A DNA stretch of 64,000 nucleotides from Verrucomicrobiia bacterium. GTDB taxonomy: Bacteria; Verrucomicrobiota; Verrucomicrobiia; Verrucomicrobiales; Akkermansiaceae. The notes beneath the pieces were generated by a model. That model made no database searches. It was not told where the DNA came from and was given only the letters and a program-made list of their open reading frames with translations. The stretch covers positions 1 through 64,000 of the forward strand of contig JAUIGV010000001.1 in assembly GCA_030432565.1 (NCBI GenBank), given 5' to 3'. The position numbers and the translations under genes are program-made. Position 1 is the first letter of the stretch; each line of letters begins with the position of its first letter. Positions 1 through 64,000 of the stretch are shown piece after piece.

Positions 1-56
1 GGAGAGGTCGGACCATGAGTTTTCGAACTTTCCGGGTCTGTGGCCTGCAGTTGGGA

Positions 57-1517
57 TCACACCTTGGTCTCAAGCCATTTGCCGCGAAAGGCGATGGCGA
101 TGAATAGGGCTGCCTGAACGAAAAGGTCGATGCTCATGAAGGTCCAGATTTTGATGAGGGTGAGATCGAAATAGGTGTCGTAGATGGTGATGCCGATGAT
201 GCGAAAGAGGATCAGGCTGGCGAAAGACCAGGTCATGACGATGCGGGTGGCTCCCGCGCCGCGGAGGCAGGTTTTCATGACAATGGTGGTTGCAAGTGCG
301 GGTTGAAAAATTCCGCAGATGAACACGAGAGGTCCTGCAACCGCAATGAGTTGGGTGGCCTGGGTGTCGGTTTCGGGGAGGATGAGGCGCACGATGATCT
401 CTGGAGCAAGGAGGAAGAAGACCCCGATGGTGCTCATAAAAGTGAGCGCGAAGAGCCAGGCCGTGCGGAGGGCTTTGAGGGCCATCCTGGGATTGTTGGC
501 TCCAAGGTATTGTCCCACCAGGGTGGCGGTTGCGGTGCCGATGGCAAAGCCGGGAAGGAAGGAGAGAGACTCTACCCGAATGGCGATAAAGTGAGCGCCA
601 AGGGCGCCGTCGAAAGCGAGTCCGGTGATAAAGCGAAGGACGTAGGCGTGGATCATCCACATGCCAAGCATTTCGATTCCCTGCGGCAATCCCACCCGAC
701 CGATGCGGGCCATCATCTCACGTTGGGGAGCCCAATTTGCTTGCCGCAGGGTAAGGGTGATTTCGTCCGATTCGGGAGTGGATTTTTTGCTCAGGATAAC
801 GATGACAACGATGGTGCCGAGCAGCCAGGCGAGGAGGCTGCCCCACGCGAGTCCGGCGATGCCCATGCCGCCCAGAGGTGGATCAAGGAAAACGAGACCC
901 GCGCTCAGGAGCACATTGCATACGTTGATGAACAGCATGATGAAGAAGGGCGTGCGGGTGTCGCCGATGGCGCGCAGGGCATTGGTGCAGGCGTAAAAAA
1001 TTCCGAGGATGGGACAGGCCCAAGCGAGGACGGAGAGGTAGCTGAAAGCGTATCCCGAGGCGGCTTCGGAGAGGCCGAAGATTTTGATGATCCGGGGGAG
1101 ACTGAGTCTGATGAGGAGCCCGGAGAGAATTCCCATGAAAAGTCCGGCGAGGATGCCTTGGACAAGTCCCCGGCGTGCTTCGTCCGCATTACGGGCTCCG
1201 GCGGCACGCGAGATAATGGCGAGGACTCCGGTGGCGACGGCACCTTGCAGGATCATCATGAGCCACATCACGTAGCCCCCAAGACCGAGGGCATCCATGA
1301 CGGCAACGCGGGCGTCGCCATCGGCCATTCGGGTGGCGAGAATGAGGTCCACGGTATTGACCATGAAGCTGAGGATTTGCTCAAGGAGCGGCCAGATGGC
1401 GAGGGTGATGACTTGCTGGCCGAGCGACATTTGCCCGAGTCGTCCGGCGAGTGAGCCGTCGGCTTCTTGAATGCTGGAGCGTTGCTCGGCTTCGATGATT
1501 TTTCCCGGGCGGGCCAT
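57..1517 (-). CDS. MATE family efflux transporter
   Basis: Inner-membrane multidrug/toxin exporter of the MATE family, about 486 residues, the normal size. The protein is almost entirely hydrophobic helices, consistent with the family's 12 transmembrane segments and its two-half layout. Visible features include an N-terminal amphipathic stretch, LAIWPLLEQILSFMVNTVDL as the first helix region, and conserved-looking GTATATLVGQYLGA in the second half. MATE proteins export cationic drugs or metabolites using a Na+ or H+ gradient; the substrate cannot be read from sequence. The frame stays open to 1616, but the start at 1517 (MARPGKI) is chosen because the upstream extension would run through a strong terminator-like hairpin and has a very basic, unlikely composition. 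It is divergent from the alkyltransferase gene. Confidence 0.9.
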   Translation of the reverse strand: MARPGKIIEAEQRSSIQEADGSLAGRLGQMSLGQQVITLAIWPLLEQILSFMVNTVDLILATRMADGDARVAVMDALGLGGYVMWLMMILQGAVATGVLAIISRAAGARNADEARRGLVQGILAGLFMGILSGLLIRLSLPRIIKIFGLSEAASGYAFSYLSVLAWACPILGIFYACTNALRAIGDTRTPFFIMLFINVCNVLLSAGLVFLDPPLGGMGIAGLAWGSLLAWLLGTIVVIVILSKKSTPESDEITLTLRQANWAPQREMMARIGRVGLPQGIEMLGMWMIHAYVLRFITGLAFDGALGAHFIAIRVESLSFLPGFAIGTATATLVGQYLGANNPRMALKALRTAWLFALTFMSTIGVFFLLAPEIIVRLILPETDTQATQLIAVAGPLVFICGIFQPALATTIVMKTCLRGAGATRIVMTWSFASLILFRIIGITIYDTYFDLTLIKIWTFMSIDLFVQAALFIAIAFRGKWLETKV

Positions 1518-1570
1518 ATCCGCGCAGGGACATAGCGGACGGATGGGCGGGGGAACATTTAATAAAAAGC

Positions 1571-1611
1571 AAAACCGCCGGAACTTCGCATGGAAGTCCC
1601 GGCGGTTTTTT
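1571..1611 (+). terminator. Strong terminator-like hairpin in a divergent intergenic region
   Basis: The 17-nt arms (1571-1587 and 1593-1609) are complementary except for one A/C mismatch. They enclose a 5-nt loop (GCATG) and are followed by six T on the plus strand. On the minus strand the hairpin is followed by four T. It looks like a (possibly bidirectional) intrinsic terminator, but it lies upstream of both divergent flanking genes, 54 nt before the MATE start. It could be a leader attenuator, the end of a small RNA, or a barrier between divergent transcripts. Confidence 0.7.
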
Positions 1612-1781
1612 CGCATTCACCCTGGATTCCCGCACCCGCGGTTCCGGGGCAAATCGCTGTTCACCCTATATGAAAAACTAACGAATTAACGCTCTGTTTC
1701 AAAGGGAGAGACTCCCCGCGCGGCAAATCGTTCAAAAGTTTTTGATCTTTTTTTTGAGCGGGGCCGATTTACCCTTGGTGG

Positions 1782-2546
1782 ATGAACTTGCGGGCTGAAT
1801 TGATCAAAGAAGCGAGTCGGTTGATTCGTGAGGCGCGCAAGAGGTGGGACGCGCATGAGAAGAATCAATCGTGTCGCCAAGCCAGGGATCGTGCGATCTC
1901 GGTTTACGAAAAGCTAAGCAAGGAGGAGCGCCAGGAGGTTCCGGAGGTTCTGCGGGTTTGGCTCCGTTACCGGAGCGAGAAGTATTTTGGGGACGGGCGA
2001 AAAGGAAACGGCATGAGTTCCAAGCCATCGAAAGATAAGAGGAAGGAAACGGCGCCGGAACATGCTGTTGCGGCCCGGAAGGTCATGAGTGGAGTGGGAC
2101 CGCTTTACGTTCTGAGCTCGAAGAAGGGAATCTGCGGACTCTTTTTTGGCCACCGCATTGAGGTTTCGACCTTGCCAAAGAACAATCCGCGGGATCGCTT
2201 TCTGAATCAGGCAGAGAAGGAACTTGCCGAGTATTTTCAGGGAAATCGTGAAGTCTTCGAGGTGAAGACCGATGCGCGCGGTAGTCAGTTTCAGCGGGCG
2301 GTTTGGCGTCAGCTCAGTGCCATTCCCTTTGGCGAAACGCGGGGGTATGGGGAGCTGGCGGAAAAGATGGAGAACCCGAAGGCGGTGCGTGCGGTGGGGA
2401 CGGCGAACGGAGCGAACCCAATCTCGATCATCGTCCCGTGTCACCGGGTGATCGGGAAGGATGGCTCTCTGATTGGCTTTGGCGGGGGACTCGAGATCAA
2501 GAAGAAGCTCTTGCAACACGAAGGGGTGTTGCTGAAGGCGATTTGA
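1782..2546 (+). CDS. O6-alkylguanine-DNA alkyltransferase with an extra N-terminal helical region
   Basis: Methylated-DNA--[protein]-cysteine methyltransferase, a suicide repair enzyme that transfers the alkyl group from O6-alkylguanine to its own Cys. The C-terminal catalytic domain carries the hallmark PCHRVIG with the acceptor Cys at about residue 220, preceded by the helix-turn-helix region (FQRAVWRQLSAIPFGETRGY) and followed by GFGGGLEIKKKLL. Residues 1-77 are an additional charged helical segment not part of the standard enzyme. An internal ATG at 2013 (MSSKPSK), preceded by AAGGAAA, would give a normal-length 177-residue enzyme. The long form, the short form, or both could be made. Assignment of the enzyme is firm; the role of the N-terminus is unknown. 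Confidence 0.9.
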   Translation: MNLRAELIKEASRLIREARKRWDAHEKNQSCRQARDRAISVYEKLSKEERQEVPEVLRVWLRYRSEKYFGDGRKGNGMSSKPSKDKRKETAPEHAVAARKVMSGVGPLYVLSSKKGICGLFFGHRIEVSTLPKNNPRDRFLNQAEKELAEYFQGNREVFEVKTDARGSQFQRAVWRQLSAIPFGETRGYGELAEKMENPKAVRAVGTANGANPISIIVPCHRVIGKDGSLIGFGGGLEIKKKLLQHEGVLLKAI

Positions 2547-2549
2547 AGG

Positions 2550-3326
2550 TTAGCCTCCGATGGCGACCGGTTGGGCGATGATATCGATGTTCTCGGTTCT
2601 TCCGTGAATCTTACGAAGGTATACATGGCCTCCGCCCCAGATGAGTTTTTTTGATTTGTCGACGTCGGTGAATTGCGAGGCGAGTTTTTCCGATTCGATC
2701 CATCCGTCTTTGCTTCGCAGGCCGGCTTTGAGCCAGGTCTGGGCGTAGAGATGGTGGTCGAAGTCCTCTTTCTTGTGAACTTTACCGTCGTGGATGTGAA
2801 CAGTGGGAAAAAAGAGCTGGGCTTTCCGGGCGAGTCTGGAGGGGAAGCTAAAAGCCATTGGGTGGATTTTTTTGCTGCCTTTTTTTAGTTTAAAGACCGC
2901 AAAGCCATGGTCTTTGTAGGCGGGAATTTTTTCCCAGGTTCCGACGGGGAGCTTGAAGCGTTTATCGAGGCGCGAGAAGTCCGCGATGGTTGGGACGAAG
3001 GAGGCTTCGAAAGAGCCGACGGTTTGGACTTTGAGGGCTCCCGCTGTTGGTATAAGCGAGCCGAAGCTGTTGCTCCGGGCAGGGGGCGGTGGTTCAGGGA
3101 AACCTTTCTTGAGGTCCTTGAAAAAATCTTCGTAGCCGGAGAGATCGATGAACTTTACGGAATCTTCCTTGGAGCCTTCGACGATCGGGAGGGGGAGGAT
3201 CATGGCTACGTCTTCCGGGGTATCGAGTCGCATTTGATAGGCGATGGACTGATCCTGCCGGGTGAGGAGGCGGGCGAAGATCTTGGTTTGCGTGACGGAA
3301 TTGATCGGTCGTGAAAAGCAGCACAT
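2550..3326 (-). CDS. Conserved protein of unknown function
   Basis: A 258-residue protein starting MCCFSRPI and ending QPVAIGG. No signal peptide or membrane segment is evident, and I recognise no enzyme motif. The opening (two adjacent Cys, then FARLLTRQDQSIAYQM and MILPLP) resembles, from memory, a conserved uncharacterised family seen in Planctomycetes and Verrucomicrobia. The middle contains a proline run (PEPPPPAR) and a His-rich part (HIHDGK, FDHHLYAQTW). It is convergent with the alkyltransferase gene, with stop codons 3 bp apart. Coding nature is supported by length and ordinary composition; function unknown. Confidence 0.75.
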   Translation of the reverse strand: MCCFSRPINSVTQTKIFARLLTRQDQSIAYQMRLDTPEDVAMILPLPIVEGSKEDSVKFIDLSGYEDFFKDLKKGFPEPPPPARSNSFGSLIPTAGALKVQTVGSFEASFVPTIADFSRLDKRFKLPVGTWEKIPAYKDHGFAVFKLKKGSKKIHPMAFSFPSRLARKAQLFFPTVHIHDGKVHKKEDFDHHLYAQTWLKAGLRSKDGWIESEKLASQFTDVDKSKKLIWGGGHVYLRKIHGRTENIDIIAQPVAIGG

Positions 3327-3511
3327 GGCGAATAATCAGGTTTTTTGGGGGATTTTGGGAGATAGTTTTGTCCCCTTAAATAAGACGCGGGAAAATTGTA
3401 AAGCTTAGCAGATTTAGGGAGAATTGTTATAAGGCGCTTTGAAAGAGTGGATTGTGAATTAATCCGGGTGAATTTTGAGGTTTTTTAACTCGAATTGGCC
3501 TTATTTCTTGG

Positions 3512-3540
3512 TTGTCACGAGTGCACAATGTGTTTACATA
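3512..3540 (+). promoter_or_regulatory. Possible promoter placing transcription start at the ATG
   Basis: TTGTCA (3512-3517) is followed after 17 bp by TACATA (3535-3540). The -35 match is good (5/6 to TTGACA) but the -10 match is weak (3/6). The ATG at 3550 lies only 9 nt after the -10 box and has no Shine-Dalgarno sequence, so a leaderless or near-leaderless mRNA is possible. Inferred from spacing only. Confidence 0.3.
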
Positions 3541-3549
3541 GTGTTCATC

Positions 3550-6500
3550 ATGAAAGCGCACAATGCTCGACAAGCGATTAAGGGATTCGCCTTAATCGCA
3601 ACGATATCTGTTCTTCTTCTGCTCACTTTGGTGGCCGTTGCGTTTCTTTCGCTCTCGGCTCTCACGGTGAAGACAAGCCGCTTTGAGTGGGCGCAGGAAG
3701 AAGCACGGGCAAATGCCCGGTTGGGACTGATGATTGCCATCGGTGAATTGCAGCGTGACTTGGGCCCTGACCAGCGAATTGCGGTCAGCGCTTCGATCCT
3801 TGATAGCAACCCTGACACTCTTGCGATCGAGGGAGTGAGTAATGAACAGTGGATGGGAGTGATTAGTTCACGTTTCGACCAGAACCAGAACGGCAGCCCC
3901 TTCACTCGCGACATGGACGGCGGAGGGTTGCAGGATGCCCGCAATGGTACGAATTTCCGGGCCCGTGACCAGGTTTTTAACTATCTCGTCAGTGGTAATG
4001 AGGGCGGTCGCGACAAGATGCGCGGCGCCCGCCAATACCAGGACGCCCTGACTCAAAATCTTCCGCTTGGTCCGGATGTGGTTGAGATTGTTTCCCGTGG
4101 ATCTGTTCGCAACCCCCGTGACTTTGTCCGCGTTCGCAAGGTGGTGACCGAGAAGCCTCGCTTGACTCCGGACGGAAGGACGGAAATCCGGCCGAACGGC
4201 GGATATGCCTGGTGGGTTCAGTCAAACAATCAGAAGGCCAACGTGGGTCGTCCGGACACTCACCGGAACAGCCCGATTGATCACAACATTGGATTGGGAA
4301 TGCAAAGGATGCTTCACCCTCAGGATGTGGAGCCTTTTGTAATTGAAGGGATCGCGCAGGGGCAGCAAAACCGCGACACCCGGGTGCTCACTCCGAAGAC
4401 CTTTACAATTATTAGTGAGGCCAACCGAATCGGGGTGCTGAATAATTTCCACGCCATGACGAGCTTCTCAAGCAGCGTGATCTGCAACGTCCGCGATGGT
4501 GGCTTGAAGAAAAATCTCTCGGCGTTCCTTCACAATTCCGACAACGGAGCAGCTCCTAACATTCGTGATCTCAATGACCCCAGCCGTTCCTGCTACATCG
4601 GGGTTTCTCCACAGGACTTCCTCATCGGCCCGCCAAACGAGCGCTATGCCGCGATCCGCGGGGAGGACTTCAATGACACCCAATACCAGGATATTGCTCC
4701 TACTTTCGAGCTTCTTTGGAACTGGGCGAACCTCGCGAACGAGTTCAGCTTTGGTTACGCTTCGACAGGAATTCGCGAGCAGAAAATCTGGCAGGGTGCC
4801 CCCTCACGCAATGGTGGTGCCAACGTTTATGACCAGGAGAACCTTCGTCCGGCTGATCCCCGGAATCTCTCCACCATCAAGATGACTCCGGTGATTGTTG
4901 AGGCCTGTGTTTATTACAACCTTGCAACCTACCCCATCGGAACCGGGTCCGAGCAGGAGCACGCCCTTCGTCTCTGTCTCTACCCGCGGGTCGGTCTCTG
5001 GAATCCATATAATGTTGAGATGCGTCTCGACAAGCCAATGCTCCTTCAGCTTTTCCTGAATGGTAAAAAGACGGTGGAGTTTGATGGGAAAGCGAATTTC
5101 ACCCGGGAGATCTACTACGGCGGACGCCGGAACACCTTTGATGGCCAATATGGCGGTCAGGTTTACTTCAAGCTTCCCGCGGTCACCATTCCTCCCGGTG
5201 AGACCTTCATCTTCTCGATGGGTGGAGCTCCGCAAGAGCTCAATATTCAGCAGTTCGGAGCCAACATTCTTCAGGCCCGGGAAGCTCCTTCCTCCGACAG
5301 CTATCTCTACAAGGACTATCTCTTGCAGAATACGCCACGCGGCCAGTATGCAAGGGATGAAGACAACAAGGCCTCCGAGTTGATGCCAACTCCTCCCAAC
5401 TCCTACCGGGAGCGCCCGCTGAGCTACAAAGAACACGGGGCGGATAACTACATGTTCATGCTCAAGTATCTCCAGAATAATCCCAATCCCACGATTGCCA
5501 GTTTCCGGAACGAGCCTGCTCTTGTATACGCCAGTGTCTCACTGCAGGCCGGTGGGGGTGATGAGTTCCCGCTTGAGTGGCCGAATGGAACCCAAGGTGT
5601 CGTTCACCAGTTGACCGGACCGGGGGATCACATCGATGCCGGAAATCCTCCCCACCCGTTCTCGCGGGATGGATTCCGGGTGCGCTGGCTCAATGAAACC
5701 GCCTCCAACAAAGGTGTGAATAATGAGTTGTTCCTCCAGGAAGCTCCGCTTGGAAACTGGAACCTCCGCGCCTCCTACATTTGTCGTAACCCCTTCGACA
5801 ACGTCACCAACCGTGCCCCATACTTCCATGGAATTTACACACGCGATAATCCGAGCGACGAGCTGAGCTGGGATAACCTCAACCCTGTTCTGCGTAACGG
5901 ATTCCAGACCGGGTTCCCGTTCGGAAAAGCAAACTTCGGTGTTGATAGTGTGGTTGCCTTTGAGGTGCCCACCCGCGAAGTGGGTATTCCTTCACTGGGC
6001 TATCTTCGTCACCTTCAGTTGTCCGAGTATGTCTGGCATCCCAGTTACTCGATCGGGACCTCGGTGGCTGATCCCAAGGTGCCAACCACGGGAACGATCC
6101 CAACGGATATTCCCGGTAACAACCGTGGATGGTCTGCAGCAGGTCTGGGAACCGGTTACTGGGCCCAGCTCTTCAGTGACATTGTGTTCTATCTGCCTGA
6201 GGACAACCACCTGATCTTCGACATGAGCTATGAGGTGAACCACAATCTGTGGTCCGACTTCTTCCTCACCGGAGCCACTCCAAACCAGATTGCCAACTTT
6301 GCCCAGGAACCGATCCAGAACCCCCTGCATAACGGCAACCTGAGACTTTGGGATCGCAACGGAGATCCTACCAATGATTTGAACGACTTCTTCCGGGCAG
6401 CCGGACGTCTCATGATCGATGGTGGATTTGATGTTCACTCCACCAACAAGGAAGCCTGGAAGGCCCTTCTCGCAACAACCCGGGACACCGGTTACGGCTC

Positions 6501-7185
6501 GCCAAACCGGACACCATTCCCCCGCACCCTGTTCCCGCAGGGTCAGGAGAATGACAAGGCGGAGTATTCCACCAAGGTTTTCACCGGCTTCCGCAGTTTG
6601 GGTGACCAGGAAATCGACTCGTTGGCTGAGGCCATCGTCCGTGAGGTCAAGGTGCGCGCTCCATTCTTCGGGCTCTCCGACTTTGTGAACCGTCGACTTA
6701 CCGAGGATCCAACTGGCCGCAACGGAGCCATTGAAGCCGCTCTCGAGCAGTCTCTTCCAAACCGTGGTCAGAACCAGCAGTTCCCAATCATCAAACAGAA
6801 CCTGCCGAATCAGGGCGGTCTGGTGGCTGAAGGAAACCCGCAGCAGTCTGATCTGACTCGCAGCGATCAGCTCCTCAAGCCTGCTTCAACAGGTTATGGA
6901 ACTCCCGGATACATCACCCAGGGAGACATCCTGCAGGTCATCGGGTCCGGACTTTCCGCCCGGTCGGATACCTTCACGGTTCGCGCTTACGGCGAGTCTC
7001 GCGACATCAACGGCAAGATCCTCGCGAAGGCCTGGTGTGAGGCGGTTGTTCAGCGCACTCCGGAGCCTGTCAGACCCGACCAGGTCTCCGGGTTGAACCC
7101 ACGCATTCCCGAGGACGGTGAGGTGAACTTCGGACGCCGCTTCCAGATCGTTTCCTTCCGTTGGCTCCATGCCGATGAGGTCTAA
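3550..7185 (+). CDS. Giant pseudopilin-like protein, verrucomicrobial type
   Basis: Protein of about 1211 residues with a type IV pilin-like start: a basic leader (MKAHNARQAIKG), then FALIATIS and a long hydrophobic helix. Pilin-type leader peptidases cut after such a Gly, so the protein should be inner-membrane anchored with a large exported domain. The helix is followed by a region with ARANARLGLMIAIGELQRDLGPDQRI, which I associate with a Verrucomicrobia-specific family of very large pseudopilin-like proteins; a link to the Verru_Chthon cassette proteins is possible but not shown. The body is Asn/Pro/Gly-rich and looks beta-rich. No pilus assembly or secretion genes adjoin it. The start at 3550 is preferred over an in-frame codon at 3475 because it places the pilin signal at the N-terminus. 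Confidence 0.75.
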   Translation: MKAHNARQAIKGFALIATISVLLLLTLVAVAFLSLSALTVKTSRFEWAQEEARANARLGLMIAIGELQRDLGPDQRIAVSASILDSNPDTLAIEGVSNEQWMGVISSRFDQNQNGSPFTRDMDGGGLQDARNGTNFRARDQVFNYLVSGNEGGRDKMRGARQYQDALTQNLPLGPDVVEIVSRGSVRNPRDFVRVRKVVTEKPRLTPDGRTEIRPNGGYAWWVQSNNQKANVGRPDTHRNSPIDHNIGLGMQRMLHPQDVEPFVIEGIAQGQQNRDTRVLTPKTFTIISEANRIGVLNNFHAMTSFSSSVICNVRDGGLKKNLSAFLHNSDNGAAPNIRDLNDPSRSCYIGVSPQDFLIGPPNERYAAIRGEDFNDTQYQDIAPTFELLWNWANLANEFSFGYASTGIREQKIWQGAPSRNGGANVYDQENLRPADPRNLSTIKMTPVIVEACVYYNLATYPIGTGSEQEHALRLCLYPRVGLWNPYNVEMRLDKPMLLQLFLNGKKTVEFDGKANFTREIYYGGRRNTFDGQYGGQVYFKLPAVTIPPGETFIFSMGGAPQELNIQQFGANILQAREAPSSDSYLYKDYLLQNTPRGQYARDEDNKASELMPTPPNSYRERPLSYKEHGADNYMFMLKYLQNNPNPTIASFRNEPALVYASVSLQAGGGDEFPLEWPNGTQGVVHQLTGPGDHIDAGNPPHPFSRDGFRVRWLNETASNKGVNNELFLQEAPLGNWNLRASYICRNPFDNVTNRAPYFHGIYTRDNPSDELSWDNLNPVLRNGFQTGFPFGKANFGVDSVVAFEVPTREVGIPSLGYLRHLQLSEYVWHPSYSIGTSVADPKVPTTGTIPTDIPGNNRGWSAAGLGTGYWAQLFSDIVFYLPEDNHLIFDMSYEVNHNLWSDFFLTGATPNQIANFAQEPIQNPLHNGNLRLWDRNGDPTNDLNDFFRAAGRLMIDGGFDVHSTNKEAWKALLATTRDTGYGSPNRTPFPRTLFPQGQENDKAEYSTKVFTGFRSLGDQEIDSLAEAIVREVKVRAPFFGLSDFVNRRLTEDPTGRNGAIEAALEQSLPNRGQNQQFPIIKQNLPNQGGLVAEGNPQQSDLTRSDQLLKPASTGYGTPGYITQGDILQVIGSGLSARSDTFTVRAYGESRDINGKILAKAWCEAVVQRTPEPVRPDQVSGLNPRIPEDGEVNFGRRFQIVSFRWLHADEV

Positions 7186-7217
7186 GCCTCCCCAAGGGAA
7201 ACCCATCGCACACTTCC

Positions 7218-7253
7218 AAAAGGCTCCGGTTCGCCGGAGCCTTTTTGTTTTTT
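7218..7253 (+). terminator. Rho-independent terminator
   Basis: Perfect hairpin with arms AAAAGGCTCCGG and CCGGAGCCTTTT around a TTCG tetraloop, followed by a T-rich tail. It lies 33 bp after the giant pseudopilin-like gene and ends its transcript. Confidence 0.92.
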
Positions 7254-7313
7254 CCACTCGACGACTCACGGTTGGTGGGTGAATTTGCGCAGTCAGAATT
7301 TACTCTAATTGCC

Positions 7314-8642
7314 ATGAAACCACTCACTCTTTTCGCATCCGCGCTGATTGTCATCCCTTCCTTGCTCCAGGCCAAGGCCCCAAAGGAGCTCTTGAAAGAG
7401 GCCCAGGCCGAGGCGGCCAAGTCCAAGAAGGATGTCCTCATGGTCTTTTCCGGCTCGGCTTGGCACCCCCAAAGCAAGTCATTGGAAGAGAAAATTCTCA
7501 AGACCGAGCCCTTCAAGAAGGGAATCGAAAAAGACTTTGTTCAGGTGTTATTTGAAGTCCCCCGGACGCGGGAGGAGGCTCACAAGCACCTCCTCGAATT
7601 CGAGCAGGATTACCATTTTAGTAATATTCCGTCAGTCATCCTTACCGATTCTCGGGGCAGACCTTATGCCTATTCGAGCGAAACCCGTGAAAACGTCGCC
7701 GATTACTTGAAGCACCTTACGGAATTGCATCAGGTCCGTGTTGATCGTGACAAGTCTTTCGAAGCTGCCTCAAAGGAGGAGGGGCTAAAGCGGGCTGAGA
7801 TTTACGTCAAGGCGCTGAAGGCTCTGCCACAACAGGTCATTCGTGATTACTACGCTCCGGAATTAACACTCATCGCTGATGCCGACAAAGAAGGAAAGAC
7901 CGGTTATGTGGCTGAAATTAAAAAAGCCGAGGCGCTTAAGCAGGAGCAGGCCCGCTACAACCAGATGTTCCGCGACAAGAAATACGACGAAATCATCAAA
8001 GCTTCACAGAAGGACGGAGCAAACCTCAAAGGCGAGGATGCCCAGCGGATCAAAATGTATGAGGTTCAGGCTCTTTATTCCTTGAAGAAGTATGATGAAG
8101 CCGCGGCCGCGGTTACCGCGATGAAAAAGCTCGCTCCCGAGTCCGATCTTGGCAAGCGGGCCGATCAATTTACCACCCAGATCACAGGGGCAAAAGCCCG
8201 GGCTGAGAAGATGGCGGAGATGGCCAAAAATCCCAAGCCACGGAAACCGATTGTTTCCAAGCCGGTTGCCATTGTCACCGACATCAATGAGCTGAAAAAC
8301 GACGCCAAGAAGGCGGAGGAGGAATTGGTCAAAGCCATTGCGACTGAGAAAGAATTGCAGAAGGCCAAGGCTGAAGCGGATCAGAAAATCGCGACTGCCG
8401 AGGCCGATTTGAAGAAGCTTCGTGATGCTGCCAAGAAGGCCTCAGATGCGTTGAAGAAGGCCACAAGCGACCGCGAGAAGATGGCCCGCAAGACGCAGGC
8501 CTTGAAGGACGTGGTCGAGAATCACGAGGCGATGGAGAGGCGCAAGCGTGAAATTGGCGAGCTGGAGAAGCGGGCTGCCGATCTTCAAAAGCAGGCTGAC
8601 GATCTCCGGAAAGAAGCGGATAAGATCAAAAAGGGAAAGTAG
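7314..8642 (+). CDS. Secreted thioredoxin-fold protein with long C-terminal coiled coil
   Basis: About 442 residues. A signal peptide (MKPLTLFASALIVIPSLLQA) is followed by a thioredoxin-like domain (roughly residues 22-150: DVLMVFSG, then a region ending in NIPSVILTDSRGRPYAY). The usual WCxxC site is replaced by AWHPQSK, so no redox Cys pair remains. Residues about 150-310 look like helical repeats. Residues about 325-442 are a strongly charged Lys/Glu/Ala coiled coil ending in KKGK. The start at 7314 is chosen for the signal peptide. The next gene begins 4 bp after this stop, so the two are probably cotranscribed. Function unknown; likely a periplasmic structural or binding protein rather than a disulfide enzyme. 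Confidence 0.75.
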   Translation: MKPLTLFASALIVIPSLLQAKAPKELLKEAQAEAAKSKKDVLMVFSGSAWHPQSKSLEEKILKTEPFKKGIEKDFVQVLFEVPRTREEAHKHLLEFEQDYHFSNIPSVILTDSRGRPYAYSSETRENVADYLKHLTELHQVRVDRDKSFEAASKEEGLKRAEIYVKALKALPQQVIRDYYAPELTLIADADKEGKTGYVAEIKKAEALKQEQARYNQMFRDKKYDEIIKASQKDGANLKGEDAQRIKMYEVQALYSLKKYDEAAAAVTAMKKLAPESDLGKRADQFTTQITGAKARAEKMAEMAKNPKPRKPIVSKPVAIVTDINELKNDAKKAEEELVKAIATEKELQKAKAEADQKIATAEADLKKLRDAAKKASDALKKATSDREKMARKTQALKDVVENHEAMERRKREIGELEKRAADLQKQADDLRKEADKIKKGK

Positions 8643-8646
8643 TCCC

Positions 8647-9534
8647 GTGTTTCGCCTGGCACTCGCCTTACTCCTTGCCTTGCCTCTTCAAGGGGCTTGG
8701 CTCAAAAATCTTGATGAGGCCAGGAAGCAGGCGTCCGCAGAAAAAAAGGACATCTATTTGGTCTTTCTGTCCACCGGGATTTCCGGGGCATGCGTTCAAT
8801 TCAATGAACGCGTGCTCTCCCGGGATTTGTTTCAAGAGGCCATCGCGGAACGGTTTGTTCCTGTCCTTTTGGATGTTCCGCTGAAGCAGACGCCCGGAAT
8901 GGTTTCGCCGCTTGCCTCCAACCGGATCCTTGCCGGGCAGTTCGGTGTTGATCGCTATCCGACGACCTTCTATCTCAATTCCGAAGGCATCGTCTATGCC
9001 CGGGAAACCGGTGCTGCCGTCGATGGCCCCCTAAAACATGCTGCCAAGGTCATTCGACGATCCAAGGATCAGGTGGCGCGATTAAAAGCGGTCGAGGAAG
9101 CCTATCAGAAGGACGGTCTTGAGAGAGCGAAAGCCCTGGTGGCTCTGATCGAGAGCACTCCGCGGGGTGCCGATCCTTCCCTTAACGCTGCGCATCTCGA
9201 TGAATTGGCGAAGCTTGATCCCGATGATTCATTGGGCTTTCAAAAAGCGCATCTCGCGGAGAGGGGATTTGTTGATCTGGACCGCGCGCTCAAGGAGGTC
9301 TTTCACAAGGACTCCTACGATGAGGTGGTTAGGCTGGTCGATGACTACGTTGACCGGTTTGAGCCCAAAGGCGCCTTGCTGCAAAAGGCTCTCTTTCCAA
9401 AGCTCGCCGCTTTAAATCATGGCAGGCAAACGGCGGAAGCAATTCAGGTCGCCGAGGAGGTTATCGCGGTCGATGCCAATTCATCGCACGGCAAACTTGC
9501 CGCCCAGATTTTGAAGCGGCTCAAGGCCAAATAG
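8647..9534 (+). CDS. Secreted thioredoxin-fold protein with incomplete active site
   Basis: About 295 residues from a GTG start at 8647, 4 bp after the previous stop. This start places a signal peptide (FRLALALLLALPLQGAW) at the N-terminus; a longer in-frame start inside the previous gene is unlikely. The thioredoxin-like region includes DIYLVFLSTGISGACVQFNE, where only one of the two active-site Cys is present, and RYPTTFYLNSEG, corresponding to the cis-proline region of the fold. The C-terminal half is helical. With its upstream neighbour it forms a pair of related secreted proteins from one transcript. Confidence 0.72.
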   Translation: MFRLALALLLALPLQGAWLKNLDEARKQASAEKKDIYLVFLSTGISGACVQFNERVLSRDLFQEAIAERFVPVLLDVPLKQTPGMVSPLASNRILAGQFGVDRYPTTFYLNSEGIVYARETGAAVDGPLKHAAKVIRRSKDQVARLKAVEEAYQKDGLERAKALVALIESTPRGADPSLNAAHLDELAKLDPDDSLGFQKAHLAERGFVDLDRALKEVFHKDSYDEVVRLVDDYVDRFEPKGALLQKALFPKLAALNHGRQTAEAIQVAEEVIAVDANSSHGKLAAQILKRLKAK

Positions 9535-9543
9535 CGGACCCAA

Positions 9544-10398
9544 TCAAAGCGCTCTGCCGTAAGAATCACAGCGGTTGTGCCAACCGGGTCGCCAGCGTGA
9601 CTCGCCACGTGCTTTCGGCGAATTGGCAATCCGGAGATCGAGTCTTCTTTTGGCAGCTTCGCCAAATTCACGTGCGGCGGCCTGTCCCGATGGAACGTTT
9701 TTCATTTCCATGAGGACCCACATGAGCCCCCAGCCCTGATTGTTATAGCGCTCGGTTGGGTTTGTTCCGTCTCCCTTGAAGTTGACGTAGTCGACCAGGG
9801 CATAAACGCCATTCGCGGTCGAGGCCACCTTGTTGTAATTCACTTTGATCCGTGCCCGATCTTGGACCGGGGCGGCATTCATGATTTTGGGAAGAGCCGC
9901 CCGTGATTTGTAAGCGATGAACTCGGTTTGGACCATGATGTTTGCTGCCAGCCAACGCCGGAGCCCGGCCAATTCGGGGCCGTTGAAGTCGCGCATAAAG
10001 GAAGCCTTGTTGGGCCACGGGCAGTCGGGTTTGCGGCCAACGGCGGGAACCTGCAATCCGCTCCGTGTGGCGTAGTTGACAAATTCCGGCCAAGTCTCGG
10101 TCCAGCGCCCGTTAAAGCCCTTGGGATACCAAATGAAGTGTCCAATGCCGAGCGATGGGAATTCCTCGCCGTCATTCCAGTGGGTGAGTCCGGTGACCTT
10201 CCCGCCTGATTCGTTTTGCCAAATTTTCCGGCCAATCGATGACTTTTGAGCTGCGGTAAGCTTCAGCGCCCCGGCCGTCGGAGTGGTGGCAACAACCGGC
10301 GGGCGGAGCCCAACCGGGGGACGCTGGCCAACCGGTGGGTCCGCCGAGCATGCAGACATCAGACAAAGAACAGGCAGAACGTATCGAGCAACTTGCAT
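9544..10398 (-). CDS. Conserved lipoprotein of unknown function
   Basis: About 284 residues from the start at 10398 (MQVARYVL), which gives a lipoprotein signal with lipobox LMSAC. A Pro-rich linker (PPVGQRPPVGLRPPV) follows, then a globular domain with IGRKIWQNESGG, GLTHWNDGEEF and LGIGHFIWYP. I recall this combination from an uncharacterised conserved family also found in Proteobacteria. The early invariant-looking Glu and the GIGH stretch are suggestive of a lysozyme-like fold, but this is a guess. It is convergent with the thioredoxin-fold gene and divergent (35 bp) from the DUF3147 gene. Confidence 0.75.
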   Translation of the reverse strand: MQVARYVLPVLCLMSACSADPPVGQRPPVGLRPPVVATTPTAGALKLTAAQKSSIGRKIWQNESGGKVTGLTHWNDGEEFPSLGIGHFIWYPKGFNGRWTETWPEFVNYATRSGLQVPAVGRKPDCPWPNKASFMRDFNGPELAGLRRWLAANIMVQTEFIAYKSRAALPKIMNAAPVQDRARIKVNYNKVASTANGVYALVDYVNFKGDGTNPTERYNNQGWGLMWVLMEMKNVPSGQAAAREFGEAAKRRLDLRIANSPKARGESRWRPGWHNRCDSYGRAL

Positions 10399-10433
10399 AA
10401 CAAGGAGATTGCGCTCAAAGTCGCGACATCGCA

Positions 10434-10844
10434 ATGGACAAAAACGAACTTCTTAGAGTGCTGACCCCCAGTTGGTTTGATTTGTGGAAAATTTTGCTGA
10501 CCGCGGTTATCATTCTCTTTGTGACAAAGCTTCAGTTATTGAGCGACCGGCTCTCCGCTCTCCTGATCGCCCTTCCGCTCACCTCCATCCTCGCGATGAT
10601 CTGGATGAGGCATGAAAGCAAGATGCCGGACCAAGCGACCCGGATTGAAAGCATCGCCAATCACGCCTACTACACCTTTTGGTTCGTGCTCCCGACCCTG
10701 CCAATGTTTCTTGTGATTCCCTGGATGCTGCGCAAGGGACACGGTTTCTACTTCACGCTTTTTGTAAATGCCGCCCTCACGACCGCGCTCTTCTGGCTGT
10801 TGGTGGTGATTCTTAAAAAGTTTACCAACATCGAGTTGATGTGA
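10434..10844 (+). CDS. DUF3147 family small membrane protein
   Basis: 136 residues with four predicted transmembrane helices. The pattern matches DUF3147: an early helix (LLTAVIILFVTKL), the signature SALLIALPLTSILAMIWM, then WFVLPTLPMFLVIPWMLRKG and a last hydrophobic helix. The family is uncharacterised. It is the first gene of a three-gene operon; its TGA overlaps the next ATG (TGATG at 10842-10846). Confidence 0.85.
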   Translation: MDKNELLRVLTPSWFDLWKILLTAVIILFVTKLQLLSDRLSALLIALPLTSILAMIWMRHESKMPDQATRIESIANHAYYTFWFVLPTLPMFLVIPWMLRKGHGFYFTLFVNAALTTALFWLLVVILKKFTNIELM

Positions 10845-11908
10845 TGAAACTCCTCTTCCTCCTTCTTTTGTTTGTCATGCCACTCTCCGCGCAAAACCGT
10901 CTTTCCGAAGTCGATGCCAGGCGCTTCGTTGACCTTGCCCTCGCCGGGCTGAATCGCGAATTTCCCAATAAACCGGGAAACGTTCTGCGCTCTCCCGGGG
11001 ATGCTAAAACTCCCAGCCAGCTCACGCCGGTCTTCTTCGGTCACTTCGATTGGCATTCGTCGGTGCATGGTCACTGGACCTTGATTCGTCTCATTCGCCT
11101 TTTTCCCAACGCGGAATGGAATCACGCCGTTCGAACCGAGCTGTCCAAAAAGCTCACCCGCGAGGGGCTCGAAAAAGAGGCGGCTTACCTGAGGAAGAAT
11201 CCCTCTTTCGAGCGCATGTATGGTTGGGCCTGGGCCCTGCGTTTGGGAATCGAACTTCGCGCTCTCGATGATGACCAGGGAAGGGAATGGGCTTCCTTTT
11301 ACCGACCTGTCGAGGAGGCAATCGTGACGAATGCCAAGTCCTATCTGCCCAAGCTCGACTGGCCGATCCGGTGCGGCTTTCACCCCGAGTCCTCCTTTGC
11401 ACTCGGGCACATGCTGGACTGGGCCCGGGCGACCGGGGATGAGGGTTTTGTCGACCTTTTGATCAAAAAGGCAAAAGGGTTTTACTCGGGAGACGTGGCC
11501 TATCCGGTCCGTTACGAACCCAGCGGGAACGATTTCTTTTCCCCCGGGCTAAATGAAGCGGATCTCATGCGGCGGGTTCTTCCGGCCGCGGAGTATCGCG
11601 CCTGGCTGGAAAAGTTCTTCCCGGGGTTTGACCTGGGAAATCTCACCAAGCCGGTCACCGTTAGTGATTTTGAAGATGGTCATTTGGTTCATCTCGTTGG
11701 CTTGAATTTGAATCGGGCATGGAATTTGCGGGGCATTGCGAGCGCGCTGGAAGGGGAGCCAAAGCCCGCACTTTTGAAGATCGCGGATGCCCACGAAAAG
11801 GCGGGTCTGCGCGATGCCATCAGCGGTCACTATGAAGGCGATCACTGGTTGGGAACCTTCGCGGTTTATCTTCTAACCGGAGCCGGGGAAACCGGGAGCC
11901 CAAAATGA
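10844..11908 (+). CDS. DUF2891 family secreted protein
   Basis: About 354 residues from ATG 10844; a GTG three bases earlier is also possible. A signal peptide (MKLLFLLLLFVMPLSAQ) is followed by the family hallmarks HFDWHSSVHGHW, WAWALRLGIEL, PESSFALGHMLDWA and a C-terminal SGHYEGDHWLGTFAVYLL. The many conserved His and acidic residues and the helical pattern suggest an alpha/alpha-barrel-like fold, but DUF2891 function is not established. Translationally coupled to DUF3147 (1-bp overlap) and to the next gene (ATGA overlap). Confidence 0.88.
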   Translation: MKLLFLLLLFVMPLSAQNRLSEVDARRFVDLALAGLNREFPNKPGNVLRSPGDAKTPSQLTPVFFGHFDWHSSVHGHWTLIRLIRLFPNAEWNHAVRTELSKKLTREGLEKEAAYLRKNPSFERMYGWAWALRLGIELRALDDDQGREWASFYRPVEEAIVTNAKSYLPKLDWPIRCGFHPESSFALGHMLDWARATGDEGFVDLLIKKAKGFYSGDVAYPVRYEPSGNDFFSPGLNEADLMRRVLPAAEYRAWLEKFFPGFDLGNLTKPVTVSDFEDGHLVHLVGLNLNRAWNLRGIASALEGEPKPALLKIADAHEKAGLRDAISGHYEGDHWLGTFAVYLLTGAGETGSPK

Positions 11909-13059
11909 GCCTGGAAAAGATCAACAGCCTGCTCGCGGCACTTTCGACCAATCCATTTTACAAGGAGAAATTGGGCGGACTAACTTCGGTGTCCTCGCTC
12001 GAGGAATACACGGTCAAGGTGCCTTTCACCACCAAGGCGGAGTTGGCGGCGGATCAAAAACTTCACCCGCCTTACGGGAGCAACCTGACCTTTCCACTCG
12101 AAAGCTATCATCGTTTTCACCAGACCAGCGGGACCAGCGGGCAGCCGATGATTTGGCTCGATGACAAGACGGGCTGGGAATGGCTTTGTGCCAACTGGCG
12201 GTGGGTTTGGGAAAAGGCCGGAGTGAAACCCGGACAGGCCGCTTTCTTTCCTTTTTCCTTCGGTCCGTTTTTGGGGTTTTGGGCGGGTTTTGAATCGGCG
12301 GCCGGACTGGGAGTTCGTGCCATTCCGGCGGGCGGGCTTTCCAGTGAGAATCGCCTCAGGATGATGGAGAGATTACGCCCTGAAATTCTTTGCTGTACTC
12401 CAACCTATGGCTTGCGCCTGGCCGAAGTTGCGGACGATGCCCGCAGCCTTGGCGTGGAAAAAATTATCGTGGCGGGTGAGCCGGGGGGAAGCCTTCCCGA
12501 GGTGCGCAGTCGTCTTTCCGAAGCGTGGGATGCCGAGGTGATCGACCATCACGGCATGACCGAGGTGGGGCCGGTGACAGTGGGTGATCTTTCAGACCCT
12601 GGTCGATTGCTGGTGCGACATGAGGCATACTTTTGCGAAGTCATCAACCAGGATGAGCAGGGGATTGGTGAATTGGTTCTCACCACGCTGGGACGTCATG
12701 GCTCACCGCTTCTACGCTATCGGACGGGGGATCTGGTGCAGCCGGATGAGGACTTTGCCCTCAAGGGTGGCATCATCGGGCGCGTCGATGACATGGTGGT
12801 GGTTCGCGGTGTGAATCTCTATCCGGGCGCTGTCGAGGAGGTGGTGCGTTCGGTCGAAGGAATCGTGGAATACGAGGTTCTGATCGAAGAGGCGAATTCG
12901 ATGGCGGAAGTCCGCTTGCGCGCCGAGGGCTCGGGCGCGCGCGAATTGGAGGGTCGCCTGCGAGAGGTCTTCAGTTTGAGAATCCCGGTTGAGGAAGTGC
13001 CGGCGGGCACGCTCGAACGCTTTGAGATGAAGTCGAAACGCTGGAAGCGCGGGAGCTAA
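11905..13059 (+). CDS. Phenylacetate-CoA ligase (PaaK)-like adenylate-forming enzyme
   Basis: 384 residues, cytoplasmic. The ATP/AMP-binding motif is HQTSGTSGQPM, followed by VIDHHGMTEVG (the aromatic/Glu adenylate motif region), LRYRTGDLV and IIGRVDDMVVVRGVNLYP, as in PaaK-type ligases. These enzymes activate an aryl or acyl acid to its CoA thioester through an acyl-AMP. The substrate is unknown, and no phenylacetate degradation genes are nearby. The start overlaps the DUF2891 stop by 4 bp, so it belongs to the same operon, an odd combination with two uncharacterised envelope proteins. Confidence 0.87.
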   Translation: MSLEKINSLLAALSTNPFYKEKLGGLTSVSSLEEYTVKVPFTTKAELAADQKLHPPYGSNLTFPLESYHRFHQTSGTSGQPMIWLDDKTGWEWLCANWRWVWEKAGVKPGQAAFFPFSFGPFLGFWAGFESAAGLGVRAIPAGGLSSENRLRMMERLRPEILCCTPTYGLRLAEVADDARSLGVEKIIVAGEPGGSLPEVRSRLSEAWDAEVIDHHGMTEVGPVTVGDLSDPGRLLVRHEAYFCEVINQDEQGIGELVLTTLGRHGSPLLRYRTGDLVQPDEDFALKGGIIGRVDDMVVVRGVNLYPGAVEEVVRSVEGIVEYEVLIEEANSMAEVRLRAEGSGARELEGRLREVFSLRIPVEEVPAGTLERFEMKSKRWKRGS

Positions 13060-13069
13060 TTTTTTTCGC

Positions 13070-14320
13070 TCACTTCCGCCAGCCGACCGGTTGGGTCCAG
13101 GCTTGTTCCTTCTGATCGGAATAGGAAGGGTTGGGATGATCTCGTGTCGAGGTGACCACCGCCCGGACATACAGCTCGTCGCCGCTAAGTTGATACTCCG
13201 CATTGTTTCCGGGGATGGTGGCAAAGACCTCGCCGGTCTTATCCGGAGTACTACGGCGGGTTCCGATAAATTTGGTTTCGTAGCTCACTCCCTCGGCAGG
13301 TGTCATCTCGAGTTGGTGTTTGCGTGATCCCCGGTCATACCTGACCTCCTTCAGAACGACGCCGGTGGAGGCATAAAATTCTCCCCGCTCCATCGACTCC
13401 ACCAATTGATTCGCGTCCAATTCCTCGGCCCAAACCATAACCCAACCCCGTCCCGGAGAGACGTTCCCTCCGTGGTAATAATGTGAATCGTCGGTGGCCA
13501 CTCCGAAGAGCGGGGGAGCATCGTGCGCGAGCATTCGCAGGGTGTTTGCCATGTCCCAGATGGCCTCGTCGCTGGGGTGGTCCGTGTCGCCAAGGTGATT
13601 GATGCCGGGGTGGCCGTTGTAGACTTCGAAGAATTGCTCCTCCACCACTTCGGCCAGTTGCTGGGGAGTGACGGACCAGTGGAAGTTGGGGTGGTTGAGG
13701 TGAGTGAGAATCGGCCTCTTGAGTCGTTCCGACTGCTCTTTGACCGCACGTAAATTATTCCGCATCGTTTCGACCACGGAGTCACCTCCTTGTGGCTTGA
13801 CCACTTCGTCGAGGTTAATGGCATTTATGTGAATATGATATTGCCGGAATTTGTCGGTGATCTCTTCGGCTTCGATGAGGAGAAACTCGTTATCGTCTTC
13901 AAACTGCGGGCGAATTTCCTCAAGAGTTTTCAGCCGGACTTCTTCGCTTCCGGGCTCGCCCCGGAGCTCCACCCAGTCATCGCCGAAGCGTTCCCGATAT
14001 TCGGCCAAGGTGCCGCTATCTCCTTTTTTGCGACGCCTCTCCACCTGCTTTACCGGCATCCACTTTTCACCCCGGCTGAGGGTATTGTGATCAGAAAGAG
14101 CGAGGAAATCGTAGTCCCGCTTTTTATACCAATCGACAATCATCTCCGGGAAATCATTGCCATCGCTCCACAAGGAATGGGTGTGTGTGTTCCCTTTGAA
14201 CCATTGGCCTTTCTCGACCCACTCGGCGTTCTGGAGCTTCGGCTTGTTCCACTCCCGGTAGACAATCGCGAAAACCAAGGTCAATAAGAGCAAGAGTGGA
14301 ATGTATATTTTCGCCTTCAT
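13070..14320 (-). CDS. Membrane-anchored PHP-domain phosphoesterase-like protein
   Basis: About 416 residues. An N-terminal hydrophobic anchor (MKAKIYIPLLLLLTLVFAIV) precedes a PHP-type metal-dependent domain: GNTHTHSLWSDG (first metal-binding His pair), FLALSDHNT, ILTHLNHPNF, VYNGHPG and VATDDSHYY. PHP proteins are usually phosphoesterases with a di- or trinuclear metal centre; here the domain should face the periplasm. The C-terminal ~100 residues look beta-rich. The start at 14320 is supported by GGAGG 9 nt upstream; longer frames lack this. Substrate unknown. Confidence 0.85.
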   Translation of the reverse strand: MKAKIYIPLLLLLTLVFAIVYREWNKPKLQNAEWVEKGQWFKGNTHTHSLWSDGNDFPEMIVDWYKKRDYDFLALSDHNTLSRGEKWMPVKQVERRRKKGDSGTLAEYRERFGDDWVELRGEPGSEEVRLKTLEEIRPQFEDDNEFLLIEAEEITDKFRQYHIHINAINLDEVVKPQGGDSVVETMRNNLRAVKEQSERLKRPILTHLNHPNFHWSVTPQQLAEVVEEQFFEVYNGHPGINHLGDTDHPSDEAIWDMANTLRMLAHDAPPLFGVATDDSHYYHGGNVSPGRGWVMVWAEELDANQLVESMERGEFYASTGVVLKEVRYDRGSRKHQLEMTPAEGVSYETKFIGTRRSTPDKTGEVFATIPGNNAEYQLSGDELYVRAVVTSTRDHPNPSYSDQKEQAWTQPVGWRK

Positions 14321-14708
14321 GGTTGGGTTCCTCCAATCCTTAGGAAATATTGTTTCTTCTGACCATCGCAAACGCCTTTTTCCAAGGCTGTTGATCGAAG
14401 ATCGCTCGGAGAAATCAGAAAAGAAATTGGTTACGTTTTCTTGAAATGGCGACCATCGTCATTTCCGCCGGGAGAAAGGAATTGCCACGGCTCTTCTGTC
14501 TCTTCCTGCTGTTCTGATTCGGCGGGTGCTGAAAACCCTCTTACAGCGATACGTAATTCTCGAGGTGTCCCGTCCGTCCAATGGGTACCAGCCGCAGGAT
14601 GGGAAGATAAACTTGAAAGTGCCGACGATCCCGGGAATTGGCAATTCGAAGGCGTTTGGACTGGGGAAAGAGGAAACGATTTTATCGATAGGCAGGGCAC
14701 TGGCCGTG
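14321..14708. other. 388-bp stretch without a confident gene
   Basis: Lies between the PHP gene start and the end of tsaB. A minus-strand frame (14431-14700, 89 codons) starts 8 bp after the tsaB stop. Its last ~50 codons have protein-like composition (for example EQQEETEEPWQFLSPGGNDD), but the first ~40 are Ser/Pro-rich and unconvincing. It could be a small gene or the tail of a decayed one. The part next to 14320 is AT-richer and should hold the PHP promoter. No RNA gene or terminator is seen. Confidence 0.4.
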
Positions 14709-15356
14709 TCAGGTCTTTTTCGACTTCGTGATATGCGGTGGGCGGAGGTAGAAGGCTTCGACCGGAGTTTTTAGGAGGTTTTCCCTCTCTTCCGGGGAAC
14801 GTGCCAACCAGGATTTGAGGAGCCCGTGTGCTCTGGATTGGCTCTCAAGGCACTCAACGCCCTCGGGAAGGCGATAGGGCGATTCAAAGGTCACTTTGGG
14901 CCCTTCGCATCGGGCCAGCTCCGCGAGAAATGCCTCTTCTTCGAGAAGGCGGGGCGGAGTTTCGGCCCGACCATTCCGCACCGGCATCAGAAAGTAGCTC
15001 CCCCGCCGGGCATCTCCCACGGCCCAGATGATGTCATTTTGAGAAACTTCGGGCACTCCTTCAAAGGAGCAGAGACCGGCGACACGACATTGGTGGACCT
15101 GAGCGATGGCCTGGGCGGTGGCGATGCCCACGCGGGCTCCATTGTAGGACCCCGGGCCGGTTCCGATGATGATGGCGGACAGTCGTTCTCCCTCCGGCAG
15201 TCCGGCAAGGAGGTCTTGTAGCGGTGCGAAGAGGTCGCATTCCTGGGATCGCTCGCTTGAAAAGGTTCGCTGGTCAAAAATTCCGCCATCACGGGCAAGA
15301 AGGAGCGTGGCATCGGTGACACTTGTTTCGATAGCCAGGATCCATTCGGTGTTCAC
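14709..15356 (-). CDS. tsaB: tRNA threonylcarbamoyladenosine biosynthesis protein TsaB
   Basis: 215 residues, the usual size. TsaB is the inactive ASKHA-fold partner of TsaD and is needed, with TsaC and TsaE, to make t6A37 in ANN-decoding tRNAs. Visible features are the ASKHA start ILAIETSVTDATLLL, the family motif IGTGPGSYNGARVGIATAQ, and the C-terminal EAFYLRPP. No other t6A genes are next to it. It is divergent from citrate synthase across 132 bp. Confidence 0.93.
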   Translation of the reverse strand: MNTEWILAIETSVTDATLLLARDGGIFDQRTFSSERSQECDLFAPLQDLLAGLPEGERLSAIIIGTGPGSYNGARVGIATAQAIAQVHQCRVAGLCSFEGVPEVSQNDIIWAVGDARRGSYFLMPVRNGRAETPPRLLEEEAFLAELARCEGPKVTFESPYRLPEGVECLESQSRAHGLLKSWLARSPEERENLLKTPVEAFYLRPPHITKSKKT

Positions 15357-15488
15357 GAAGTGAGCTTGGCGAATTAGTTAATTCTCTTAAACTAAAAAAC
15401 TGAAACATTCTTATCTGGAAACCCTTGCGCGGGGGTGGAGGTGGCATTATTGCTTTGTGTCCCAAAATTTCACCAAAAACATTTATTT

Positions 15489-16619
15489 ATGTCTGATTAC
15501 GCCAAAGGTCTTGAAGGAGTTATTGCCAACGAATCCGCACTCTCAAACGTCGAAGGCCTCGCAGGTCGTCTTTCCTACCTTGGCTACTCGATCGATGAGC
15601 TCGTCGAGAATTGCAGCTTTGAGGAGGTCACCTACCTCCTGCATTTTGGAAAGCTCCCAAACGTCAGTGAGTTGGCAACCTTTGAGAAGGAGCTTCGCAG
15701 CCATCGCGAGGTTCCCCAGGGCGTCATCGACTTCCTGAAAGCCGCTCCCAAGGATGCCAACCCCATGGACATCCTTCGCACCGGCGTTTCCATGCTGGGT
15801 CTCTATGACAAGCGGGCCAAAGTGGGCGAGCCTGATCAGGAGGCGAACGCCGCAGTCGCGGTTTCCCTCTGTGCGCAGACTCCGGTGATCGTGGCCTATT
15901 ACCACCGCATTCGTCAGGGACTCGAACTCCCTCCTGTGCGTGATGATCTTTCCGAGGCCGGACACTTCCTCTACCTCATCAATGGTGAGGAGCCATCAGA
16001 GGCAGCCACCAAGACGCTTGATATCGCCTACATCCTTCACGCCGACCACGGCATGAATGCTTCGACCTTCTCGGCTCGCGTGACTATCGCGACTCTCTCC
16101 GACTTCTACTCCGCCATGACTTCGGCGATTGGAACGCTCAAAGGCCCCCTCCATGGAGGAGCCAATGAGGGCGTGATCAAAATGCTTCAGGAGATCGGCA
16201 GTCTCGATAAGGTTGATGCCTACGTGGAGGACTGCCTCGTGAACAAGAAGAAGATCATGGGGATTGGTCACCGCGTCTACAAGGTGCTCGATCCGCGTGC
16301 TCCCCATCTCCAAAAGATGGCCATCAAACTCACCGAAGAATTGGGCGATTCCAAATGGATCGAGATGTCCGAGCGTATCGCCACCATCATGCGCGAGCGC
16401 AAGGGGCTGAATGCCAACGTCGATTTCTATTCGGCGACCGTCTATTATTCACTGGGAATCCCCACCGATCTTTTCACACCAATTTTCGCAATTTCACGCA
16501 TGGCCGGCTGGACCGCACAGGTGCTGGAGCAGCTAGAGGACAGCCGCCTCTACCGTCCGCTGACCAAGTATGTCGGACCGACCGAGCTTTCCAAGGTCAC
16601 TCCGATCGAGGACCGCTAG
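15489..16619 (+). CDS. gltA: Citrate synthase (short bacterial type)
   Basis: Condenses acetyl-CoA and oxaloacetate to citrate, the entry to the TCA cycle. The 376-residue length fits the short citrate/2-methylcitrate synthase type rather than the longer proteobacterial hexamer. Active-site regions are visible: GPLHGGANEGV (first His), GIGHRVYK (second His) and NVDFYSATVYYSLGIP (catalytic Asp). It lacks the extra N-terminal domain of the long type. A 2-methylcitrate synthase role cannot be excluded, but no prp genes adjoin. The start at 15489 (MSDYAKGL) gives the normal N-terminus. A terminator follows. Confidence 0.93.
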   Translation: MSDYAKGLEGVIANESALSNVEGLAGRLSYLGYSIDELVENCSFEEVTYLLHFGKLPNVSELATFEKELRSHREVPQGVIDFLKAAPKDANPMDILRTGVSMLGLYDKRAKVGEPDQEANAAVAVSLCAQTPVIVAYYHRIRQGLELPPVRDDLSEAGHFLYLINGEEPSEAATKTLDIAYILHADHGMNASTFSARVTIATLSDFYSAMTSAIGTLKGPLHGGANEGVIKMLQEIGSLDKVDAYVEDCLVNKKKIMGIGHRVYKVLDPRAPHLQKMAIKLTEELGDSKWIEMSERIATIMRERKGLNANVDFYSATVYYSLGIPTDLFTPIFAISRMAGWTAQVLEQLEDSRLYRPLTKYVGPTELSKVTPIEDR

Positions 16620-16651
16620 GATCGGGAACGGGTATCCAAAATTCAAACACA

Positions 16652-16688
16652 GAGCCATGGAGAGTAGCGATGCTTCCATGGTTCTTTT
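16652..16688 (+). terminator. Rho-independent terminator after citrate synthase
   Basis: Ten-bp stem (GAGCCATGGA with TCCATGGTTC, one G-T pair) with a 13-nt loop, followed by four T. Located 32 bp after the citrate synthase stop. Confidence 0.75.
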
Positions 16689-16785
16689 GGTTTACGGGGA
16701 CCGGATTGTGGAGCGTTGACGGATTTGGCCCAAAGGCCCTTGTCCCGCCAACCCGGTGAGGGGATAGGATCTGCCGCTTCCCGCC

Positions 16786-17172
16786 TCATCGCCCGGCTTG
16801 GTCCGTTGTCACCGACCCCTCCTTTTGAAACGGTTTGAATAGGTCAAAAGGCAGAAAAATGGTGTCGGTGGCGATCGAAATTGGGAGATCAATCAGGCCC
16901 CCGGTGATCCAAAGAATCCGATGGGGGATCGTCCAGATTGATCGTGGTTTCTCAAGATCCTCATTCCCCCAACTGGTGATCAGCGGCTCCCCTTTGAAGC
17001 CAACCGAATGGATGATTTCAAGATCACCCTTGCTGGCTGGGTAGAATTCTCTTTCGGTTCTGATCGTGTCATCCGACTCTATGCCATCGCGTATCAAAAG
17101 GGTGGCACAACTGGTGAGCGGGCCGGGAAGGACCGCGAGCACGAGGATCGAGCGATGAGTGCGCTTTTTCAT
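16786..17172 (-). CDS. YceK/YidQ family lipoprotein
   Basis: 128 residues from the start at 17172 (MKKRTHRS). A lipoprotein signal ends at a lipobox-like LTSCA. The body has YPASKGDLEII and, near the end, DLPISIATDTIFLPFDLF, matching the small YceK/YidQ lipoprotein family, whose hallmark is a DLPxSxxxDTxxLPxD stretch. Function unknown. It lies 76 bp after the neighbouring secreted protein on the same strand. Confidence 0.8.
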   Translation of the reverse strand: MKKRTHRSILVLAVLPGPLTSCATLLIRDGIESDDTIRTEREFYPASKGDLEIIHSVGFKGEPLITSWGNEDLEKPRSIWTIPHRILWITGGLIDLPISIATDTIFLPFDLFKPFQKEGSVTTDQAGR

Positions 17173-17248
17173 TGGGTCGACATTTGCTGCCAGCCCAATA
17201 AAGGCAATCGAAATGCTAAAAAAACAGCATTCGGTGTTTCCGGTCAGT

Positions 17249-18118
17249 CTACTGCCCGCTTTTGAGATTGAGCGTCCACGCGCCAACTTCGCCTTCCTTG
17301 GTGTATGATTTGTCGGCGACTTTGATCGTTTCCTTCTTGAGAGGGCCGGTGGTTTCGCTGTGCCCCTTGAACTTTGCCTCGTTGTGGTGGAGTGCGATTG
17401 ATTCGGTGGCGGTGGGGCTTCCGCTGCTGGCCTCGATTCGGAGGAGGGAATCGCCATCTTTTTTGACCTCCGAGAAGATTCGCGTGATGAATTGAACCTT
17501 GGGGTTCGCGGCCAAACCAATCGCGGAAGAGTAGGAAAGTTGCCGGGTATCAAGCGGATCGGCCGAATACCAGGAAACGCTTTCCTTGCTCTCGCCGGCG
17601 TCGAATTCGATTTGCCGCATGTTCCCAAGGGAAACGGTCGCGGTGGGCGAATCGGCATGACGCTCGAGGATGATGAGCGTGAGGTCACCTTTTCGGTGGG
17701 CGAAGGTGGGAGTCCAGGCTCGTGGAAGGAGTCCGTAGGTGCTGATTTCGAGATTCAGCTTGGTTGGAATATCGGTGATTTTGATTTTCCGGAAATCTGG
17801 TTTTTGGCCGCTAATGGAATAGTAGCGTGCTCCGGCTCTAATCACGCGTCCGTCATCGTTGACTTCCCGTTTCTGATTGATTTTGCCGCCCTCGGCATTC
17901 CATTTGATCAGGTCCACTTCACGGATTTGTTTTTTGGCAACGAGACCGGGGAGCTTGTCGATAATTCCGGCGACGGTGTCATAGTCTCCCGCGACAGACT
18001 TCTTGATTAGGTAGTCGCTGTATTTGTTGGGCATTTCGAGGAGCCAGGCTTCCTGGGCGGGAAGAACGGCAGCGCTTGCCACAAACGATAACAGCAATCT
18101 TGAAACGAATGTTTTCAT
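17249..18118 (-). CDS. Secreted protein of unknown function
   Basis: 289 residues with a signal peptide (MKTFVSRLLLSFVASAAVLPAQ). I recognise no family. The domain alternates polar and hydrophobic residues typical of beta strands (KINQKREVNDDGRVIRAG, LNLEISTYGLLPRAW), with no catalytic motif or Cys pattern. The ending WTLNLKSGQ has no sorting signal. Likely transcribed with the downstream YceK-type lipoprotein gene. Confidence 0.7.
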   Translation of the reverse strand: MKTFVSRLLLSFVASAAVLPAQEAWLLEMPNKYSDYLIKKSVAGDYDTVAGIIDKLPGLVAKKQIREVDLIKWNAEGGKINQKREVNDDGRVIRAGARYYSISGQKPDFRKIKITDIPTKLNLEISTYGLLPRAWTPTFAHRKGDLTLIILERHADSPTATVSLGNMRQIEFDAGESKESVSWYSADPLDTRQLSYSSAIGLAANPKVQFITRIFSEVKKDGDSLLRIEASSGSPTATESIALHHNEAKFKGHSETTGPLKKETIKVADKSYTKEGEVGAWTLNLKSGQ

Positions 18119-18188
18119 GCTCTTTACAAAGTCATGGAGATCACGGTCTTGTCCAGCGCAAAGGAAGAGGCTATGGCTGGCGGCGCAG

Positions 18189-18680
18189 ATGAGCGAATAT
18201 CAAGCAATGAGCCGGTTTGACGTCAAAACCTTGAAATTGGGTTCGGCAATGCACATGCGGAACCGGCATCCCATCTTCCTGTTGTTTCGCTATTTCTACC
18301 TGCTCTTGGTTCCGATCGGTGCCCTGCTGCTTTACCTCGGCGAGCGAACCTTTGGCTTCCTTTGTATCCTCGTCGGCCCCTTGCTTTTTATGAGAAAAAC
18401 CTTCTGGCAATACCGCCTCATTCACAGTTCCAAGTCTTCTCCCCAGGCCGGCCAAGAGTTGCATTGGACCTTTTCGGAGAAGAAGATCCACCAGGAATCA
18501 AAGGGGCATGAAAAGAGCCTGAAGTGGAGTGAATTTGAGGATCGCTATTTGTCGCCCAAGGGGATTTTGCTCTATCTCCAGAAAGACCAGTATTTCATTC
18601 TGCCGAAGTCGGCTTTTTCGTCGCAGAGTGATTTTGAGGCCGTGAGCAGGATGTGTGAGACCAAGATTACCGCATTATGA
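18189..18680 (+). CDS. Membrane protein with a YcxB-like C-terminal domain
   Basis: About 163 residues. Two adjacent transmembrane helices (FLLFRYFYLLLVPIGALLLYL and FGFLCILVGPLLFM) are followed by a soluble domain with LHWTFSEKKIHQES, LKWSEFEDRYLSPKGILLYL and YFILPKSAF, which resembles the YcxB-like C-terminal domain. Function unknown. The start at 18189 (MSEYQAM) is a judgement; a second ATG at 18207 is possible, and the longer frame overlaps the divergent gene. Its TGA overlaps the rnhA start (ATGA). Confidence 0.7.
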   Translation: MSEYQAMSRFDVKTLKLGSAMHMRNRHPIFLLFRYFYLLLVPIGALLLYLGERTFGFLCILVGPLLFMRKTFWQYRLIHSSKSSPQAGQELHWTFSEKKIHQESKGHEKSLKWSEFEDRYLSPKGILLYLQKDQYFILPKSAFSSQSDFEAVSRMCETKITAL

Positions 18681-19171
18681 AGAAGGTCGAGATCTATACC
18701 GACGGCGGCGCTCGCGGAAATCCGGGTCCGGGAGGGTTCGGGGCGATCGTAATTTTCGGCAGGCACCGCAAGGAGCTTAAAGGAGCCTTTGATCATACCA
18801 CCAATAATCGCATGGAGCTTATGGCTGCCATCGCGGCCCTTGGTATCCTCAAGGAGCCTTGCGCGATCACTTTGCATTCGGATTCCAAATACCTCGTCGA
18901 TGCCATGACGAAGGGGTGGTTGACTGGCTGGAAAAAGCGAGGGTGGGTCAAGTCGGATAAAAAGTCGGTGCTAAATCGTGACCTTTGGCAGCAGCTCGAT
19001 CAAGCAACGGGAGATCACAAGATCACCTGGAAATGGGTAAAAGGGCACGCGGGGAACGAACTCAATGAACGCTGTGATGCCCTGGTGCATGAGGCGATTG
19101 ATGCCGGCGATTTGATCGAAGACTCGGGATACCTTGACCAGCAAACCCGGGAGCGGGGGCTTTTTGAATAG
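18677..19171 (+). CDS. rnhA: Ribonuclease HI
   Basis: Degrades the RNA strand of RNA-DNA hybrids, including R-loops and Okazaki primers. At 164 residues it has the normal length. The catalytic acidic residues are visible: YTDGGARGNPG (first Asp), NNRMELMAA (Glu), HSDSKYLVDAM (Asp) and the late NERCDALV (Asp), with the basic helix WLTGWKKRGWVKSDKK as in E. coli-type enzymes. The start overlaps the preceding gene by 4 bp. Confidence 0.96.
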   Translation: MKKVEIYTDGGARGNPGPGGFGAIVIFGRHRKELKGAFDHTTNNRMELMAAIAALGILKEPCAITLHSDSKYLVDAMTKGWLTGWKKRGWVKSDKKSVLNRDLWQQLDQATGDHKITWKWVKGHAGNELNERCDALVHEAIDAGDLIEDSGYLDQQTRERGLFE

Positions 19172-19229
19172 GTCCCTTTGGTCAACTTTGGGGCGACAAG
19201 GCCGTGAATCAGGGCTAGGCTGATCCAAG

Positions 19230-20540
19230 GTGAAAGGAATATTGCTATGGGCACTGGCGGGACTCCCGGCGAGTGGACTGATTTTTCGCGACGGCTTAAG
19301 CCCGGCGGCAAATACGCGCACCGCGCCGACCGGTGATTACGCGGGGAGTGGGTGGCAGCACCAACTGAGGTATCTCACTTCCCATGCCACCATTATTTCG
19401 CCCAAGCACTTCATCACCGCGACTCATCTTGGGACCAATCAGGAGCAAGTGACGCAGCAGGGATTTTTCACCGACGGCGAACTCCGGACTTTCGCGGTGA
19501 AAGGAACTCCGGTGCGAATTGGGACTTCCGACCTTCGCGTTTTCGAAATTTGGGAAACCTTCGATGACTACGCTTTGCTTTACACGAAGTCTGACGAAGT
19601 GGGCAAAGAATTGGTCGTTCACGGGCGGGGGATCGATCGGGGTGAGGATGTGGCGGGAAGAGGATGGAAATGGGGGGCTTATTCGACTCAGAAATCACGC
19701 TGGGGCCGCAACGAGGTAGCCGGTGCATTCCTGGCGTCAAATGGTCATGAACTTCTGCATTTCGATTTTTCCGACGTCTTGGGCCAGGATGAGGTGATGG
19801 TTTCTCCCCGTGACTCCGGCGGTGGTTGGTTCATCAAAGATGGCTCCACGTGGAAGTTGGCCGCGGTTACCTTTTCGGTTGATGCCTCTTATTCTTCGGC
19901 CGTGATTCCTTCGAATCAAAATCGCTTCAACGGAGTGCTTTACGATGCCGGAGGCCTTCACATCGGTAGTGACGATTCGGGCTGGAATCTCATCCCGCTT
20001 GTCGGGGAATCCGAGGACCCCTCTGACATCCGTTTCTACCGGCAGACCAATGGTTACGGCTCGCGGATCAGTGAGAGCGCCGAAGAAATTCAAACCATTA
20101 TCGACCCGGCCATTGACTGGAAAAATCTAAGTCCGGCCGGGAAGTTTAACGATTGGCTGGAGTCCTTTGGGAGCACTTCACATTCGGGATTTTCTGATGA
20201 TCCGGACGGTGACGGGCTGTCCAATCTGGAAGAGTATCTCACCGAGTCCGACCCGAATGATGCGACCTCGAGTGCCCGGCCAATGACTGTGGAGTATCTC
20301 CCGAATGGCTCCCACCGGATCATCGTGGTTGAATCACTGGACCTTGAGGGGAGGCACCTCGCCACGGTGGTGGAATCGTCGAGCGATTTGAATAGCTGGT
20401 CTCCGGTTGAAGATCTTACGCAAGTCTCCAGCGTCCGGAATAATCCAGCGGGCGTGCGGACCCGTATCCTGACTCGAATGCCCGCAGGAAACGGCCCGCT
20501 CTTCTATCGTCTGCAAACAAGAATGGCTCCCTCGAACTAA
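19230..20540 (+). CDS. Secreted S1-like serine protease with calcium-binding repeat
   Basis: 436 residues from a GTG start, with a signal peptide (MKGILLWALAGLPASG). Trypsin-like triad candidates are the His in HFITATHLG, the Asp in FDDYALLYTK and the Ser in SPRDSGGGWF, with the order and spacing of the S1 fold. At about residues 325-345, DDPDGDGLSNLEEYLTESDP is a thrombospondin type-3/EF-hand-like calcium site, common in verrucomicrobial secreted proteins. The C-terminal ~90 residues form a beta-rich tail (VESSSDLNSWSPVEDL). No PEP-CTERM or other sorting tag is seen. Activity is inferred from the triad only. Confidence 0.78.
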   Translation: MKGILLWALAGLPASGLIFRDGLSPAANTRTAPTGDYAGSGWQHQLRYLTSHATIISPKHFITATHLGTNQEQVTQQGFFTDGELRTFAVKGTPVRIGTSDLRVFEIWETFDDYALLYTKSDEVGKELVVHGRGIDRGEDVAGRGWKWGAYSTQKSRWGRNEVAGAFLASNGHELLHFDFSDVLGQDEVMVSPRDSGGGWFIKDGSTWKLAAVTFSVDASYSSAVIPSNQNRFNGVLYDAGGLHIGSDDSGWNLIPLVGESEDPSDIRFYRQTNGYGSRISESAEEIQTIIDPAIDWKNLSPAGKFNDWLESFGSTSHSGFSDDPDGDGLSNLEEYLTESDPNDATSSARPMTVEYLPNGSHRIIVVESLDLEGRHLATVVESSSDLNSWSPVEDLTQVSSVRNNPAGVRTRILTRMPAGNGPLFYRLQTRMAPSN

Positions 20541-20553
20541 TCGAAGGAGCCAT
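20523..20553. terminator. Hairpin between convergent genes, overlapping a stop codon
   Basis: Arms ATGGCTCC and GGAGCCAT, extended inward past one mismatch by TCGA/TCGA, with a 5-nt loop that includes the protease stop codon. There is no T tail, so it may act as a weak bidirectional terminator or protect mRNA 3' ends. Confidence 0.4.
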
Positions 20554-20581
20554 GTAAAATTGGTTTGGAACGCGGGAGCGA

Positions 20582-21328
20582 CTAGCGTCGCCGGCGGAGA
20601 AGAAGAGCCGCCGCCGAGAGGGCAAGTAGAGTCGAGGAAGGTTCTGGAATCTGTTGCTGTTCTTCGATAATGAATCCGGAAATCCCGATGCGATTGCCTG
20701 TGTTGTTCTGGCCTGCAATCGTAGCAGTGGAGCCGGTCAGATCGCGAACAACGACATAGTTGCCTCGGGTTGTGCCATCTGCCTCGATCCAGCCGCCGCC
20801 AGATCCCACGAGATTGCCGAAGGCCGGGAAATCAGCGCCGAGAACAGGAACTCCGTTTACGAGAGGAACCTCTGAGTTGTGCTCGTTACCTGCATCAGAA
20901 CCCAATAGCACATAGACATTATAGGTGGCATAGGGAATGTCGCTGATCGTTACCAGAGCGCCTGCACCACCGTCATCGAGGTAGCCAACAGAAAGACGTG
21001 CTTCATCGGTTGCGGTGCCGCTACCGTTGAACCATGCGTTGGCGGAAGACCATTCGACGGTGGTGGAAACTCCGTTTCCATTGCTATCGACAAGGTTGCT
21101 CGCTGTTCCGGTGGCCAGGTCCCCAGTCAGGACGTTGGTGGGCCCGTTTGCGTTTGGGTTGTTGTTGCTGTTGAAATTTCCGGACAGGATTCCCAGAGGT
21201 CCGATTGGAGTGTCCGGGGCAAGCCACGATTGGTTTCCGTTATTCTCGCTGAAATTCATCGCAATCGAGGTTGCGCTGGCAAATCCCGCTGATGAGACAA
21301 AGAGGAGGGTGATTAGGGTGTTCTTCAT
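20582..21328 (-). CDS. PEP-CTERM sorting domain protein
   Basis: 248 residues. A signal peptide (MKNTLITLLFVSSAGFASA) is followed by a beta-rich, Asn/Gly-rich domain, and the tail carries the PEP-CTERM signal: PEPSSTLLALSAAALLLRRRR (PEP box, hydrophobic helix, Arg cluster). Such proteins are processed by exosortase and attached to or released at the cell surface. The exosortase is not in this window. The domain resembles carbohydrate-binding or jelly-roll proteins common in this class (YNVYVLLGSDAG), but function is unknown. Confidence 0.85.
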   Translation of the reverse strand: MKNTLITLLFVSSAGFASATSIAMNFSENNGNQSWLAPDTPIGPLGILSGNFNSNNNPNANGPTNVLTGDLATGTASNLVDSNGNGVSTTVEWSSANAWFNGSGTATDEARLSVGYLDDGGAGALVTISDIPYATYNVYVLLGSDAGNEHNSEVPLVNGVPVLGADFPAFGNLVGSGGGWIEADGTTRGNYVVVRDLTGSTATIAGQNNTGNRIGISGFIIEEQQQIPEPSSTLLALSAAALLLRRRR

Positions 21329-21459
21329 TTGTTCGGCGCTTTCCTAGTGACTCTAGCCTCGAAACGCCAGCACCAATTTACTGCTCCAAAGGTGAACAGA
21401 GCGCATTTGCCCGTTCCCGGCGGTGGAAGGAGACATCCAGGCGACAGGGCTGGAGTGGG

Positions 21460-21635
21460 AAGGGGGAAGGGGGAAGTCGGGGAAGTCACCGGGCAGGCCG
21501 CGAAAGCATGGGTGAAGAGAATGCTTTCCTTGGCGGGTGTATCCAAGTTGGGCGTGTATGCACCGGGAGCTCCTTCGCGTCCGGGCAATGGATCAAAGTC
21601 CTCGCGCCAATCCGGAGGATGTTGGGCCGCTCAAG
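21460..21635 (-). pseudogene. Decayed N-terminal fragment of a sulfatase
   Basis: Read on the minus strand, the segment begins ERPNIL in the frame of the upstream DUF1080 gene, then continues after a frame change as GAPGAYTPNLDTPAKES and ILFTHAFAACPVTSP. This is the recognisable start of a sulfatase (RPNIL, then TPNLD, then the catalytic loop). The loop would normally read C-x-P-x-R; here it is TSPTS, so the Cys and Arg are gone, and similarity stops at a low-complexity GGGAAGG tract (about 21456-21484). It looks like the relic of a deletion that joined a DUF1080 gene to a broken sulfatase. Confidence 0.65.
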
Positions 21636-22208
21636 AGACGAAGTTTTTGCTGCGAGTTTACGAGCGCGGACTCTACGAAATTTAACGACACCACCTTTGC
21701 CGTGGTGTTGGATTCCAAAGAAGCCTTTGAGCTGTTTGTTCTCACGAATATCGGCGACGGGATCGCCATTGACGAAAGTTTGAATGTGGTCTCCCCGGGC
21801 GATCACGCGAAAATGATTCCACTGCCCCTCCTTGAGAGTTCCTTTCTTCTTGGATAACCATCCGCCGATTCCGATTCCATAAATCCCTCCGGGGGCCTTG
21901 CGGTCGATCTCGATTTGATACCCTTTGGGTTTTCCCTTTGCTCCCTGGCAGCGGAAGGCGAGACCGGAATTAAAACCGGGCTCCTTGGGGAGAAAGACCT
22001 CAAGTTCGGCTTCGAAGTCGCTCATCTCCACCTTGGTGGTCACCCAGACGTTGGTCTTTGAGAGGAGATGCAGTTCGCCATTGATCGCTTCGAATTGTTG
22101 GACCTTGGCGCGGGGAGTCCAGCCCTCGGTTGTTTTGCCATCGAACAAGTCGATCCACCCGGCATGAAGCGGTAAAATGGCGAGTAGGAAGACGAGGAAA
22201 GATCGCAT
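21486..22208 (-). CDS. DUF1080 (3-keto-disaccharide hydrolase-type) protein with read-through tail
   Basis: About 240 residues from the start at 22208 (MRSFLVFLLAILPLHAG, a signal peptide). The DUF1080 domain opens WIDLFDGKTTEGWTPR and ends KFRRVRARKL, with GLAFRCQG and YQIEIDRKAPGGIYG between; this is a concanavalin-like beta-sandwich. Some family members hydrolyse 3-keto-glycosides, others act as binding domains. The last ~45 residues, after RARKL, are not part of the domain: they begin with a sulfatase-like ERPNIL and are then out of frame, so the natural C-terminus has been replaced. Confidence 0.75.
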   Translation of the reverse strand: MRSFLVFLLAILPLHAGWIDLFDGKTTEGWTPRAKVQQFEAINGELHLLSKTNVWVTTKVEMSDFEAELEVFLPKEPGFNSGLAFRCQGAKGKPKGYQIEIDRKAPGGIYGIGIGGWLSKKKGTLKEGQWNHFRVIARGDHIQTFVNGDPVADIRENKQLKGFFGIQHHGKGGVVKFRRVRARKLAAKTSSLERPNILRIGARTLIHCPDAKELPVHTRPTWIHPPRKAFSSPMLSRPAR

Positions 22209-22314
22209 CTGCATATCCCAGCTGATTTTTGGAAGGAGTTCCATCGAGAAAAGTGGCCGATCTTCCATTCCTCGCTCGACCCCGCTCGTGACGGGCGACA
22301 TTTTCGGGGCGGAC

Positions 22315-23550
22315 ATGTTCACTTTCCTCCACGCCGCCGACCTTCACCTCGACAGCCCGCTCCGCGGATTGTCGCGTTACGAGGATGCGCCGGTGGAGGC
22401 GATTCGCGGAGCAACCCGGAGGGCGCTGGTCAACCTTGTTGATCTGGCGCTCGAGAAGGAGGTGGATTTCGTCCTGATTTCGGGAGATCTTTATGATGGC
22501 GATCAAAAGGACTACTCCACAGCTCTCTTCTTCAACAAGCAGATGAGTCGCCTGCGGGAGAGGCGCATTCCGGTCTTTGCGATCAGCGGAAACCACGATG
22601 CCGCTTCGGTGATTACCAAGTCGCTTGCGCCTCCGGACAACGTGCATTTTTTCCCGGTGAAGAAGCCGGGGTCGGTGGGTCTCCCCGACCTTCCTGTTGC
22701 AATTCACGGACAGGGATTTGCGAATGCGAGGGTGCAGGAAAATCTCGTATTGGATTATCCGAACGCCTGCCCTGATCGCTTTAACATCGGGCTCCTTCAT
22801 ACCAGCCTTGCCGGTAGTTCGCAGCATGACACCTACGCTCCGTGCTCTCCCGGTGATCTTGAGCGAAAGGGTTATCACTATTGGGCCTTGGGCCACATTC
22901 ACCAACCGGAGGTCATCTCCCGCGATCCTTGGATCGTTTACTCCGGGAATATCCAGGGAAGAAAGATCAACGAGACCGGAGAGCGCGGATGTTTCCTGGT
23001 GACGGTCGATGACTCGCTGGAAGTGGTCTCCCATGAATTTGTCCCGCTCGACGTGGTACGATGGAATCATCTTGAATTGGATCTGACCGGCATGGCCGAA
23101 ACCGATGCTCTCCTGGACGCAGTACGCGACAAGATTTCGGACACCTATCGTGAAGCCGGTGATCGTCTGCTGGCCCTCCGGCTCACCTTGTGCGGAGTCA
23201 CCGAATTGCACGGAATCTTGCATTCCGGTCTCTCCCGTTGGCAGGCGCAATGTGTGGGTTTGACTGCTGAAATTGATCCCGGGCAACTTTGGTTCGAACG
23301 GCTCAAGTTGAAGACTTCCCCCGTCTATGATCTTGAGGAGCTAGCCCGTCGTGATGATTTGACCGCTCTTGTTTTGGAAGCCTTGGAGGACTTTACGCCC
23401 GGTCCCGAGCCAAAAGCGGTTGAGGCATTGTCGAAGAAACTTCCGGCGGAGGTGCTGGGTGAAATCACGGCAGCCGAAGAAGCCTCAGATCTGAAGGAGG
23501 AGGTTGCCGCCATCGTTCTGCATAGCATCGCCACCAGTCAAACCCGCTAA
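22315..23550 (+). CDS. YhaO/SbcD-like DNA repair exonuclease (Mre11 family)
   Basis: Calcineurin-like phosphoesterase of the Mre11/SbcD/YhaO group, about 411 residues. The metal-binding motifs are in order: HAADLHLDSPL, ISGDLYDG, ISGNHD, LLHTSLAG and LGHIHQPE. The C-terminal ~130 residues form the capping and partner-binding part. The start at 22315 (MFTFLHAADLH) puts the first motif at the N-terminus. It is separated by only 3 bp from the ATPase gene below, with which it should form a nuclease-ATPase complex that processes DNA ends or hairpins. Confidence 0.9.
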   Translation: MFTFLHAADLHLDSPLRGLSRYEDAPVEAIRGATRRALVNLVDLALEKEVDFVLISGDLYDGDQKDYSTALFFNKQMSRLRERRIPVFAISGNHDAASVITKSLAPPDNVHFFPVKKPGSVGLPDLPVAIHGQGFANARVQENLVLDYPNACPDRFNIGLLHTSLAGSSQHDTYAPCSPGDLERKGYHYWALGHIHQPEVISRDPWIVYSGNIQGRKINETGERGCFLVTVDDSLEVVSHEFVPLDVVRWNHLELDLTGMAETDALLDAVRDKISDTYREAGDRLLALRLTLCGVTELHGILHSGLSRWQAQCVGLTAEIDPGQLWFERLKLKTSPVYDLEELARRDDLTALVLEALEDFTPGPEPKAVEALSKKLPAEVLGEITAAEEASDLKEEVAAIVLHSIATSQTR

Positions 23551-23553
23551 ACG

Positions 23554-26500
23554 ATGCGATTGGATCAACTCAATATTCCTGCATTTGGCCCCTTCAGCGA
23601 CTTCTCGCTGAAGCTGCCAAAGTCGCACCATGACATCCATTTGATCCATGGTCGCAACGAAGCGGGCAAGAGTTCTCTGCTTCGTGCCATCAACGGCCTG
23701 TTCTTCGGAATCCCTGCCAGAACTCCGGACAATTTTCTGCATGCCAATGGCAAACTCCTCATCGGTGCAACGGTCTCCCAAGGTTCTGGACACCTGGCTT
23801 TCTTCCGCAAAAAGGGGAACAAAAACACCTTGCTGGATTCCTCGCAGAGCACCCTCGATGAGTCTGCTTTGAAACCCTTTCTCGAAGCGGTGAACGAAGA
23901 GTTTTTTCAGCAGATGTTCGGGCTCAATACCGAATCTCTGCGAGCAGGAGCGGGTCGGTTGTTGTCGGGAGAAGGAGACCTCGGAACGATCCTTTTTTCA
24001 GCAAGCCTCGGAGGTTCGCCGATCGACGATGCCATCAAAAGATTGGAAGGTGAAGCAGGGGACTTGTGTCGGGGGGCTTCCAGGAAGGACACCACCATTC
24101 TTCCGGCCTTGGACGCATTTAAGGAAGCCGAACGGGCCGCCAGGAATGAAACGACCACTGCGACGGCCTGGAACAAGCTGACCGCCGATGTTGCGCGGGC
24201 AAGGGCTGCTTTTGAAGAGCAGAGTCAACGCTACCGTGAACACCGCCTGCGGGAACAGTTTGTGGAAGCCTGCCTGCGGGCTATCCCGGTGTTGTCTGCG
24301 ATTCGTAGACTGGAAGAGGAAGTTGCTGAGATTGAGGTTCCCGGTTTCTCTGGAAATTTTCCGAAGCAGGCACGCCAGGCCAGGGCGCGCTTGGAGGTGA
24401 GTCGGCGAGAGTATCAGCTCAGGAAGACGCAGATCGAAACCACGAAAGAGGCCCTTGAAAAGGTTGGGGATTTTGAAAAGGTATTGGCGTTTTCGGGAGA
24501 CTTCGAAATGCTCCATCGACGGGCTTCCCAACATTTGGAAAATCTTGAAGTGCTTCCCCGTCTTGAGGCGAAGCTGACCGAGAGGGATCTTGATAAGCTG
24601 CCGCTTGTTAATGCCGCTGATCAAACCCACGTCAAGGAGCTGGCCGGGGCCTTGACGAAGCTTGAAGAAAAATCGAACCAATTGAAGCGAGATCTTGGGA
24701 ACCTGCGCATTGAGATCGACTCGCAGCGGGAGGGCTTGTCCGCGCCCCAGGACTTTACGATGTTGGAGGAGCAAGTCCGTCGACTTGATCTCTTCTCGTC
24801 CGATTACCGTGGGTTGGGGGATCTTGAGGATGAAATGGCCGGCTTGCGCAGTGAGCAGGCTCGTTTGACGACCCGGCTGCAAATTGATGGCGACCCTCGC
24901 GCTCTCGAAGTGCCTGGTGCGAAAACGATTCAAGCTGCGCAGCGAGAGGAAGAGCGCTTGTTGGAAAACATGCGCGACTTGCAACGCCAGATCACCGGAT
25001 TACGTGCCGATCTCAAAGACGAGGAGGTTCAGCTCAAATTGCTCGCCGGGGAGTCCGGGATTTTCACGCCCGGGGACCTGCTGAAATCGAGGAAGAAAAG
25101 GGATGAACTTTGGGCCGGTATCGTAGCATCCCGGAAAATTGATGAGTCGCTGGGAGAAGCCATCGAAACTGCGGATCAAGTGGCCGACGCATTGCGCGAA
25201 CGAGCCGACCAATTGGCGGCTGCGTCAGGTCATCAACTCAAAATTTCACGTCTCCAGAGTCGTTTGGAAGTTCTGCGGGCTGACCACGAAAAAAGCGCAG
25301 ACGATTTGGAAGAATGGCGTAAGCGCTGGGCCGTCGGCTCATTTGGAAAGTCACCGGTTGAATTGTTGGAATGGCGTGAGGACTGGGAGAGGCTTTGTGA
25401 ACTTGTCAGTGAAGGGGACTCCCTTGCGGGGCGGATTTTGAGGGTCAGGCAACAGGAGAAGACCATTCTCAAGGAGTTTGGCGGTGATGACTTTTTGACG
25501 GTCCATCGTTCTCTCAAGTCGTCTCTCGCGAGAGCGCATCAGGAACAAGGGGAGCGGAACAGCCTTTCAAAGCTCCTTGCAAAAAATGAACTGAGAGAAG
25601 TTCAGTTGCTTCGTGAAACCGAGGAGGTTTCGGGGCGTTTGGCCGAACTGAAAAAGAAGTGGGTTGAGCTTTGTAAGAAGAACGGAATCCCGGTCGATCT
25701 TGGTCCCGGAGCGGCGTTGGAATCGCTGATTGAGAGAGCGAGGGCGAGAGACCTTTTGCTTGAGTTCCAAACCCGCGAGTCAGCGATCAAGGACTACCAG
25801 GGTCTGCTCGAGAAGACGGCTAGGACTTTCGAGCTCGAACCATCGGAGCAAACTCTCGCGGCCCATTATGATCAGGCCAAGCTTGATCAGAATCGTGCGA
25901 GAACCCTGAAGAACGAACTTGAGAAATTGGAAAGAGAGTTTCCCCGGATCAAGCTGACCTGGGAAGCGGATCAAGCGGAGGTGGATACTCTGATCAAAAA
26001 AGCAGGTTCGGATGATCTGGAGTCGGTCATTGCAAAAGTGGAGCAACGGATGACTTTGCAGGCCCAGCTTGCCAGCCAAAAAGAGACCCTGCAAAGTCTC
26101 GCCGGGGCGAGGGAGCTCGTGGATTTCATCGAGGAGCTGGAAGCTCAGAATGTTGAGGAACTTGCGATTGAAAAGGACAGTTTGAGCCAATCCGAAGAGG
26201 AGCTTCAATCCGCCCGGGATGAGGCCCGTGTCGAGCTTGAGGAGCAACTGAGAATTCAAAAGGAATTGTCGCAGGCAAGTGATGAGGCCGCGGCATACAA
26301 GCAAGCGGCAGCCGATGCCTTGGCCACGGTGGTGTCGGATACGGTACGGTTTCGGCAGCTTCAGTATGCCATCGACTTCCTCAAACAGCAGGTTGAGGAC
26401 TATCGCCAAAAAACCCAGGGGCCGATGATTGGCAAGACCTCTACATACTTCAGGGAACTCACGGGTGGGGCTTTTAAGCGAGTGGCGGCGCAGCTGGATG

Positions 26501-26817
26501 GGAAGGGGCAGCCGCAGTTGGTCGCCATCCGTTCGGGGGGTGAGATGTTGGAAACCAGCGGACTTTCGGAGGGAACAGGCGATCAGCTCTACCTTGCGCT
26601 GCGACTTGCCGCGATCGATCTTCATCTCGAGCACCACGCGCCCATTCCACTCATCCTTGATGATCTTCTCATGACCTTCGATGACGAGCGAACCAAGGCT
26701 CTCCTGCCGGTTCTGACTGATCTAAGCCGCAGAACCCAGGTCCTAATCTTCACCCACCATTCCCACCTTAAGGAATTGGTTGGACCCGAGGTGACGGTTC
26801 ACAATCTCATGATTTGA
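23554..26817 (+). CDS. YhaN/SbcC-like AAA ATPase with coiled coils
   Basis: 1087 residues. The N-terminal Walker A is HGRNEAGKSSLLRAI, followed by a long charged coiled-coil region (about residues 190-950). The C-terminal half-site has the signature-like LSEGTGDQLYLALRLAAI and Walker B IPLILDDLLMTFDD, then IFTHHSH. This is the SMC/Rad50 layout; the order and GxNEAGKSS variant fit the YhaN group (AAA_27-type), partner of YhaO. Translated directly after the nuclease gene, so the pair should work as a DNA end-processing complex. Confidence 0.9.
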   Translation: MRLDQLNIPAFGPFSDFSLKLPKSHHDIHLIHGRNEAGKSSLLRAINGLFFGIPARTPDNFLHANGKLLIGATVSQGSGHLAFFRKKGNKNTLLDSSQSTLDESALKPFLEAVNEEFFQQMFGLNTESLRAGAGRLLSGEGDLGTILFSASLGGSPIDDAIKRLEGEAGDLCRGASRKDTTILPALDAFKEAERAARNETTTATAWNKLTADVARARAAFEEQSQRYREHRLREQFVEACLRAIPVLSAIRRLEEEVAEIEVPGFSGNFPKQARQARARLEVSRREYQLRKTQIETTKEALEKVGDFEKVLAFSGDFEMLHRRASQHLENLEVLPRLEAKLTERDLDKLPLVNAADQTHVKELAGALTKLEEKSNQLKRDLGNLRIEIDSQREGLSAPQDFTMLEEQVRRLDLFSSDYRGLGDLEDEMAGLRSEQARLTTRLQIDGDPRALEVPGAKTIQAAQREEERLLENMRDLQRQITGLRADLKDEEVQLKLLAGESGIFTPGDLLKSRKKRDELWAGIVASRKIDESLGEAIETADQVADALRERADQLAAASGHQLKISRLQSRLEVLRADHEKSADDLEEWRKRWAVGSFGKSPVELLEWREDWERLCELVSEGDSLAGRILRVRQQEKTILKEFGGDDFLTVHRSLKSSLARAHQEQGERNSLSKLLAKNELREVQLLRETEEVSGRLAELKKKWVELCKKNGIPVDLGPGAALESLIERARARDLLLEFQTRESAIKDYQGLLEKTARTFELEPSEQTLAAHYDQAKLDQNRARTLKNELEKLEREFPRIKLTWEADQAEVDTLIKKAGSDDLESVIAKVEQRMTLQAQLASQKETLQSLAGARELVDFIEELEAQNVEELAIEKDSLSQSEEELQSARDEARVELEEQLRIQKELSQASDEAAAYKQAAADALATVVSDTVRFRQLQYAIDFLKQQVEDYRQKTQGPMIGKTSTYFRELTGGAFKRVAAQLDGKGQPQLVAIRSGGEMLETSGLSEGTGDQLYLALRLAAIDLHLEHHAPIPLILDDLLMTFDDERTKALLPVLTDLSRRTQVLIFTHHSHLKELVGPEVTVHNLMI

Positions 26818-27000
26818 TGTCGCTTCTCACCGGGGATCTCAACAACCATGGTTCGATTGAACGGCCTGGGAGTCCCCAGACGGGTTTCCTGAGAGCCCTG
26901 ATGATCCGATCTCGACCTTTGGCGTCGGATACCGGAGAGTAGCTTTTGAAAGCGCCAGTCCGGTGAAATTTCACAAACGATCAGCGAGAAAAAAACACAG

Positions 27001-28224
27001 ATGAAATTCAACCCATTCAAAAGAAGCTCCCTCCTGACAGTATTGGTCTCCCTTCTGTCATTGGCCAATCCAGCCTTTTCCAAGGAAAAACTGAAGGTTT
27101 TCATCCTGGCAGGTCAGTCGAATATGGTCGGCCATGCCAGAGCCCACACGATGGCCACACTTTATCATTCAGGCACCACCAGGGACAAGAAACTCACCGA
27201 GCTGGTGTTCAAGAAGGATGGCAATCTCTCCAAAAAAACGCTGGAGGACCAGCTGGCCGAAGCGCGGAAACTTGATGAGCTGACCGGCGGAATTTCCAAT
27301 GACAAGATCAAGGGCATGAGTGCAGGTCCCGAAAAAACCGCGCTGGAAACCGAGGTGAAAAAGCGCAAGGACGCGCATGATGCTTACAAGGCGACGATCG
27401 CGGCATCCTCCGTGGTCTCGGATCGGGTCTACATCAATTCGATTGCCGACGGAAACAAGAGGGCCGGCAAGCTTGGAGCCGGTTATGGCGCCGACAAATC
27501 AAAGATCGGACCGGAGTATGGCTTCGGGCTCTCGATTGCCGAAAAAATTGATGGTCCCATCCTGCTCATCAAGACCTCGTGGGGTGGTAAATCTCTGAAC
27601 TATAATTTCCGTCCACCGTCTGCTGGTCCCTACAAATTGAACGAGAAGGAGCAGGCAGGCGGCAAGGCCGATGAGATTCGAAAAAATGCCGGCCTGAATT
27701 ACCGGATGATGAACGAGTCCATCCGTGCGGTGCTCGGAAACTTAAAGGAGAACCACCCGGCTTACGATGCCGAAGCAGGTTATGAGATCGCCGGGTTTGT
27801 CTGGTTTCAAGGATACAACGACCAGTTTTCACCTGAGTTCCGGGACAGCTACAAGGACAATATGATCGCCTTCATCAAGGATGTTCGTAAAGAATACAAG
27901 GTTCCAACGATGCCTTTTGTTATCGGCGTTCTGGGAACGGGGATGACTGCGGAGAAGGTGGCTGAAAACCAGGTTTCAGTCGCCCAGCGAGAAGCTGCCA
28001 GGGCACCGGAATTTAAAGACAACGTTTTGTCGGTCGAGAGTTACACCGAGTATTCTCTCTATTCGCACGAGATCTTTAGCAAAGGCTGGCCGAAGCATTA
28101 CTACGAGTGGGATACTGTCGGGAGTGATCGACCTTACCATTATCTTGGAAGTGGAGCATTTTTCGTTCGGCTTGGAGATTCCTTCGCGAAATCGATGGCC
28201 GAACTGATCGAGAAGAAGAAATAG
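27001..28224 (+). CDS. Secreted SASA-domain carbohydrate esterase
   Basis: 407 residues with a signal peptide (LLTVLVSLLSLANPAFS). The catalytic Ser lies in VFILAGQSNMVGHA, the hallmark of the sialate O-acetylesterase (SASA) domain, a SGNH-type esterase fold; the Gly/Asn block is at FVWFQGYND. An unusual Lys/Glu-rich insertion (about residues 60-130) splits the domain. Such enzymes remove acetyl groups from plant or algal polysaccharides; the substrate is not evident. It precedes the oxidoreductase-DUF1080 pair, so a role in polysaccharide use is likely. Confidence 0.85.
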   Translation: MKFNPFKRSSLLTVLVSLLSLANPAFSKEKLKVFILAGQSNMVGHARAHTMATLYHSGTTRDKKLTELVFKKDGNLSKKTLEDQLAEARKLDELTGGISNDKIKGMSAGPEKTALETEVKKRKDAHDAYKATIAASSVVSDRVYINSIADGNKRAGKLGAGYGADKSKIGPEYGFGLSIAEKIDGPILLIKTSWGGKSLNYNFRPPSAGPYKLNEKEQAGGKADEIRKNAGLNYRMMNESIRAVLGNLKENHPAYDAEAGYEIAGFVWFQGYNDQFSPEFRDSYKDNMIAFIKDVRKEYKVPTMPFVIGVLGTGMTAEKVAENQVSVAQREAARAPEFKDNVLSVESYTEYSLYSHEIFSKGWPKHYYEWDTVGSDRPYHYLGSGAFFVRLGDSFAKSMAELIEKKK

Positions 28225-28376
28225 CGTGCGGCGGCACCGGGTCAACGGGGATGGTTTCGCCCTCGTTCAAAGTATCGGCGGATTATAAGTGTTGCAGACG
28301 GTTGACCTGCATTTGGAGAACCCACTGGTCGGTAGATTTGCCTCGCCCCGCCATCATTTTTCCTCGAAGTTTCATC

Positions 28377-29705
28377 ATGCCCGAGAAAAAGACTTCCCGT
28401 CGTCAATTCCTCAAGACCGCCGCCGGAGCCCCCTTGATTTTCAGTAATCTCCGCGCCGCGCCATCCGCGAACGGAAAGCTCAGCCACGCTGCCGTTGGTG
28501 TTGATGGCCAGGGCTGGAGCGATCTCTCCAGCATCGCCTCCCATGCCAACGTCAACGTTACCGCGATTTGCGATGTCGATACCGCACGGATGGCCAGAGC
28601 CGCCGCGAAATTCCCCGACGCACGCAGGTATCAGGATTGGCGCGAGATGCTTGAAAAAGAGGGAGACAAGATCGACTCGGTTCAGGTCGCCACTCCCGAC
28701 AACATGCACGCTCCGGTTTCCATCGCAGCGATGGAGCGTGGCAAGCACGTCTATTGCGAAAAGCCACTCGCCCACGAGGTCGCCGAGACCCGGGCCATGG
28801 TCGAAGCCGCCGCAAAATCCGGTGTTGTCACGCAGATGGGCAATCAGATTCAATCGACCATCGAATATCGTTCCGCTGTCGTTCTCATCCAGCAGGGCGT
28901 GATCGGTAAGATCAAAGAGGTTCACGCCTGGTCCGGAGCTTCCTTCCCCGGGAAGGGGCGGCCCGAGGGAGCTGATCCCGTGCCCGTGACGCTCGACTGG
29001 GACAAGTGGCTCGGTGTTGCCCCCAAGCGCCCCTATAAGAAGGGAATCTATCATCCCTTCCAGTGGCGCGCATGGCAGGATTTTGGCACCGGTCCCCTCG
29101 GAGATTTCATGTGTCACATCATGGATTCTCCATTCAAGGCTTTGGAACTGACGGCCCCGACCAGCGTCAAAGCCACCAGTGTCCCCGACGACTGGGCATC
29201 GAATGAAGCCGCCTTCACCGAGAACTGGCCCGCGTGGGCAACCTATGAATACCTTTATCCGGGGACAAAGTGGACCGTCGGCAACACCATCAAGAACTTT
29301 TGGTATGACGGCGGCAAACAGCCTCCACGCGGAATCTTCGGCTTCAACGACGACACGCAGAATGCTCCGGGCGGTGGTAGTCTCTTTATCGGCGAGGGCG
29401 GCAACCTCTTGCTGCCTCACGTTGGGAGTCCCCGGCTTCTCCTCAATTCGAAGAATAAAGACGTCAAGCTCCCGCACCTCGAGGCCCGAAATCACTACCA
29501 CAGTTTCGTCGACGCCTGCCTCGGCCGCGGAGCAACTACCAGCCACTTTGCCTTTGCCGGTCCTCTTACCGAAGCCACCCTCCTTGGCAATATCGCCAAC
29601 CGTTATCATGGCAAAGAGCTCAAGTGGGACCCTTCAGCGTTAAAGATTACCAACAATGCCGCTGCCAACGGGCTGGTAAAACGGGACTGGCGAAAGTTCG
29701 CATAA
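28377..29705 (+). CDS. Tat-exported Gfo/Idh/MocA family oxidoreductase
   Basis: About 442 residues from 28377 (MPEKKTSRRQFLKTAAGAP), a twin-arginine signal. The NAD(P)-binding Rossmann part has AICDVDTARMARAAA and VATPDNMHAP; the catalytic EKP motif is YCEKPLAHE. The C-terminal beta domain ends GLVKRDWRKFA. Exported members of this family in Planctomycetes and Verrucomicrobia act on sugars; in Bacteroides related enzymes oxidise or reduce the 3-position of glycosides together with DUF1080 hydrolases. The DUF1080 gene directly downstream fits that link, though this is inference. Confidence 0.88.
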   Translation: MPEKKTSRRQFLKTAAGAPLIFSNLRAAPSANGKLSHAAVGVDGQGWSDLSSIASHANVNVTAICDVDTARMARAAAKFPDARRYQDWREMLEKEGDKIDSVQVATPDNMHAPVSIAAMERGKHVYCEKPLAHEVAETRAMVEAAAKSGVVTQMGNQIQSTIEYRSAVVLIQQGVIGKIKEVHAWSGASFPGKGRPEGADPVPVTLDWDKWLGVAPKRPYKKGIYHPFQWRAWQDFGTGPLGDFMCHIMDSPFKALELTAPTSVKATSVPDDWASNEAAFTENWPAWATYEYLYPGTKWTVGNTIKNFWYDGGKQPPRGIFGFNDDTQNAPGGGSLFIGEGGNLLLPHVGSPRLLLNSKNKDVKLPHLEARNHYHSFVDACLGRGATTSHFAFAGPLTEATLLGNIANRYHGKELKWDPSALKITNNAAANGLVKRDWRKFA

Positions 29706-29864
29706 GTCTTGGGTATTCCCAATGCCCGAAGTGCGACACCGGGAGCGAAACAATTCCCGGGCTCATGTGCCAACCCAGCCGGGTGGGAAGAAGGTGGTGT
29801 TCCCGGCCAAGGGAAAAGGGCGGCGGAATTGAAAGTGGCGTCCGGAGTTTGCGTAATGAGTAGT

Positions 29865-29881
29865 GGTCCGAAGGACCTTTT
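29865..29881 (+). terminator. Possible weak terminator between oxidoreductase and DUF1080 genes
   Basis: Five-bp stem GGTCC/GGACC with GAA loop followed by TTTTACCTTTT. Short, so it may only reduce read-through into the DUF1080 gene 17 bp downstream. Confidence 0.35.
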
Positions 29882-29898
29882 ACCTTTTAAAATCAGTC

Positions 29899-30672
29899 AT
29901 GAAATACCGCTATCTTCTCCCCGCCACGCTTTTTGTTGGTTTTGCAACGCTTCAAGCTCAGGAATCTGTCTCTAACGCCGGTCGTTGGAGCAAAGAGCAG
30001 ATTCAGAACGAACGCCCGGCGGTTGTCACGCCACCGGGGCACACCACCGATGCCAAGCCCGGTGCAATGCCGTCCGATGCCATCGTCTTCTTTGATGGGA
30101 AGGACCTTTCGAAATGGAAGGGCCGGGGGAAAGGGGAGGATGATGCCGCGAAGTGGCAGGTGAAGGATGGTTTTATGGAGGTGGTGCGAGGCACCGGAGC
30201 GATTCAAACCCGGGATCAGGTCGAAGGGGATTGCCAGTGGCATATCGAGTGGTGCACTCCGGCCGAGGTGAAGGGGAACAGCCAGGGGCGGGGCAACAGC
30301 GGGGTCTTCATTGGTGGATATCCCGAGGTGCAGGTGCTTGATTCATTTCAAAATGACACCTATCCCGACGGGCAGGCTTCTTCTCTCTACAAGAAGAGTG
30401 TGACCCTGGTGAATGCGAGTCGTGGACCGGGCAAGTGGCAGACTTACGACATCATTTGCATTCGGGAGAAGAAGGATGCCGCAGGTAAAGTGATTCAACC
30501 CGGATCAATCACGGTTTTACACAATGGCATCGTGACCCAGTTTGCGGTGCAGGAAGGCGGTAAGGCGGTGTCGGGTGGACTCTCGCTTCAAGATCACGGC
30601 AATCCGGTTCGCTTCCGAAATATCTGGGCGCGGAAGTTGGTGGTTCCACCTGTGAAAGCTCCCCGGAAGTAG
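29899..30672 (+). CDS. Secreted DUF1080 (3-keto-disaccharide hydrolase-type) protein
   Basis: About 257 residues from 29899 (MKYRYLLPATLFVGFATLQAQ, signal peptide). The domain opens IVFFDGKDLSKWKGRG and includes WHIEWCTPAEVKGNSQGRG, then GVFIGGYPEVQVLDSF, GKWQTYDIICI and a final LQDHGNPVRFRNIWARKL, a full DUF1080 pattern. Some members cleave 3-keto-glycosides made by Gfo/Idh/MocA oxidoreductases, the type encoded just upstream. The next gene starts 9 bp after the stop, so it may also be cotranscribed with the DUF1592 operon. Confidence 0.88.
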   Translation: MKYRYLLPATLFVGFATLQAQESVSNAGRWSKEQIQNERPAVVTPPGHTTDAKPGAMPSDAIVFFDGKDLSKWKGRGKGEDDAAKWQVKDGFMEVVRGTGAIQTRDQVEGDCQWHIEWCTPAEVKGNSQGRGNSGVFIGGYPEVQVLDSFQNDTYPDGQASSLYKKSVTLVNASRGPGKWQTYDIICIREKKDAAGKVIQPGSITVLHNGIVTQFAVQEGGKAVSGGLSLQDHGNPVRFRNIWARKLVVPPVKAPRK

Positions 30673-30681
30673 GGCCTGAAA

Positions 30682-33075
30682 ATGAGGCGGTTTTTGGTCA
30701 TCGTTCTTTTCCTGGCAACGCGAGGGTTTGCCAAGGAGGAGTTTGAGTCGTTTTTGGACCAGCACTGTATCAGCTGTCATGGCCCCAAAAAGGCGAAGGG
30801 TGATTTTCGAATTGATCAACTGTCGCGCGACTTCAAGTCGGGAGCGGACGGGCATCTGTGGGCGGAGATTGTTGAAAAGATCAACTCGGGAGAAATGCCG
30901 CCCGAGGAGAAACCCCGGCCGACACTCGAGGAAATTGGAGCGGTTATTGACGAGCTGGATGGCAGGATCCGCGAAGGCCGCTCCGAGCGCATGGCGTCCC
31001 GTCCACCGGTGGCCCACTACCGTCTTAGCCGAAAGGAGTATCAAAATACCGTCTACGATTTGTTGGGGGTTCGATATGATCCCAGCGAGCCGGGCCAATT
31101 GAATGCCGATTCTCTTTGGCATGGATACGAGCGAATCGGATCGCAGTTGTCGCTGTCGCCCTCTCATGTCGAGCGTTACTACAACGCAGCGGAAACAGTG
31201 ATCACGCGCGCCTTTCCGTCTCGTGAGGTGGTGGTGAAGAAGGTTCGCAAGACGGCTGCCGATCTGCGTTATGGCGGTGGTGAAAATGCGCAGAAGTATC
31301 TCGATCGATTTGGGATTAAGCGTCCCTTGCGGATGTTGATGTTTCCGGGGCGATTGCAGCAGGCCTTCCGCCCGCATTGGTTTGGTGCCACCGGGCCGGA
31401 GCACAGTGGATTGTATCGGGCAAGAATGCAGGTGAGCGGCATCCGCCCGCCCGGTGGTCAGATTGCGCACCTGAGAATTGGCAAACGTACGGTGGAGGCC
31501 GCCAACGAGGGCTTGGTTGAGTTGGATATTCTGGCGCCCGAAGACGAACCACAGATCGTGGAGTTCGAGGTGTTTTTGGAGATGCCAACGGATCTTGATT
31601 TTAATGTTGTGGCGACCCATGACATTGATCGGCGCAAGGGTGGTCATTACCGGAATGCGCTTTCAGTGCCATCCTATATTTTTACGCACAGCAGCGAAAC
31701 CGCCTTGCTCAATCCGACCGCACCCAAGATGTTTGATGAGAAAGGAAGTGGGATTTACTCGATGGTTTTGTTGGATTGGATCGAGTGGGAAGGGCCGATC
31801 GTGACGGAGCAAGAGCAAGCGAAGCGGCTTGGCGTATTTCCACCGGATGAGGCATCGCTTGAAGATTTTTTGAAGAAGTTCGCGCAGCGGGCCTGGCGGC
31901 GACCGGTGACGGAGGAGCAATTGGGACCCTATTTGAAAGCATTTCAGTCCGAGAGGGCGGCGGGGGAATCGTTGGCTTCGGCTTATCAGGTGGCCCTTCT
32001 TGGCATTCTGACTTCGCGGGAGTTTATCTATTTGGTCGAGGGTGATGTTTCACCGCGTGAGAAGTTGACCGATTTTGAATTGGCCTCTCGCTTGTCCTAT
32101 TTTTTGTGGAGCTCGATGCCCGACGATGAGCTATTCTCGAAGGCTGCCGCGGGGGATTTAACCGGTCAGGTCGAGCGGATGCTGGATGATGAGAAGATTT
32201 CACGTTTTCTTGAAGACTTTCCCCGCCAATGGTTGCAGCTGCATCGAGTGGGAATGTTCCCTCCCGATGGAAAACTCTACCCCGGGTATGATGTTTGGCT
32301 GGAGACCAGTATGCGTGAGGAGGTTGTTCGCTACTTTGAAGAAATTTTCAGGAACAATGGCTCGATGGAGGGTTTGATTGATTCGAATTGGACGATGGCA
32401 AATCCCAGGCTCTGCGAGTTTTACGGTCTCCCCGAGTCGAAGAAATCGGGATTTCAGAAAGTCTTTTTGAAGCCGGAAGATCATCGCGGCGGGCTCCTCA
32501 CGATGGGCGCGATTTTGGGTCTGACTTCCGACGGAACGAGGCATCGCCCGGTGCATCGTGGAGTCTGGGTCAGTGAAGCGATCCTTGGAAAAACGCCACC
32601 ACCACCTCCGGCCAATGTTAATGCCATCGAGCCCAATCCCTCGGATGTTCCCAAGGCAACCATCCGCCAAAAGATTGAAGCTCATGCCAGTGACGTGAAT
32701 TGTGCAGCCTGCCATCGTAGGATCGATCCGCTCGGTTTGGCCTTTGATGAATATGACGCGATTGGTCGTTGGCGGACCCATGAGCGGGTTGAAAAGGGAC
32801 TTGGCGAAGATCCCCCCGTAAACCCGGGCGGGGTAATGCCGGACGGACGGGCCTTTGAGGGAGCGGCGCAATTCAAAAAACTCCTTCTCGATGATCGAGA
32901 TCAATTTCTGCAGGCTTTTGTTGAGCACTTATGCACTTATGCCCTGCGTCGTGTCCTAACAGTCGATGATCGCGACGATGTTCGTGCGATCGTTGCTGAA
33001 GCCAAAAGAAACCAGTATCAATTAAAAAGTGTTGTTCGTGCGGTGGCTCTTTCAGACCTGATACGAAAACGCTAA
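30682..33075 (+). CDS. DUF1587/DUF1592/DUF1588/DUF1585 cytochrome c-type protein
   Basis: 797 residues with a signal peptide. Near the N-terminus a planctomycete-type cytochrome motif CISCH (residues 29-33) is followed by the DUF1587 pattern [17 protein letters not shown]. The second half carries the DUF1592 region ([19 protein letters not shown]), the DUF1588 region ([29 protein letters not shown]) and the DUF1585 C-terminus. A second CxxCH (CAACH, residues 674-678) sits before [12 protein letters not shown]. The protein should be periplasmic with c-type haem. Function is unknown; the family is nearly always paired with DUF1552, as here. Confidence 0.93.
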
Positions 33076-33094
33076 ATTCAACCCCAAAAAGCTC

Positions 33095-34456
33095 ATGAGC
33101 AATATCCAAACCCAATCCTGGCTTATCAACCGCCGCCATGCCTTGCGGGGACTTGGTAGCTTTATTGCCCTTCCGATGCTTGACTGCATGAGGCCGTTGC
33201 GGGCTGCTGAAACAAACGGGTCTAAAGCCCGGCGGAGTGTTTTTGTCTACATTCCCAACGGGGTGAACACCCTGGACTATCAGATCACGAAGGCGGGCGA
33301 AGGCTTTGAGTTTTCCCGTTCTCTCAAACCACTCGAGAGTTTGCGCAACGTGGTCACTCCAATCAGCGGGCTCCATCATCCCGGCGGACTTGGACATCAT
33401 CACAATTGCGAAAAAATCTGGCTGACCGGGGGCAAGCTTGGTCCGACCGACCGGAACACTGTCTCGGTGGATCAGATGATGGCAGAGGTCACTTCAAAGC
33501 AGACGCGCTTTCATTCTTTGGAAGCCTCGGTCGACACAGATTCTCTTTCTTGGACGGCCGATGGAATCCGGCTCCCGGCGATGAATCGATGTCGTGAGAT
33601 TTTCTCTCACCTTTTCGAAGTTCCCAAGGATGGAGTGGAGGCCCGCCGCCGTGCCTTGCGGAGGAAAGGAAGCGTGCTCGATGCCAATCTCGATGAAGTG
33701 CACCGCCTTGAGAAGAAGATCGGGGCCGATGACAAGGGACGATTGGATCAGTATTTGACGTCGGTTCGTGAAACGGAAATCAGGACCGACCGTGCGGATG
33801 AATGGTTGGATATTCCGAGGCCCAGGATTTCCGACGAGGATCGCAAGCGCGCGGACCGCGATGTGGCGAAGACCGAGGCGGGCGAGTATTTTCGCACAGT
33901 GTATGATTTGATCTTGCTCGCTTTTCAAACCGATGCAACGCGGGTGGCGACTTTCTGCAGTGGTTCCGAAGGACAAGGGTTGCCGATCCCCGAGCTGGGA
34001 ATTTCACAATCCAGACATCAATTGAGCCACCACAATGGGGATCCGGGCCACATGGAAGCGCTCACCATGAGTGATGCCTTTGCGGTCGAGCAATTCGCTT
34101 ACTTCATCAAACGACTGGGCGACACCAAGGATCCTGACGGCCAGCCCTTGCTTGATACCACGATGGCGCTTTTTGGCAGTGGTATGTCCTATGGACATAG
34201 CCATGGGAATGCCAATTTGCCACTGGTGCTCGCGGGTGGGAGCAAGCTTGGGATCAAACATGGTCGCCATCTCGATTTGAATCAGGGGCACTTTAAAGGG
34301 TATCAGCTTGAAGATCCCGGAAATCATTACCGTCTTTGCAGTCGTCCTGCCAATTCGGAAGCCCATATGAGTAATTTGCTTCTCTCGATGGCTCAGAAAA
34401 TGGGAGTGGAGACAGATCGTTTTGGCGACAGTAGGAAGGTTCTCGGTTTGGGATGA
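33095..34456 (+). CDS. Tat-exported DUF1552 protein
   Basis: 453 residues. A twin-arginine-like signal ([18 protein letters not shown]) is followed by the DUF1552 features [43 protein letters not shown] and [23 protein letters not shown]. The fold is related to the DUF1501/alkaline-phosphatase-like group. It is the standard partner of the DUF1592 cytochrome protein upstream (19-bp gap). Function is not known experimentally. Its stop overlaps the next start by 4 bp. Confidence 0.92.
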
Positions 34457-35586
34457 TCCGGGACCTTACTTGTTTGTTCACTCTGATCCTGGGCCTTGTC
34501 GCCCAAGGTGAGTCCGTCTTTCCATCGCTTGAAAAAGCAAAATCCTACAGTGGAGAGTTGGTTTTTGTGGATCACGTGAACCGGCGGGGAAGCATGCGGC
34601 TTCAGGTTGAAGGTCATTATCAGGAGGGTAAGCTGCATCATTTTGCGATGCTTCCCCATGGCGTGATTCGTTATCGTGGAGCTCCGGCTGCTTTGAAGGA
34701 TATTCCGCTGGGAACGGTTTTGCATGGTCGTTTTCACCTGCCACCTGATCCCAAGACTTCGGTGGTGCCGGTGGTGAATCCCAAGCGCAGGGATGTCACC
34801 CGGCCTCCCGAGAATCACGCTGTTTTGTTGGAAGATGATATGAGCCTTCGCTTGCGCGAAGGTCAGTCGTGGAAGCTCGGCAAGGTTGAGCTCGAAGGGA
34901 CGAAAGGAACAGTCACGGTGAGCTTGGGGAAAGAGATTCAGAAAATGACAATTGATGATTCCACGCGGATTTGGCGGGGGAGGGAATTGCTTGGAGTTGA
35001 TGATCTGGTTGCTGATGGAACTTGGCCCAAAGAGAGTCCGGGTCTTTCCGTTCAACTGGGGCTGACCTGGCACCCACGATACTTGTATGAGCAGTTTCAT
35101 CTCTCTGATATTTGGTTGGACAAAGCGGCGGTTGATTCCGCAGTCAGATGTCAGGGGGGCGTTCATCGACGCCACCTCAAGTTGCGGTGGATGCCGGCAC
35201 GGGTTGATTCGGTGGAGCATGGCGGGTTTGGACAAGCGATTGTCACTGCGACCCTGTTTGGTGGCATGGACGAGTCACTTTACGAGGACTTTAAGGAGGG
35301 GATCGGTGCGCAGATGGCGGCGGCGGAAAGCACACTCAGAACGTGGTGGCCCGACCATGACGGTATGGACGGGAAGATTGTTGCAGTTGGAAGATCAGAG
35401 TCTCCGGTGCCTTTTGGTAGCAGTGGAATTCAAATTAAATTCGACGTTGAGTTGGTTCTTGAAGGATTCCGCCCGGGCCGAATCGTTAAGATCCGCCCGC
35501 ATTCGTGGCCAAAGGTGAAGCCTCCCTATGAAGAGCTGATTAAAGGCCCGGAAGATCGCTGGCCCGGCCTTGAAATTTTCAAATGA
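34453..35586 (+). CDS. Secreted protein of unknown function, coupled to DUF1552
   Basis: 377 residues with a signal peptide ([17 protein letters not shown]). No domain is recognised. It looks like two or three small beta-barrel units: one starting [15 protein letters not shown], another at [20 protein letters not shown], and a last at [15 protein letters not shown]-like sequence near the end ([14 protein letters not shown]). The ATGA overlap with the DUF1552 gene implies coupled translation and a shared job with the DUF1592/DUF1552 pair. Convergent with the next gene (stops 3 bp apart). Confidence 0.75.
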
Positions 35587-35588
35587 TC

Positions 35589-36896
35589 TTATGACTTGGG
35601 AACACAAGTCAGAATTTTCAGCTGGATTTTGTTAATGAGGTTGGCGCACTGAAGCAGGAAGATCGAAAAGGCTTGGTCGCTGCGAAGCTCCTCGTGGGTA
35701 AACTTGGTGAGGGCCTGCAGTTTGATCTCCGTCACGCGGTCGAGGAATTGATGAAGTTCATCGTGATCATCGCAGTGCATTTGGGCACGTTCGATCTCCA
35801 GAGTCTTCTCAAGAAATTCGTCGAGCTTGTCCTTTTGTTGCTGAATGAATTCAGCTTGTCGGGCCTCCTTGAGCCGCTTCCTTCTGGTCCAAAGCAAATA
35901 GAGACCAGCGGCGAGGGCGACGGTGAGTTCCTTGAAGGCCGCCAAAGAATCCATCACTTGGGCGAGACGTCCGATATGGTCGGGTGGGTTGAAGAAGCTT
36001 CGCGAGACCGAATGGAGTGTCACGGGCGATTTTGCGATGGCCTCGTTCCTGGAGATCAGAGTCGGGAACTTAAGCCCCAGGTTTTCATCGTAGATTGATT
36101 CCATGACACTCTCGATGAGTCGCTCGCTTTCGTCTTCGTTCGCGACCAGCAGGGCAGTGGTGGCGATCGTGGGTGTATCGTTGAGCGGGATGGGAGGGAG
36201 CTTTCGGTAAAGTTCTCTCGGGATTTTTGCGACGTGGAAATAGGGATCCTTGGTCGCGAGCGCTTCGGCTCCGGTCATCGGGATGAGCTCAAAATCGCCC
36301 GTTGCCAGCATGCCGTGAAGGTCCTGATTCATAAAGCCGGTGGTGACGATGGCCGCGTCGATGGATTCGTCATCGCGCATTTGCGTGAAGTAGCTGTTTT
36401 GGGAAAGATCACTTTTGCTCGAGATCCCGAGATGTTTTAGAACCCGGCGGGCGCTGGGTTGCATTCCTGAATTTCTAGAACCCTGAAGAACGTGTTTTGC
36501 CCCGAGGTCGTTCATGGACTTGATCTCCGCGCTTCTTCTGGCGACGATATGAACGGTTTCTGGGTAAAGGGGAGCGATTGCCGCAAGTTCGTCTATGCCG
36601 GTTGACCCGCCCTGGATGATGGCGAAGTCAACTTTTCCTTCACGCAGAAGTTTGGCATTCTCAATCGATCCTTCGCTTGTGATGAGGACGACTTCGCGCC
36701 CGGTTCTCTCCTCAAGCGACTTTTGCAGGGCTGTTCCAAACTCGTGATACAACCCGCCGTCGTGTGCTGTCGCGATACGGATTGTCCCGGGTAGCGTGTC
36801 ACGCGTGGTGAACCATACGGCCACCGAGATCACGATGATCGCAATGGGAATGAGCGCGAGCCAACGGCGCCCGGTTTTTAGGTAGTCGACCGGCAT
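35589..36896 (-). CDS. TAXI-family TRAP solute-binding protein, membrane-anchored, without permease
   Basis: About 435 residues from 36896 (MPVDYLKTGRR). An N-terminal helix (WLALIPIAIIVISVAVW) anchors a periplasmic TAXI-type binding domain: IRIATAHDGGLYHEFGTAL, FAIIQGGSTGIDELAAI, IHIVARRSAEI-like segment and the closing FPTLISRNEAI. Unusually, a second transmembrane helix (LTVALAAGLYLLW) follows at about residue 320-340, then a cytoplasmic coiled coil (ARQAEFIQQQKDKLDEFLEK). TAXI proteins normally feed a DctQM-type TRAP permease, but none is nearby. The membrane-spanning build suggests a sensor or scaffold rather than plain uptake. Confidence 0.85.
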   Translation of the reverse strand: MPVDYLKTGRRWLALIPIAIIVISVAVWFTTRDTLPGTIRIATAHDGGLYHEFGTALQKSLEERTGREVVLITSEGSIENAKLLREGKVDFAIIQGGSTGIDELAAIAPLYPETVHIVARRSAEIKSMNDLGAKHVLQGSRNSGMQPSARRVLKHLGISSKSDLSQNSYFTQMRDDESIDAAIVTTGFMNQDLHGMLATGDFELIPMTGAEALATKDPYFHVAKIPRELYRKLPPIPLNDTPTIATTALLVANEDESERLIESVMESIYDENLGLKFPTLISRNEAIAKSPVTLHSVSRSFFNPPDHIGRLAQVMDSLAAFKELTVALAAGLYLLWTRRKRLKEARQAEFIQQQKDKLDEFLEKTLEIERAQMHCDDHDELHQFLDRVTEIKLQALTKFTHEELRSDQAFSIFLLQCANLINKIQLKILTCVPKS

Positions 36897-37258
36897 TTGA
36901 CGTGACCCTAACTTGAAGGCTGTGCGGGGCCAAACAAGCAATTGCTGATCTTTTCGTTTTCTGCGGATTTGCGCAGGAGGTTGGTCATAAGTCGGCAGTG
37001 ATGAGACCGAGGGAATTGTGTTGGCGGGAAAGCGCGCAATTCAGTTCATATGAAGGGTTGGAGTAAGGCCCCGGATCCGAAAAAGCCCTTTTCAATGAAT
37101 CGACCAGCGAAAATTGACAATGCTACCTCAAACGCCACAGCTTGGGTCTTCGCGCCTTCCGCGATACCGATCTTGATGATTTTACGTTCGAAGGCATATT
37201 CCAACGGGCGAGGGGCTCCGGCGAGGTTTCACCACCGGGTCCCGCTCCTTTACTTGTC
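36897..37258. other. 362-bp divergent intergenic region
   Basis: Separates the TAXI gene (minus) and the kamA-type gene (plus) and should hold both promoters; no clear boxes are assigned. A minus-strand frame from TTG 37204 to stop 37046 (52 codons) has protein-like composition and good codon usage (LEYAFERKIIKIGIAEGAKT, ending LLQPFI), so a small gene or remnant is possible. The kamA frame is also open upstream to 37142 but unconvincing. Confidence 0.4.
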
Positions 37259-38683
37259 ATGTCTTCACTCACTAAAACAAGCGAACCCAAATGTGGAGAG
37301 GTTCACCTGCCGTCGTCGATCTCTTCCAACCCGACTGCCGCTGCCCGGCCCGAACTTCCGGAAGTCTCGTATGACTTCCGGGGTGATCGGTTTTGGCGCA
37401 AAATTCCCGGCTGGAGTGACGTCAGTGCTAAAGAGTTTGGCGACTATTCCTGGCAGCAGCGCAATAGTGTGACCTCCCTCCCTCGTGTTGGGAAAGTGCT
37501 GAAACACCTGCTGACAGATTCGTTGGCAAAAGACATCGAAGCCGGACTCGAGCGCACGCCCATGAGCGTGAGGATGACTCCCTATATTTTTTCGCTGATC
37601 GATTGGGAGAACGCGATTGATGACCCGATCCGCAAGCAGTTCCTGCCGCTCGGCTCGCAGTTTCTGGATGATCATCCATGTTACATGGACGACTCCCTCA
37701 ACGAGGAAGGCGACAAGGCCACGCCCTACCTGACTCATCGATACCCGGACAAGGTGCTCTTTCTCCCCATCACGCTTTGCCCGGTCTATTGTTCGTACTG
37801 CACGCGCAGCCGGGTGGTTGGGGGTAGCACGGCGGTAAAAAGCAAATCGACCTATGGTGCCACCCATGGCGAGTGGGAGTCGACCTTTCAGTATATTCGG
37901 GACAATCCCCGGATCGAAGACGTGGTGATATCGGGAGGCGACGCCTTCCTTCTGCGTCCGGCTCAGATCAAGCAGATTGGGATGGCTCTGCTCGATATTC
38001 CCCACATCCGGCGGATACGCTTTGCCACCAAAGGGATCGCCATCCTGCCGATGAAGATCCTTTCCGACGAGAAATGGATGGCCGCGCTTGAATCGGTCTG
38101 CAAGGCCGGGCGCGAGCGCATGAAGGAGGTTTGCGTTCACACTCACTTCAGCACCGAGAGTGAGATGACGAGCTGGACCTTGCTGGCAATGCAGGAGCTC
38201 GTGAACCGCGGCATCAAGGTGCGGAATCAATCGGTCCTGATCCGGGGCGTGAACAACTCTTTTGAGGTGATGTATCGGACCGTCAAAAAGTTGTCCTATC
38301 TCAACATCCAGCCCTACTACATTTATGTTCACGACATGGTTCCGGGATGCGAGCACCTGCGCACGACGGTGGCCGAAGCCTGTGATCTTTCGAAGCGACT
38401 TCAGGGGAGCATCGCCGGTTTCAACACCCCCCGGGTTGTGTGCGATGCGCCGGGCGGTGGCGGGAAGCGGGAGGTTTCAAGTTACGATCATTATGATCCC
38501 ACTCTTGGGATTTCGACCTGGAGCTCTCCCAGTGTGAGAGGAGACGAGACCTTCCATTACTACGATCCCATCGATCAGTTGCCTGAAGCGGGACAGGAAT
38601 TTTGGAGCAAGCGGGAAGGGCTTGAGGAGCGACTCGAGGCCTTTAAGTCGAGGGGTGCGGGTGGGAGCGAACCCTTACAGTAA
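37259..38683 (+). CDS. KamA family radical SAM protein (lysine 2,3-aminomutase-like)
   Basis: About 474 residues from 37259 (MSSLTKTSE). The radical SAM cluster motif is CPVYCSYCTRSRVV, followed by VVISGGDAFLL and the PLP-lysine motif region DAPGGGGKREV near residue 400, as in lysine 2,3-aminomutase. The length exceeds the EF-P-modifying EpmB (about 340) and is closer to catabolic or osmolyte-type KamA proteins, with extra N- and C-terminal segments. These enzymes move an alpha-amino group to the beta-carbon using SAM, a 4Fe-4S cluster and PLP. Substrate unknown: lysine and glutamate are both possible. No acetyltransferase (ablB) is beside it. Confidence 0.9.
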   Translation: MSSLTKTSEPKCGEVHLPSSISSNPTAAARPELPEVSYDFRGDRFWRKIPGWSDVSAKEFGDYSWQQRNSVTSLPRVGKVLKHLLTDSLAKDIEAGLERTPMSVRMTPYIFSLIDWENAIDDPIRKQFLPLGSQFLDDHPCYMDDSLNEEGDKATPYLTHRYPDKVLFLPITLCPVYCSYCTRSRVVGGSTAVKSKSTYGATHGEWESTFQYIRDNPRIEDVVISGGDAFLLRPAQIKQIGMALLDIPHIRRIRFATKGIAILPMKILSDEKWMAALESVCKAGRERMKEVCVHTHFSTESEMTSWTLLAMQELVNRGIKVRNQSVLIRGVNNSFEVMYRTVKKLSYLNIQPYYIYVHDMVPGCEHLRTTVAEACDLSKRLQGSIAGFNTPRVVCDAPGGGGKREVSSYDHYDPTLGISTWSSPSVRGDETFHYYDPIDQLPEAGQEFWSKREGLEERLEAFKSRGAGGSEPLQ

Positions 38684-38807
38684 ATGGAGGACGGTCTCGC
38701 CGCGACACTACCGGAAATTCAGGGTGGGTGCCCCATGAGTTTCTTGAGCGGCAGGCTCGAATGACACCTGTAAATCGATTGGTAAGTCGGGTGGCCAAGG
38801 GTTCTTT

Positions 38808-40214
38808 TTACATGGGAGCAATCCTGCGGCTTCCAACATCAGTGGTCTTCATAACGTGATCGTTGAAGCTCTCGAGGATGAGCCGATGCTTGATTTCAGC
38901 AAAAGCCGGGTCGTCCCAGAGGTTTTCGAATTCGTAGGGGTCGGCTTCGAGATCGAAGAGCTCGCCAAGGTTATCGCGATGATAAACAACCAGCTTGTAC
39001 CTTCTGTCACGGTACATCGTCGCGAAGGACGCGTTTCCATTGCAAAATTTCTTGTCCAGAGCATCGAAGTATTCGGAGCGGATGCTATCGCGGTGGTGAT
39101 TGGCAGGAGCATTGCCACCGAGGATGGGGCGCAGGCTTGAGCCCTGAAAATACTCGGGGAGCGCGATGCCGGCGAAATCGAGAATGGTCGCGCTCATATC
39201 AAGAAGTTCGACCAGGGCGTCACTCCGGAGGTTCGCTTTGATGGAGCCCGGGCAGTTGAAGATGAGAGGAACTCGCACCAACCCGTCGTAGAAGCGGCAG
39301 CCCTTGAGCAGGAGGCCGTGGTCGCCAAGTGATTCCCCGTGGTCACTGGTGAAGATGATAATGGTATTCTCGCGTTGACCGGTCTCGTCGAGCCGCTGGA
39401 TGATGCGCGCCAATTGATCGTCGATGAGGGCGATCATGGCGTAGTAAAGAGCCTGGATCTTCTTGGCGCCTCGTTCTTCCGGAGTCAGTGCTTCGGTCTG
39501 AAAATCGACCGGTCCGAGCTTGGCCTGTGCGGCGAGATCGGATTCACGGAAATGCGGCCCGGGCATTGTTTCGGGATCAAACTTTTCGGCGTATTCCTTC
39601 GGGGGAATGAATGGAGGATGCGGATCGTAGGGATTGATATTGAGCATCCAGGGCTTGTCGATGGACCCGGCCTCATCGAGAAACTCGAGCGCCCGTTCGG
39701 TGGCCCAGGTGGTTTGGTGAAATTCCGCGGGGACGCGATCTTCACTTTCACGCATTACATCCAGATCTCCTCCCTTTGCCTTGACCCAGTCGGCATAGTC
39801 GTGCCCTTCCTTCCAGTCATCCCGCGGGGCGTGACTGAACTTCCAGAAGGTGAATCCATCGTCGAGTCTGGGCTCGGTACGCTTTCCGGAGCTCTGCAGG
39901 TGGAATTTCCCGATGAGTCCGCAGTGGTAGCCGGCCTCGGCGACCAGCTTGCTAATGAGAGGTGGGTGGCCTTCGAAGGATTCGTTCCCATTGCGCGTGT
40001 TGTGCGCGCGGGTCGGGTAAAGGCCGGTCATAAAGCTCGTCCGGCTTGGGGTGCAAATCGGGCTCTGGCAATATGTGTGTGTAAAAGCAGTTCCGCCTTT
40101 GACGAGGGCATCAATGGTTGGCGTGCGGACATGCGGATTGCCGAGTGCTCCGATGGTGTCGAAGCGCTGTTGGTCGGTGCAATACCAGAGGATGTTCGGT
40201 TTTTGATTCGTCAT
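38808..40214 (-). CDS. Sulfatase, cytoplasmic type, last gene of the transporter operon
   Basis: 468 residues of the formylglycine-dependent type I sulfatase family. The first metal-ligand stretch is NILWYCTDQQRFDT, the formylglycine site is ICTPSRTSF (Cys 54), with GKFHLQ, PHPPFIPP and FTSDHGESLGDHGLLLKG following. There is no signal peptide: the protein begins MTNQKPNIL, so it should act inside the cell, consistent with substrate import. It resembles choline-sulfatase/arylsulfatase-type enzymes. It follows tctA by 3 bp. Needs a formylglycine-generating enzyme or anSME encoded elsewhere. Confidence 0.92.
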   Translation of the reverse strand: MTNQKPNILWYCTDQQRFDTIGALGNPHVRTPTIDALVKGGTAFTHTYCQSPICTPSRTSFMTGLYPTRAHNTRNGNESFEGHPPLISKLVAEAGYHCGLIGKFHLQSSGKRTEPRLDDGFTFWKFSHAPRDDWKEGHDYADWVKAKGGDLDVMRESEDRVPAEFHQTTWATERALEFLDEAGSIDKPWMLNINPYDPHPPFIPPKEYAEKFDPETMPGPHFRESDLAAQAKLGPVDFQTEALTPEERGAKKIQALYYAMIALIDDQLARIIQRLDETGQRENTIIIFTSDHGESLGDHGLLLKGCRFYDGLVRVPLIFNCPGSIKANLRSDALVELLDMSATILDFAGIALPEYFQGSSLRPILGGNAPANHHRDSIRSEYFDALDKKFCNGNASFATMYRDRRYKLVVYHRDNLGELFDLEADPYEFENLWDDPAFAEIKHRLILESFNDHVMKTTDVGSRRIAPM

Positions 40215-40217
40215 GAT

Positions 40218-41699
40218 TTAGGCGGAAGAGTTCGAGTCGTTGGTGCTTGAAATGGCACGCCGCTGTCGCAGGGACCAGAATAAAAGAAGGGCGGCAATGC
40301 CAAGAAAAGCGAGGGCTCCCGGTCGCGTGATGAGAGGCAGCCAGCTTCCGCCGGAACTCATCAGGCCGGTAGCCATCGATTCTTCACCAAGAGGAGCGAG
40401 GACGAATCCGATGACGAAGGGTGCGAGCGGGATGCGCCAGCGTTCGAGCAGAAAGCCGGCGATTCCAAATGCGATCATGACCCAGACATCAAAGTACCGA
40501 TTCGCCAGGGCAAACGATCCCAGCACGCAAAAGGCGGCGACGATTGGGATCAAGGTGTGATGCCGGACGCGAGCGAGTTTAGCCAGCCAGCGCGCGCTGA
40601 GCAGCATCAGGACGAGCATTGCGACATTTGCCCAAAGGTAGGACGAGATGATCGTTCCGACGATCTCTGGATCATTCGCGAAAAGCATGGGGCCTGGCTG
40701 CAGACCATGGATGACAAAGGCTCCCAGCAGGATGGCATCAATGACGCTTCCCGGGATGCCAAGTGCGACGAGTGGTACCAAGGCACCTCCAACGGTGGCG
40801 TTGTTGGCAGATTCGGAGGCGACGATACCATCTTCACAACCCGTGCCAAATCTCTCCGGATGTTTCGAGGTGGCGCGGGAGGTCGAATAGGCAATGAGGG
40901 AACCGATGTTGGCTCCAATGCCGGGGAGGATGCCAATCCCGGTTCCGATGGCACTCGAGCGCAGGAGGTTGGGCCAATGGGATTTCCACTCCTTAAACTT
41001 GAGCGCGATGGGTCCGGTCACCTTGTTGCCGGTGACTGGACCGGCGTCGCCCGGAGGTGGTGAAAAGACCCGGCTGAGCGCAAAAAGCCCGATAAGAACG
41101 GGCAGAAGTTTTAGACCGTCGTCCATTGCGTTGAAGCCGAAGGTGAGTCGTAATTCACCGGTTCCCGGAGCGGTGCCCGGCAAGGCGCATAGGATTCCCA
41201 GGAGGCACGAGAGCAGTCCCTTGGGGAGCGATTTTCCGCTCACGCCGACCACCAGCACCAAGGACATCACGACTAAGGCGAAGAATTCCCATGGACCCAG
41301 AACGGTTGAAAACTCGGCGATTGGCTTGGCCACAAGTGCAAGCACCACCCAGGAAATGAGGCCGCCGATAAAGGAGGCACCGATACCCAGTCCAAGCGCT
41401 CGTCCGGCACGCCCCGAGTTGGCCATGGGGTAGCCATCGAGCGTGGTGATGATCGAAGCTGGCGTGCCCGGCATTCTCAGGAGAGTTGCAGTGATCAGGC
41501 CACCACTCACGGACCCAACATACATCGCGACGAGCAAGGCGAGAGCACTCTGGCCACTCATGCTGAAGGTCAGGGGCAAGGTGAGCGAGATCAGCATTGC
41601 CCCGGTGAGACCGGGGATCGAGCCCACCGCAATCCCGAGAGCGGTGCCCAACATGACAAGCATGATGAGGGACGGTTGGGACAGGACTTCGGTAATCAT
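40218..41699 (-). CDS. tctA: Tripartite tricarboxylate transporter permease (TctA)
   Basis: About 493 residues from 41699 (MITEVLSQPS). Large hydrophobic subunit of a TTT system; TctA signatures are visible: GIAVGSIPGLTGAMLISLTLPLTF, YVGSVSGGLITATLLRMPGTPASI, and the second-half repeat GIGIGILPGIGANIGSLIAYSTS and ASESANNATVGGALVPLVALGIPG. It transports organic acids together with TctB and a periplasmic TctC, driven by an ion gradient. Starts 7 bp after the tctC-tctB fusion. The substrate is unknown; the flanking sulfatases suggest a sulfated or desulfated carboxylate. Confidence 0.92.
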   Translation of the reverse strand: MITEVLSQPSLIMLVMLGTALGIAVGSIPGLTGAMLISLTLPLTFSMSGQSALALLVAMYVGSVSGGLITATLLRMPGTPASIITTLDGYPMANSGRAGRALGLGIGASFIGGLISWVVLALVAKPIAEFSTVLGPWEFFALVVMSLVLVVGVSGKSLPKGLLSCLLGILCALPGTAPGTGELRLTFGFNAMDDGLKLLPVLIGLFALSRVFSPPPGDAGPVTGNKVTGPIALKFKEWKSHWPNLLRSSAIGTGIGILPGIGANIGSLIAYSTSRATSKHPERFGTGCEDGIVASESANNATVGGALVPLVALGIPGSVIDAILLGAFVIHGLQPGPMLFANDPEIVGTIISSYLWANVAMLVLMLLSARWLAKLARVRHHTLIPIVAAFCVLGSFALANRYFDVWVMIAFGIAGFLLERWRIPLAPFVIGFVLAPLGEESMATGLMSSGGSWLPLITRPGALAFLGIAALLLFWSLRQRRAISSTNDSNSSA

Positions 41700-41706
41700 C
41701 GTTCTA

Positions 41707-43023
41707 TCAGGGTAGGTCGATAACGAGGAACTTGGTGAAAATGAAAAAGCAGCCCCACGCGGTGGCGATCCCAATACCGGTGATTTTAAGGATGGTGCCG
41801 GGGCTTCGTGCTCCGGTTGCCATCGCCAACACCGGGATGAAAATCATGGTGGCGATTGGGTAGGGGATATTGAGCCACTGCATCGAGATGAGATAACCGG
41901 TTAGAATAGCGAGGGTGAGGAGCGCGTGTCGCCAGTCAAATGGGGAGTCCTTGTTTGCTTCCTTATTGTTGAAGCCCCGGACCGAGATCCATGTGCCGAT
42001 GGCCAGGATGAGGACGATGACCGGGCCCACGGGGTCGGGCAATCCCTCGTATTGCACCAAGGCGACGTCTTGAAATTCACCTTCTCTTGAGGCGAGGTGG
42101 GCCTCAAGTTCCTTGTCTCGAAGGAAGAGCGGTTCGGTTTTGGTTTCGGCCAGTTTGCCGCGAACGTAGTCGGTTGCGATCGCAGCTTCCAGCATGTCGG
42201 CGATCCGCTTGATCACCGCATCCGGGGTTGATTTTGGGGCCCACCAATAGTGGACATGGGGCATGACGACATCATAGCCAAGTTCGCGGGCAGTCGGAAC
42301 CTCCCGCAACGACGGGTGACGCTCCGCTGCGAGGTAGCCAATGGCGCGTACGCCACTTCCTTCGAAACCGATGAATTCAGAAAGAGAAAAAGGAGTGACG
42401 TCGATGTGTTTTCCGATCAGATCGTGGCGACGTTTTGAACCACCGCCACTCGGAACCATCCTGAATCTGGCCTTTCCGCCAGCGCTTTCCAGTCGCCGGC
42501 CTGCAAAGTGGGTTGGCGTCCCCGGAGCCATACCAAATAAAATGGAATCGGGCTTTTCGGCGGCTGCCTTGAGCAAGCCGTCCAGTTGCTGAAAGCGGGA
42601 ATCGTCGCGCACGCAGATGACGAGATTGGACTCGGCGGTAGCGGCAATCGGACGGAAGGCCTCGGGGCCATAGGTGACTCTCCCGGCATACTTCGAAGTG
42701 AAAATCCCTTCGTGTAAGTTGAGAATCGTGTGGCCGTCCGGGGCGGCATTTCTGACACGCCGGCTTCCGATCGTCCCGCCCGCTCCCGGAACATTGACCA
42801 CGACAAGTGGCTCTGGAAGCAGGTCGTGGTCTTCGACGGCTTTTTGAATGATCCGGGTAAAGGTATCGCTATCGCCACCGGGCCCGAAAGGGACGACGAT
42901 TTTGACCGGTTTGCGGGGAAACCCGTCGTTTGCTTTATCTGCCTCTGCCTCTGCCTCTGCCTCCTTGCAAGAGGTCGTAGTGAGACCTAGCAGAACTCCC
43001 AGCAGGATAGTCCGAAGTATCAT
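41707..43023 (-). CDS. TctC-TctB fusion: lipoprotein solute-binding domain plus small membrane subunit
   Basis: 438 residues. A lipoprotein signal with Cys 19 (LTTTSCK) is followed by a short Glu-Ala repeat linker. A TctC/Bug-type binding domain covers about residues 36-310 (VKIVVPFGPGGDSDTFTRII, VPGAGGTIGSRRV, ILFGMAPGTPTHF). The C-terminal ~125 residues are a four-helix TctB-like membrane domain (VGPVIVLILAIGTWISVRG, IPYPIATMIFIPVLAMATGA). TctC and TctB are normally separate; here the receptor is fused to the small permease subunit and lipid-anchored. Its ATG directly follows the upstream sulfatase stop (zero gap). Confidence 0.88.
   Translation of the reverse strand: MILRTILLGVLLGLTTTSCKEAEAEAEADKANDGFPRKPVKIVVPFGPGGDSDTFTRIIQKAVEDHDLLPEPLVVVNVPGAGGTIGSRRVRNAAPDGHTILNLHEGIFTSKYAGRVTYGPEAFRPIAATAESNLVICVRDDSRFQQLDGLLKAAAEKPDSILFGMAPGTPTHFAGRRLESAGGKARFRMVPSGGGSKRRHDLIGKHIDVTPFSLSEFIGFEGSGVRAIGYLAAERHPSLREVPTARELGYDVVMPHVHYWWAPKSTPDAVIKRIADMLEAAIATDYVRGKLAETKTEPLFLRDKELEAHLASREGEFQDVALVQYEGLPDPVGPVIVLILAIGTWISVRGFNNKEANKDSPFDWRHALLTLAILTGYLISMQWLNIPYPIATMIFIPVLAMATGARSPGTILKITGIGIATAWGCFFIFTKFLVIDLP
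42938..42961. repeat. Four tandem TCTGCC hexamers
   Basis: Four perfect copies on the plus strand, encoding the EAEAEAEA linker right after the lipobox Cys of the TctC-TctB fusion. Copy-number change would keep frame and only alter linker length. Confidence 0.9.
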
Positions 43024-44403
43024 CTATCTGGTGATTTTCCAATCCTTCGGGGCAACGAATTCTGTTTTCCCTTCGCGGAAATCGGGAATCCCTTTGATTT
43101 TCAATCGTCGGTGCCTTCGTAAGCGGTCGAGCATGGCCGTGGCCTTGTTCGGGTTGGCTGCGGCCAGATTGTTTGATTCGGCCGGGTCTTCCTTGAGGTG
43201 GAAAAGTTCCAACGGTGGATCGTCATCAAGCACGCTTTTGCCAGCGACGACCAACTTCCAGTCGCCGGCCGTGAGCGCCATTTGGTCGGGTTTTCCCTGG
43301 GCAATGTAACTAAACCAATCCCGCTCTGCAGCCTTGGCCTTTCCTTGGAGAATTCCAAGGATGTTTCGTCCGTCGATTGGATTGGGATCAGCCATTGAGT
43401 GCGATGCAACGGCCTTCAGGGTTGGGTAGATGTCAATGTAGCCGGTCAGGGTGTTTTCAACGCGACCAGCTTGAATCCCCCCGGGCCAGCGAACGACTGC
43501 GGGGGTGCGGATGCCGCCTTCATAAACCGTTCCCTTTCCGCCCCGCCATGATCCGTTGTCGGCCCACCGGGTGATTCCTCCATTGTCGCTGAAGAAGAGG
43601 ATAAAGGTGTTGTCCTTGATGCCCTGTTCGTCGAGGGCTTTCAGAATCCGACCAACTGCCTGGTCCATCGAGTCAACCATCGCGGCATAGATCCGACGGT
43701 TTTTGTTTTTAATCGATTTGTATTTTCTTAAATCGGTCTCTTTCGCCTGCATCGGGTCGTGCGGTGCATTGAAAGGAACGTAGAGAAAAAAGGGCGAGTT
43801 GCTCGCGCTCCCTGCGATGATCTTGGCGGCCTCGCGCCCGATGAGGTCGGTCGAGTAGCCTTTGTCGAGACACGTTTCCTCATTGCGATGCCAGTCGAGT
43901 TCACCCTCGCGCCTATGGGTGAAGTAATCGAATGCTCCATTGTAATGACCGTAAAACGAGGTGAAGCCCCGGCTGAGTGGAAGCAGTTCCTTTTTGTAGT
44001 GTCCGAGGTGCCACTTTCCGACGGCTGCGCGGGTTTTGTATCCTGCTTTCCCCAGCATGTCGGCGATGGTGTTCTCGGTGGTTGGCAGGCCCCACTTCCG
44101 CCAGGGCGTAATCACCGATTCGCCCATTCCGTAGCGGATCGGCCAGCGTCCCGTCATGAGCCCCGCCCTGGTGGGTGAGCAGAGTGGCGCGACATGGAAA
44201 TTCTCCAACCGGACTCCCTCTTCCGCCAACTTGTCGATATTCGGAGTCGGGATGTCACCGCCGTGATAGCCGGTATCTTTCCACCCCAGATCGTCTGCTA
44301 CGATGATGACGATGTTTGGCTTTTCTTGGGGAGCAGCGAGCGAGAGGCAGGCAGTCAGGAGGAGAGCGGTCTGTGTGAGTAGAAAGGCAAACTCCTGTTT
44401 CAT
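43024..44403 (-). CDS. Secreted arylsulfatase, first gene of the transporter operon
   Basis: 459 residues with a signal peptide (FAFLLTQTALLLTACLSLAA). Type I sulfatase: NIVIIVADDLGWKDTGYHGG (metal ligands), LCSPTRAGLMTGR (formylglycine Cys 75), AAVGKWHLGH, and FFSDNGGITRWADNGS. It is closest by eye to arylsulfatase B/N-acetylgalactosamine-4-sulfatase-like enzymes, but specificity cannot be read. It is exported, whereas the sulfatase at the other end of the operon is not, so one could act outside and one inside. The stop directly abuts the next start. Confidence 0.92.
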   Translation of the reverse strand: MKQEFAFLLTQTALLLTACLSLAAPQEKPNIVIIVADDLGWKDTGYHGGDIPTPNIDKLAEEGVRLENFHVAPLCSPTRAGLMTGRWPIRYGMGESVITPWRKWGLPTTENTIADMLGKAGYKTRAAVGKWHLGHYKKELLPLSRGFTSFYGHYNGAFDYFTHRREGELDWHRNEETCLDKGYSTDLIGREAAKIIAGSASNSPFFLYVPFNAPHDPMQAKETDLRKYKSIKNKNRRIYAAMVDSMDQAVGRILKALDEQGIKDNTFILFFSDNGGITRWADNGSWRGGKGTVYEGGIRTPAVVRWPGGIQAGRVENTLTGYIDIYPTLKAVASHSMADPNPIDGRNILGILQGKAKAAERDWFSYIAQGKPDQMALTAGDWKLVVAGKSVLDDDPPLELFHLKEDPAESNNLAAANPNKATAMLDRLRRHRRLKIKGIPDFREGKTEFVAPKDWKITR

Positions 44404-44496
44404 ATTTCCGAAGGCTAGACCGGGGGGCTCGGCGGGCCAATCATTAACTGACTGTTCAATTTTTTGAAAGAGGCGGCCAATCTTGAGCAGTCTGGA

Positions 44497-44512
44497 GCGT
44501 CTCTCGAGACGC
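44497..44512. repeat. Small perfect hairpin upstream of the pectate-lyase-like gene
   Basis: GCGTCT-CTCG-AGACGC, a 6-bp stem with tetraloop, about 40 bp before the ATG at 44551. It could be a REP-like element or a leader structure. Only one copy is seen here. Confidence 0.35.
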
Positions 44513-44550
44513 GTACTTGGCCTCGATTGCGATCGGCGCTATCATTGGAA

Positions 44551-45993
44551 ATGTTTTGTCCCTTTGTGATTGTATTTTCGAGTCTTCTGTTCCTGACGAG
44601 TTGTGATTCCGGGAACGAAGAAGAGGGCGATGCTCCTCAGGACGGGGCATCCGGAGCCGGGCTTGTGACCAAGGTCGGAACCAAGGAGGTCAAAGCCTTT
44701 CCCGGAGCGGAAGGGTTTGGCCGAATGGCGAAAGGGGGGCGGGGCGGAAGGGTCATTAAGGTGACAAATCTGAATGATGCCGGTGAGGGTTCGCTTCGGG
44801 AAGCGATCAACGCCGTGGGGCCGAGGACGCTGGTGTTTGAAGTCAGTGGGACGATCGTTTTGGAGTCGGGATTGCTCGTCAAAAACTCCTTCATCACGAT
44901 TGCCGGACAGACTGCCCCCGGGCAGGGGATTCAACTGCGGACCACACCAGCTGCCGATTTTGCGGCTGTCACGGTCGGCACCGGGGAGAATACCACGACT
45001 GATGTAATTATTCGTTATTTGAAAGTGAGACCCGGGCCAGGAAGGCAGGGAAGCGTAAATGGTGACGGGATCCAGATTTTGGGTGGTGAGAGAATAATCA
45101 TCGACCATTGCTCGATCGCTTGGGCGACGGATGAAGTTTTCAGCGGTTGGTTTGGGCCAAAAAATGTGACACTTCAGAATTCAATCGTAGCGGAAGGACT
45201 ATACGAGAGCATTCATCGGAAGGGGATTCATAGCATGGGAAATTTGATCGGCGACGATTGTCAAAGGTTTACCATTTATCGAAATTTGATGATCTCCAAT
45301 TCGCAAAGGAACCCGCTCATCAATGCGAAGAAGGGGCTCTTTGAGGTGGCTCAGAATGTCATTTACAATTGGCGCTACTATGGAGCGGTCTTCAGTTCCC
45401 AGGGAAGCGGCGATGACAGGGTCGAGGTGAATTTGACTCATAATTTTTTTAAAGCCGGTCCTGATACCCGGTTGAACCGATACGAGATTCAGATGGGCAA
45501 ATCCAATTTGACCCGGCTCTATTCAAAGGGGAATCTGTCCCCTCGAAGAACAAACCGGAGTCAAGACGAATGGATCGGCGTGGGCCTCAATGCATCGTTT
45601 GAAAAAGCCGCTCCAAAGGAGGGTTACCAGTCGTTGACAGCCTTCGAAAGCCCGCTCGCCGTCGAGAGAGTGGCGATTTCAGCCCAGGATGCTTATGAGG
45701 TCGTTTTGAAGAACGTTGGAGCAAGCTTTCCTTTTCGAGATGCTGTTGATCAACGCCTGATTAAGGATGTTATCAATGGGACCGGGGGAAGCGTAAATCA
45801 TCCGGATGAAGTCGGGGGTTGGCCCAAACTCAGTTCTTCGCCTCCGCTGCCCGATTTTGACGATGACGGCATGCCCGATGTTTGGGAAGAATCCCGCGGT
45901 TTGAATCCGTTGGTCAAAGATGGCGGCGAAGACAAGGACGCAAATGGTTACACGAATCTCGAAGATTACCTCAACCAGCTTATCAGTGGGTAA
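44551..45993 (+). CDS. Pectate lyase-like (PL1-type beta-helix) lipoprotein
   Basis: About 480 residues from 44551 (MFCPFVIVF), giving a lipoprotein signal with lipobox LTSC (Cys 18). The catalytic domain begins AFPGAEGFGRMAKGGRGG and VTNLNDAGEGSLREAI, the opening of PL1/pectate-lyase-like beta helices, continues through IIIDHCSIAWATDE and ends near residue 420. The C-terminus has a calcium-binding thrombospondin type-3-like repeat (DFDDDGMPDVWEESRGLNP, then DKDANGYTNLEDY). Probably surface-exposed and degrading pectin-like or other uronate polysaccharides. The longer frame from 44464 is rejected because it masks the signal. Confidence 0.87.
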   Translation: MFCPFVIVFSSLLFLTSCDSGNEEEGDAPQDGASGAGLVTKVGTKEVKAFPGAEGFGRMAKGGRGGRVIKVTNLNDAGEGSLREAINAVGPRTLVFEVSGTIVLESGLLVKNSFITIAGQTAPGQGIQLRTTPAADFAAVTVGTGENTTTDVIIRYLKVRPGPGRQGSVNGDGIQILGGERIIIDHCSIAWATDEVFSGWFGPKNVTLQNSIVAEGLYESIHRKGIHSMGNLIGDDCQRFTIYRNLMISNSQRNPLINAKKGLFEVAQNVIYNWRYYGAVFSSQGSGDDRVEVNLTHNFFKAGPDTRLNRYEIQMGKSNLTRLYSKGNLSPRRTNRSQDEWIGVGLNASFEKAAPKEGYQSLTAFESPLAVERVAISAQDAYEVVLKNVGASFPFRDAVDQRLIKDVINGTGGSVNHPDEVGGWPKLSSSPPLPDFDDDGMPDVWEESRGLNPLVKDGGEDKDANGYTNLEDYLNQLISG

Positions 45994-46063
45994 TTGACCC
46001 TTTGGACAAAAAAATTGAATCATTCTGACCGACTGATTGAAATTTGAGGTTAGACTGAGATCG

Positions 46064-47866
46064 ATGGCGGATCACAATTCCCACTATGATTTGAGCGACC
46101 GTGAATTGGCGGGGCGGGTTTGGTCCCGCCTTCGCCCCTACCGTAAACGGATTGGCTGGGCTCTCACCCTCCTCGTGTTTTCGGTTCCTTTCGTCAACTT
46201 CCATCCGCTTGTCTGGGGCTTTGTGGCAGATGCCCTCGTGGATCAAACGCTGACCCCCGGTCTGTTGGCCATCTGGCTTGCCGTAATGCTCGCGAGCTAT
46301 CTCGTCGGAATCGGTGCGGGGGCGGTGCAAAGTTATCTTCTTGAGAAAACCGGGCAGGCTTTTGTGAGGGATATTCGGGCCGAACTTTTTTCAAAATTCC
46401 AGGACCAGTCACTGGCGTATCACCGCGACCGTAGTACCGGAGAGCTTGTGACCCGCATCACCAGCGATGTTGATGCGATGGAACAATCCGTTCTACAGGG
46501 ATTAACGGCGCTGCTTGAGGAGATCGTCACCTTTATTGTGGTCGCTGGAATGGTTCTCTGGATCAGCCCGGTGGTGGGAGCGGCCTCCATTATCCCTCTG
46601 GCCTTTGCCTTTATTTTTATCCGCAAATACAATCGCAAAGTTAAATCTCTCTACGCAGGGGTCCGGCGGAAGCTCGGGAATATAGGATCTTTCGTACAAG
46701 ATCGTTTGGCCGGAATACTGGTTACCCAGTCATTTGGCCGCAGAGAGCAGGAGGTGAAGCAGTTTCAGGAGAATGCCGATCACTTCTACGATTCAAGTGT
46801 TAAGGCAAGTCGACTGCGAAATACCTACTTTCCGGTCGTTTCCGTGTTCGGCTTTATTAATAATCTGATAATGCTGGGCCTCGGAGCATGGCTCATCATG
46901 AATGACAGCGGCATGTTTTCGCTTGGTGCCCTTCTGGCTTATCGTGGTTTCTGGTGGCGCCTCCAGAGCCCCATTCGCACGATTGCCCAGACAAGCGACA
47001 TTCTTCAGCGGGCGAGGGCCGCTGCCACGCGTATTATGGAGCTTCTTGATGAACCGATTGCGATTGAAAATCAATCGGATGCCGGGGTGATGGAATGCGT
47101 GGATGGCGCGGTCGGTTTCAACGAGGTAACTTTCTCTTATTTGCCTGGAAAGCGGATCCTGAAAAAAGTGGATTTTTCAATCAAAGCCGGTGAGTTTGTG
47201 GCGGTGGCCGGCGGCAGTGGTTCGGGGAAAAGCACTCTTCTCAATTTGATTCCTCGTTTTTACGATGTTGAATCAGGTTCGGTTACGATTGATGGCGGTG
47301 ACATCCGTGCCGTCACCCTGGATTCGCTTCGTCAGCAAATCGGATACGTTGGTCAGGACCACTACCTCTTCGACGGTTCCATCCGGGAGAACCTGATCTA
47401 CGGGCATCCTTCCGCCGGTGAGGAAGATATGATCGCCGCTTCCAGAAAAGCCAATGCCCATGATTTTATCCTGTCTCTTCCGAACGGTTATGAAACGCAG
47501 GTTGGCCAGAATGGGGTGAAACTTTCGGGTGGTCAGCGACAGCGGCTCAGTCTGGCACGCGCTTTTCTCACCCGGCCGCGCATTCTTTTGCTCGATGAGC
47601 CCACCGCTTCCGTGGAGCCGGAAAGCGAGGCTTTGATCCACGATGCCATATTGAGGCGCACGCAGGAGGGAGGGGGGACCACCATTCTGGTGACCCATCG
47701 TATCGATCTTCTCCGCCACGCCCCGCGCATCCTGTTTTTGAATCGAGGGGAATTGGCCGCCGACGGGGATCATCGCGAATTGGTGAATAGCTGCCCTCCT
47801 TATGCCGAGGCATACCAGCGCTGGGAAATCGAAGAAGCGAATCTCCTGGCAGGTGTTGGAGAGTAG
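46064..47866 (+). CDS. ABC exporter half-transporter (MsbA/MDR type)
   Basis: About 600 residues. A six-helix transmembrane domain (residues ~30-330, with GLTALLEEIVTFIVVAGMVLW and YRGFWWRLQSPIRTIAQTSD) is fused to an ATPase domain: Walker A AGGSGSGKSTLL, Q-loop YVGQDHYLFDGSIREN, signature KLSGGQRQRLSLARA, Walker B RILLLDEPTASVEPES, and the H-loop VTHRIDLL. It works as a homodimer or with a partner, exporting lipids, drugs or peptides. The start at 46064 (MADHNSHY) is preferred; a codon at 46037 is also in frame. It resembles, but is not adjacent to, the exporter at the right edge. Confidence 0.92.
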   Translation: MADHNSHYDLSDRELAGRVWSRLRPYRKRIGWALTLLVFSVPFVNFHPLVWGFVADALVDQTLTPGLLAIWLAVMLASYLVGIGAGAVQSYLLEKTGQAFVRDIRAELFSKFQDQSLAYHRDRSTGELVTRITSDVDAMEQSVLQGLTALLEEIVTFIVVAGMVLWISPVVGAASIIPLAFAFIFIRKYNRKVKSLYAGVRRKLGNIGSFVQDRLAGILVTQSFGRREQEVKQFQENADHFYDSSVKASRLRNTYFPVVSVFGFINNLIMLGLGAWLIMNDSGMFSLGALLAYRGFWWRLQSPIRTIAQTSDILQRARAAATRIMELLDEPIAIENQSDAGVMECVDGAVGFNEVTFSYLPGKRILKKVDFSIKAGEFVAVAGGSGSGKSTLLNLIPRFYDVESGSVTIDGGDIRAVTLDSLRQQIGYVGQDHYLFDGSIRENLIYGHPSAGEEDMIAASRKANAHDFILSLPNGYETQVGQNGVKLSGGQRQRLSLARAFLTRPRILLLDEPTASVEPESEALIHDAILRRTQEGGGTTILVTHRIDLLRHAPRILFLNRGELAADGDHRELVNSCPPYAEAYQRWEIEEANLLAGVGE

Positions 47867-48080
47867 GGCGGGTGATGCCGCGCGGGACTACCACGATTGC
47901 GTGAGAACGCTCCTAATTTTGGCAAAGCATCCGAAATCTTGCCCGGCCGCAAAGAGCTCCATCCAACCACAAAGAGGACCCGTTGCTCTCTTTTGGGACT
48001 CGGATTTTCACAGACCTCTGTCTTTGTAAAAGTCCGTGCCGTTGATTCCTGATTGGTTGCCGTTTCCGAAAAGGCGCTGA

Positions 48081-49256
48081 TTGTTTGGGGTGAATTTTCC
48101 GAACACCAGAGATCAGGCCTTGGAGAGCCTCCGTGAATTTTCCAGCCGGGCCGGGCGCTATTCGAGAGATCGCAATCACGTCGTCCCGGGACATGGGAAT
48201 GTTTCCTGCTTGTCGGCGGCAATTCGACATCGGCTTCTGACCGAGTGGGAGGTGGCGGCCGCACCTTTGGCAAAGTATGCCCCGTCGACGGTCGAGAAAT
48301 TTACCCAGGAGGTTTATTGGCGGACTTACTGGAAAGGCTGGCTTTCGCTGCGGCCACAGGTTTGGACCAACTATCTTGAGGGGATTGAGGACCATCCTGA
48401 TGCTGAAATGATCCGGCAGGGCAAGGGGCCGGTGGCGGTGATGAATGATTTCGCGCGCGAACTGGTGGAGACGGGCTATCTTCACAACCACGCCCGGATG
48501 TGGTTTTCCGCATACTGGGTTCATGTCGCCCGATTGCCCTGGGAGCTTGGGGCGAAGTTTTTTCAGGACCATTTGCTGGATTTTGATCCGGCTGCGAACA
48601 CACTTTCCTGGCGCTGGGTGGCCGGATTACAAACACCCGGGAAAACGTATCTTCCGAGACGGAGCAATATCGAAAAATATCTGGCTTCGGAATTGCTCGA
48701 TGCAACGGGACTTGAATTGCTGGAGAATCCAACCGCGCTCGTGCCCCGGAATGTGGAGCGGCCCGAGGTGACGAGGGCGTCACTTCCCGAGGTGGAGATC
48801 CCGAAGGCCGGGAAGGTATTGTGGATTCATGAAGAGGATTTGAATCCGGAAAGCTCACCGTTGGGGGATTACCGGCCATCGAAGATTGTCGTGACGGGTG
48901 AGTTCGGCGGAAAGTCGAAGTTACAAAAGGAGTGGTTGGGAAAGGCCCTGAACGATGTGGCGGCACGTGCGGAAAAGCACTATGGCGCTTCGGTGGAGAG
49001 GGTGGATGACTTAATCGCTTGGGCCGAAGGAAATGGAGGGACAGAAGTCCTTGCGCTGCGTCCGGAGGTTGGGCCGCTTTATGATCGGTTAAATTCGTTG
49101 AATGAGGCTGGAGTGGAATTGAGCTTGGTGCTTCGCCCTGAGGATCGTTATTTGAGATCCTTTGCGAAGTCCGGTTTTTTTGGTTTTTGGAAGAAGCTGC
49201 AATCGAGGATGGCGTCGGGCGAGTTTCCTTTGTACGGGCAGCGGGAGTTGTTTTGA
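48081..49256 (+). CDS. Photolyase/cryptochrome-family protein with FAD domain first (apparently permuted)
   Basis: 391 residues. Residues ~30-230 are a photolyase FAD-binding domain: FTQEVYWRTYWKGWL, ELVETGYLHNHARMWF, LPWELGAKFFQDHLLDFDPA and NTLSWRWVAGLQTPGKTYLP, all recognisable family motifs. The alpha/beta antenna-type domain that normally precedes it is absent; instead residues ~245-391 look like it (KVLWIHEEDLNPESSPLGD, then VLALRPEVGPLYDRL, GVELSLVL and GFFGFWKKL). The order is therefore FAD domain then Rossmann-like domain. From memory, similar proteins occur in alphaproteobacteria as 'FAD-binding domain-containing protein'. Activity on DNA is unproven. The start is TTG 48081 or GTG 48090. 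Confidence 0.85.
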   Translation: MFGVNFPNTRDQALESLREFSSRAGRYSRDRNHVVPGHGNVSCLSAAIRHRLLTEWEVAAAPLAKYAPSTVEKFTQEVYWRTYWKGWLSLRPQVWTNYLEGIEDHPDAEMIRQGKGPVAVMNDFARELVETGYLHNHARMWFSAYWVHVARLPWELGAKFFQDHLLDFDPAANTLSWRWVAGLQTPGKTYLPRRSNIEKYLASELLDATGLELLENPTALVPRNVERPEVTRASLPEVEIPKAGKVLWIHEEDLNPESSPLGDYRPSKIVVTGEFGGKSKLQKEWLGKALNDVAARAEKHYGASVERVDDLIAWAEGNGGTEVLALRPEVGPLYDRLNSLNEAGVELSLVLRPEDRYLRSFAKSGFFGFWKKLQSRMASGEFPLYGQRELF

Positions 49257-49337
49257 GGGCCGGGGGGTGATGCCCGGTGTCTGGCCTGAAAGCTCGAAGT
49301 TCCTGTTGCTGGGGCTGACGCCCATGGTGCCCATTTG

Positions 49338-50222
49338 CTAGAACTCCCGGTCGAGGAGATAGTGGGCGATTTCTTCGAGACGTTTGCCTTTTCGCCCGAA
49401 GACGGCGAGAGCTTCGAGCGCTTTGCGGGTGAGACGGGCGGCTTCCTTTTTCGATTTGTCGAGTCCAAGGATGGACGGGTAGGTGGCCTTCTCGACGGCT
49501 TCATCTTTGCCGGCGGTTTTGCCAAGTTGTGCGGTCGACTGGGTGACATCGAGAATGTCATCGATGACCTGGAAGGCCAGTCCGAGATTGTAGCCGAAGG
49601 CGGTGAGGGCGTCGAGTTGGCGCGGGGTGGCGTTTGCGGTCATGCCGCCAAGACGAAGTGAGGTGGTCAGAAGCGCTGCGGTCTTGTTTTCGTGGATGCG
49701 AACGAGTTGGGCTTTTGAGAGTTCCTTGCCCTCGCCTTCGAGATCAAGCACCTGCCCGCCGATGAGTTTACGCGAGCCGCCGCAGATCGAAAATTCCAGC
49801 AGGATATCCTTGAGGTCGTATCGTTTGGTGGGAGGGGTTTCGGCGAGGATGGTGAATGCTTCAGTGAGGAGCGCGTCGCCAATAAGGACGGCCATGCCTT
49901 CTCCGTAAACCTTGTGGGAAGTGGGGCGCCCGCGGCGGAGGTCGTCGTCGTCCATACAGGGGAGGTCGTCGTGAACGAGCGAGTAGGTGTGCATGATTTC
50001 GACCGAACAGGCGGGCGGGAGGGCGTTTTTCATTTCGCCGCCGCAGGCTTCAGCGGCAGCAAGGGTAAGAATGGGACGGAGGCGCTTGCCGCCCGCAAAG
50101 ATGGAGTAGCGCATTCCCTGGTGCACGGTTTTGGGGCGGACGGTGACGCGGGGGAGAAATTGGTTCAGGGCGTCATCGACGAGAACTTGCTGGTCTTTGA
50201 GATAAGCTTTGAGATCGGACAC
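49338..50222 (-). CDS. Polyprenyl synthetase (farnesyl/geranylgeranyl diphosphate synthase type)
   Basis: 294 residues, typical of IspA-type short-chain trans-prenyltransferases. The first Asp-rich motif is VHDDLPCMDDDDLRRGRPTSHK and the second is FQVIDDILDV; GGKRLRP and the KTAALL segment also match. It condenses dimethylallyl/geranyl diphosphate with isopentenyl diphosphate to make C15 or C20 precursors for quinones, carotenoids or cell-wall lipid carriers. The amino acid before the first Asp-rich motif and the insertion within it fit the farnesyl/geranylgeranyl group. Divergent from the peroxiredoxin gene (77 bp). Confidence 0.93.
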   Translation of the reverse strand: MSDLKAYLKDQQVLVDDALNQFLPRVTVRPKTVHQGMRYSIFAGGKRLRPILTLAAAEACGGEMKNALPPACSVEIMHTYSLVHDDLPCMDDDDLRRGRPTSHKVYGEGMAVLIGDALLTEAFTILAETPPTKRYDLKDILLEFSICGGSRKLIGGQVLDLEGEGKELSKAQLVRIHENKTAALLTTSLRLGGMTANATPRQLDALTAFGYNLGLAFQVIDDILDVTQSTAQLGKTAGKDEAVEKATYPSILGLDKSKKEAARLTRKALEALAVFGRKGKRLEEIAHYLLDREF

Positions 50223-50299
50223 GGGGCGGATCCTAACAGGAAATCTGTTCAGGGAAACCGGTTATTGCGAACGGGCGGAAAGGAGTTAGTCTCAAGTCC

Positions 50300-50803
50300 A
50301 TGAAAATCAAGACCATGTTCCTGTCTTTGCTTTCCGGGTTTTCGCTCAATGCGGAGCCAATGAAAGTGGGCACAAAGCTTCCGGAACTCAAAGGGAAGAA
50401 TCAAGACGGCAAGGAAGTTGTCATCAAAGCAGCGGAAGGCCACCAGTGGCTCGTGATCTTTACTTATCCCAAGGCTCTGACCGGCGGATGAACGAGCCAG
50501 GCATGTTCGGTGCGGGACGCATTCGAGGAATTGGCCGGGAAAAAGGTGACGGTGTTTGGAATGTCCACGGACAAGCCGGAGACCCAGAAGAAATTCAAAG
50601 ACAAGAACAAGTTACCCTATGATTTAATCTCTGATCCGGGTGGTGAGATTGCCAAAAAACTTGGGATCGCAGTGAGAGGCGGGATGTTCACGGCCCGCCG
50701 CGCAATGCTTTTTAAGGATGGAAAGCTGGTCTGGCGGGATGACAAAGGTGCGACTTCGACGCAGGGGGCGGATGTTCTTAAGGCAATTGCCGCAGCCAAG
50801 TAG
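50300..50803 (+). CDS. Secreted peroxiredoxin, probable selenoprotein (UGA at codon 64)
   Basis: One frame of 168 codons interrupted only by TGA at 50489-50491. Upstream: signal peptide-like MKIKTMFLSLLSGFSLNAEP, then VGTKLPELKGKNQDGKEV and WLVIFTYPKALTGG. Downstream, in the same frame: TSQACSVRDAFEELA and FGMSTDKPETQKKFKDKN, then LISDPGGEIAKKLGI. This is a BCP/PrxQ-type peroxiredoxin. The family motif is T-P-G-C-T-x-x-x-C; here the peroxidatic Cys position is exactly the TGA, with the resolving Cys five residues later. Selenocysteine insertion is the simplest reading and a SECIS-like hairpin follows. The alternative is a nonsense mutation or sequencing error. Requires selABCD elsewhere in the genome. 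Confidence 0.85.
50506..50526 (+). promoter_or_regulatory. Candidate bacterial SECIS hairpin
   Basis: Stem GGTGCG/CGCATT (four Watson-Crick and two G-T pairs) with apical loop GGA (50515-50517); beyond one mismatch, two further outer pairs (T-G, T-A) are possible. The loop begins 24 nt after the UGA and has G at its first position, matching known bacterial SECIS rules (loop 16-37 nt downstream, G in first two loop positions). It lies inside the coding region as usual for bacteria. Confidence 0.6.
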
Positions 50804-50857
50804 CGCAGGCATCCTGCATCTGTGACCGCTGAAAGGAAACAAGCGGGAACGATGGTG

Positions 50858-51328
50858 CTAGGTTTTTTCCGCAAGACGACCTTCAAGCGCCTTCTTCAAA
50901 AGAGGGCGCTTTTTCGTGAGGATGGGCTTTAGGGAAAGGATGATCCCTGCGCTCTGGTCCTCGTTGAAATGGAGCTTGAGGGCGGTGAGTTCGTCGTCGA
51001 ATTCCGCGTCCTTGATTTGCGTCCAGTAAACCAAGTTCAGGTTCTTTCGTGGTTTGATGAGAGGAAAAATTTCCAGACCCAGGGGGGTGAGAATGAGGTA
51101 GGCGTGACGGGCACAGTGGGCGGAGACTTTGGTCAGAATGGCTGCGAGGACGAGAAACGGGAGTGCCATCCACCACGTGAAGGTGGGGTGGCCCATGAAC
51201 CATGTGAGCCCGATCAGGAGAAAGAAGGCAAATGAGACCGCGGCGATGACAATGAAACCCTGGGCCTGCCCGGCCCGGGTGAAGCGGAGTTCCTTGTGGG
51301 GTTCAGCGACTTCCTGGGGCGCGGCCAT
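50858..51328 (-). CDS. Small membrane protein with a PH-like cytoplasmic domain
   Basis: 156 residues. Two transmembrane helices (FIVIAAVSFAFFLLIGLTWF and WWMALPFLVLAAILTKVSA) are followed by a domain with AYLILTPLGLEIFPLI and VYWTQIKDAEFDDELTALKL, the pattern of bacterial PH-like (bPH) membrane proteins. Function unknown. It starts 3 bp after the YpfJ-type peptidase stop, so it is likely cotranscribed with that gene and fxsA. Confidence 0.72.
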   Translation of the reverse strand: MAAPQEVAEPHKELRFTRAGQAQGFIVIAAVSFAFFLLIGLTWFMGHPTFTWWMALPFLVLAAILTKVSAHCARHAYLILTPLGLEIFPLIKPRKNLNLVYWTQIKDAEFDDELTALKLHFNEDQSAGIILSLKPILTKKRPLLKKALEGRLAEKT

Positions 51329-51331
51329 AAG

Positions 51332-52207
51332 CTAGAGTTGGTTGTAGGGCATTGAAAAAGTGTCCCCTTGGTTGATATCTCCGGTGCGCAGTCCTCTGTT
51401 AAACCAGCGCATTCTTTGTTCTGAAGTGCCATGGTTGAAGGTCTCAGGCTGTACCCGTTGACCCGCGTTTTTTTGAAGGGTGTCGTCGCCGATGGCCTTC
51501 GCAGAGTTCATCGCTTCCTGAACGTCACCTGGTTCAAGGCGATTCTCGCCATGCTCGCGTCGATAATTTTCATTGTCATGGTGGGCCCAGACCCCTGCGT
51601 AGAAGTCAGCCTGAAGTTCCAGACGAACAGAGAGACGGTTGTACTCAATCTCGGAAATTCGTCCTTTTTTGCTGTGGACGAAGTCTGTCTTGCCCGTGAG
51701 TTTTTGAATATGGTGTCCTACTTCATGAGCAATGACGTAGGCGTAGGCGAAGTCTCCACCCCCGCCAAGTTCGCGGTCCATCTGATCAAAAAATGAAGTG
51801 TCGAGATAGACCGTTTCTTCAGCAGGAAGATAAAACGGCCCCATTCGTGAATCAGCAACACCACCGGTTTTCATACGTGTCATGCCATCGTAGTTCACGA
51901 GTTTCGGAATTCGATATTCGGACCCGGCTTCGCGGAAAATTTTGGTCCAGACATCTTCTGTTGAGCCTTTGATCTGCCGGACGAATTTGTCCATCGCCTC
52001 CTGCCGGGGAGTCAGAGGCTTCGCATCCCCTTGTTGGGACTGGCCCTGCCCCATTTGACTGAGGACCTTTTGAGGATCCTCATTGAACAAGAAAATGGCT
52101 ACAAGAGCCATCACGATGGCCCCGACTCCGCCACCCATGGCAGCCTTGCTCCTGCCTCCACGGCGACGCTCGACATTTGTGCTCTCTCTCTGATTATCCA
52201 GACGCAT
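51332..52207 (-). CDS. YpfJ-type neutral zinc metallopeptidase
   Basis: 291 residues. The start MRLDNQRESTNVERRRGG matches the conserved N-terminus of the YpfJ family, followed by one transmembrane helix (GGVGAIVMALVAIFLF). The zinc site is AHEVGHHIQ (residues 160-168). The later LELQADFYAGVWAHH carries the third ligand Glu/Asp, and GTSEQRMRWFNRGL closes the domain. A membrane-anchored metalloprotease acting in the periplasm; substrates are unknown. Lies between fxsA (25 bp upstream) and the PH-like protein (3 bp downstream). Confidence 0.93.
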   Translation of the reverse strand: MRLDNQRESTNVERRRGGRSKAAMGGGVGAIVMALVAIFLFNEDPQKVLSQMGQGQSQQGDAKPLTPRQEAMDKFVRQIKGSTEDVWTKIFREAGSEYRIPKLVNYDGMTRMKTGGVADSRMGPFYLPAEETVYLDTSFFDQMDRELGGGGDFAYAYVIAHEVGHHIQKLTGKTDFVHSKKGRISEIEYNRLSVRLELQADFYAGVWAHHDNENYRREHGENRLEPGDVQEAMNSAKAIGDDTLQKNAGQRVQPETFNHGTSEQRMRWFNRGLRTGDINQGDTFSMPYNQL

Positions 52208-52232
52208 GCCGGGGATTTTAAAGGGTGGGTGA

Positions 52233-52682
52233 TTAAACGTCGATCACGTTTCCGTCATCGAGTTTGGACTTGGGCCGTTCTTCCTGAGGATCCTGAGGCG
52301 GCATGCCGGGAGTGATGATTTGAATCTTACCTTTCAGGCGTTTGCCAAGGAATCCTGCCACGGCGGTGCGGACGGGCGGGACGAGGAGGAGGAAGCCCAC
52401 CGTGTCGGTAAGAAAGCCGGGGGTGATGAGGACCGCGCCGGCGAGGAGAATCATAAGTCCTTCCAGTGCTTCCTTGGCGGGCATTCGGCCTTCTGCGGTG
52501 GCTTGTTGAAATTTCCGCATGGCCCGGCGTCCCTGCGATTTGGTGAGGGCGGCTCCAAGGATGGCGGTGATGATGATGATCGCAATGGTGTTCTTCACGC
52601 CCAGTTCTTCTCCCAGAGTCAGGAAGAGGTAGAGCTCAGCCACCGGGACGAGGATAAATAGGAGAAGGAGTTTTCCAAACAC
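52233..52682 (-). CDS. FxsA family membrane protein
   Basis: 149 residues. FxsA signatures are visible: VPVAELYLFLTLGEELG, the long hydrophobic segment with ATLGAALTKSQGRRAMRKF-like pattern (AILGAALTKSQGRRAM), and LMILLAGAVLITPGFLTDTVGFLLLVPPVR. E. coli FxsA was named for relief of phage exclusion, but the general role is unknown. The C-terminal tail is Pro/Asp-rich and cytoplasmic. First gene of the FxsA-peptidase-PH-like run. Confidence 0.92.
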   Translation of the reverse strand: MFGKLLLLFILVPVAELYLFLTLGEELGVKNTIAIIIITAILGAALTKSQGRRAMRKFQQATAEGRMPAKEALEGLMILLAGAVLITPGFLTDTVGFLLLVPPVRTAVAGFLGKRLKGKIQIITPGMPPQDPQEERPKSKLDDGNVIDV

Positions 52683-52775
52683 GGTCTAGGAGAAGATAGA
52701 GAGGAGAGGAGACATTGCTACTTTTAAAACCCGGGAAAAAACCAAACTCTTTGGTTCTCCCATATGATTCCGCCC

Positions 52776-53798
52776 TTAAAAATGACTGATAATGGTCAGC
52801 CCGGGGTCGGTTTGGAATGATCCCAATTGGTGGAGAGCGTCGGGGAGTTGCTCGAGGCTGATTAAATTGGCGATGAGCTTTTCGGGAGCAAGTGATCCGT
52901 CCGCGATGCGGCCCAATAATTCAGGATAAGCAGCGGCGCCCATGCCGTGGCTGCCGATGAGTTTTAATTCCTTGGCGATGATGGTTCCCATTGGGATCCG
53001 CGGTTTTGAGTCAGCTCCCAACATGAGTCCCACTTGCACGTGGCGACCGCGTGGTTCCAGTGCATTGATGGCGGCCACGCAGGTCTCGGTTTTGCCCAAG
53101 GCATCGACCGTGACATCTGCCCGCAGATCTTTGATTTCGTCGAAGCGGCAGGTCGTCGTGGCTCCGAGTTGCCTTGCGCTTTCGAGTGCTGGGTCACGAA
53201 TGTCGATGGCGGTCACCTCGGCCCCAAGCGCGGCCGCGATCATTACTGCGGAGAGTCCCACGCCGCCGCAGCCGAAGACGGCGACCCGATCTCCTGGTTG
53301 CAAGGCTGCCTGGTCGAGATGTGCGAGCGCCCGGTAGGCCGTGGCAAACCTGCAACCGAGGGCTGCGGCCGCTTCGAAGCCGACCGTCTCCGGAAGTCGG
53401 ACAAGATTGGTTGCTGCGCCGGGGATGGCCACGAATTCGGCAAAAGCGCCGGGTCCGGTGACCCCGGGTTGATATTGGTCCGGGCAGACCTGGGTGTGGC
53501 CGCAGTTGCACTGGCGGCAGCTGCCGCAACCGCAAGCAAAAGGTGCGGTCACACGGTCACCAATCTCCCAACCCGTGACCCCTTCTCCGAGGGCTGCGAT
53601 GATCCCTGAGAATTCGTGGCCGGGAATATGGGGGAGGGTTTTGATGTCCGGGTCGTGCCCTTGCCACGCGTGCCAGTCACTCCTGCAGACTCCGGCCGCT
53701 TTAACCTCGATAACGACACCTAGAGGAGGAGGAGAGGGTGTGGGAATTGTTACGATCTCGAGGGGCGCGGCGAACTGACTGAACTGGGCGGCTTGCAT
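52776..53798 (-). CDS. Zinc-dependent alcohol dehydrogenase (MDR family)
   Basis: 340 residues. Catalytic zinc ligands lie in AAGVCRSDWHAW and PHIPGHEFSG; the structural zinc site is the four-Cys lobe CGCGSCRQCNCGHTQVC. The Rossmann NAD(P) motif is VAVFGCGGVGLSAVM, and the acidic DIRD after it favours NAD. It closely resembles bacterial zinc alcohol dehydrogenases that oxidise primary or aromatic alcohols. No pathway partner adjoins it; fxsA follows 93 bp downstream on the same strand. Confidence 0.92.
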   Translation of the reverse strand: MQAAQFSQFAAPLEIVTIPTPSPPPLGVVIEVKAAGVCRSDWHAWQGHDPDIKTLPHIPGHEFSGIIAALGEGVTGWEIGDRVTAPFACGCGSCRQCNCGHTQVCPDQYQPGVTGPGAFAEFVAIPGAATNLVRLPETVGFEAAAALGCRFATAYRALAHLDQAALQPGDRVAVFGCGGVGLSAVMIAAALGAEVTAIDIRDPALESARQLGATTTCRFDEIKDLRADVTVDALGKTETCVAAINALEPRGRHVQVGLMLGADSKPRIPMGTIIAKELKLIGSHGMGAAAYPELLGRIADGSLAPEKLIANLISLEQLPDALHQLGSFQTDPGLTIISHF

Positions 53799-53819
53799 TT
53801 TAAAAAAGGGCTTGGCTTG

Positions 53820-56800
53820 CTACGGGGTAATCGCATTCACGCGCAGGCGAAACTGACGCCTGTCAGTCGTTGAGGCAGGAGTGACTTCACGAGTAATAAT
53901 CGTCGAGGTGCCATTTCCGTTGTCGATCCTTCGTTGAACGACAAAATCCGCATCGGCATCCGTCCAATCGGTGAGATCATTTGCGGTCTCGATTCCAAGG
54001 TCGAATTTGGTGAGGCCTTGGCGGATGCGGTAGGTTATTTCGGCGTAGGCTGTTTCTCCCTCGGCGGCGATGGCAATGGTCGGAAGTTGAAAGGAAGAGG
54101 CGTCCCGTAAATCGGTGCCGAAGGCGTGTTCGAGCAAGTTGTTTACGCCGTCAAAATCGGCATCGGCGAGTGGAGCCGAGATGGTTGGGTCGAGGAGTTC
54201 GGCCTCGGTGAAGTAGGCCGCACGCCAGTCGAGGCTTGGCGGTGGGGCAACGACTCCCGGGGTGCCTCCTAATTGGCTGGAAGCTCGCCAGCTCGCAGGA
54301 TCAGCTCCGTAAGTTGCTGGAAGAATTCGTTCCAGGGTGTTCCCGGCCCCGTCCGGCGAAATCGGCCACGGGGCGGAGTCGTGGTAGTCTGCGATGTCGA
54401 CGGCCGGCATGAGGTCCGGCATTCCGGGCTGTGGGTTCGCTTCTGGCAAATTAAGGTCTATTTTTTCGCCACCGTTTGAAAGTCGGCCGGTGTAGGGGCC
54501 GAAGACGCCTACTTCTGCCGGTGGATTGAAAGTTGCACGGAAGTTGGCAGGATCGCCCTGAACCAAGAGAACCAGTTCTCCGGGTGCCAGATTCGGAGCG
54601 CCGGTGTCGAAAATATAACCAACGCCCTCGACTTGAACTCCTGCGAGTGGAATCGGGGAGTCTGAGATATTCTGAATCTCGATGAACTCAACGCCGCCAT
54701 CGAGGGGATGATACATCAATTCAGTGATGATCAGGGGCCCGACCCTTGGAGCGCTGTTCGCGAAGTTGAATGACGGGGAACGGAGTGGTGGGTAACTGAC
54801 TTCGCCGACTGAATTGACATGGCGGCCAAAGCTGAACCCTTCGGATCCATCTCCGAAGGTGAATCCAGTAACGTAATCGGTTCGACCACCAGCGGGAGAC
54901 GCTGAAAGGAGGTAGACTTCTTCACCTTCGGGGCTGAGGTCAAAGCCGGGCTCGGCACCGGGTGGGGGATTGAAGTCGGACTCGGTGAAGACCAGGAATC
55001 CACCTGGGGGAATGATGGTGTCTTCCGGAATACGGAATTTATCGTACTTTCTCAGTTCGTCGGTCAGCCACCACCCGCCGATGTCAATCGAGGTTGGGTT
55101 GGGATTGAAAATCTCGATCGCATCGGAATCGGTATTGGTCAGAGCCTCGTTGATAAAGACGTCCGGGATTTGGTCCGGAGTCGGTTCGCTGGTTCCAGGG
55201 GATCCGAGGAGACTGCGGCTGGCGGTCCAGCTCGCTCCATTTGCGGGATCGGCCGGGTCGACGAGGATGAGAGAGCGCCCGTTTACGGCCTGATCCGGCC
55301 ATGCCCCCGTCGAGGAATAGGCGAAGGATTGGATAAGGTCGCCCCCGGCGTTGCGGAGTTCGAGGAGTTCGCCTTCGTTGTTGAGAGCCCCTTCGAATTC
55401 ACCGGCGATGAAACTGTCCCGCCCGGTGCCGTAGATCTGTCTGAAAGCGGTGAGGTCATTGACGACGAGGATCTTCTCGCCTGGTGCCAGAGAGAGGAGC
55501 GAGCCCGAAGAAAAATTGAAGGCCACTCCATCGGTGAAGGCCACATCTCTCAAAGAGATGGTGGTGTCGCTGAGATTTTCGAGTTCGATAAATTCGAAGG
55601 CGTTGTTGTCAGTCAGGGCATCACCGAGGGGATATGGATCGAACATGATTTCACGAATCGCAAAATTGGCTGCGCTTGCCGGGACTTCGTTGATCAGAGC
55701 CTCCAATTTCAAGGGTGCGCCCCAGCCGGTGCCGACCGGAACACCAGATCCAGGATTGCTTCCTCCGCGTGGATCGGAGATTCGGGCGAAGACGCGGGCG
55801 GTTTCAGTCAAGGTAATGGGACCGGTATATTGCCTGCCGCCGGAGGTGCCTTGGTCGACTTGCTTCTCTCCAGCCAAAAGCCGGGCCTGGATGAGGAAGT
55901 CGCTACTGGTGCTGTTTCCATTGAGGCCGTGGATGGCAAGGATGTTTTCGCCGGCTTGCAGAGCACCAACATAGGCATCTGCTTCGAAATCGAGAAATGT
56001 GACCGCGATTCCATCGTCATTGTTCTGCGTGGCACTGGAATTCCAGGCCAGTGTTTGAGGGGCATTCCCGGCCGCGATCCGGGTGCCATTGAGAAACGCG
56101 ACGAAACCGTCATCATAGCGCATTTGCAAGGTCAGGTAGTTGAAGTTGGCGAGCTCGGCGGCATCGACATTGAAGGGAATGCGGACAAAGGCAGAGGTGT
56201 TGACTCCGGACATGACAGGATTGGGCGCCTCAAAGTTGATGTCGATATAGGGATCATAAGTCGTGGCGTTGTCGAAGCCGACGCCGTTGGTGCCGCTGAT
56301 CCAGGTGTCATCGTCGTATGGTTCATTCCCTCCGCGCCAGTTCGTCCCGATGTCGCTGGTTGGGACGATGGCCCTGACCGGGGTCGTGATGTCGACGAGG
56401 GTTTCGGTGCTTAGCACGGTCGTGTTGCTGGTGAATCGGGGATCCGTTCCATCCAAGGTATACCAAATGGAGCGACCGTTGGAGAGGTCGCCCGAAAGTG
56501 TCAGCGTTGTTCCGGCAGGGAAGATTCCACTTTCCAGATTGGCGGAGGGCTCCGGCACAAATTGGCCGTCCATCCAGTTGAGACGCGTTGTCACCCAGTT
56601 CCGGAGGTGATTGACTTCTCCCTGGTATCCTCCGAAGCGTGGTTGATTTGACCAGCGCTGAAAGTTTCTTACCTGCGCTTGATTGAGTTCAGCGGCGTAG
56701 GTGTTGATAATCTGCTCTACGTTGGCATTTGTCCAAACGTCCTTGCGAAGTTCGAAGTAACGGTCGATGTAGAGTTGCCAAAAGTCTTCATGGTTAAAGA

Positions 56801-59123
56801 GCTGGTTCCACCAGTTGAAGGTGTAATAGTTGGTTCCGCCCGACCAGGTGGTTGGGTTGTCGTCCCGCCCGTCGGTGGAGTCCATGGATCTGTCGAAGTC
56901 CCAGATGGGACCGAATTCGACTTTGCCGGTGCGTTTTTTGTGGAAGTAGGTGCTGAGTCGCAGGGCGTCCGCATTGAGGGCAAGGACATTGAGCAGGTGA
57001 TGGTCCACCCAGGCCAGAGGATCGATGTATTCTTCATAATTGCCTTCACTCAGCGAGGTGCTCATGGAATTGAGATGGTTGCGGACCCAGGCGGCCTGTT
57101 CTGCAGTGGCGTCTTCTTCCTTGGGGTAAACCCAGCCGAGGGTAAAGCCGCCCGCATTTAATCCACCATCGCCCGGGTCGAGGCGGTCGATTTTCATGAT
57201 GTATCCGCCGGTAATTCCAGGTTCGGTGGCGACGCTGTCAGGTAGTCGCTCGACGTCAACCCTGTCATTATCGCGGGTGATTTTCTCCATGAAGGTATAG
57301 ACTCCATCATAATCAAACGAGCTGCTCGTGCCATAGTTTAAGTCGCCCCCGTTGGTGTTCAGAAAGAGTTCCACAAACCGGGTGCGGACGGCGTAGCGCC
57401 CTGTCTGGTTGCTTAAATTATAGATGAAGGCGTTCCGCATGAGAGACCGGTCAAATGTGGATCGGGCATTAAGAATCCAGTCGGACTCCTCCGGCATCCC
57501 CAGGGGCGAAATGTCCTTGTTCCGATTATCCTCGTTCCAGGCCTCGATACTGTAGGCCTTCTTTTCGAAGCCCGCGGAAGAAGACCCGCGGGTCTTGTAA
57601 CCACCGCGGGTGCCCAAAGCATATGGCTTGTTCAGGGTGGTGATTCCGGTGCCGGGATCAGGTTCGAAGAAGGCAAAAAAGACGTAGGCTTTTCCATTGC
57701 TGGCAGTGGGGCCTCCGCTAAAGCGCTCCATAATTACGACGGGAATATCGGAAGTGAATGACTCGGCGCTGGAAGCGAGTTTGATGTAACCAGCCTCCAC
57801 AACGGGGCCCGGGGCCAAAGTCGATTCGTAGGCGCGGGCTCGAATGATTTGAGAAGAGGTGATATTGATTGGAGAGCCTGTGTAGAGGGGCGAGGATAAT
57901 GTCGGAACGTCTCCATTGGTGGTGAAACGAATTTGCGCGGATGGGGAAGTGACGGACAGCTCGAGGGAAAGGGCGCCGGTGAATCCCCGGCCGGGAATTG
58001 AGAAGGAGACCGCCTCGGCTGGTAGCCCTTGGTTTGTGCCGTTGGTAGTGGCCGGGGTTGCGATTTGAAAATAGTCTGCGCCTCCAAGACCGGGGTTTGT
58101 AGCGGCGGTCGTTGCATCAAGCTGTGGGAGAATGAGAAGGTCCGAGCTCCCCAGAGTCCCATTGAGCCCCTGGATGGCAAGCACGTTGCTACCCGGTTCC
58201 AGAAGGTTGAGGTCAGCCGTAATGTTGAAGTCGACAAAGACAAGCGCGCTGCTATCCGGGTGGTCGCCGGTCGCCAGGGAGTTCCACTGTGGATTCGTGG
58301 GAGCCTGGGCTGACGCGACGAGTGTTCCGTTGAGATAGGCGGCAAAGCCATCGTCATACTTCATGCGGAGTGTCAGAGAGGTGAGCGCTGCCGGGTCATC
58401 TACCGTAAAAGGAACACGGATGTAGACGCTTCCGTTGATCTCATCCATCTGGGATTGTACATCGGCATTACTCCCAATGAGATTGCCATAATCGTATCCG
58501 ACTCCGGTGTTGGCAGGGGCCCAGGAAGAATCATCGAAGAGTCGATTGCGCCAGATGACACCTATGTCCGAATTTGGGACAAGGAGGCTACAGATCGAGT
58601 TTTCAGGAATGAGGGTGACTGCCGAGCCGCTTCCGGTCTGAGCGAGGCCATAAGAAAAGTCGTCGAATTGTTCGGGGTAATTCGGGTATTCGAAGGCGAT
58701 GGTTCGGCCATCGGTTTCCACGAGCGCCAGATATCCCCCTGCGTCTCTATTGAGTTTGAAATTGGTGTGAAGCTCCCCGCCCTTGCGATCCTTGTCGGAG
58801 GCGAAGATGATCAGTGATCCACCCGAGGGGAGTATTGTATTTTGAGGAAGTTCCCACTTGTTGAGTTCATCTCTATCATTGGTGACAAACCAGCCTCCAA
58901 TATCGACGGGATTGGGATCGGGATTGAAAATCTCCATCCAGTCGGAGGATTCTCCATCTTCATCATAAAGCGATTTGTCATTGGAAGCCATGAACTCGAC
59001 AATGACCGGTGCGGCGAGAGCTTCGGTGATCGGCACGCAGAGGCACAATACGGACAGGAAAGCGAAACTGTGGGCGCGGATAAGGCTGGCGACGGTCCAT
59101 CCGGGAAGGGAAGAAGTGTTCAT
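53820..59123 (-). CDS. Giant secreted CotH/lamin-tail-domain protein
   Basis: 1767 residues with a signal peptide (FAFLSVLCLCVPITEALAA). In order: a lamin-tail (LTD) domain at about 40-155 (WMEIFNPDPNPVDIGGW); a beta-sandwich unit at ~183-336; a chitobiase-type domain near 400; a CotH kinase-like domain at ~500-830 (YKTRGSSS, GVYTFMEKI, GPIWDFDRSMDS as metal site); a second chitobiase-type stretch near 888; a second copy of the beta-sandwich unit at ~924-1087; then LTDs at about 1155, 1320 and 1460 (EFIELENLSD, IEIFNPNPTSIDIGGW, EFIEIQNISD). The C-terminus ends in a fibronectin-like tail. Spore-coat CotH phosphorylates proteins; exported bacterial versions are unstudied. Probably surface adhesive or structural. 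Confidence 0.88.
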   Translation of the reverse strand: MNTSSLPGWTVASLIRAHSFAFLSVLCLCVPITEALAAPVIVEFMASNDKSLYDEDGESSDWMEIFNPDPNPVDIGGWFVTNDRDELNKWELPQNTILPSGGSLIIFASDKDRKGGELHTNFKLNRDAGGYLALVETDGRTIAFEYPNYPEQFDDFSYGLAQTGSGSAVTLIPENSICSLLVPNSDIGVIWRNRLFDDSSWAPANTGVGYDYGNLIGSNADVQSQMDEINGSVYIRVPFTVDDPAALTSLTLRMKYDDGFAAYLNGTLVASAQAPTNPQWNSLATGDHPDSSALVFVDFNITADLNLLEPGSNVLAIQGLNGTLGSSDLLILPQLDATTAATNPGLGGADYFQIATPATTNGTNQGLPAEAVSFSIPGRGFTGALSLELSVTSPSAQIRFTTNGDVPTLSSPLYTGSPINITSSQIIRARAYESTLAPGPVVEAGYIKLASSAESFTSDIPVVIMERFSGGPTASNGKAYVFFAFFEPDPGTGITTLNKPYALGTRGGYKTRGSSSAGFEKKAYSIEAWNEDNRNKDISPLGMPEESDWILNARSTFDRSLMRNAFIYNLSNQTGRYAVRTRFVELFLNTNGGDLNYGTSSSFDYDGVYTFMEKITRDNDRVDVERLPDSVATEPGITGGYIMKIDRLDPGDGGLNAGGFTLGWVYPKEEDATAEQAAWVRNHLNSMSTSLSEGNYEEYIDPLAWVDHHLLNVLALNADALRLSTYFHKKRTGKVEFGPIWDFDRSMDSTDGRDDNPTTWSGGTNYYTFNWWNQLFNHEDFWQLYIDRYFELRKDVWTNANVEQIINTYAAELNQAQVRNFQRWSNQPRFGGYQGEVNHLRNWVTTRLNWMDGQFVPEPSANLESGIFPAGTTLTLSGDLSNGRSIWYTLDGTDPRFTSNTTVLSTETLVDITTPVRAIVPTSDIGTNWRGGNEPYDDDTWISGTNGVGFDNATTYDPYIDINFEAPNPVMSGVNTSAFVRIPFNVDAAELANFNYLTLQMRYDDGFVAFLNGTRIAAGNAPQTLAWNSSATQNNDDGIAVTFLDFEADAYVGALQAGENILAIHGLNGNSTSSDFLIQARLLAGEKQVDQGTSGGRQYTGPITLTETARVFARISDPRGGSNPGSGVPVGTGWGAPLKLEALINEVPASAANFAIREIMFDPYPLGDALTDNNAFEFIELENLSDTTISLRDVAFTDGVAFNFSSGSLLSLAPGEKILVVNDLTAFRQIYGTGRDSFIAGEFEGALNNEGELLELRNAGGDLIQSFAYSSTGAWPDQAVNGRSLILVDPADPANGASWTASRSLLGSPGTSEPTPDQIPDVFINEALTNTDSDAIEIFNPNPTSIDIGGWWLTDELRKYDKFRIPEDTIIPPGGFLVFTESDFNPPPGAEPGFDLSPEGEEVYLLSASPAGGRTDYVTGFTFGDGSEGFSFGRHVNSVGEVSYPPLRSPSFNFANSAPRVGPLIITELMYHPLDGGVEFIEIQNISDSPIPLAGVQVEGVGYIFDTGAPNLAPGELVLLVQGDPANFRATFNPPAEVGVFGPYTGRLSNGGEKIDLNLPEANPQPGMPDLMPAVDIADYHDSAPWPISPDGAGNTLERILPATYGADPASWRASSQLGGTPGVVAPPPSLDWRAAYFTEAELLDPTISAPLADADFDGVNNLLEHAFGTDLRDASSFQLPTIAIAAEGETAYAEITYRIRQGLTKFDLGIETANDLTDWTDADADFVVQRRIDNGNGTSTIITREVTPASTTDRRQFRLRVNAITP

Positions 59124-59368
59124 GAAAACGAAGGGGTAACGCGGAAAAGGTGCTCCGGGGAGTTTGAAAATTAGTCAATGAATCAGCTGAGAGCAATGAG
59201 CCAAATGGCGTAAGTTTGGGCAGCTTCAAGGTAAAGATCGGCCAAATTGCGTGAAAGACACGATCGTTAGGTGGTTTGTTGGCGGCGATCTTTGATCCTC
59301 CGGTAAGGGCGGAAGGGCGAAACAAAAAAAGGCTTCAATCTGCCGCCACAATTCGTAGACGTTATTTT

Positions 59369-60394
59369 ATGAGTGAAACTTACAATGTCGGCGTGATCGG
59401 CTACGGCTGGGCCGCGACGGCCCATATCGAGGCCATTAATAATACCACCCAGGGCAGGGTGACCGCCGTTTACTCGTCCCGTGATCTAGATCCTGCCACC
59501 CTTTCCGCGGCACATGGAGGGGAGATCAAGGTCTACCACAAGGTGGAAGATCTCCTCGAGGACGAATCCATCGACGTGGTCGATATCACCTCCTATCCGG
59601 CCCAGCACAAGGAGCAAGCAATCGCGGCTGCAAAGGCCGGCAAGCAGGTGATCCTCGAAAAACCGATTACCCTGAATCTTGCCGACGCCGGGGCGATCAA
59701 AGAAGCCTTTGAAGAACACGGCACAAAATCCTGCGTCTGCTTTGAACTCCGGTTCATCTCCCAGCTCACCACGATCAAGGCGCTTCTCGACGACGGTATG
59801 ATCGGCGACATCCACTATGGCGAGGTCGACTACTATCACGGTATCGGTCCCTGGTATGGCCAGTATCGTTGGAACACCACCCGCGAGAACGGCGGGAGCT
59901 CGCTGCTCTCGGCCGGTTGTCACGCTCTTGATGCGCTCCTCCTGTGCATGGGATCGGAAGTGGAAGAGGTCACCGCTTATAATGCCCGGTCCCGGAACGC
60001 GGTCTTCACCAAGTACGAATACCCTACGACCACGACCACTCTCGTGAAGTTCAAGAATGGAGCGGTGGGGAAGTGCGCGAGCGTGATCGACTGCCTCCAG
60101 CCCTACTACTTCCACACTCACTTGTGTGGCAGCGAGGGAAGCATCCTCGACAACAAACTCTACTCCTCGAAGCTCCACCTTCGGGATAAAAAATGGACCG
60201 AGTTGCCCGTGGCTCTCGCCGATTCGGGGGATGTTGCAGACCATCCCTATCAGGACCAGTTCCAGGCCTTCTTCGATGCCCTCGACCGGGACGAGACGAT
60301 GCCGCTCACCAGCTACGAGGAAGCCTTCAAAACGTTCCGGGTCCTTTTCGCTGCCGACCAAAGTGCCGCCGAGGGACGCACCATCCGTCTGTAA
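59369..60394 (+). CDS. Gfo/Idh/MocA family oxidoreductase, first gene of sugar operon
   Basis: About 341 residues from 59369 (MSETYNVGVIGYGWAATAH), cytoplasmic. The Rossmann start GVIGYGWAATAHIEAI and the catalytic EKP motif (VILEKPITLN) are clear, then the C-terminal beta domain (YHGIGPWYGQYRW, LSAGCHALDALLLCMG). It oxidises or reduces a sugar or inositol with NAD(P). It is followed 10 bp downstream by a PIG-L deacetylase and then a NagB-like gene, so an amino- or N-acetyl-sugar is the likely substrate class. No Tat signal, unlike the oxidoreductase at 28 kb. Confidence 0.9.
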   Translation: MSETYNVGVIGYGWAATAHIEAINNTTQGRVTAVYSSRDLDPATLSAAHGGEIKVYHKVEDLLEDESIDVVDITSYPAQHKEQAIAAAKAGKQVILEKPITLNLADAGAIKEAFEEHGTKSCVCFELRFISQLTTIKALLDDGMIGDIHYGEVDYYHGIGPWYGQYRWNTTRENGGSSLLSAGCHALDALLLCMGSEVEEVTAYNARSRNAVFTKYEYPTTTTTLVKFKNGAVGKCASVIDCLQPYYFHTHLCGSEGSILDNKLYSSKLHLRDKKWTELPVALADSGDVADHPYQDQFQAFFDALDRDETMPLTSYEEAFKTFRVLFAADQSAAEGRTIRL

Positions 60395-60404
60395 AACGAT
60401 CGTC

Positions 60405-61202
60405 ATGCGCACCACCGCCCTAGCCATCTTTGCCCATCCCGATGACATCGAGTATTTCGGGGCCGGCACCCTGCTTCTCCTCCGCGAAGCGGGCTTTGAG
60501 ATCCACTACTTTAATCTCTCCTCCGGGAGCTGCGGATCCATTGAGATGGATGCCGGGGAGACACGGCGGGTCCGCCTCGCGGAGGCCCAAAATGCCGCCA
60601 CTATTCTTGGAGCCACCTTCCATCCGCCGATCTGCGATGACCTGGAAATTTTCTACAATCTCTCTCTTCTCCGCAAGGTCGCCGCAGTTGTGCGGCAGGT
60701 GAAACCGTCGATCGTTCTTACGCATCCACCGCAGGATTACATGGAAGACCACGCCAACGCCTGCCGGCTGGCGGTGACCGCCGCCTTTACCAGCGGCATG
60801 CCAAACTTCGTGACCGACCCTCCCTCCCGCGACACATACCCGGAGGATGTTTTCGTGTATCACTCGATGCCACATGGCCTCTGCGATCAACTCCGGGTTC
60901 CGGTCACCGCGGGCTCCTTTGTGGACACCTCCACAGTCATTGATCGACAGCAGAAGGCTCTCGCCGCCCACGCCTCCCAGCAAGACTGGCTCGATCATTC
61001 CCAGGGGGCGAATTCCTACCTGCAGGTTCTCGACTCGTTGGCAGAGCGGGTTGGCCAGCTTTCCGGGAAGTTCGCGAAGGCCGAAGGCTGGCGACGTCAC
61101 CTGCACCTGGGATACTCAGCCAAAGATGAGGACCCCCTCGCTGAAATTCTCGGTGAGCGCTACCTGATCAATCCGGATTACCCTTCAACAACCACCTCTT
61201 AA
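60405..61202 (+). CDS. PIG-L family deacetylase
   Basis: About 265 residues from 60405 ([21 protein letters not shown]). The zinc motif HPDD (residues 11-14) and the later His ([10 protein letters not shown]) are as in GlcNAc-PI and mycothiol-type deacetylases. Family members remove the N-acetyl group from GlcNAc-containing substrates. The frame is open much further upstream, but that part overlaps the oxidoreductase gene. Overlaps the next start by 1 bp. With its neighbours it suggests deacetylation of an N-acetyl amino sugar before deamination. Confidence 0.92.
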
Positions 61203-62131
61203 TGATGCGCAAATACTCCAAGATCTCTCCCGACTGGTGGGACTACACCACTCTTGATGACGAACTGATCCAGGACGCCGCCCGCCTGACTCCGCACGAT
61301 CTCCGGCAGCTCTCCCGTCCCGGGTTCGAGGTTGTCTTCTATGACACCCTCGAGGAATTCTACCTGTGTGAGGCGCTCGAATACATCAATGCCTGGAAGC
61401 AGGCTACGGCTGACAATCCAGTCGGGATCTGCGGGCCCATCGGGCCGACCGAGCAATTGCCTCTGGTGGCCCGCCTTTGCAACGAACTCGATCTCGACCT
61501 TTCCCATGCCCATTTCTGGGGGATGGACGAATGGATCGGCGAGGATGGCCGCGAGGTGCCCCTCGATCACCCGCTGTCCTTCGAGCGTGCTGACCGGGAG
61601 CTGTGCTTCAATCATCTGAAGAACCCCATTCCCGGGGAGAATCTACATTTTCCAAAGGCCGACACCGGGGCCTTTATCGCTTCCTGGAGGGCCGGGATTC
61701 GCTGCGCGGTGATGCAGGGAGGGCAGGGGGATATCAAGCACTGGGCCTTCAATGATCCGCTCCGTCGCGAGGGTCGGTATGCCGATGCACCGCCGTCGCC
61801 GGAGGAGTATCGCCGACTCACCACACGCATTGTCGAGTTGCACCCGGTGACCTTGGCGCAGAATGCCCGCACCTCGGGAGGCGGAAACATCACCATGGTC
61901 CCCAACCGCGCCGTCACCGTCGGGCCGGTCGAGACTTGGCAGGCCGAGAAAGTTTCCATCTGGCAGGCCGGGACCCATGATAATCCACTCGGACAGCGCC
62001 TCACCGCCCTTATGATCTCGAAGGGGATTGCCGACTCCGCGGTGCCGATGTCACTCCTCGCCGACCACCCCAACGTGCGCTTCAATTACTTCCGCGGCGG
62101 ACTGGGATCCTGCGCGGTGGAGATGCACTAA
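61202..62131 (+). CDS. NagB-like glucosamine-6-phosphate deaminase/6-phosphogluconolactonase fold protein
   Basis: 309 residues. The fold signature is [18 protein letters not shown] and [15 protein letters not shown] (the DE of the catalytic region), with [16 protein letters not shown], which contains a GGxGDxxHxAFN-type motif like NagB's GxGxDGHIAFNEP. It differs from standard NagB in detail (AFNDPL, long C-terminus), so the exact substrate may not be GlcN6P. Known family members convert GlcN6P to Fru6P and ammonia. Last gene of the three-gene operon; the operon logic is oxidise, deacetylate, deaminate. Start is ATG 61202 or ATG 61205. Confidence 0.85.
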
Positions 62132-62199
62132 TTCCCAATGCAGTAGAGATGCCGGTCTCCACGGAGAAACCATTGGCCACCGACAATGACAGGTGAGGC
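62128..62199 (-). pseudogene. C-terminal remnant of a PQQ-type beta-propeller protein
   Basis: A minus-strand frame of 23 codons plus TAG reads ASPVIVGGQWFLRGDRHLYC followed by IGN. This matches the typical end of verrucomicrobial PQQ-like beta-propeller proteins (…ASPVxxDGxxFxRxDRHLYCIG). It has no start and is too short to be a gene, and it lies between the ABC gene stop and the nagB-like stop codon, overlapping the latter. It is most simply the leftover 3' end of a deleted gene. Confidence 0.6.
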
Positions 62200-62216
62200 C
62201 GAGCCCGGACAATCCC

Positions 62217-64000
62217 TCAGGGGGATGCCGGAGGGGTTTTTCCCGCAGTGGATTCTTCCTGCATGGAGGCCAATTCGAAAAAGGCCCCGTTTTTGGCCAT
62301 CAATTCATCGCGGGTGCCGAACTCCACCATCTTGCCCTCCTCGAAAACTCCGATTCGGTCGGCCCGGCGAATGGTGGAGAAGCGGTGGGCGATGATGATG
62401 GTGGTGCGCCCGGTCATCAATTCTTCGAGAGCACCGAGGAGTTCTCGCTCGGTGGATGGATCAAGCGCGGAGGTGGGCTCGTCGAGAATGAGGATGGGAG
62501 CGTCTTTGAGGAAAGCGCGTGCGATGGAAAGGCGTTGGCGCTGACCTCCCGATAAATTGACACCCCGTTCCCCAAGGATGGTGTCGTAACCGTTATTAAG
62601 TTTTTCAATGAATTCGTCGGCTTGGGCACGACGAGCGGCGAGTTCGATTTCCTCATCGCCGGCCCCGGGTCTTCCGAATGCAATGTTCTCTCTGATTGTT
62701 CCGGAAAAGAGGAAGGGCTCTTGAAAGACGATGCTGACCCGGGAGCGAAGCCAGGACAGTTTCAGGGAGCGCAAATCCAGCCCGTCGATCAAAATCGCGC
62801 CGTGGGCGGGATCGTAAAAGCGCATGAGCAGGCTGGCGGTCGTGGACTTTCCGGATCCCGTCCGGCCCACCAAGGCGAGGACCTGTCCGGCTTCGAGGTG
62901 GAATGAGACGTCGTCAAGAGTCGGTTGATCTGCGACGTAGGAGAAGGAGACCCGGTCGAATCGAATGTCGCCCCGGATGGTTTTCGGGGCGAGGGCTTCG
63001 GGGGCGTCCTTTATGGTGACCGGTTCGTCGAGGATTTCGAAGACGCGTTTGAGCTGGGAGGTGGATGAGTGATAAACGCCGGCTCCCTGGCTGAAGGCGT
63101 TGAGAGGTTGGTAGAGCATGCCAAGGTAGGCGAGGAATACGAGAATATCGCCGGGATAGAGGGTTCCGAAAATGACCGCGCGAGCTCCCACCCAGAGGAC
63201 GGCGGCGGTGCCGAAGGCCATGATCAATCCGATAACCCAGCCAAAGGAAAGCTCGGCCACCGATTTCGTCAGGTTCGCTTGCACGCTTTCCTCGGTCTGT
63301 TTGGTGAAGCGCCTGTTGCTCCTGGCCTCCATGGTGAATGCTTGAATCACCCGGACTGACGAAAGGGATTCCTGAATGGTTGAAGCGAGTTCGCTTTCGT
63401 TCTCGTGAAAACGTTTCGAGTGCGCGGCGATCCGCCCTTCATAGTTTTTAATGTTGAGCCAGAGAAGCGGAGCGGTCGCAACCGTAATAAAGGTCAGGGC
63501 GACGTCGATCTGCAGCATGACGATGATGACTCCGATTGAGATGCACACTCCGGAAAAAACCGGGGCGAAAACGCCGGACAGGAGGGACTGGAGAGCATAG
63601 CTGTCATAGGCGGAACGGTGAAGAAGGTCTCCGACTTTCGAGCGGTCGTGGAAGGCCAGCGGCAGACGGTAAAGCTGATCGAGGGCTTCGATCCGCAGTT
63701 TTTGAACCATTCGGTTGCCGGCGTGAATCATCCACAATTGGCTCAGGAGGTTCAGCGATTTGTGAATGACCCCGAGAACGACCGAGATCATCGCGATGGA
63801 GAAGACTGCGGTGAGTTGGCTGCCGTCGGCGGAAAACCCCGGAAGCCAGGAGAGAAATCCGGGGAGCGGTTGATCTCCGAAGACGGAATCGATTAACCAT
63901 TTCAAAGGCCAGGGGAGGGTGATTTCGAGTACCGCAGCCAGAAGGAGCAGGGCAATCCCTCCGGCGACATGAAGACGGACGCCGTTGAGATAGGAAAGGG
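62217..64000 (-). CDS. ABC exporter half-transporter (5' end beyond window)
   Basis: At least 594 codons; the frame stays open through the right edge, reading LSYLNGVRLHVAGGIALLLL upstream of the first clear helix, so the true start is outside the window. Transmembrane domain of MsbA/MDR type, then the ATPase domain: Walker A VGRTGSGKSTTAS, Q-loop IVFQEPFLFSGTIREN, signature NLSGGQRQRLSIARA, Walker B ILILDEPTSALDPSTE and H-loop IIIAHRFSTIR. The end (STAGKTPPASP) is a short tail. Exports lipids or small molecules; substrate unknown. Convergent with the amino-sugar operon. Confidence 0.92.
   Translation of the reverse strand, partial: LSYLNGVRLHVAGGIALLLLAAVLEITLPWPLKWLIDSVFGDQPLPGFLSWLPGFSADGSQLTAVFSIAMISVVLGVIHKSLNLLSQLWMIHAGNRMVQKLRIEALDQLYRLPLAFHDRSKVGDLLHRSAYDSYALQSLLSGVFAPVFSGVCISIGVIIVMLQIDVALTFITVATAPLLWLNIKNYEGRIAAHSKRFHENESELASTIQESLSSVRVIQAFTMEARSNRRFTKQTEESVQANLTKSVAELSFGWVIGLIMAFGTAAVLWVGARAVIFGTLYPGDILVFLAYLGMLYQPLNAFSQGAGVYHSSTSQLKRVFEILDEPVTIKDAPEALAPKTIRGDIRFDRVSFSYVADQPTLDDVSFHLEAGQVLALVGRTGSGKSTTASLLMRFYDPAHGAILIDGLDLRSLKLSWLRSRVSIVFQEPFLFSGTIRENIAFGRPGAGDEEIELAARRAQADEFIEKLNNGYDTILGERGVNLSGGQRQRLSIARAFLKDAPILILDEPTSALDPSTERELLGALEELMTGRTTIIIAHRFSTIRRADRIGVFEEGKMVEFGTRDELMAKNGAFFELASMQEESTAGKTPPASP

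Follow-up and report, generated by a model that had tools for sequence, protein, structure and literature searches.

Is the TGA that stands inside a peroxiredoxin-like gene of an Akkermansiaceae bacterium a stop, or is it read as selenocysteine (Sec)? The gene lies at 50300–50803 on the forward strand of the window, the whole 64,000-nucleotide stretch of DNA that was analysed, which comes from a draft genome (G000; 5.93 Mb, 82 contigs, 97% complete). We consider it very probable that this gene, here called Sec-PrxQ, encodes a PrxQ/BCP-type peroxiredoxin, probably exported, whose peroxidatic residue is Sec and whose UGA codon is decoded under the direction of an RNA hairpin. We infer from sequence that Sec is inserted, that the protein is exported and that it is active as an enzyme.

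Reading frame, family and likely function

Translated with TGA as Sec (U), the gene gives 167 residues including U64 and closes on TAG (MKIKTMF...ALTGG-U-TSQACSVRD...AIAAAK-TAG); its sole TGA is codon 64 (50489–50491, +), the peroxidatic position, and 103 sense codons lie beyond it. The earlier note had described a TGA at this position between ALTGG and TSQACSVRD, with the same frame on both sides and more than 100 clean codons past it, and our translation agrees; its expectation that annotation would split the gene is matched by the standard-code list of open reading frames (ORFs), which breaks it into an ORF of 63 codons and another further on. Of 11 candidate frames in the window whose TGA is flanked on both sides by 40 codons or more and which overlap little with long ORFs, Sec-PrxQ is, judged by eye, the only protein-like one. 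Inspection of the sequence revealed a possible Shine-Dalgarno element, AAGGAG (50280–50285, +), with the ATG 14 nt downstream; a promoter and terminator scan around the gene gave nothing convincing, and an Rfam scan of the gene region gave one chance match, below the gathering score.

If Cys is put at the TGA, the Pfam domain AhpC-TSA matches residues 23–144, spanning the TGA, at 98 bits (cut-off 26). The active site takes the form PxxxTxxU (P57, T61 and U64; 50468–50491, +), and is followed by Cys69, the predicted resolving Cys at U+5 (50504–50506, +), and by Arg133 (50696–50698, +), probably the active-site Arg of peroxiredoxins. All 28 chosen relatives share P57, T61, C/U64, C69 and R133; in one of 30 aligned rows (L046 of G043), Arg replaces C69. 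In an AlphaFold2 model built with Cys at position 64 (mean pLDDT 90.3, with a weak region over roughly the first 20 residues), residue 64 and Cys69 share a predicted helix, residues 62–73. Among the closest PDB structures, whether compared by sequence or by predicted fold, are the thiol peroxidases of BCP/PrxQ type 2a4v, 3drn and 5epf (for 2a4v, E 1.2e-20 by sequence and a TM score of 0.80 by query length for the predicted fold). The solved BCP/PrxQ proteins 2a4v (DOT5), 3drn (Bcp1), 5epf (BcpB) and 5iiz (PrxQ) share this fold and a PxxxTxxC site, and the PrxQ/BCP proteins of other Verrucomicrobiota likewise have PxxxTxxC, with the +5 Cys in aligned rows; all of these differ from Sec-PrxQ in having Cys instead of Sec.

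By analogy with the family, Sec64 would attack H2O2 or an organic hydroperoxide and become a selenenic acid, which Cys69, located in the same helix at U+5, would resolve as a selenenylsulfide; a thioredoxin-like protein would then reduce this bond. An unlikely alternative accepts the Sec and questions the chemistry, making the protein a thiol-disulfide oxidoreductase or a peroxide sensor and not a peroxidase. Enzyme and sensor are indistinguishable by sequence, and the NCBIfam model for thioredoxin-dependent thiol peroxidase (NF006960) scores 93.2 bits, under its curated equivalog cut-off of 140, but the protein retains the set of PxxxTxxU, Arg and U+5 Cys, and its motif is TxxU, not UxxC.

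The peroxidase, if such it is, may act outside the cytoplasm. Residues 1–18 (MKIKTMFLSLLSGFSLNA; 50300–50353, +) combine a basic start with a hydrophobic stretch and, from composition alone, form a plausible signal peptide. The same basic N terminus and hydrophobic stretch occur in 22 orthologues from the genus, the weakest being L038 (maximum 11-residue hydropathy 1.45).

Decoding of the TGA

The earlier note had proposed a search for selA, selB, selC and selD, and all four components are present in the source genome: a tRNA-Sec (54.4 bits; cut-off 47) whose anticodon ARAGORN calls as TCA, SelA (489 bits; cut-off 268), SelB (315.6 bits; cut-off 242) and SelD (387 bits; cut-off 125), the last with an in-frame TGA of its own, in CGGU. 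Because 5 of 14 named control genomes likewise score above the cut-off of the tRNA-Sec family model, ARAGORN's own call is the better evidence. SelA was found in 25 of 27 genus genomes and in 12 of 31 other genomes; the two genus members in which it was not found, G001 (86% complete) and G022 (72% complete), both have a gene from the wider family with a TGA in it. In the source organism, SelA and SelD would make Sec-tRNA-Sec, and SelB would deliver it to the ribosome at UGA 50489 by binding a hairpin at 50507–50526.

We followed codon 64 through 58 genomes, most of them draft metagenome assemblies, including the 27 genus members. The earlier note had suggested aligning orthologues at this codon: 22 of the 27 genus genomes have one, at 54% identity or higher, with TGA in 21 and TGT in a single genome, G011; the eight out-group orthologues aligned use a Cys codon, TGC or TGT. 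The remaining genus members (G016, G018, G019, G021 and G022) gave weaker matches only; the orthologue of G003 is 98% identical to the window gene. Names of isolates hint that the genus may come from water or sediment. In a class-wide sample of 285 genomes without other genus members, the window's own TGA was the only one among the matches listed. Right before the TGA (50486–50488 in the window), all 20 Sec genes compared use GGA, one of four possible Gly codons.

Bacterial Sec insertion elements (SECIS) typically place the apical loop some 16–37 nt from the UGA, with a G among the first two loop bases. The putative SECIS of Sec-PrxQ (50507–50526, +) starts 15 nt past the TGA and reads UCGG-UGC, loop GGGAC, GCA, a bulged U and UCGA, so that the UGA-to-loop distance (22 nt) and the loop both agree with this consensus. 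RNAalifold, applied to 22 sequences, returned the hairpin with its bulged U on the 3' side and one extra pair within the loop, with a covariation term close to zero (0.01). Across 21 distinct rows, 97.3% of 147 cells are paired, as against 24–43% in controls in which the structure was slid along the alignment. In G001 and in G012, one pair each has changed on both sides, from G-C to A-U; only 1 of 500 shuffles equals these two changes, and the slid controls have none of the kind. The control slid by +2, however, outscores the hairpin on covariation (0.070 vs 0.053), and further pair types are no better than in shuffles (480 of 500). Folded singly, the window hairpin is ordinary (z -1.01; 0.70 for L037). 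Three of the four unpaired cells belong to the Cys species G011, in which three of the seven pairs are broken, and the fourth to G007; the hairpin bases are not kept in the eight out-group Cys genes aligned.

Synonymous sites in the hairpin hardly vary. The comparison drew on 46 degenerate codons at which the amino acid is at least 90% conserved, scored in 20 of the 21 Sec genes: minor synonyms have a mean frequency of 0.025 at the six hairpin codons (+6 to +11) and of 0.409 at the remaining 40, and 1 of 100,000 random draws was as low. This figure is weakened because the hairpin codons were picked after the alignment had been viewed, yet the contrast is still large. The SECIS of Escherichia coli fdhF is a short hairpin just past the UGA with a 5'-side bulge and a GGUC loop; the Sec-PrxQ hairpin resembles it in its position right after the UGA, its GG-starting apical loop and its bulged U, but differs in having this U on the 3' side and GGGAC as the loop. 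When a small SECIS model (8 sequences, two families) was run against the source genome, it recovered its two home sites and five matches at E 3 to 8.5; four of the five have no TGA 8–35 nt upstream, and the TGA of the fifth lies in a frame of 25 + 15 codons.

Three explanations without Sec have to be set against these results. A Cys-to-stop mutation could have inactivated the gene, given that TGA is one base away from TGT and TGC and that Cys occupies the site in 60 of the 80 best-matching loci out of 401; yet the same TGA stands in 21 of 22 orthologues with the frame conserved on both sides, synonymous change is constrained right after it and the genome has Sec machinery, which makes a pseudogene very improbable. 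Still more remote is a single-base sequencing or assembly error, conceivable in a draft of 82 contigs, as the same TGA recurs in twenty other genus genomes. A change in the meaning of UGA throughout the genome, of the kind known from codes 4 and 25, would account for in-frame TGAs read through in several genes and can be dismissed with similar assurance, since TGA is the stop of 21 of the 51 window ORFs of at least 250 amino acids (a set that includes overlapping spurious frames), indicating that the code is not reassigned, and the TGAs in five examined genes, from families picked as likely Sec users, fall at known or expected Sec sites. Sec at a BCP/PrxQ-type peroxidatic site, the central proposal of the earlier note, is backed by TGA conservation, the Sec machinery and the conserved hairpin.

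Sec and Cys forms in related lineages

We asked how the Sec and Cys forms are related in a wider locus scan, of which the best 80 of 401 loci were kept (20 Sec, 60 Cys). One of the two scan patterns included the peroxidatic Cys, which biases the scan against Sec forms, and the assemblies behind its Sec loci are those of the genus genomes, so that the two sets are not independent. In a tree of 86 rows, all 20 Sec rows fall in one clade (100/99) that contains a single Cys row, L090, from Akkermansiaceae bacterium DAH.28 (G011); L090 is nested at starred nodes, and the tree carries long-branch warnings, for L101 and L103 among others. A 48-row tree with eight TGA-bearing PrxQ-like relatives of other families or subfamilies keeps both the clade and the nesting (100/99), with the eight outside, and leaves open the forks between the clade and the outside TGA groups. 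Because the Cys row is nested within a single Sec clade in both trees, the simplest reading of the TGT in G011 is a return from Sec to Cys, which we regard as likely. G011 retains SelA and another TGA-bearing relative, so the change would not stem from loss of Sec decoding.

Of the eight out-group genomes with the Cys form, two (G043 and G051) have SelA, whereas a search for it in the other six gave no match, indicating that the capacity to decode Sec is insufficient for the Sec form to occur. A TGA-bearing PrxQ from outside the genus, in G056, has the motif NTGGUTAQAC and is 39% identical. Further PrxQ-like or thioredoxin-like frames with a TGA were seen in G033 (L054), G053 (L057), G050 (L059) and G010 (L053), and, with the G056 frame (L058), they have the motifs FTGGUT (two), NTGGUTAQAC, GHWUPFC and WURGC.

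Other candidate selenoproteins and known Sec peroxiredoxins

The source genome appears to use Sec elsewhere. It holds 21 AhpC-TSA matches, 17 of them above cut-off, and a TGA lies within three. A second Sec PrxQ-like candidate (L051; C74:37206-37640) has a lipoprotein-like start and the sequence TPGUIKQVKSLRS, without a Cys at U+5; a TGA of this type also occurs in relatives from G012, G021, G022 and G043, and the predicted hairpin is similar, UGC-[GGUCU]-GCA with three bulged bases. A TlpA/ResA-like protein (L052; C56:46701-47030) has a frame of 378 codons that contains WUGPC and opens with an export-like sequence, and a formate-dehydrogenase-like (FdhA-like) protein (L170; C68:28036-29316) has its TGA in NCSRAUHAPT, with one extra TGA in the open stretch, upstream of the likely start. 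Together with Sec-PrxQ and SelD, these would bring the Sec genes to at least five, which is a lower bound because the genome was queried with PF00578, PF00384, PF02627, SelA, SelB, SelD, tRNA-Sec, the SECIS model and the Sec-PrxQ protein only; AhpD gave no match at E 0.001.

PrxU, a peroxiredoxin with Sec at its peroxidatic site, was the comparison that the earlier note had drawn. Sec-PrxQ resembles it in that Sec position, but the comparison fails at the level of family: the PrxU model (NF040737) gives 32.5 bits where its cut-off is 270, and PrxU is a different peroxiredoxin subfamily. The family that fits is the Sec-containing BCP-type peroxiredoxin (COG1225, TxxU), and Sec-PrxQ is a further member of this already listed family; we judge this from the AhpC/TSA domain, the motif with its in-frame UGA, the Sec machinery and the putative SECIS. 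In the passages seen, a Sargasso Sea survey lists this family (Prx, COG1225, TXXU) with 43 Sec genes (PMC1088965), a 2016 survey counts 91 Sec Prx in 78 organisms (PMC5029168), and reviews of 2022 (COG1225 (Bcp), TxxU; PMC9312934) and 2026 (Prx, TxxU; PMC13188914) list it as well. Sec-PrxQ shares with these proteins, as described there, the same domain, a peroxidatic Sec in PxxxTxxU and an in-frame UGA.

It differs in host lineage, for Verrucomicrobia are unmentioned in the main text of PMC5029168, PMC9312934 and PMC13188914; more broadly, the string 'verrucomicrob' is absent from the main text of these three and of PMC12013277 and PMC9402790. An export signal is likewise unmentioned in the passages on known Sec BCP-type peroxiredoxins, and 'signal peptide' is absent from the text seen of PMC1088965. 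Open-licence literature matching Verrucomicrobia or Akkermansiaceae together with selenoprotein or selenocysteine included no title or abstract opening on such a case among the matches listed, and one selenoprotein paper mentions Verrucomicrobia twice (PMC3281104); we do not firmly assert that the case is new to the literature.

What sets this member of the family apart is its unusual host, its probable export and the likely Sec-to-Cys reversion. We offer tentatively, as a possibility we would not yet favour, that the genus maintains an extracytoplasmic, selenium-based peroxide defence, in which three of the five Sec genes, those for both PrxQs and for the TlpA/ResA-like protein, look exported and the latter protein could reduce the PrxQs, and in which one species has reverted to Cys, its SECIS decaying while SelA was kept. 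The finding points to a Sec-using Verrucomicrobiota genus that belongs to the same family as Akkermansia. Since a Sec-to-Cys change is nested among genes with a conserved Sec site, the respective roles of Sec and Cys become testable in close relatives (76% identical), and, if the reading is true, the Cys form of G011 and its Sec relatives would be a natural pair for learning what Sec adds.
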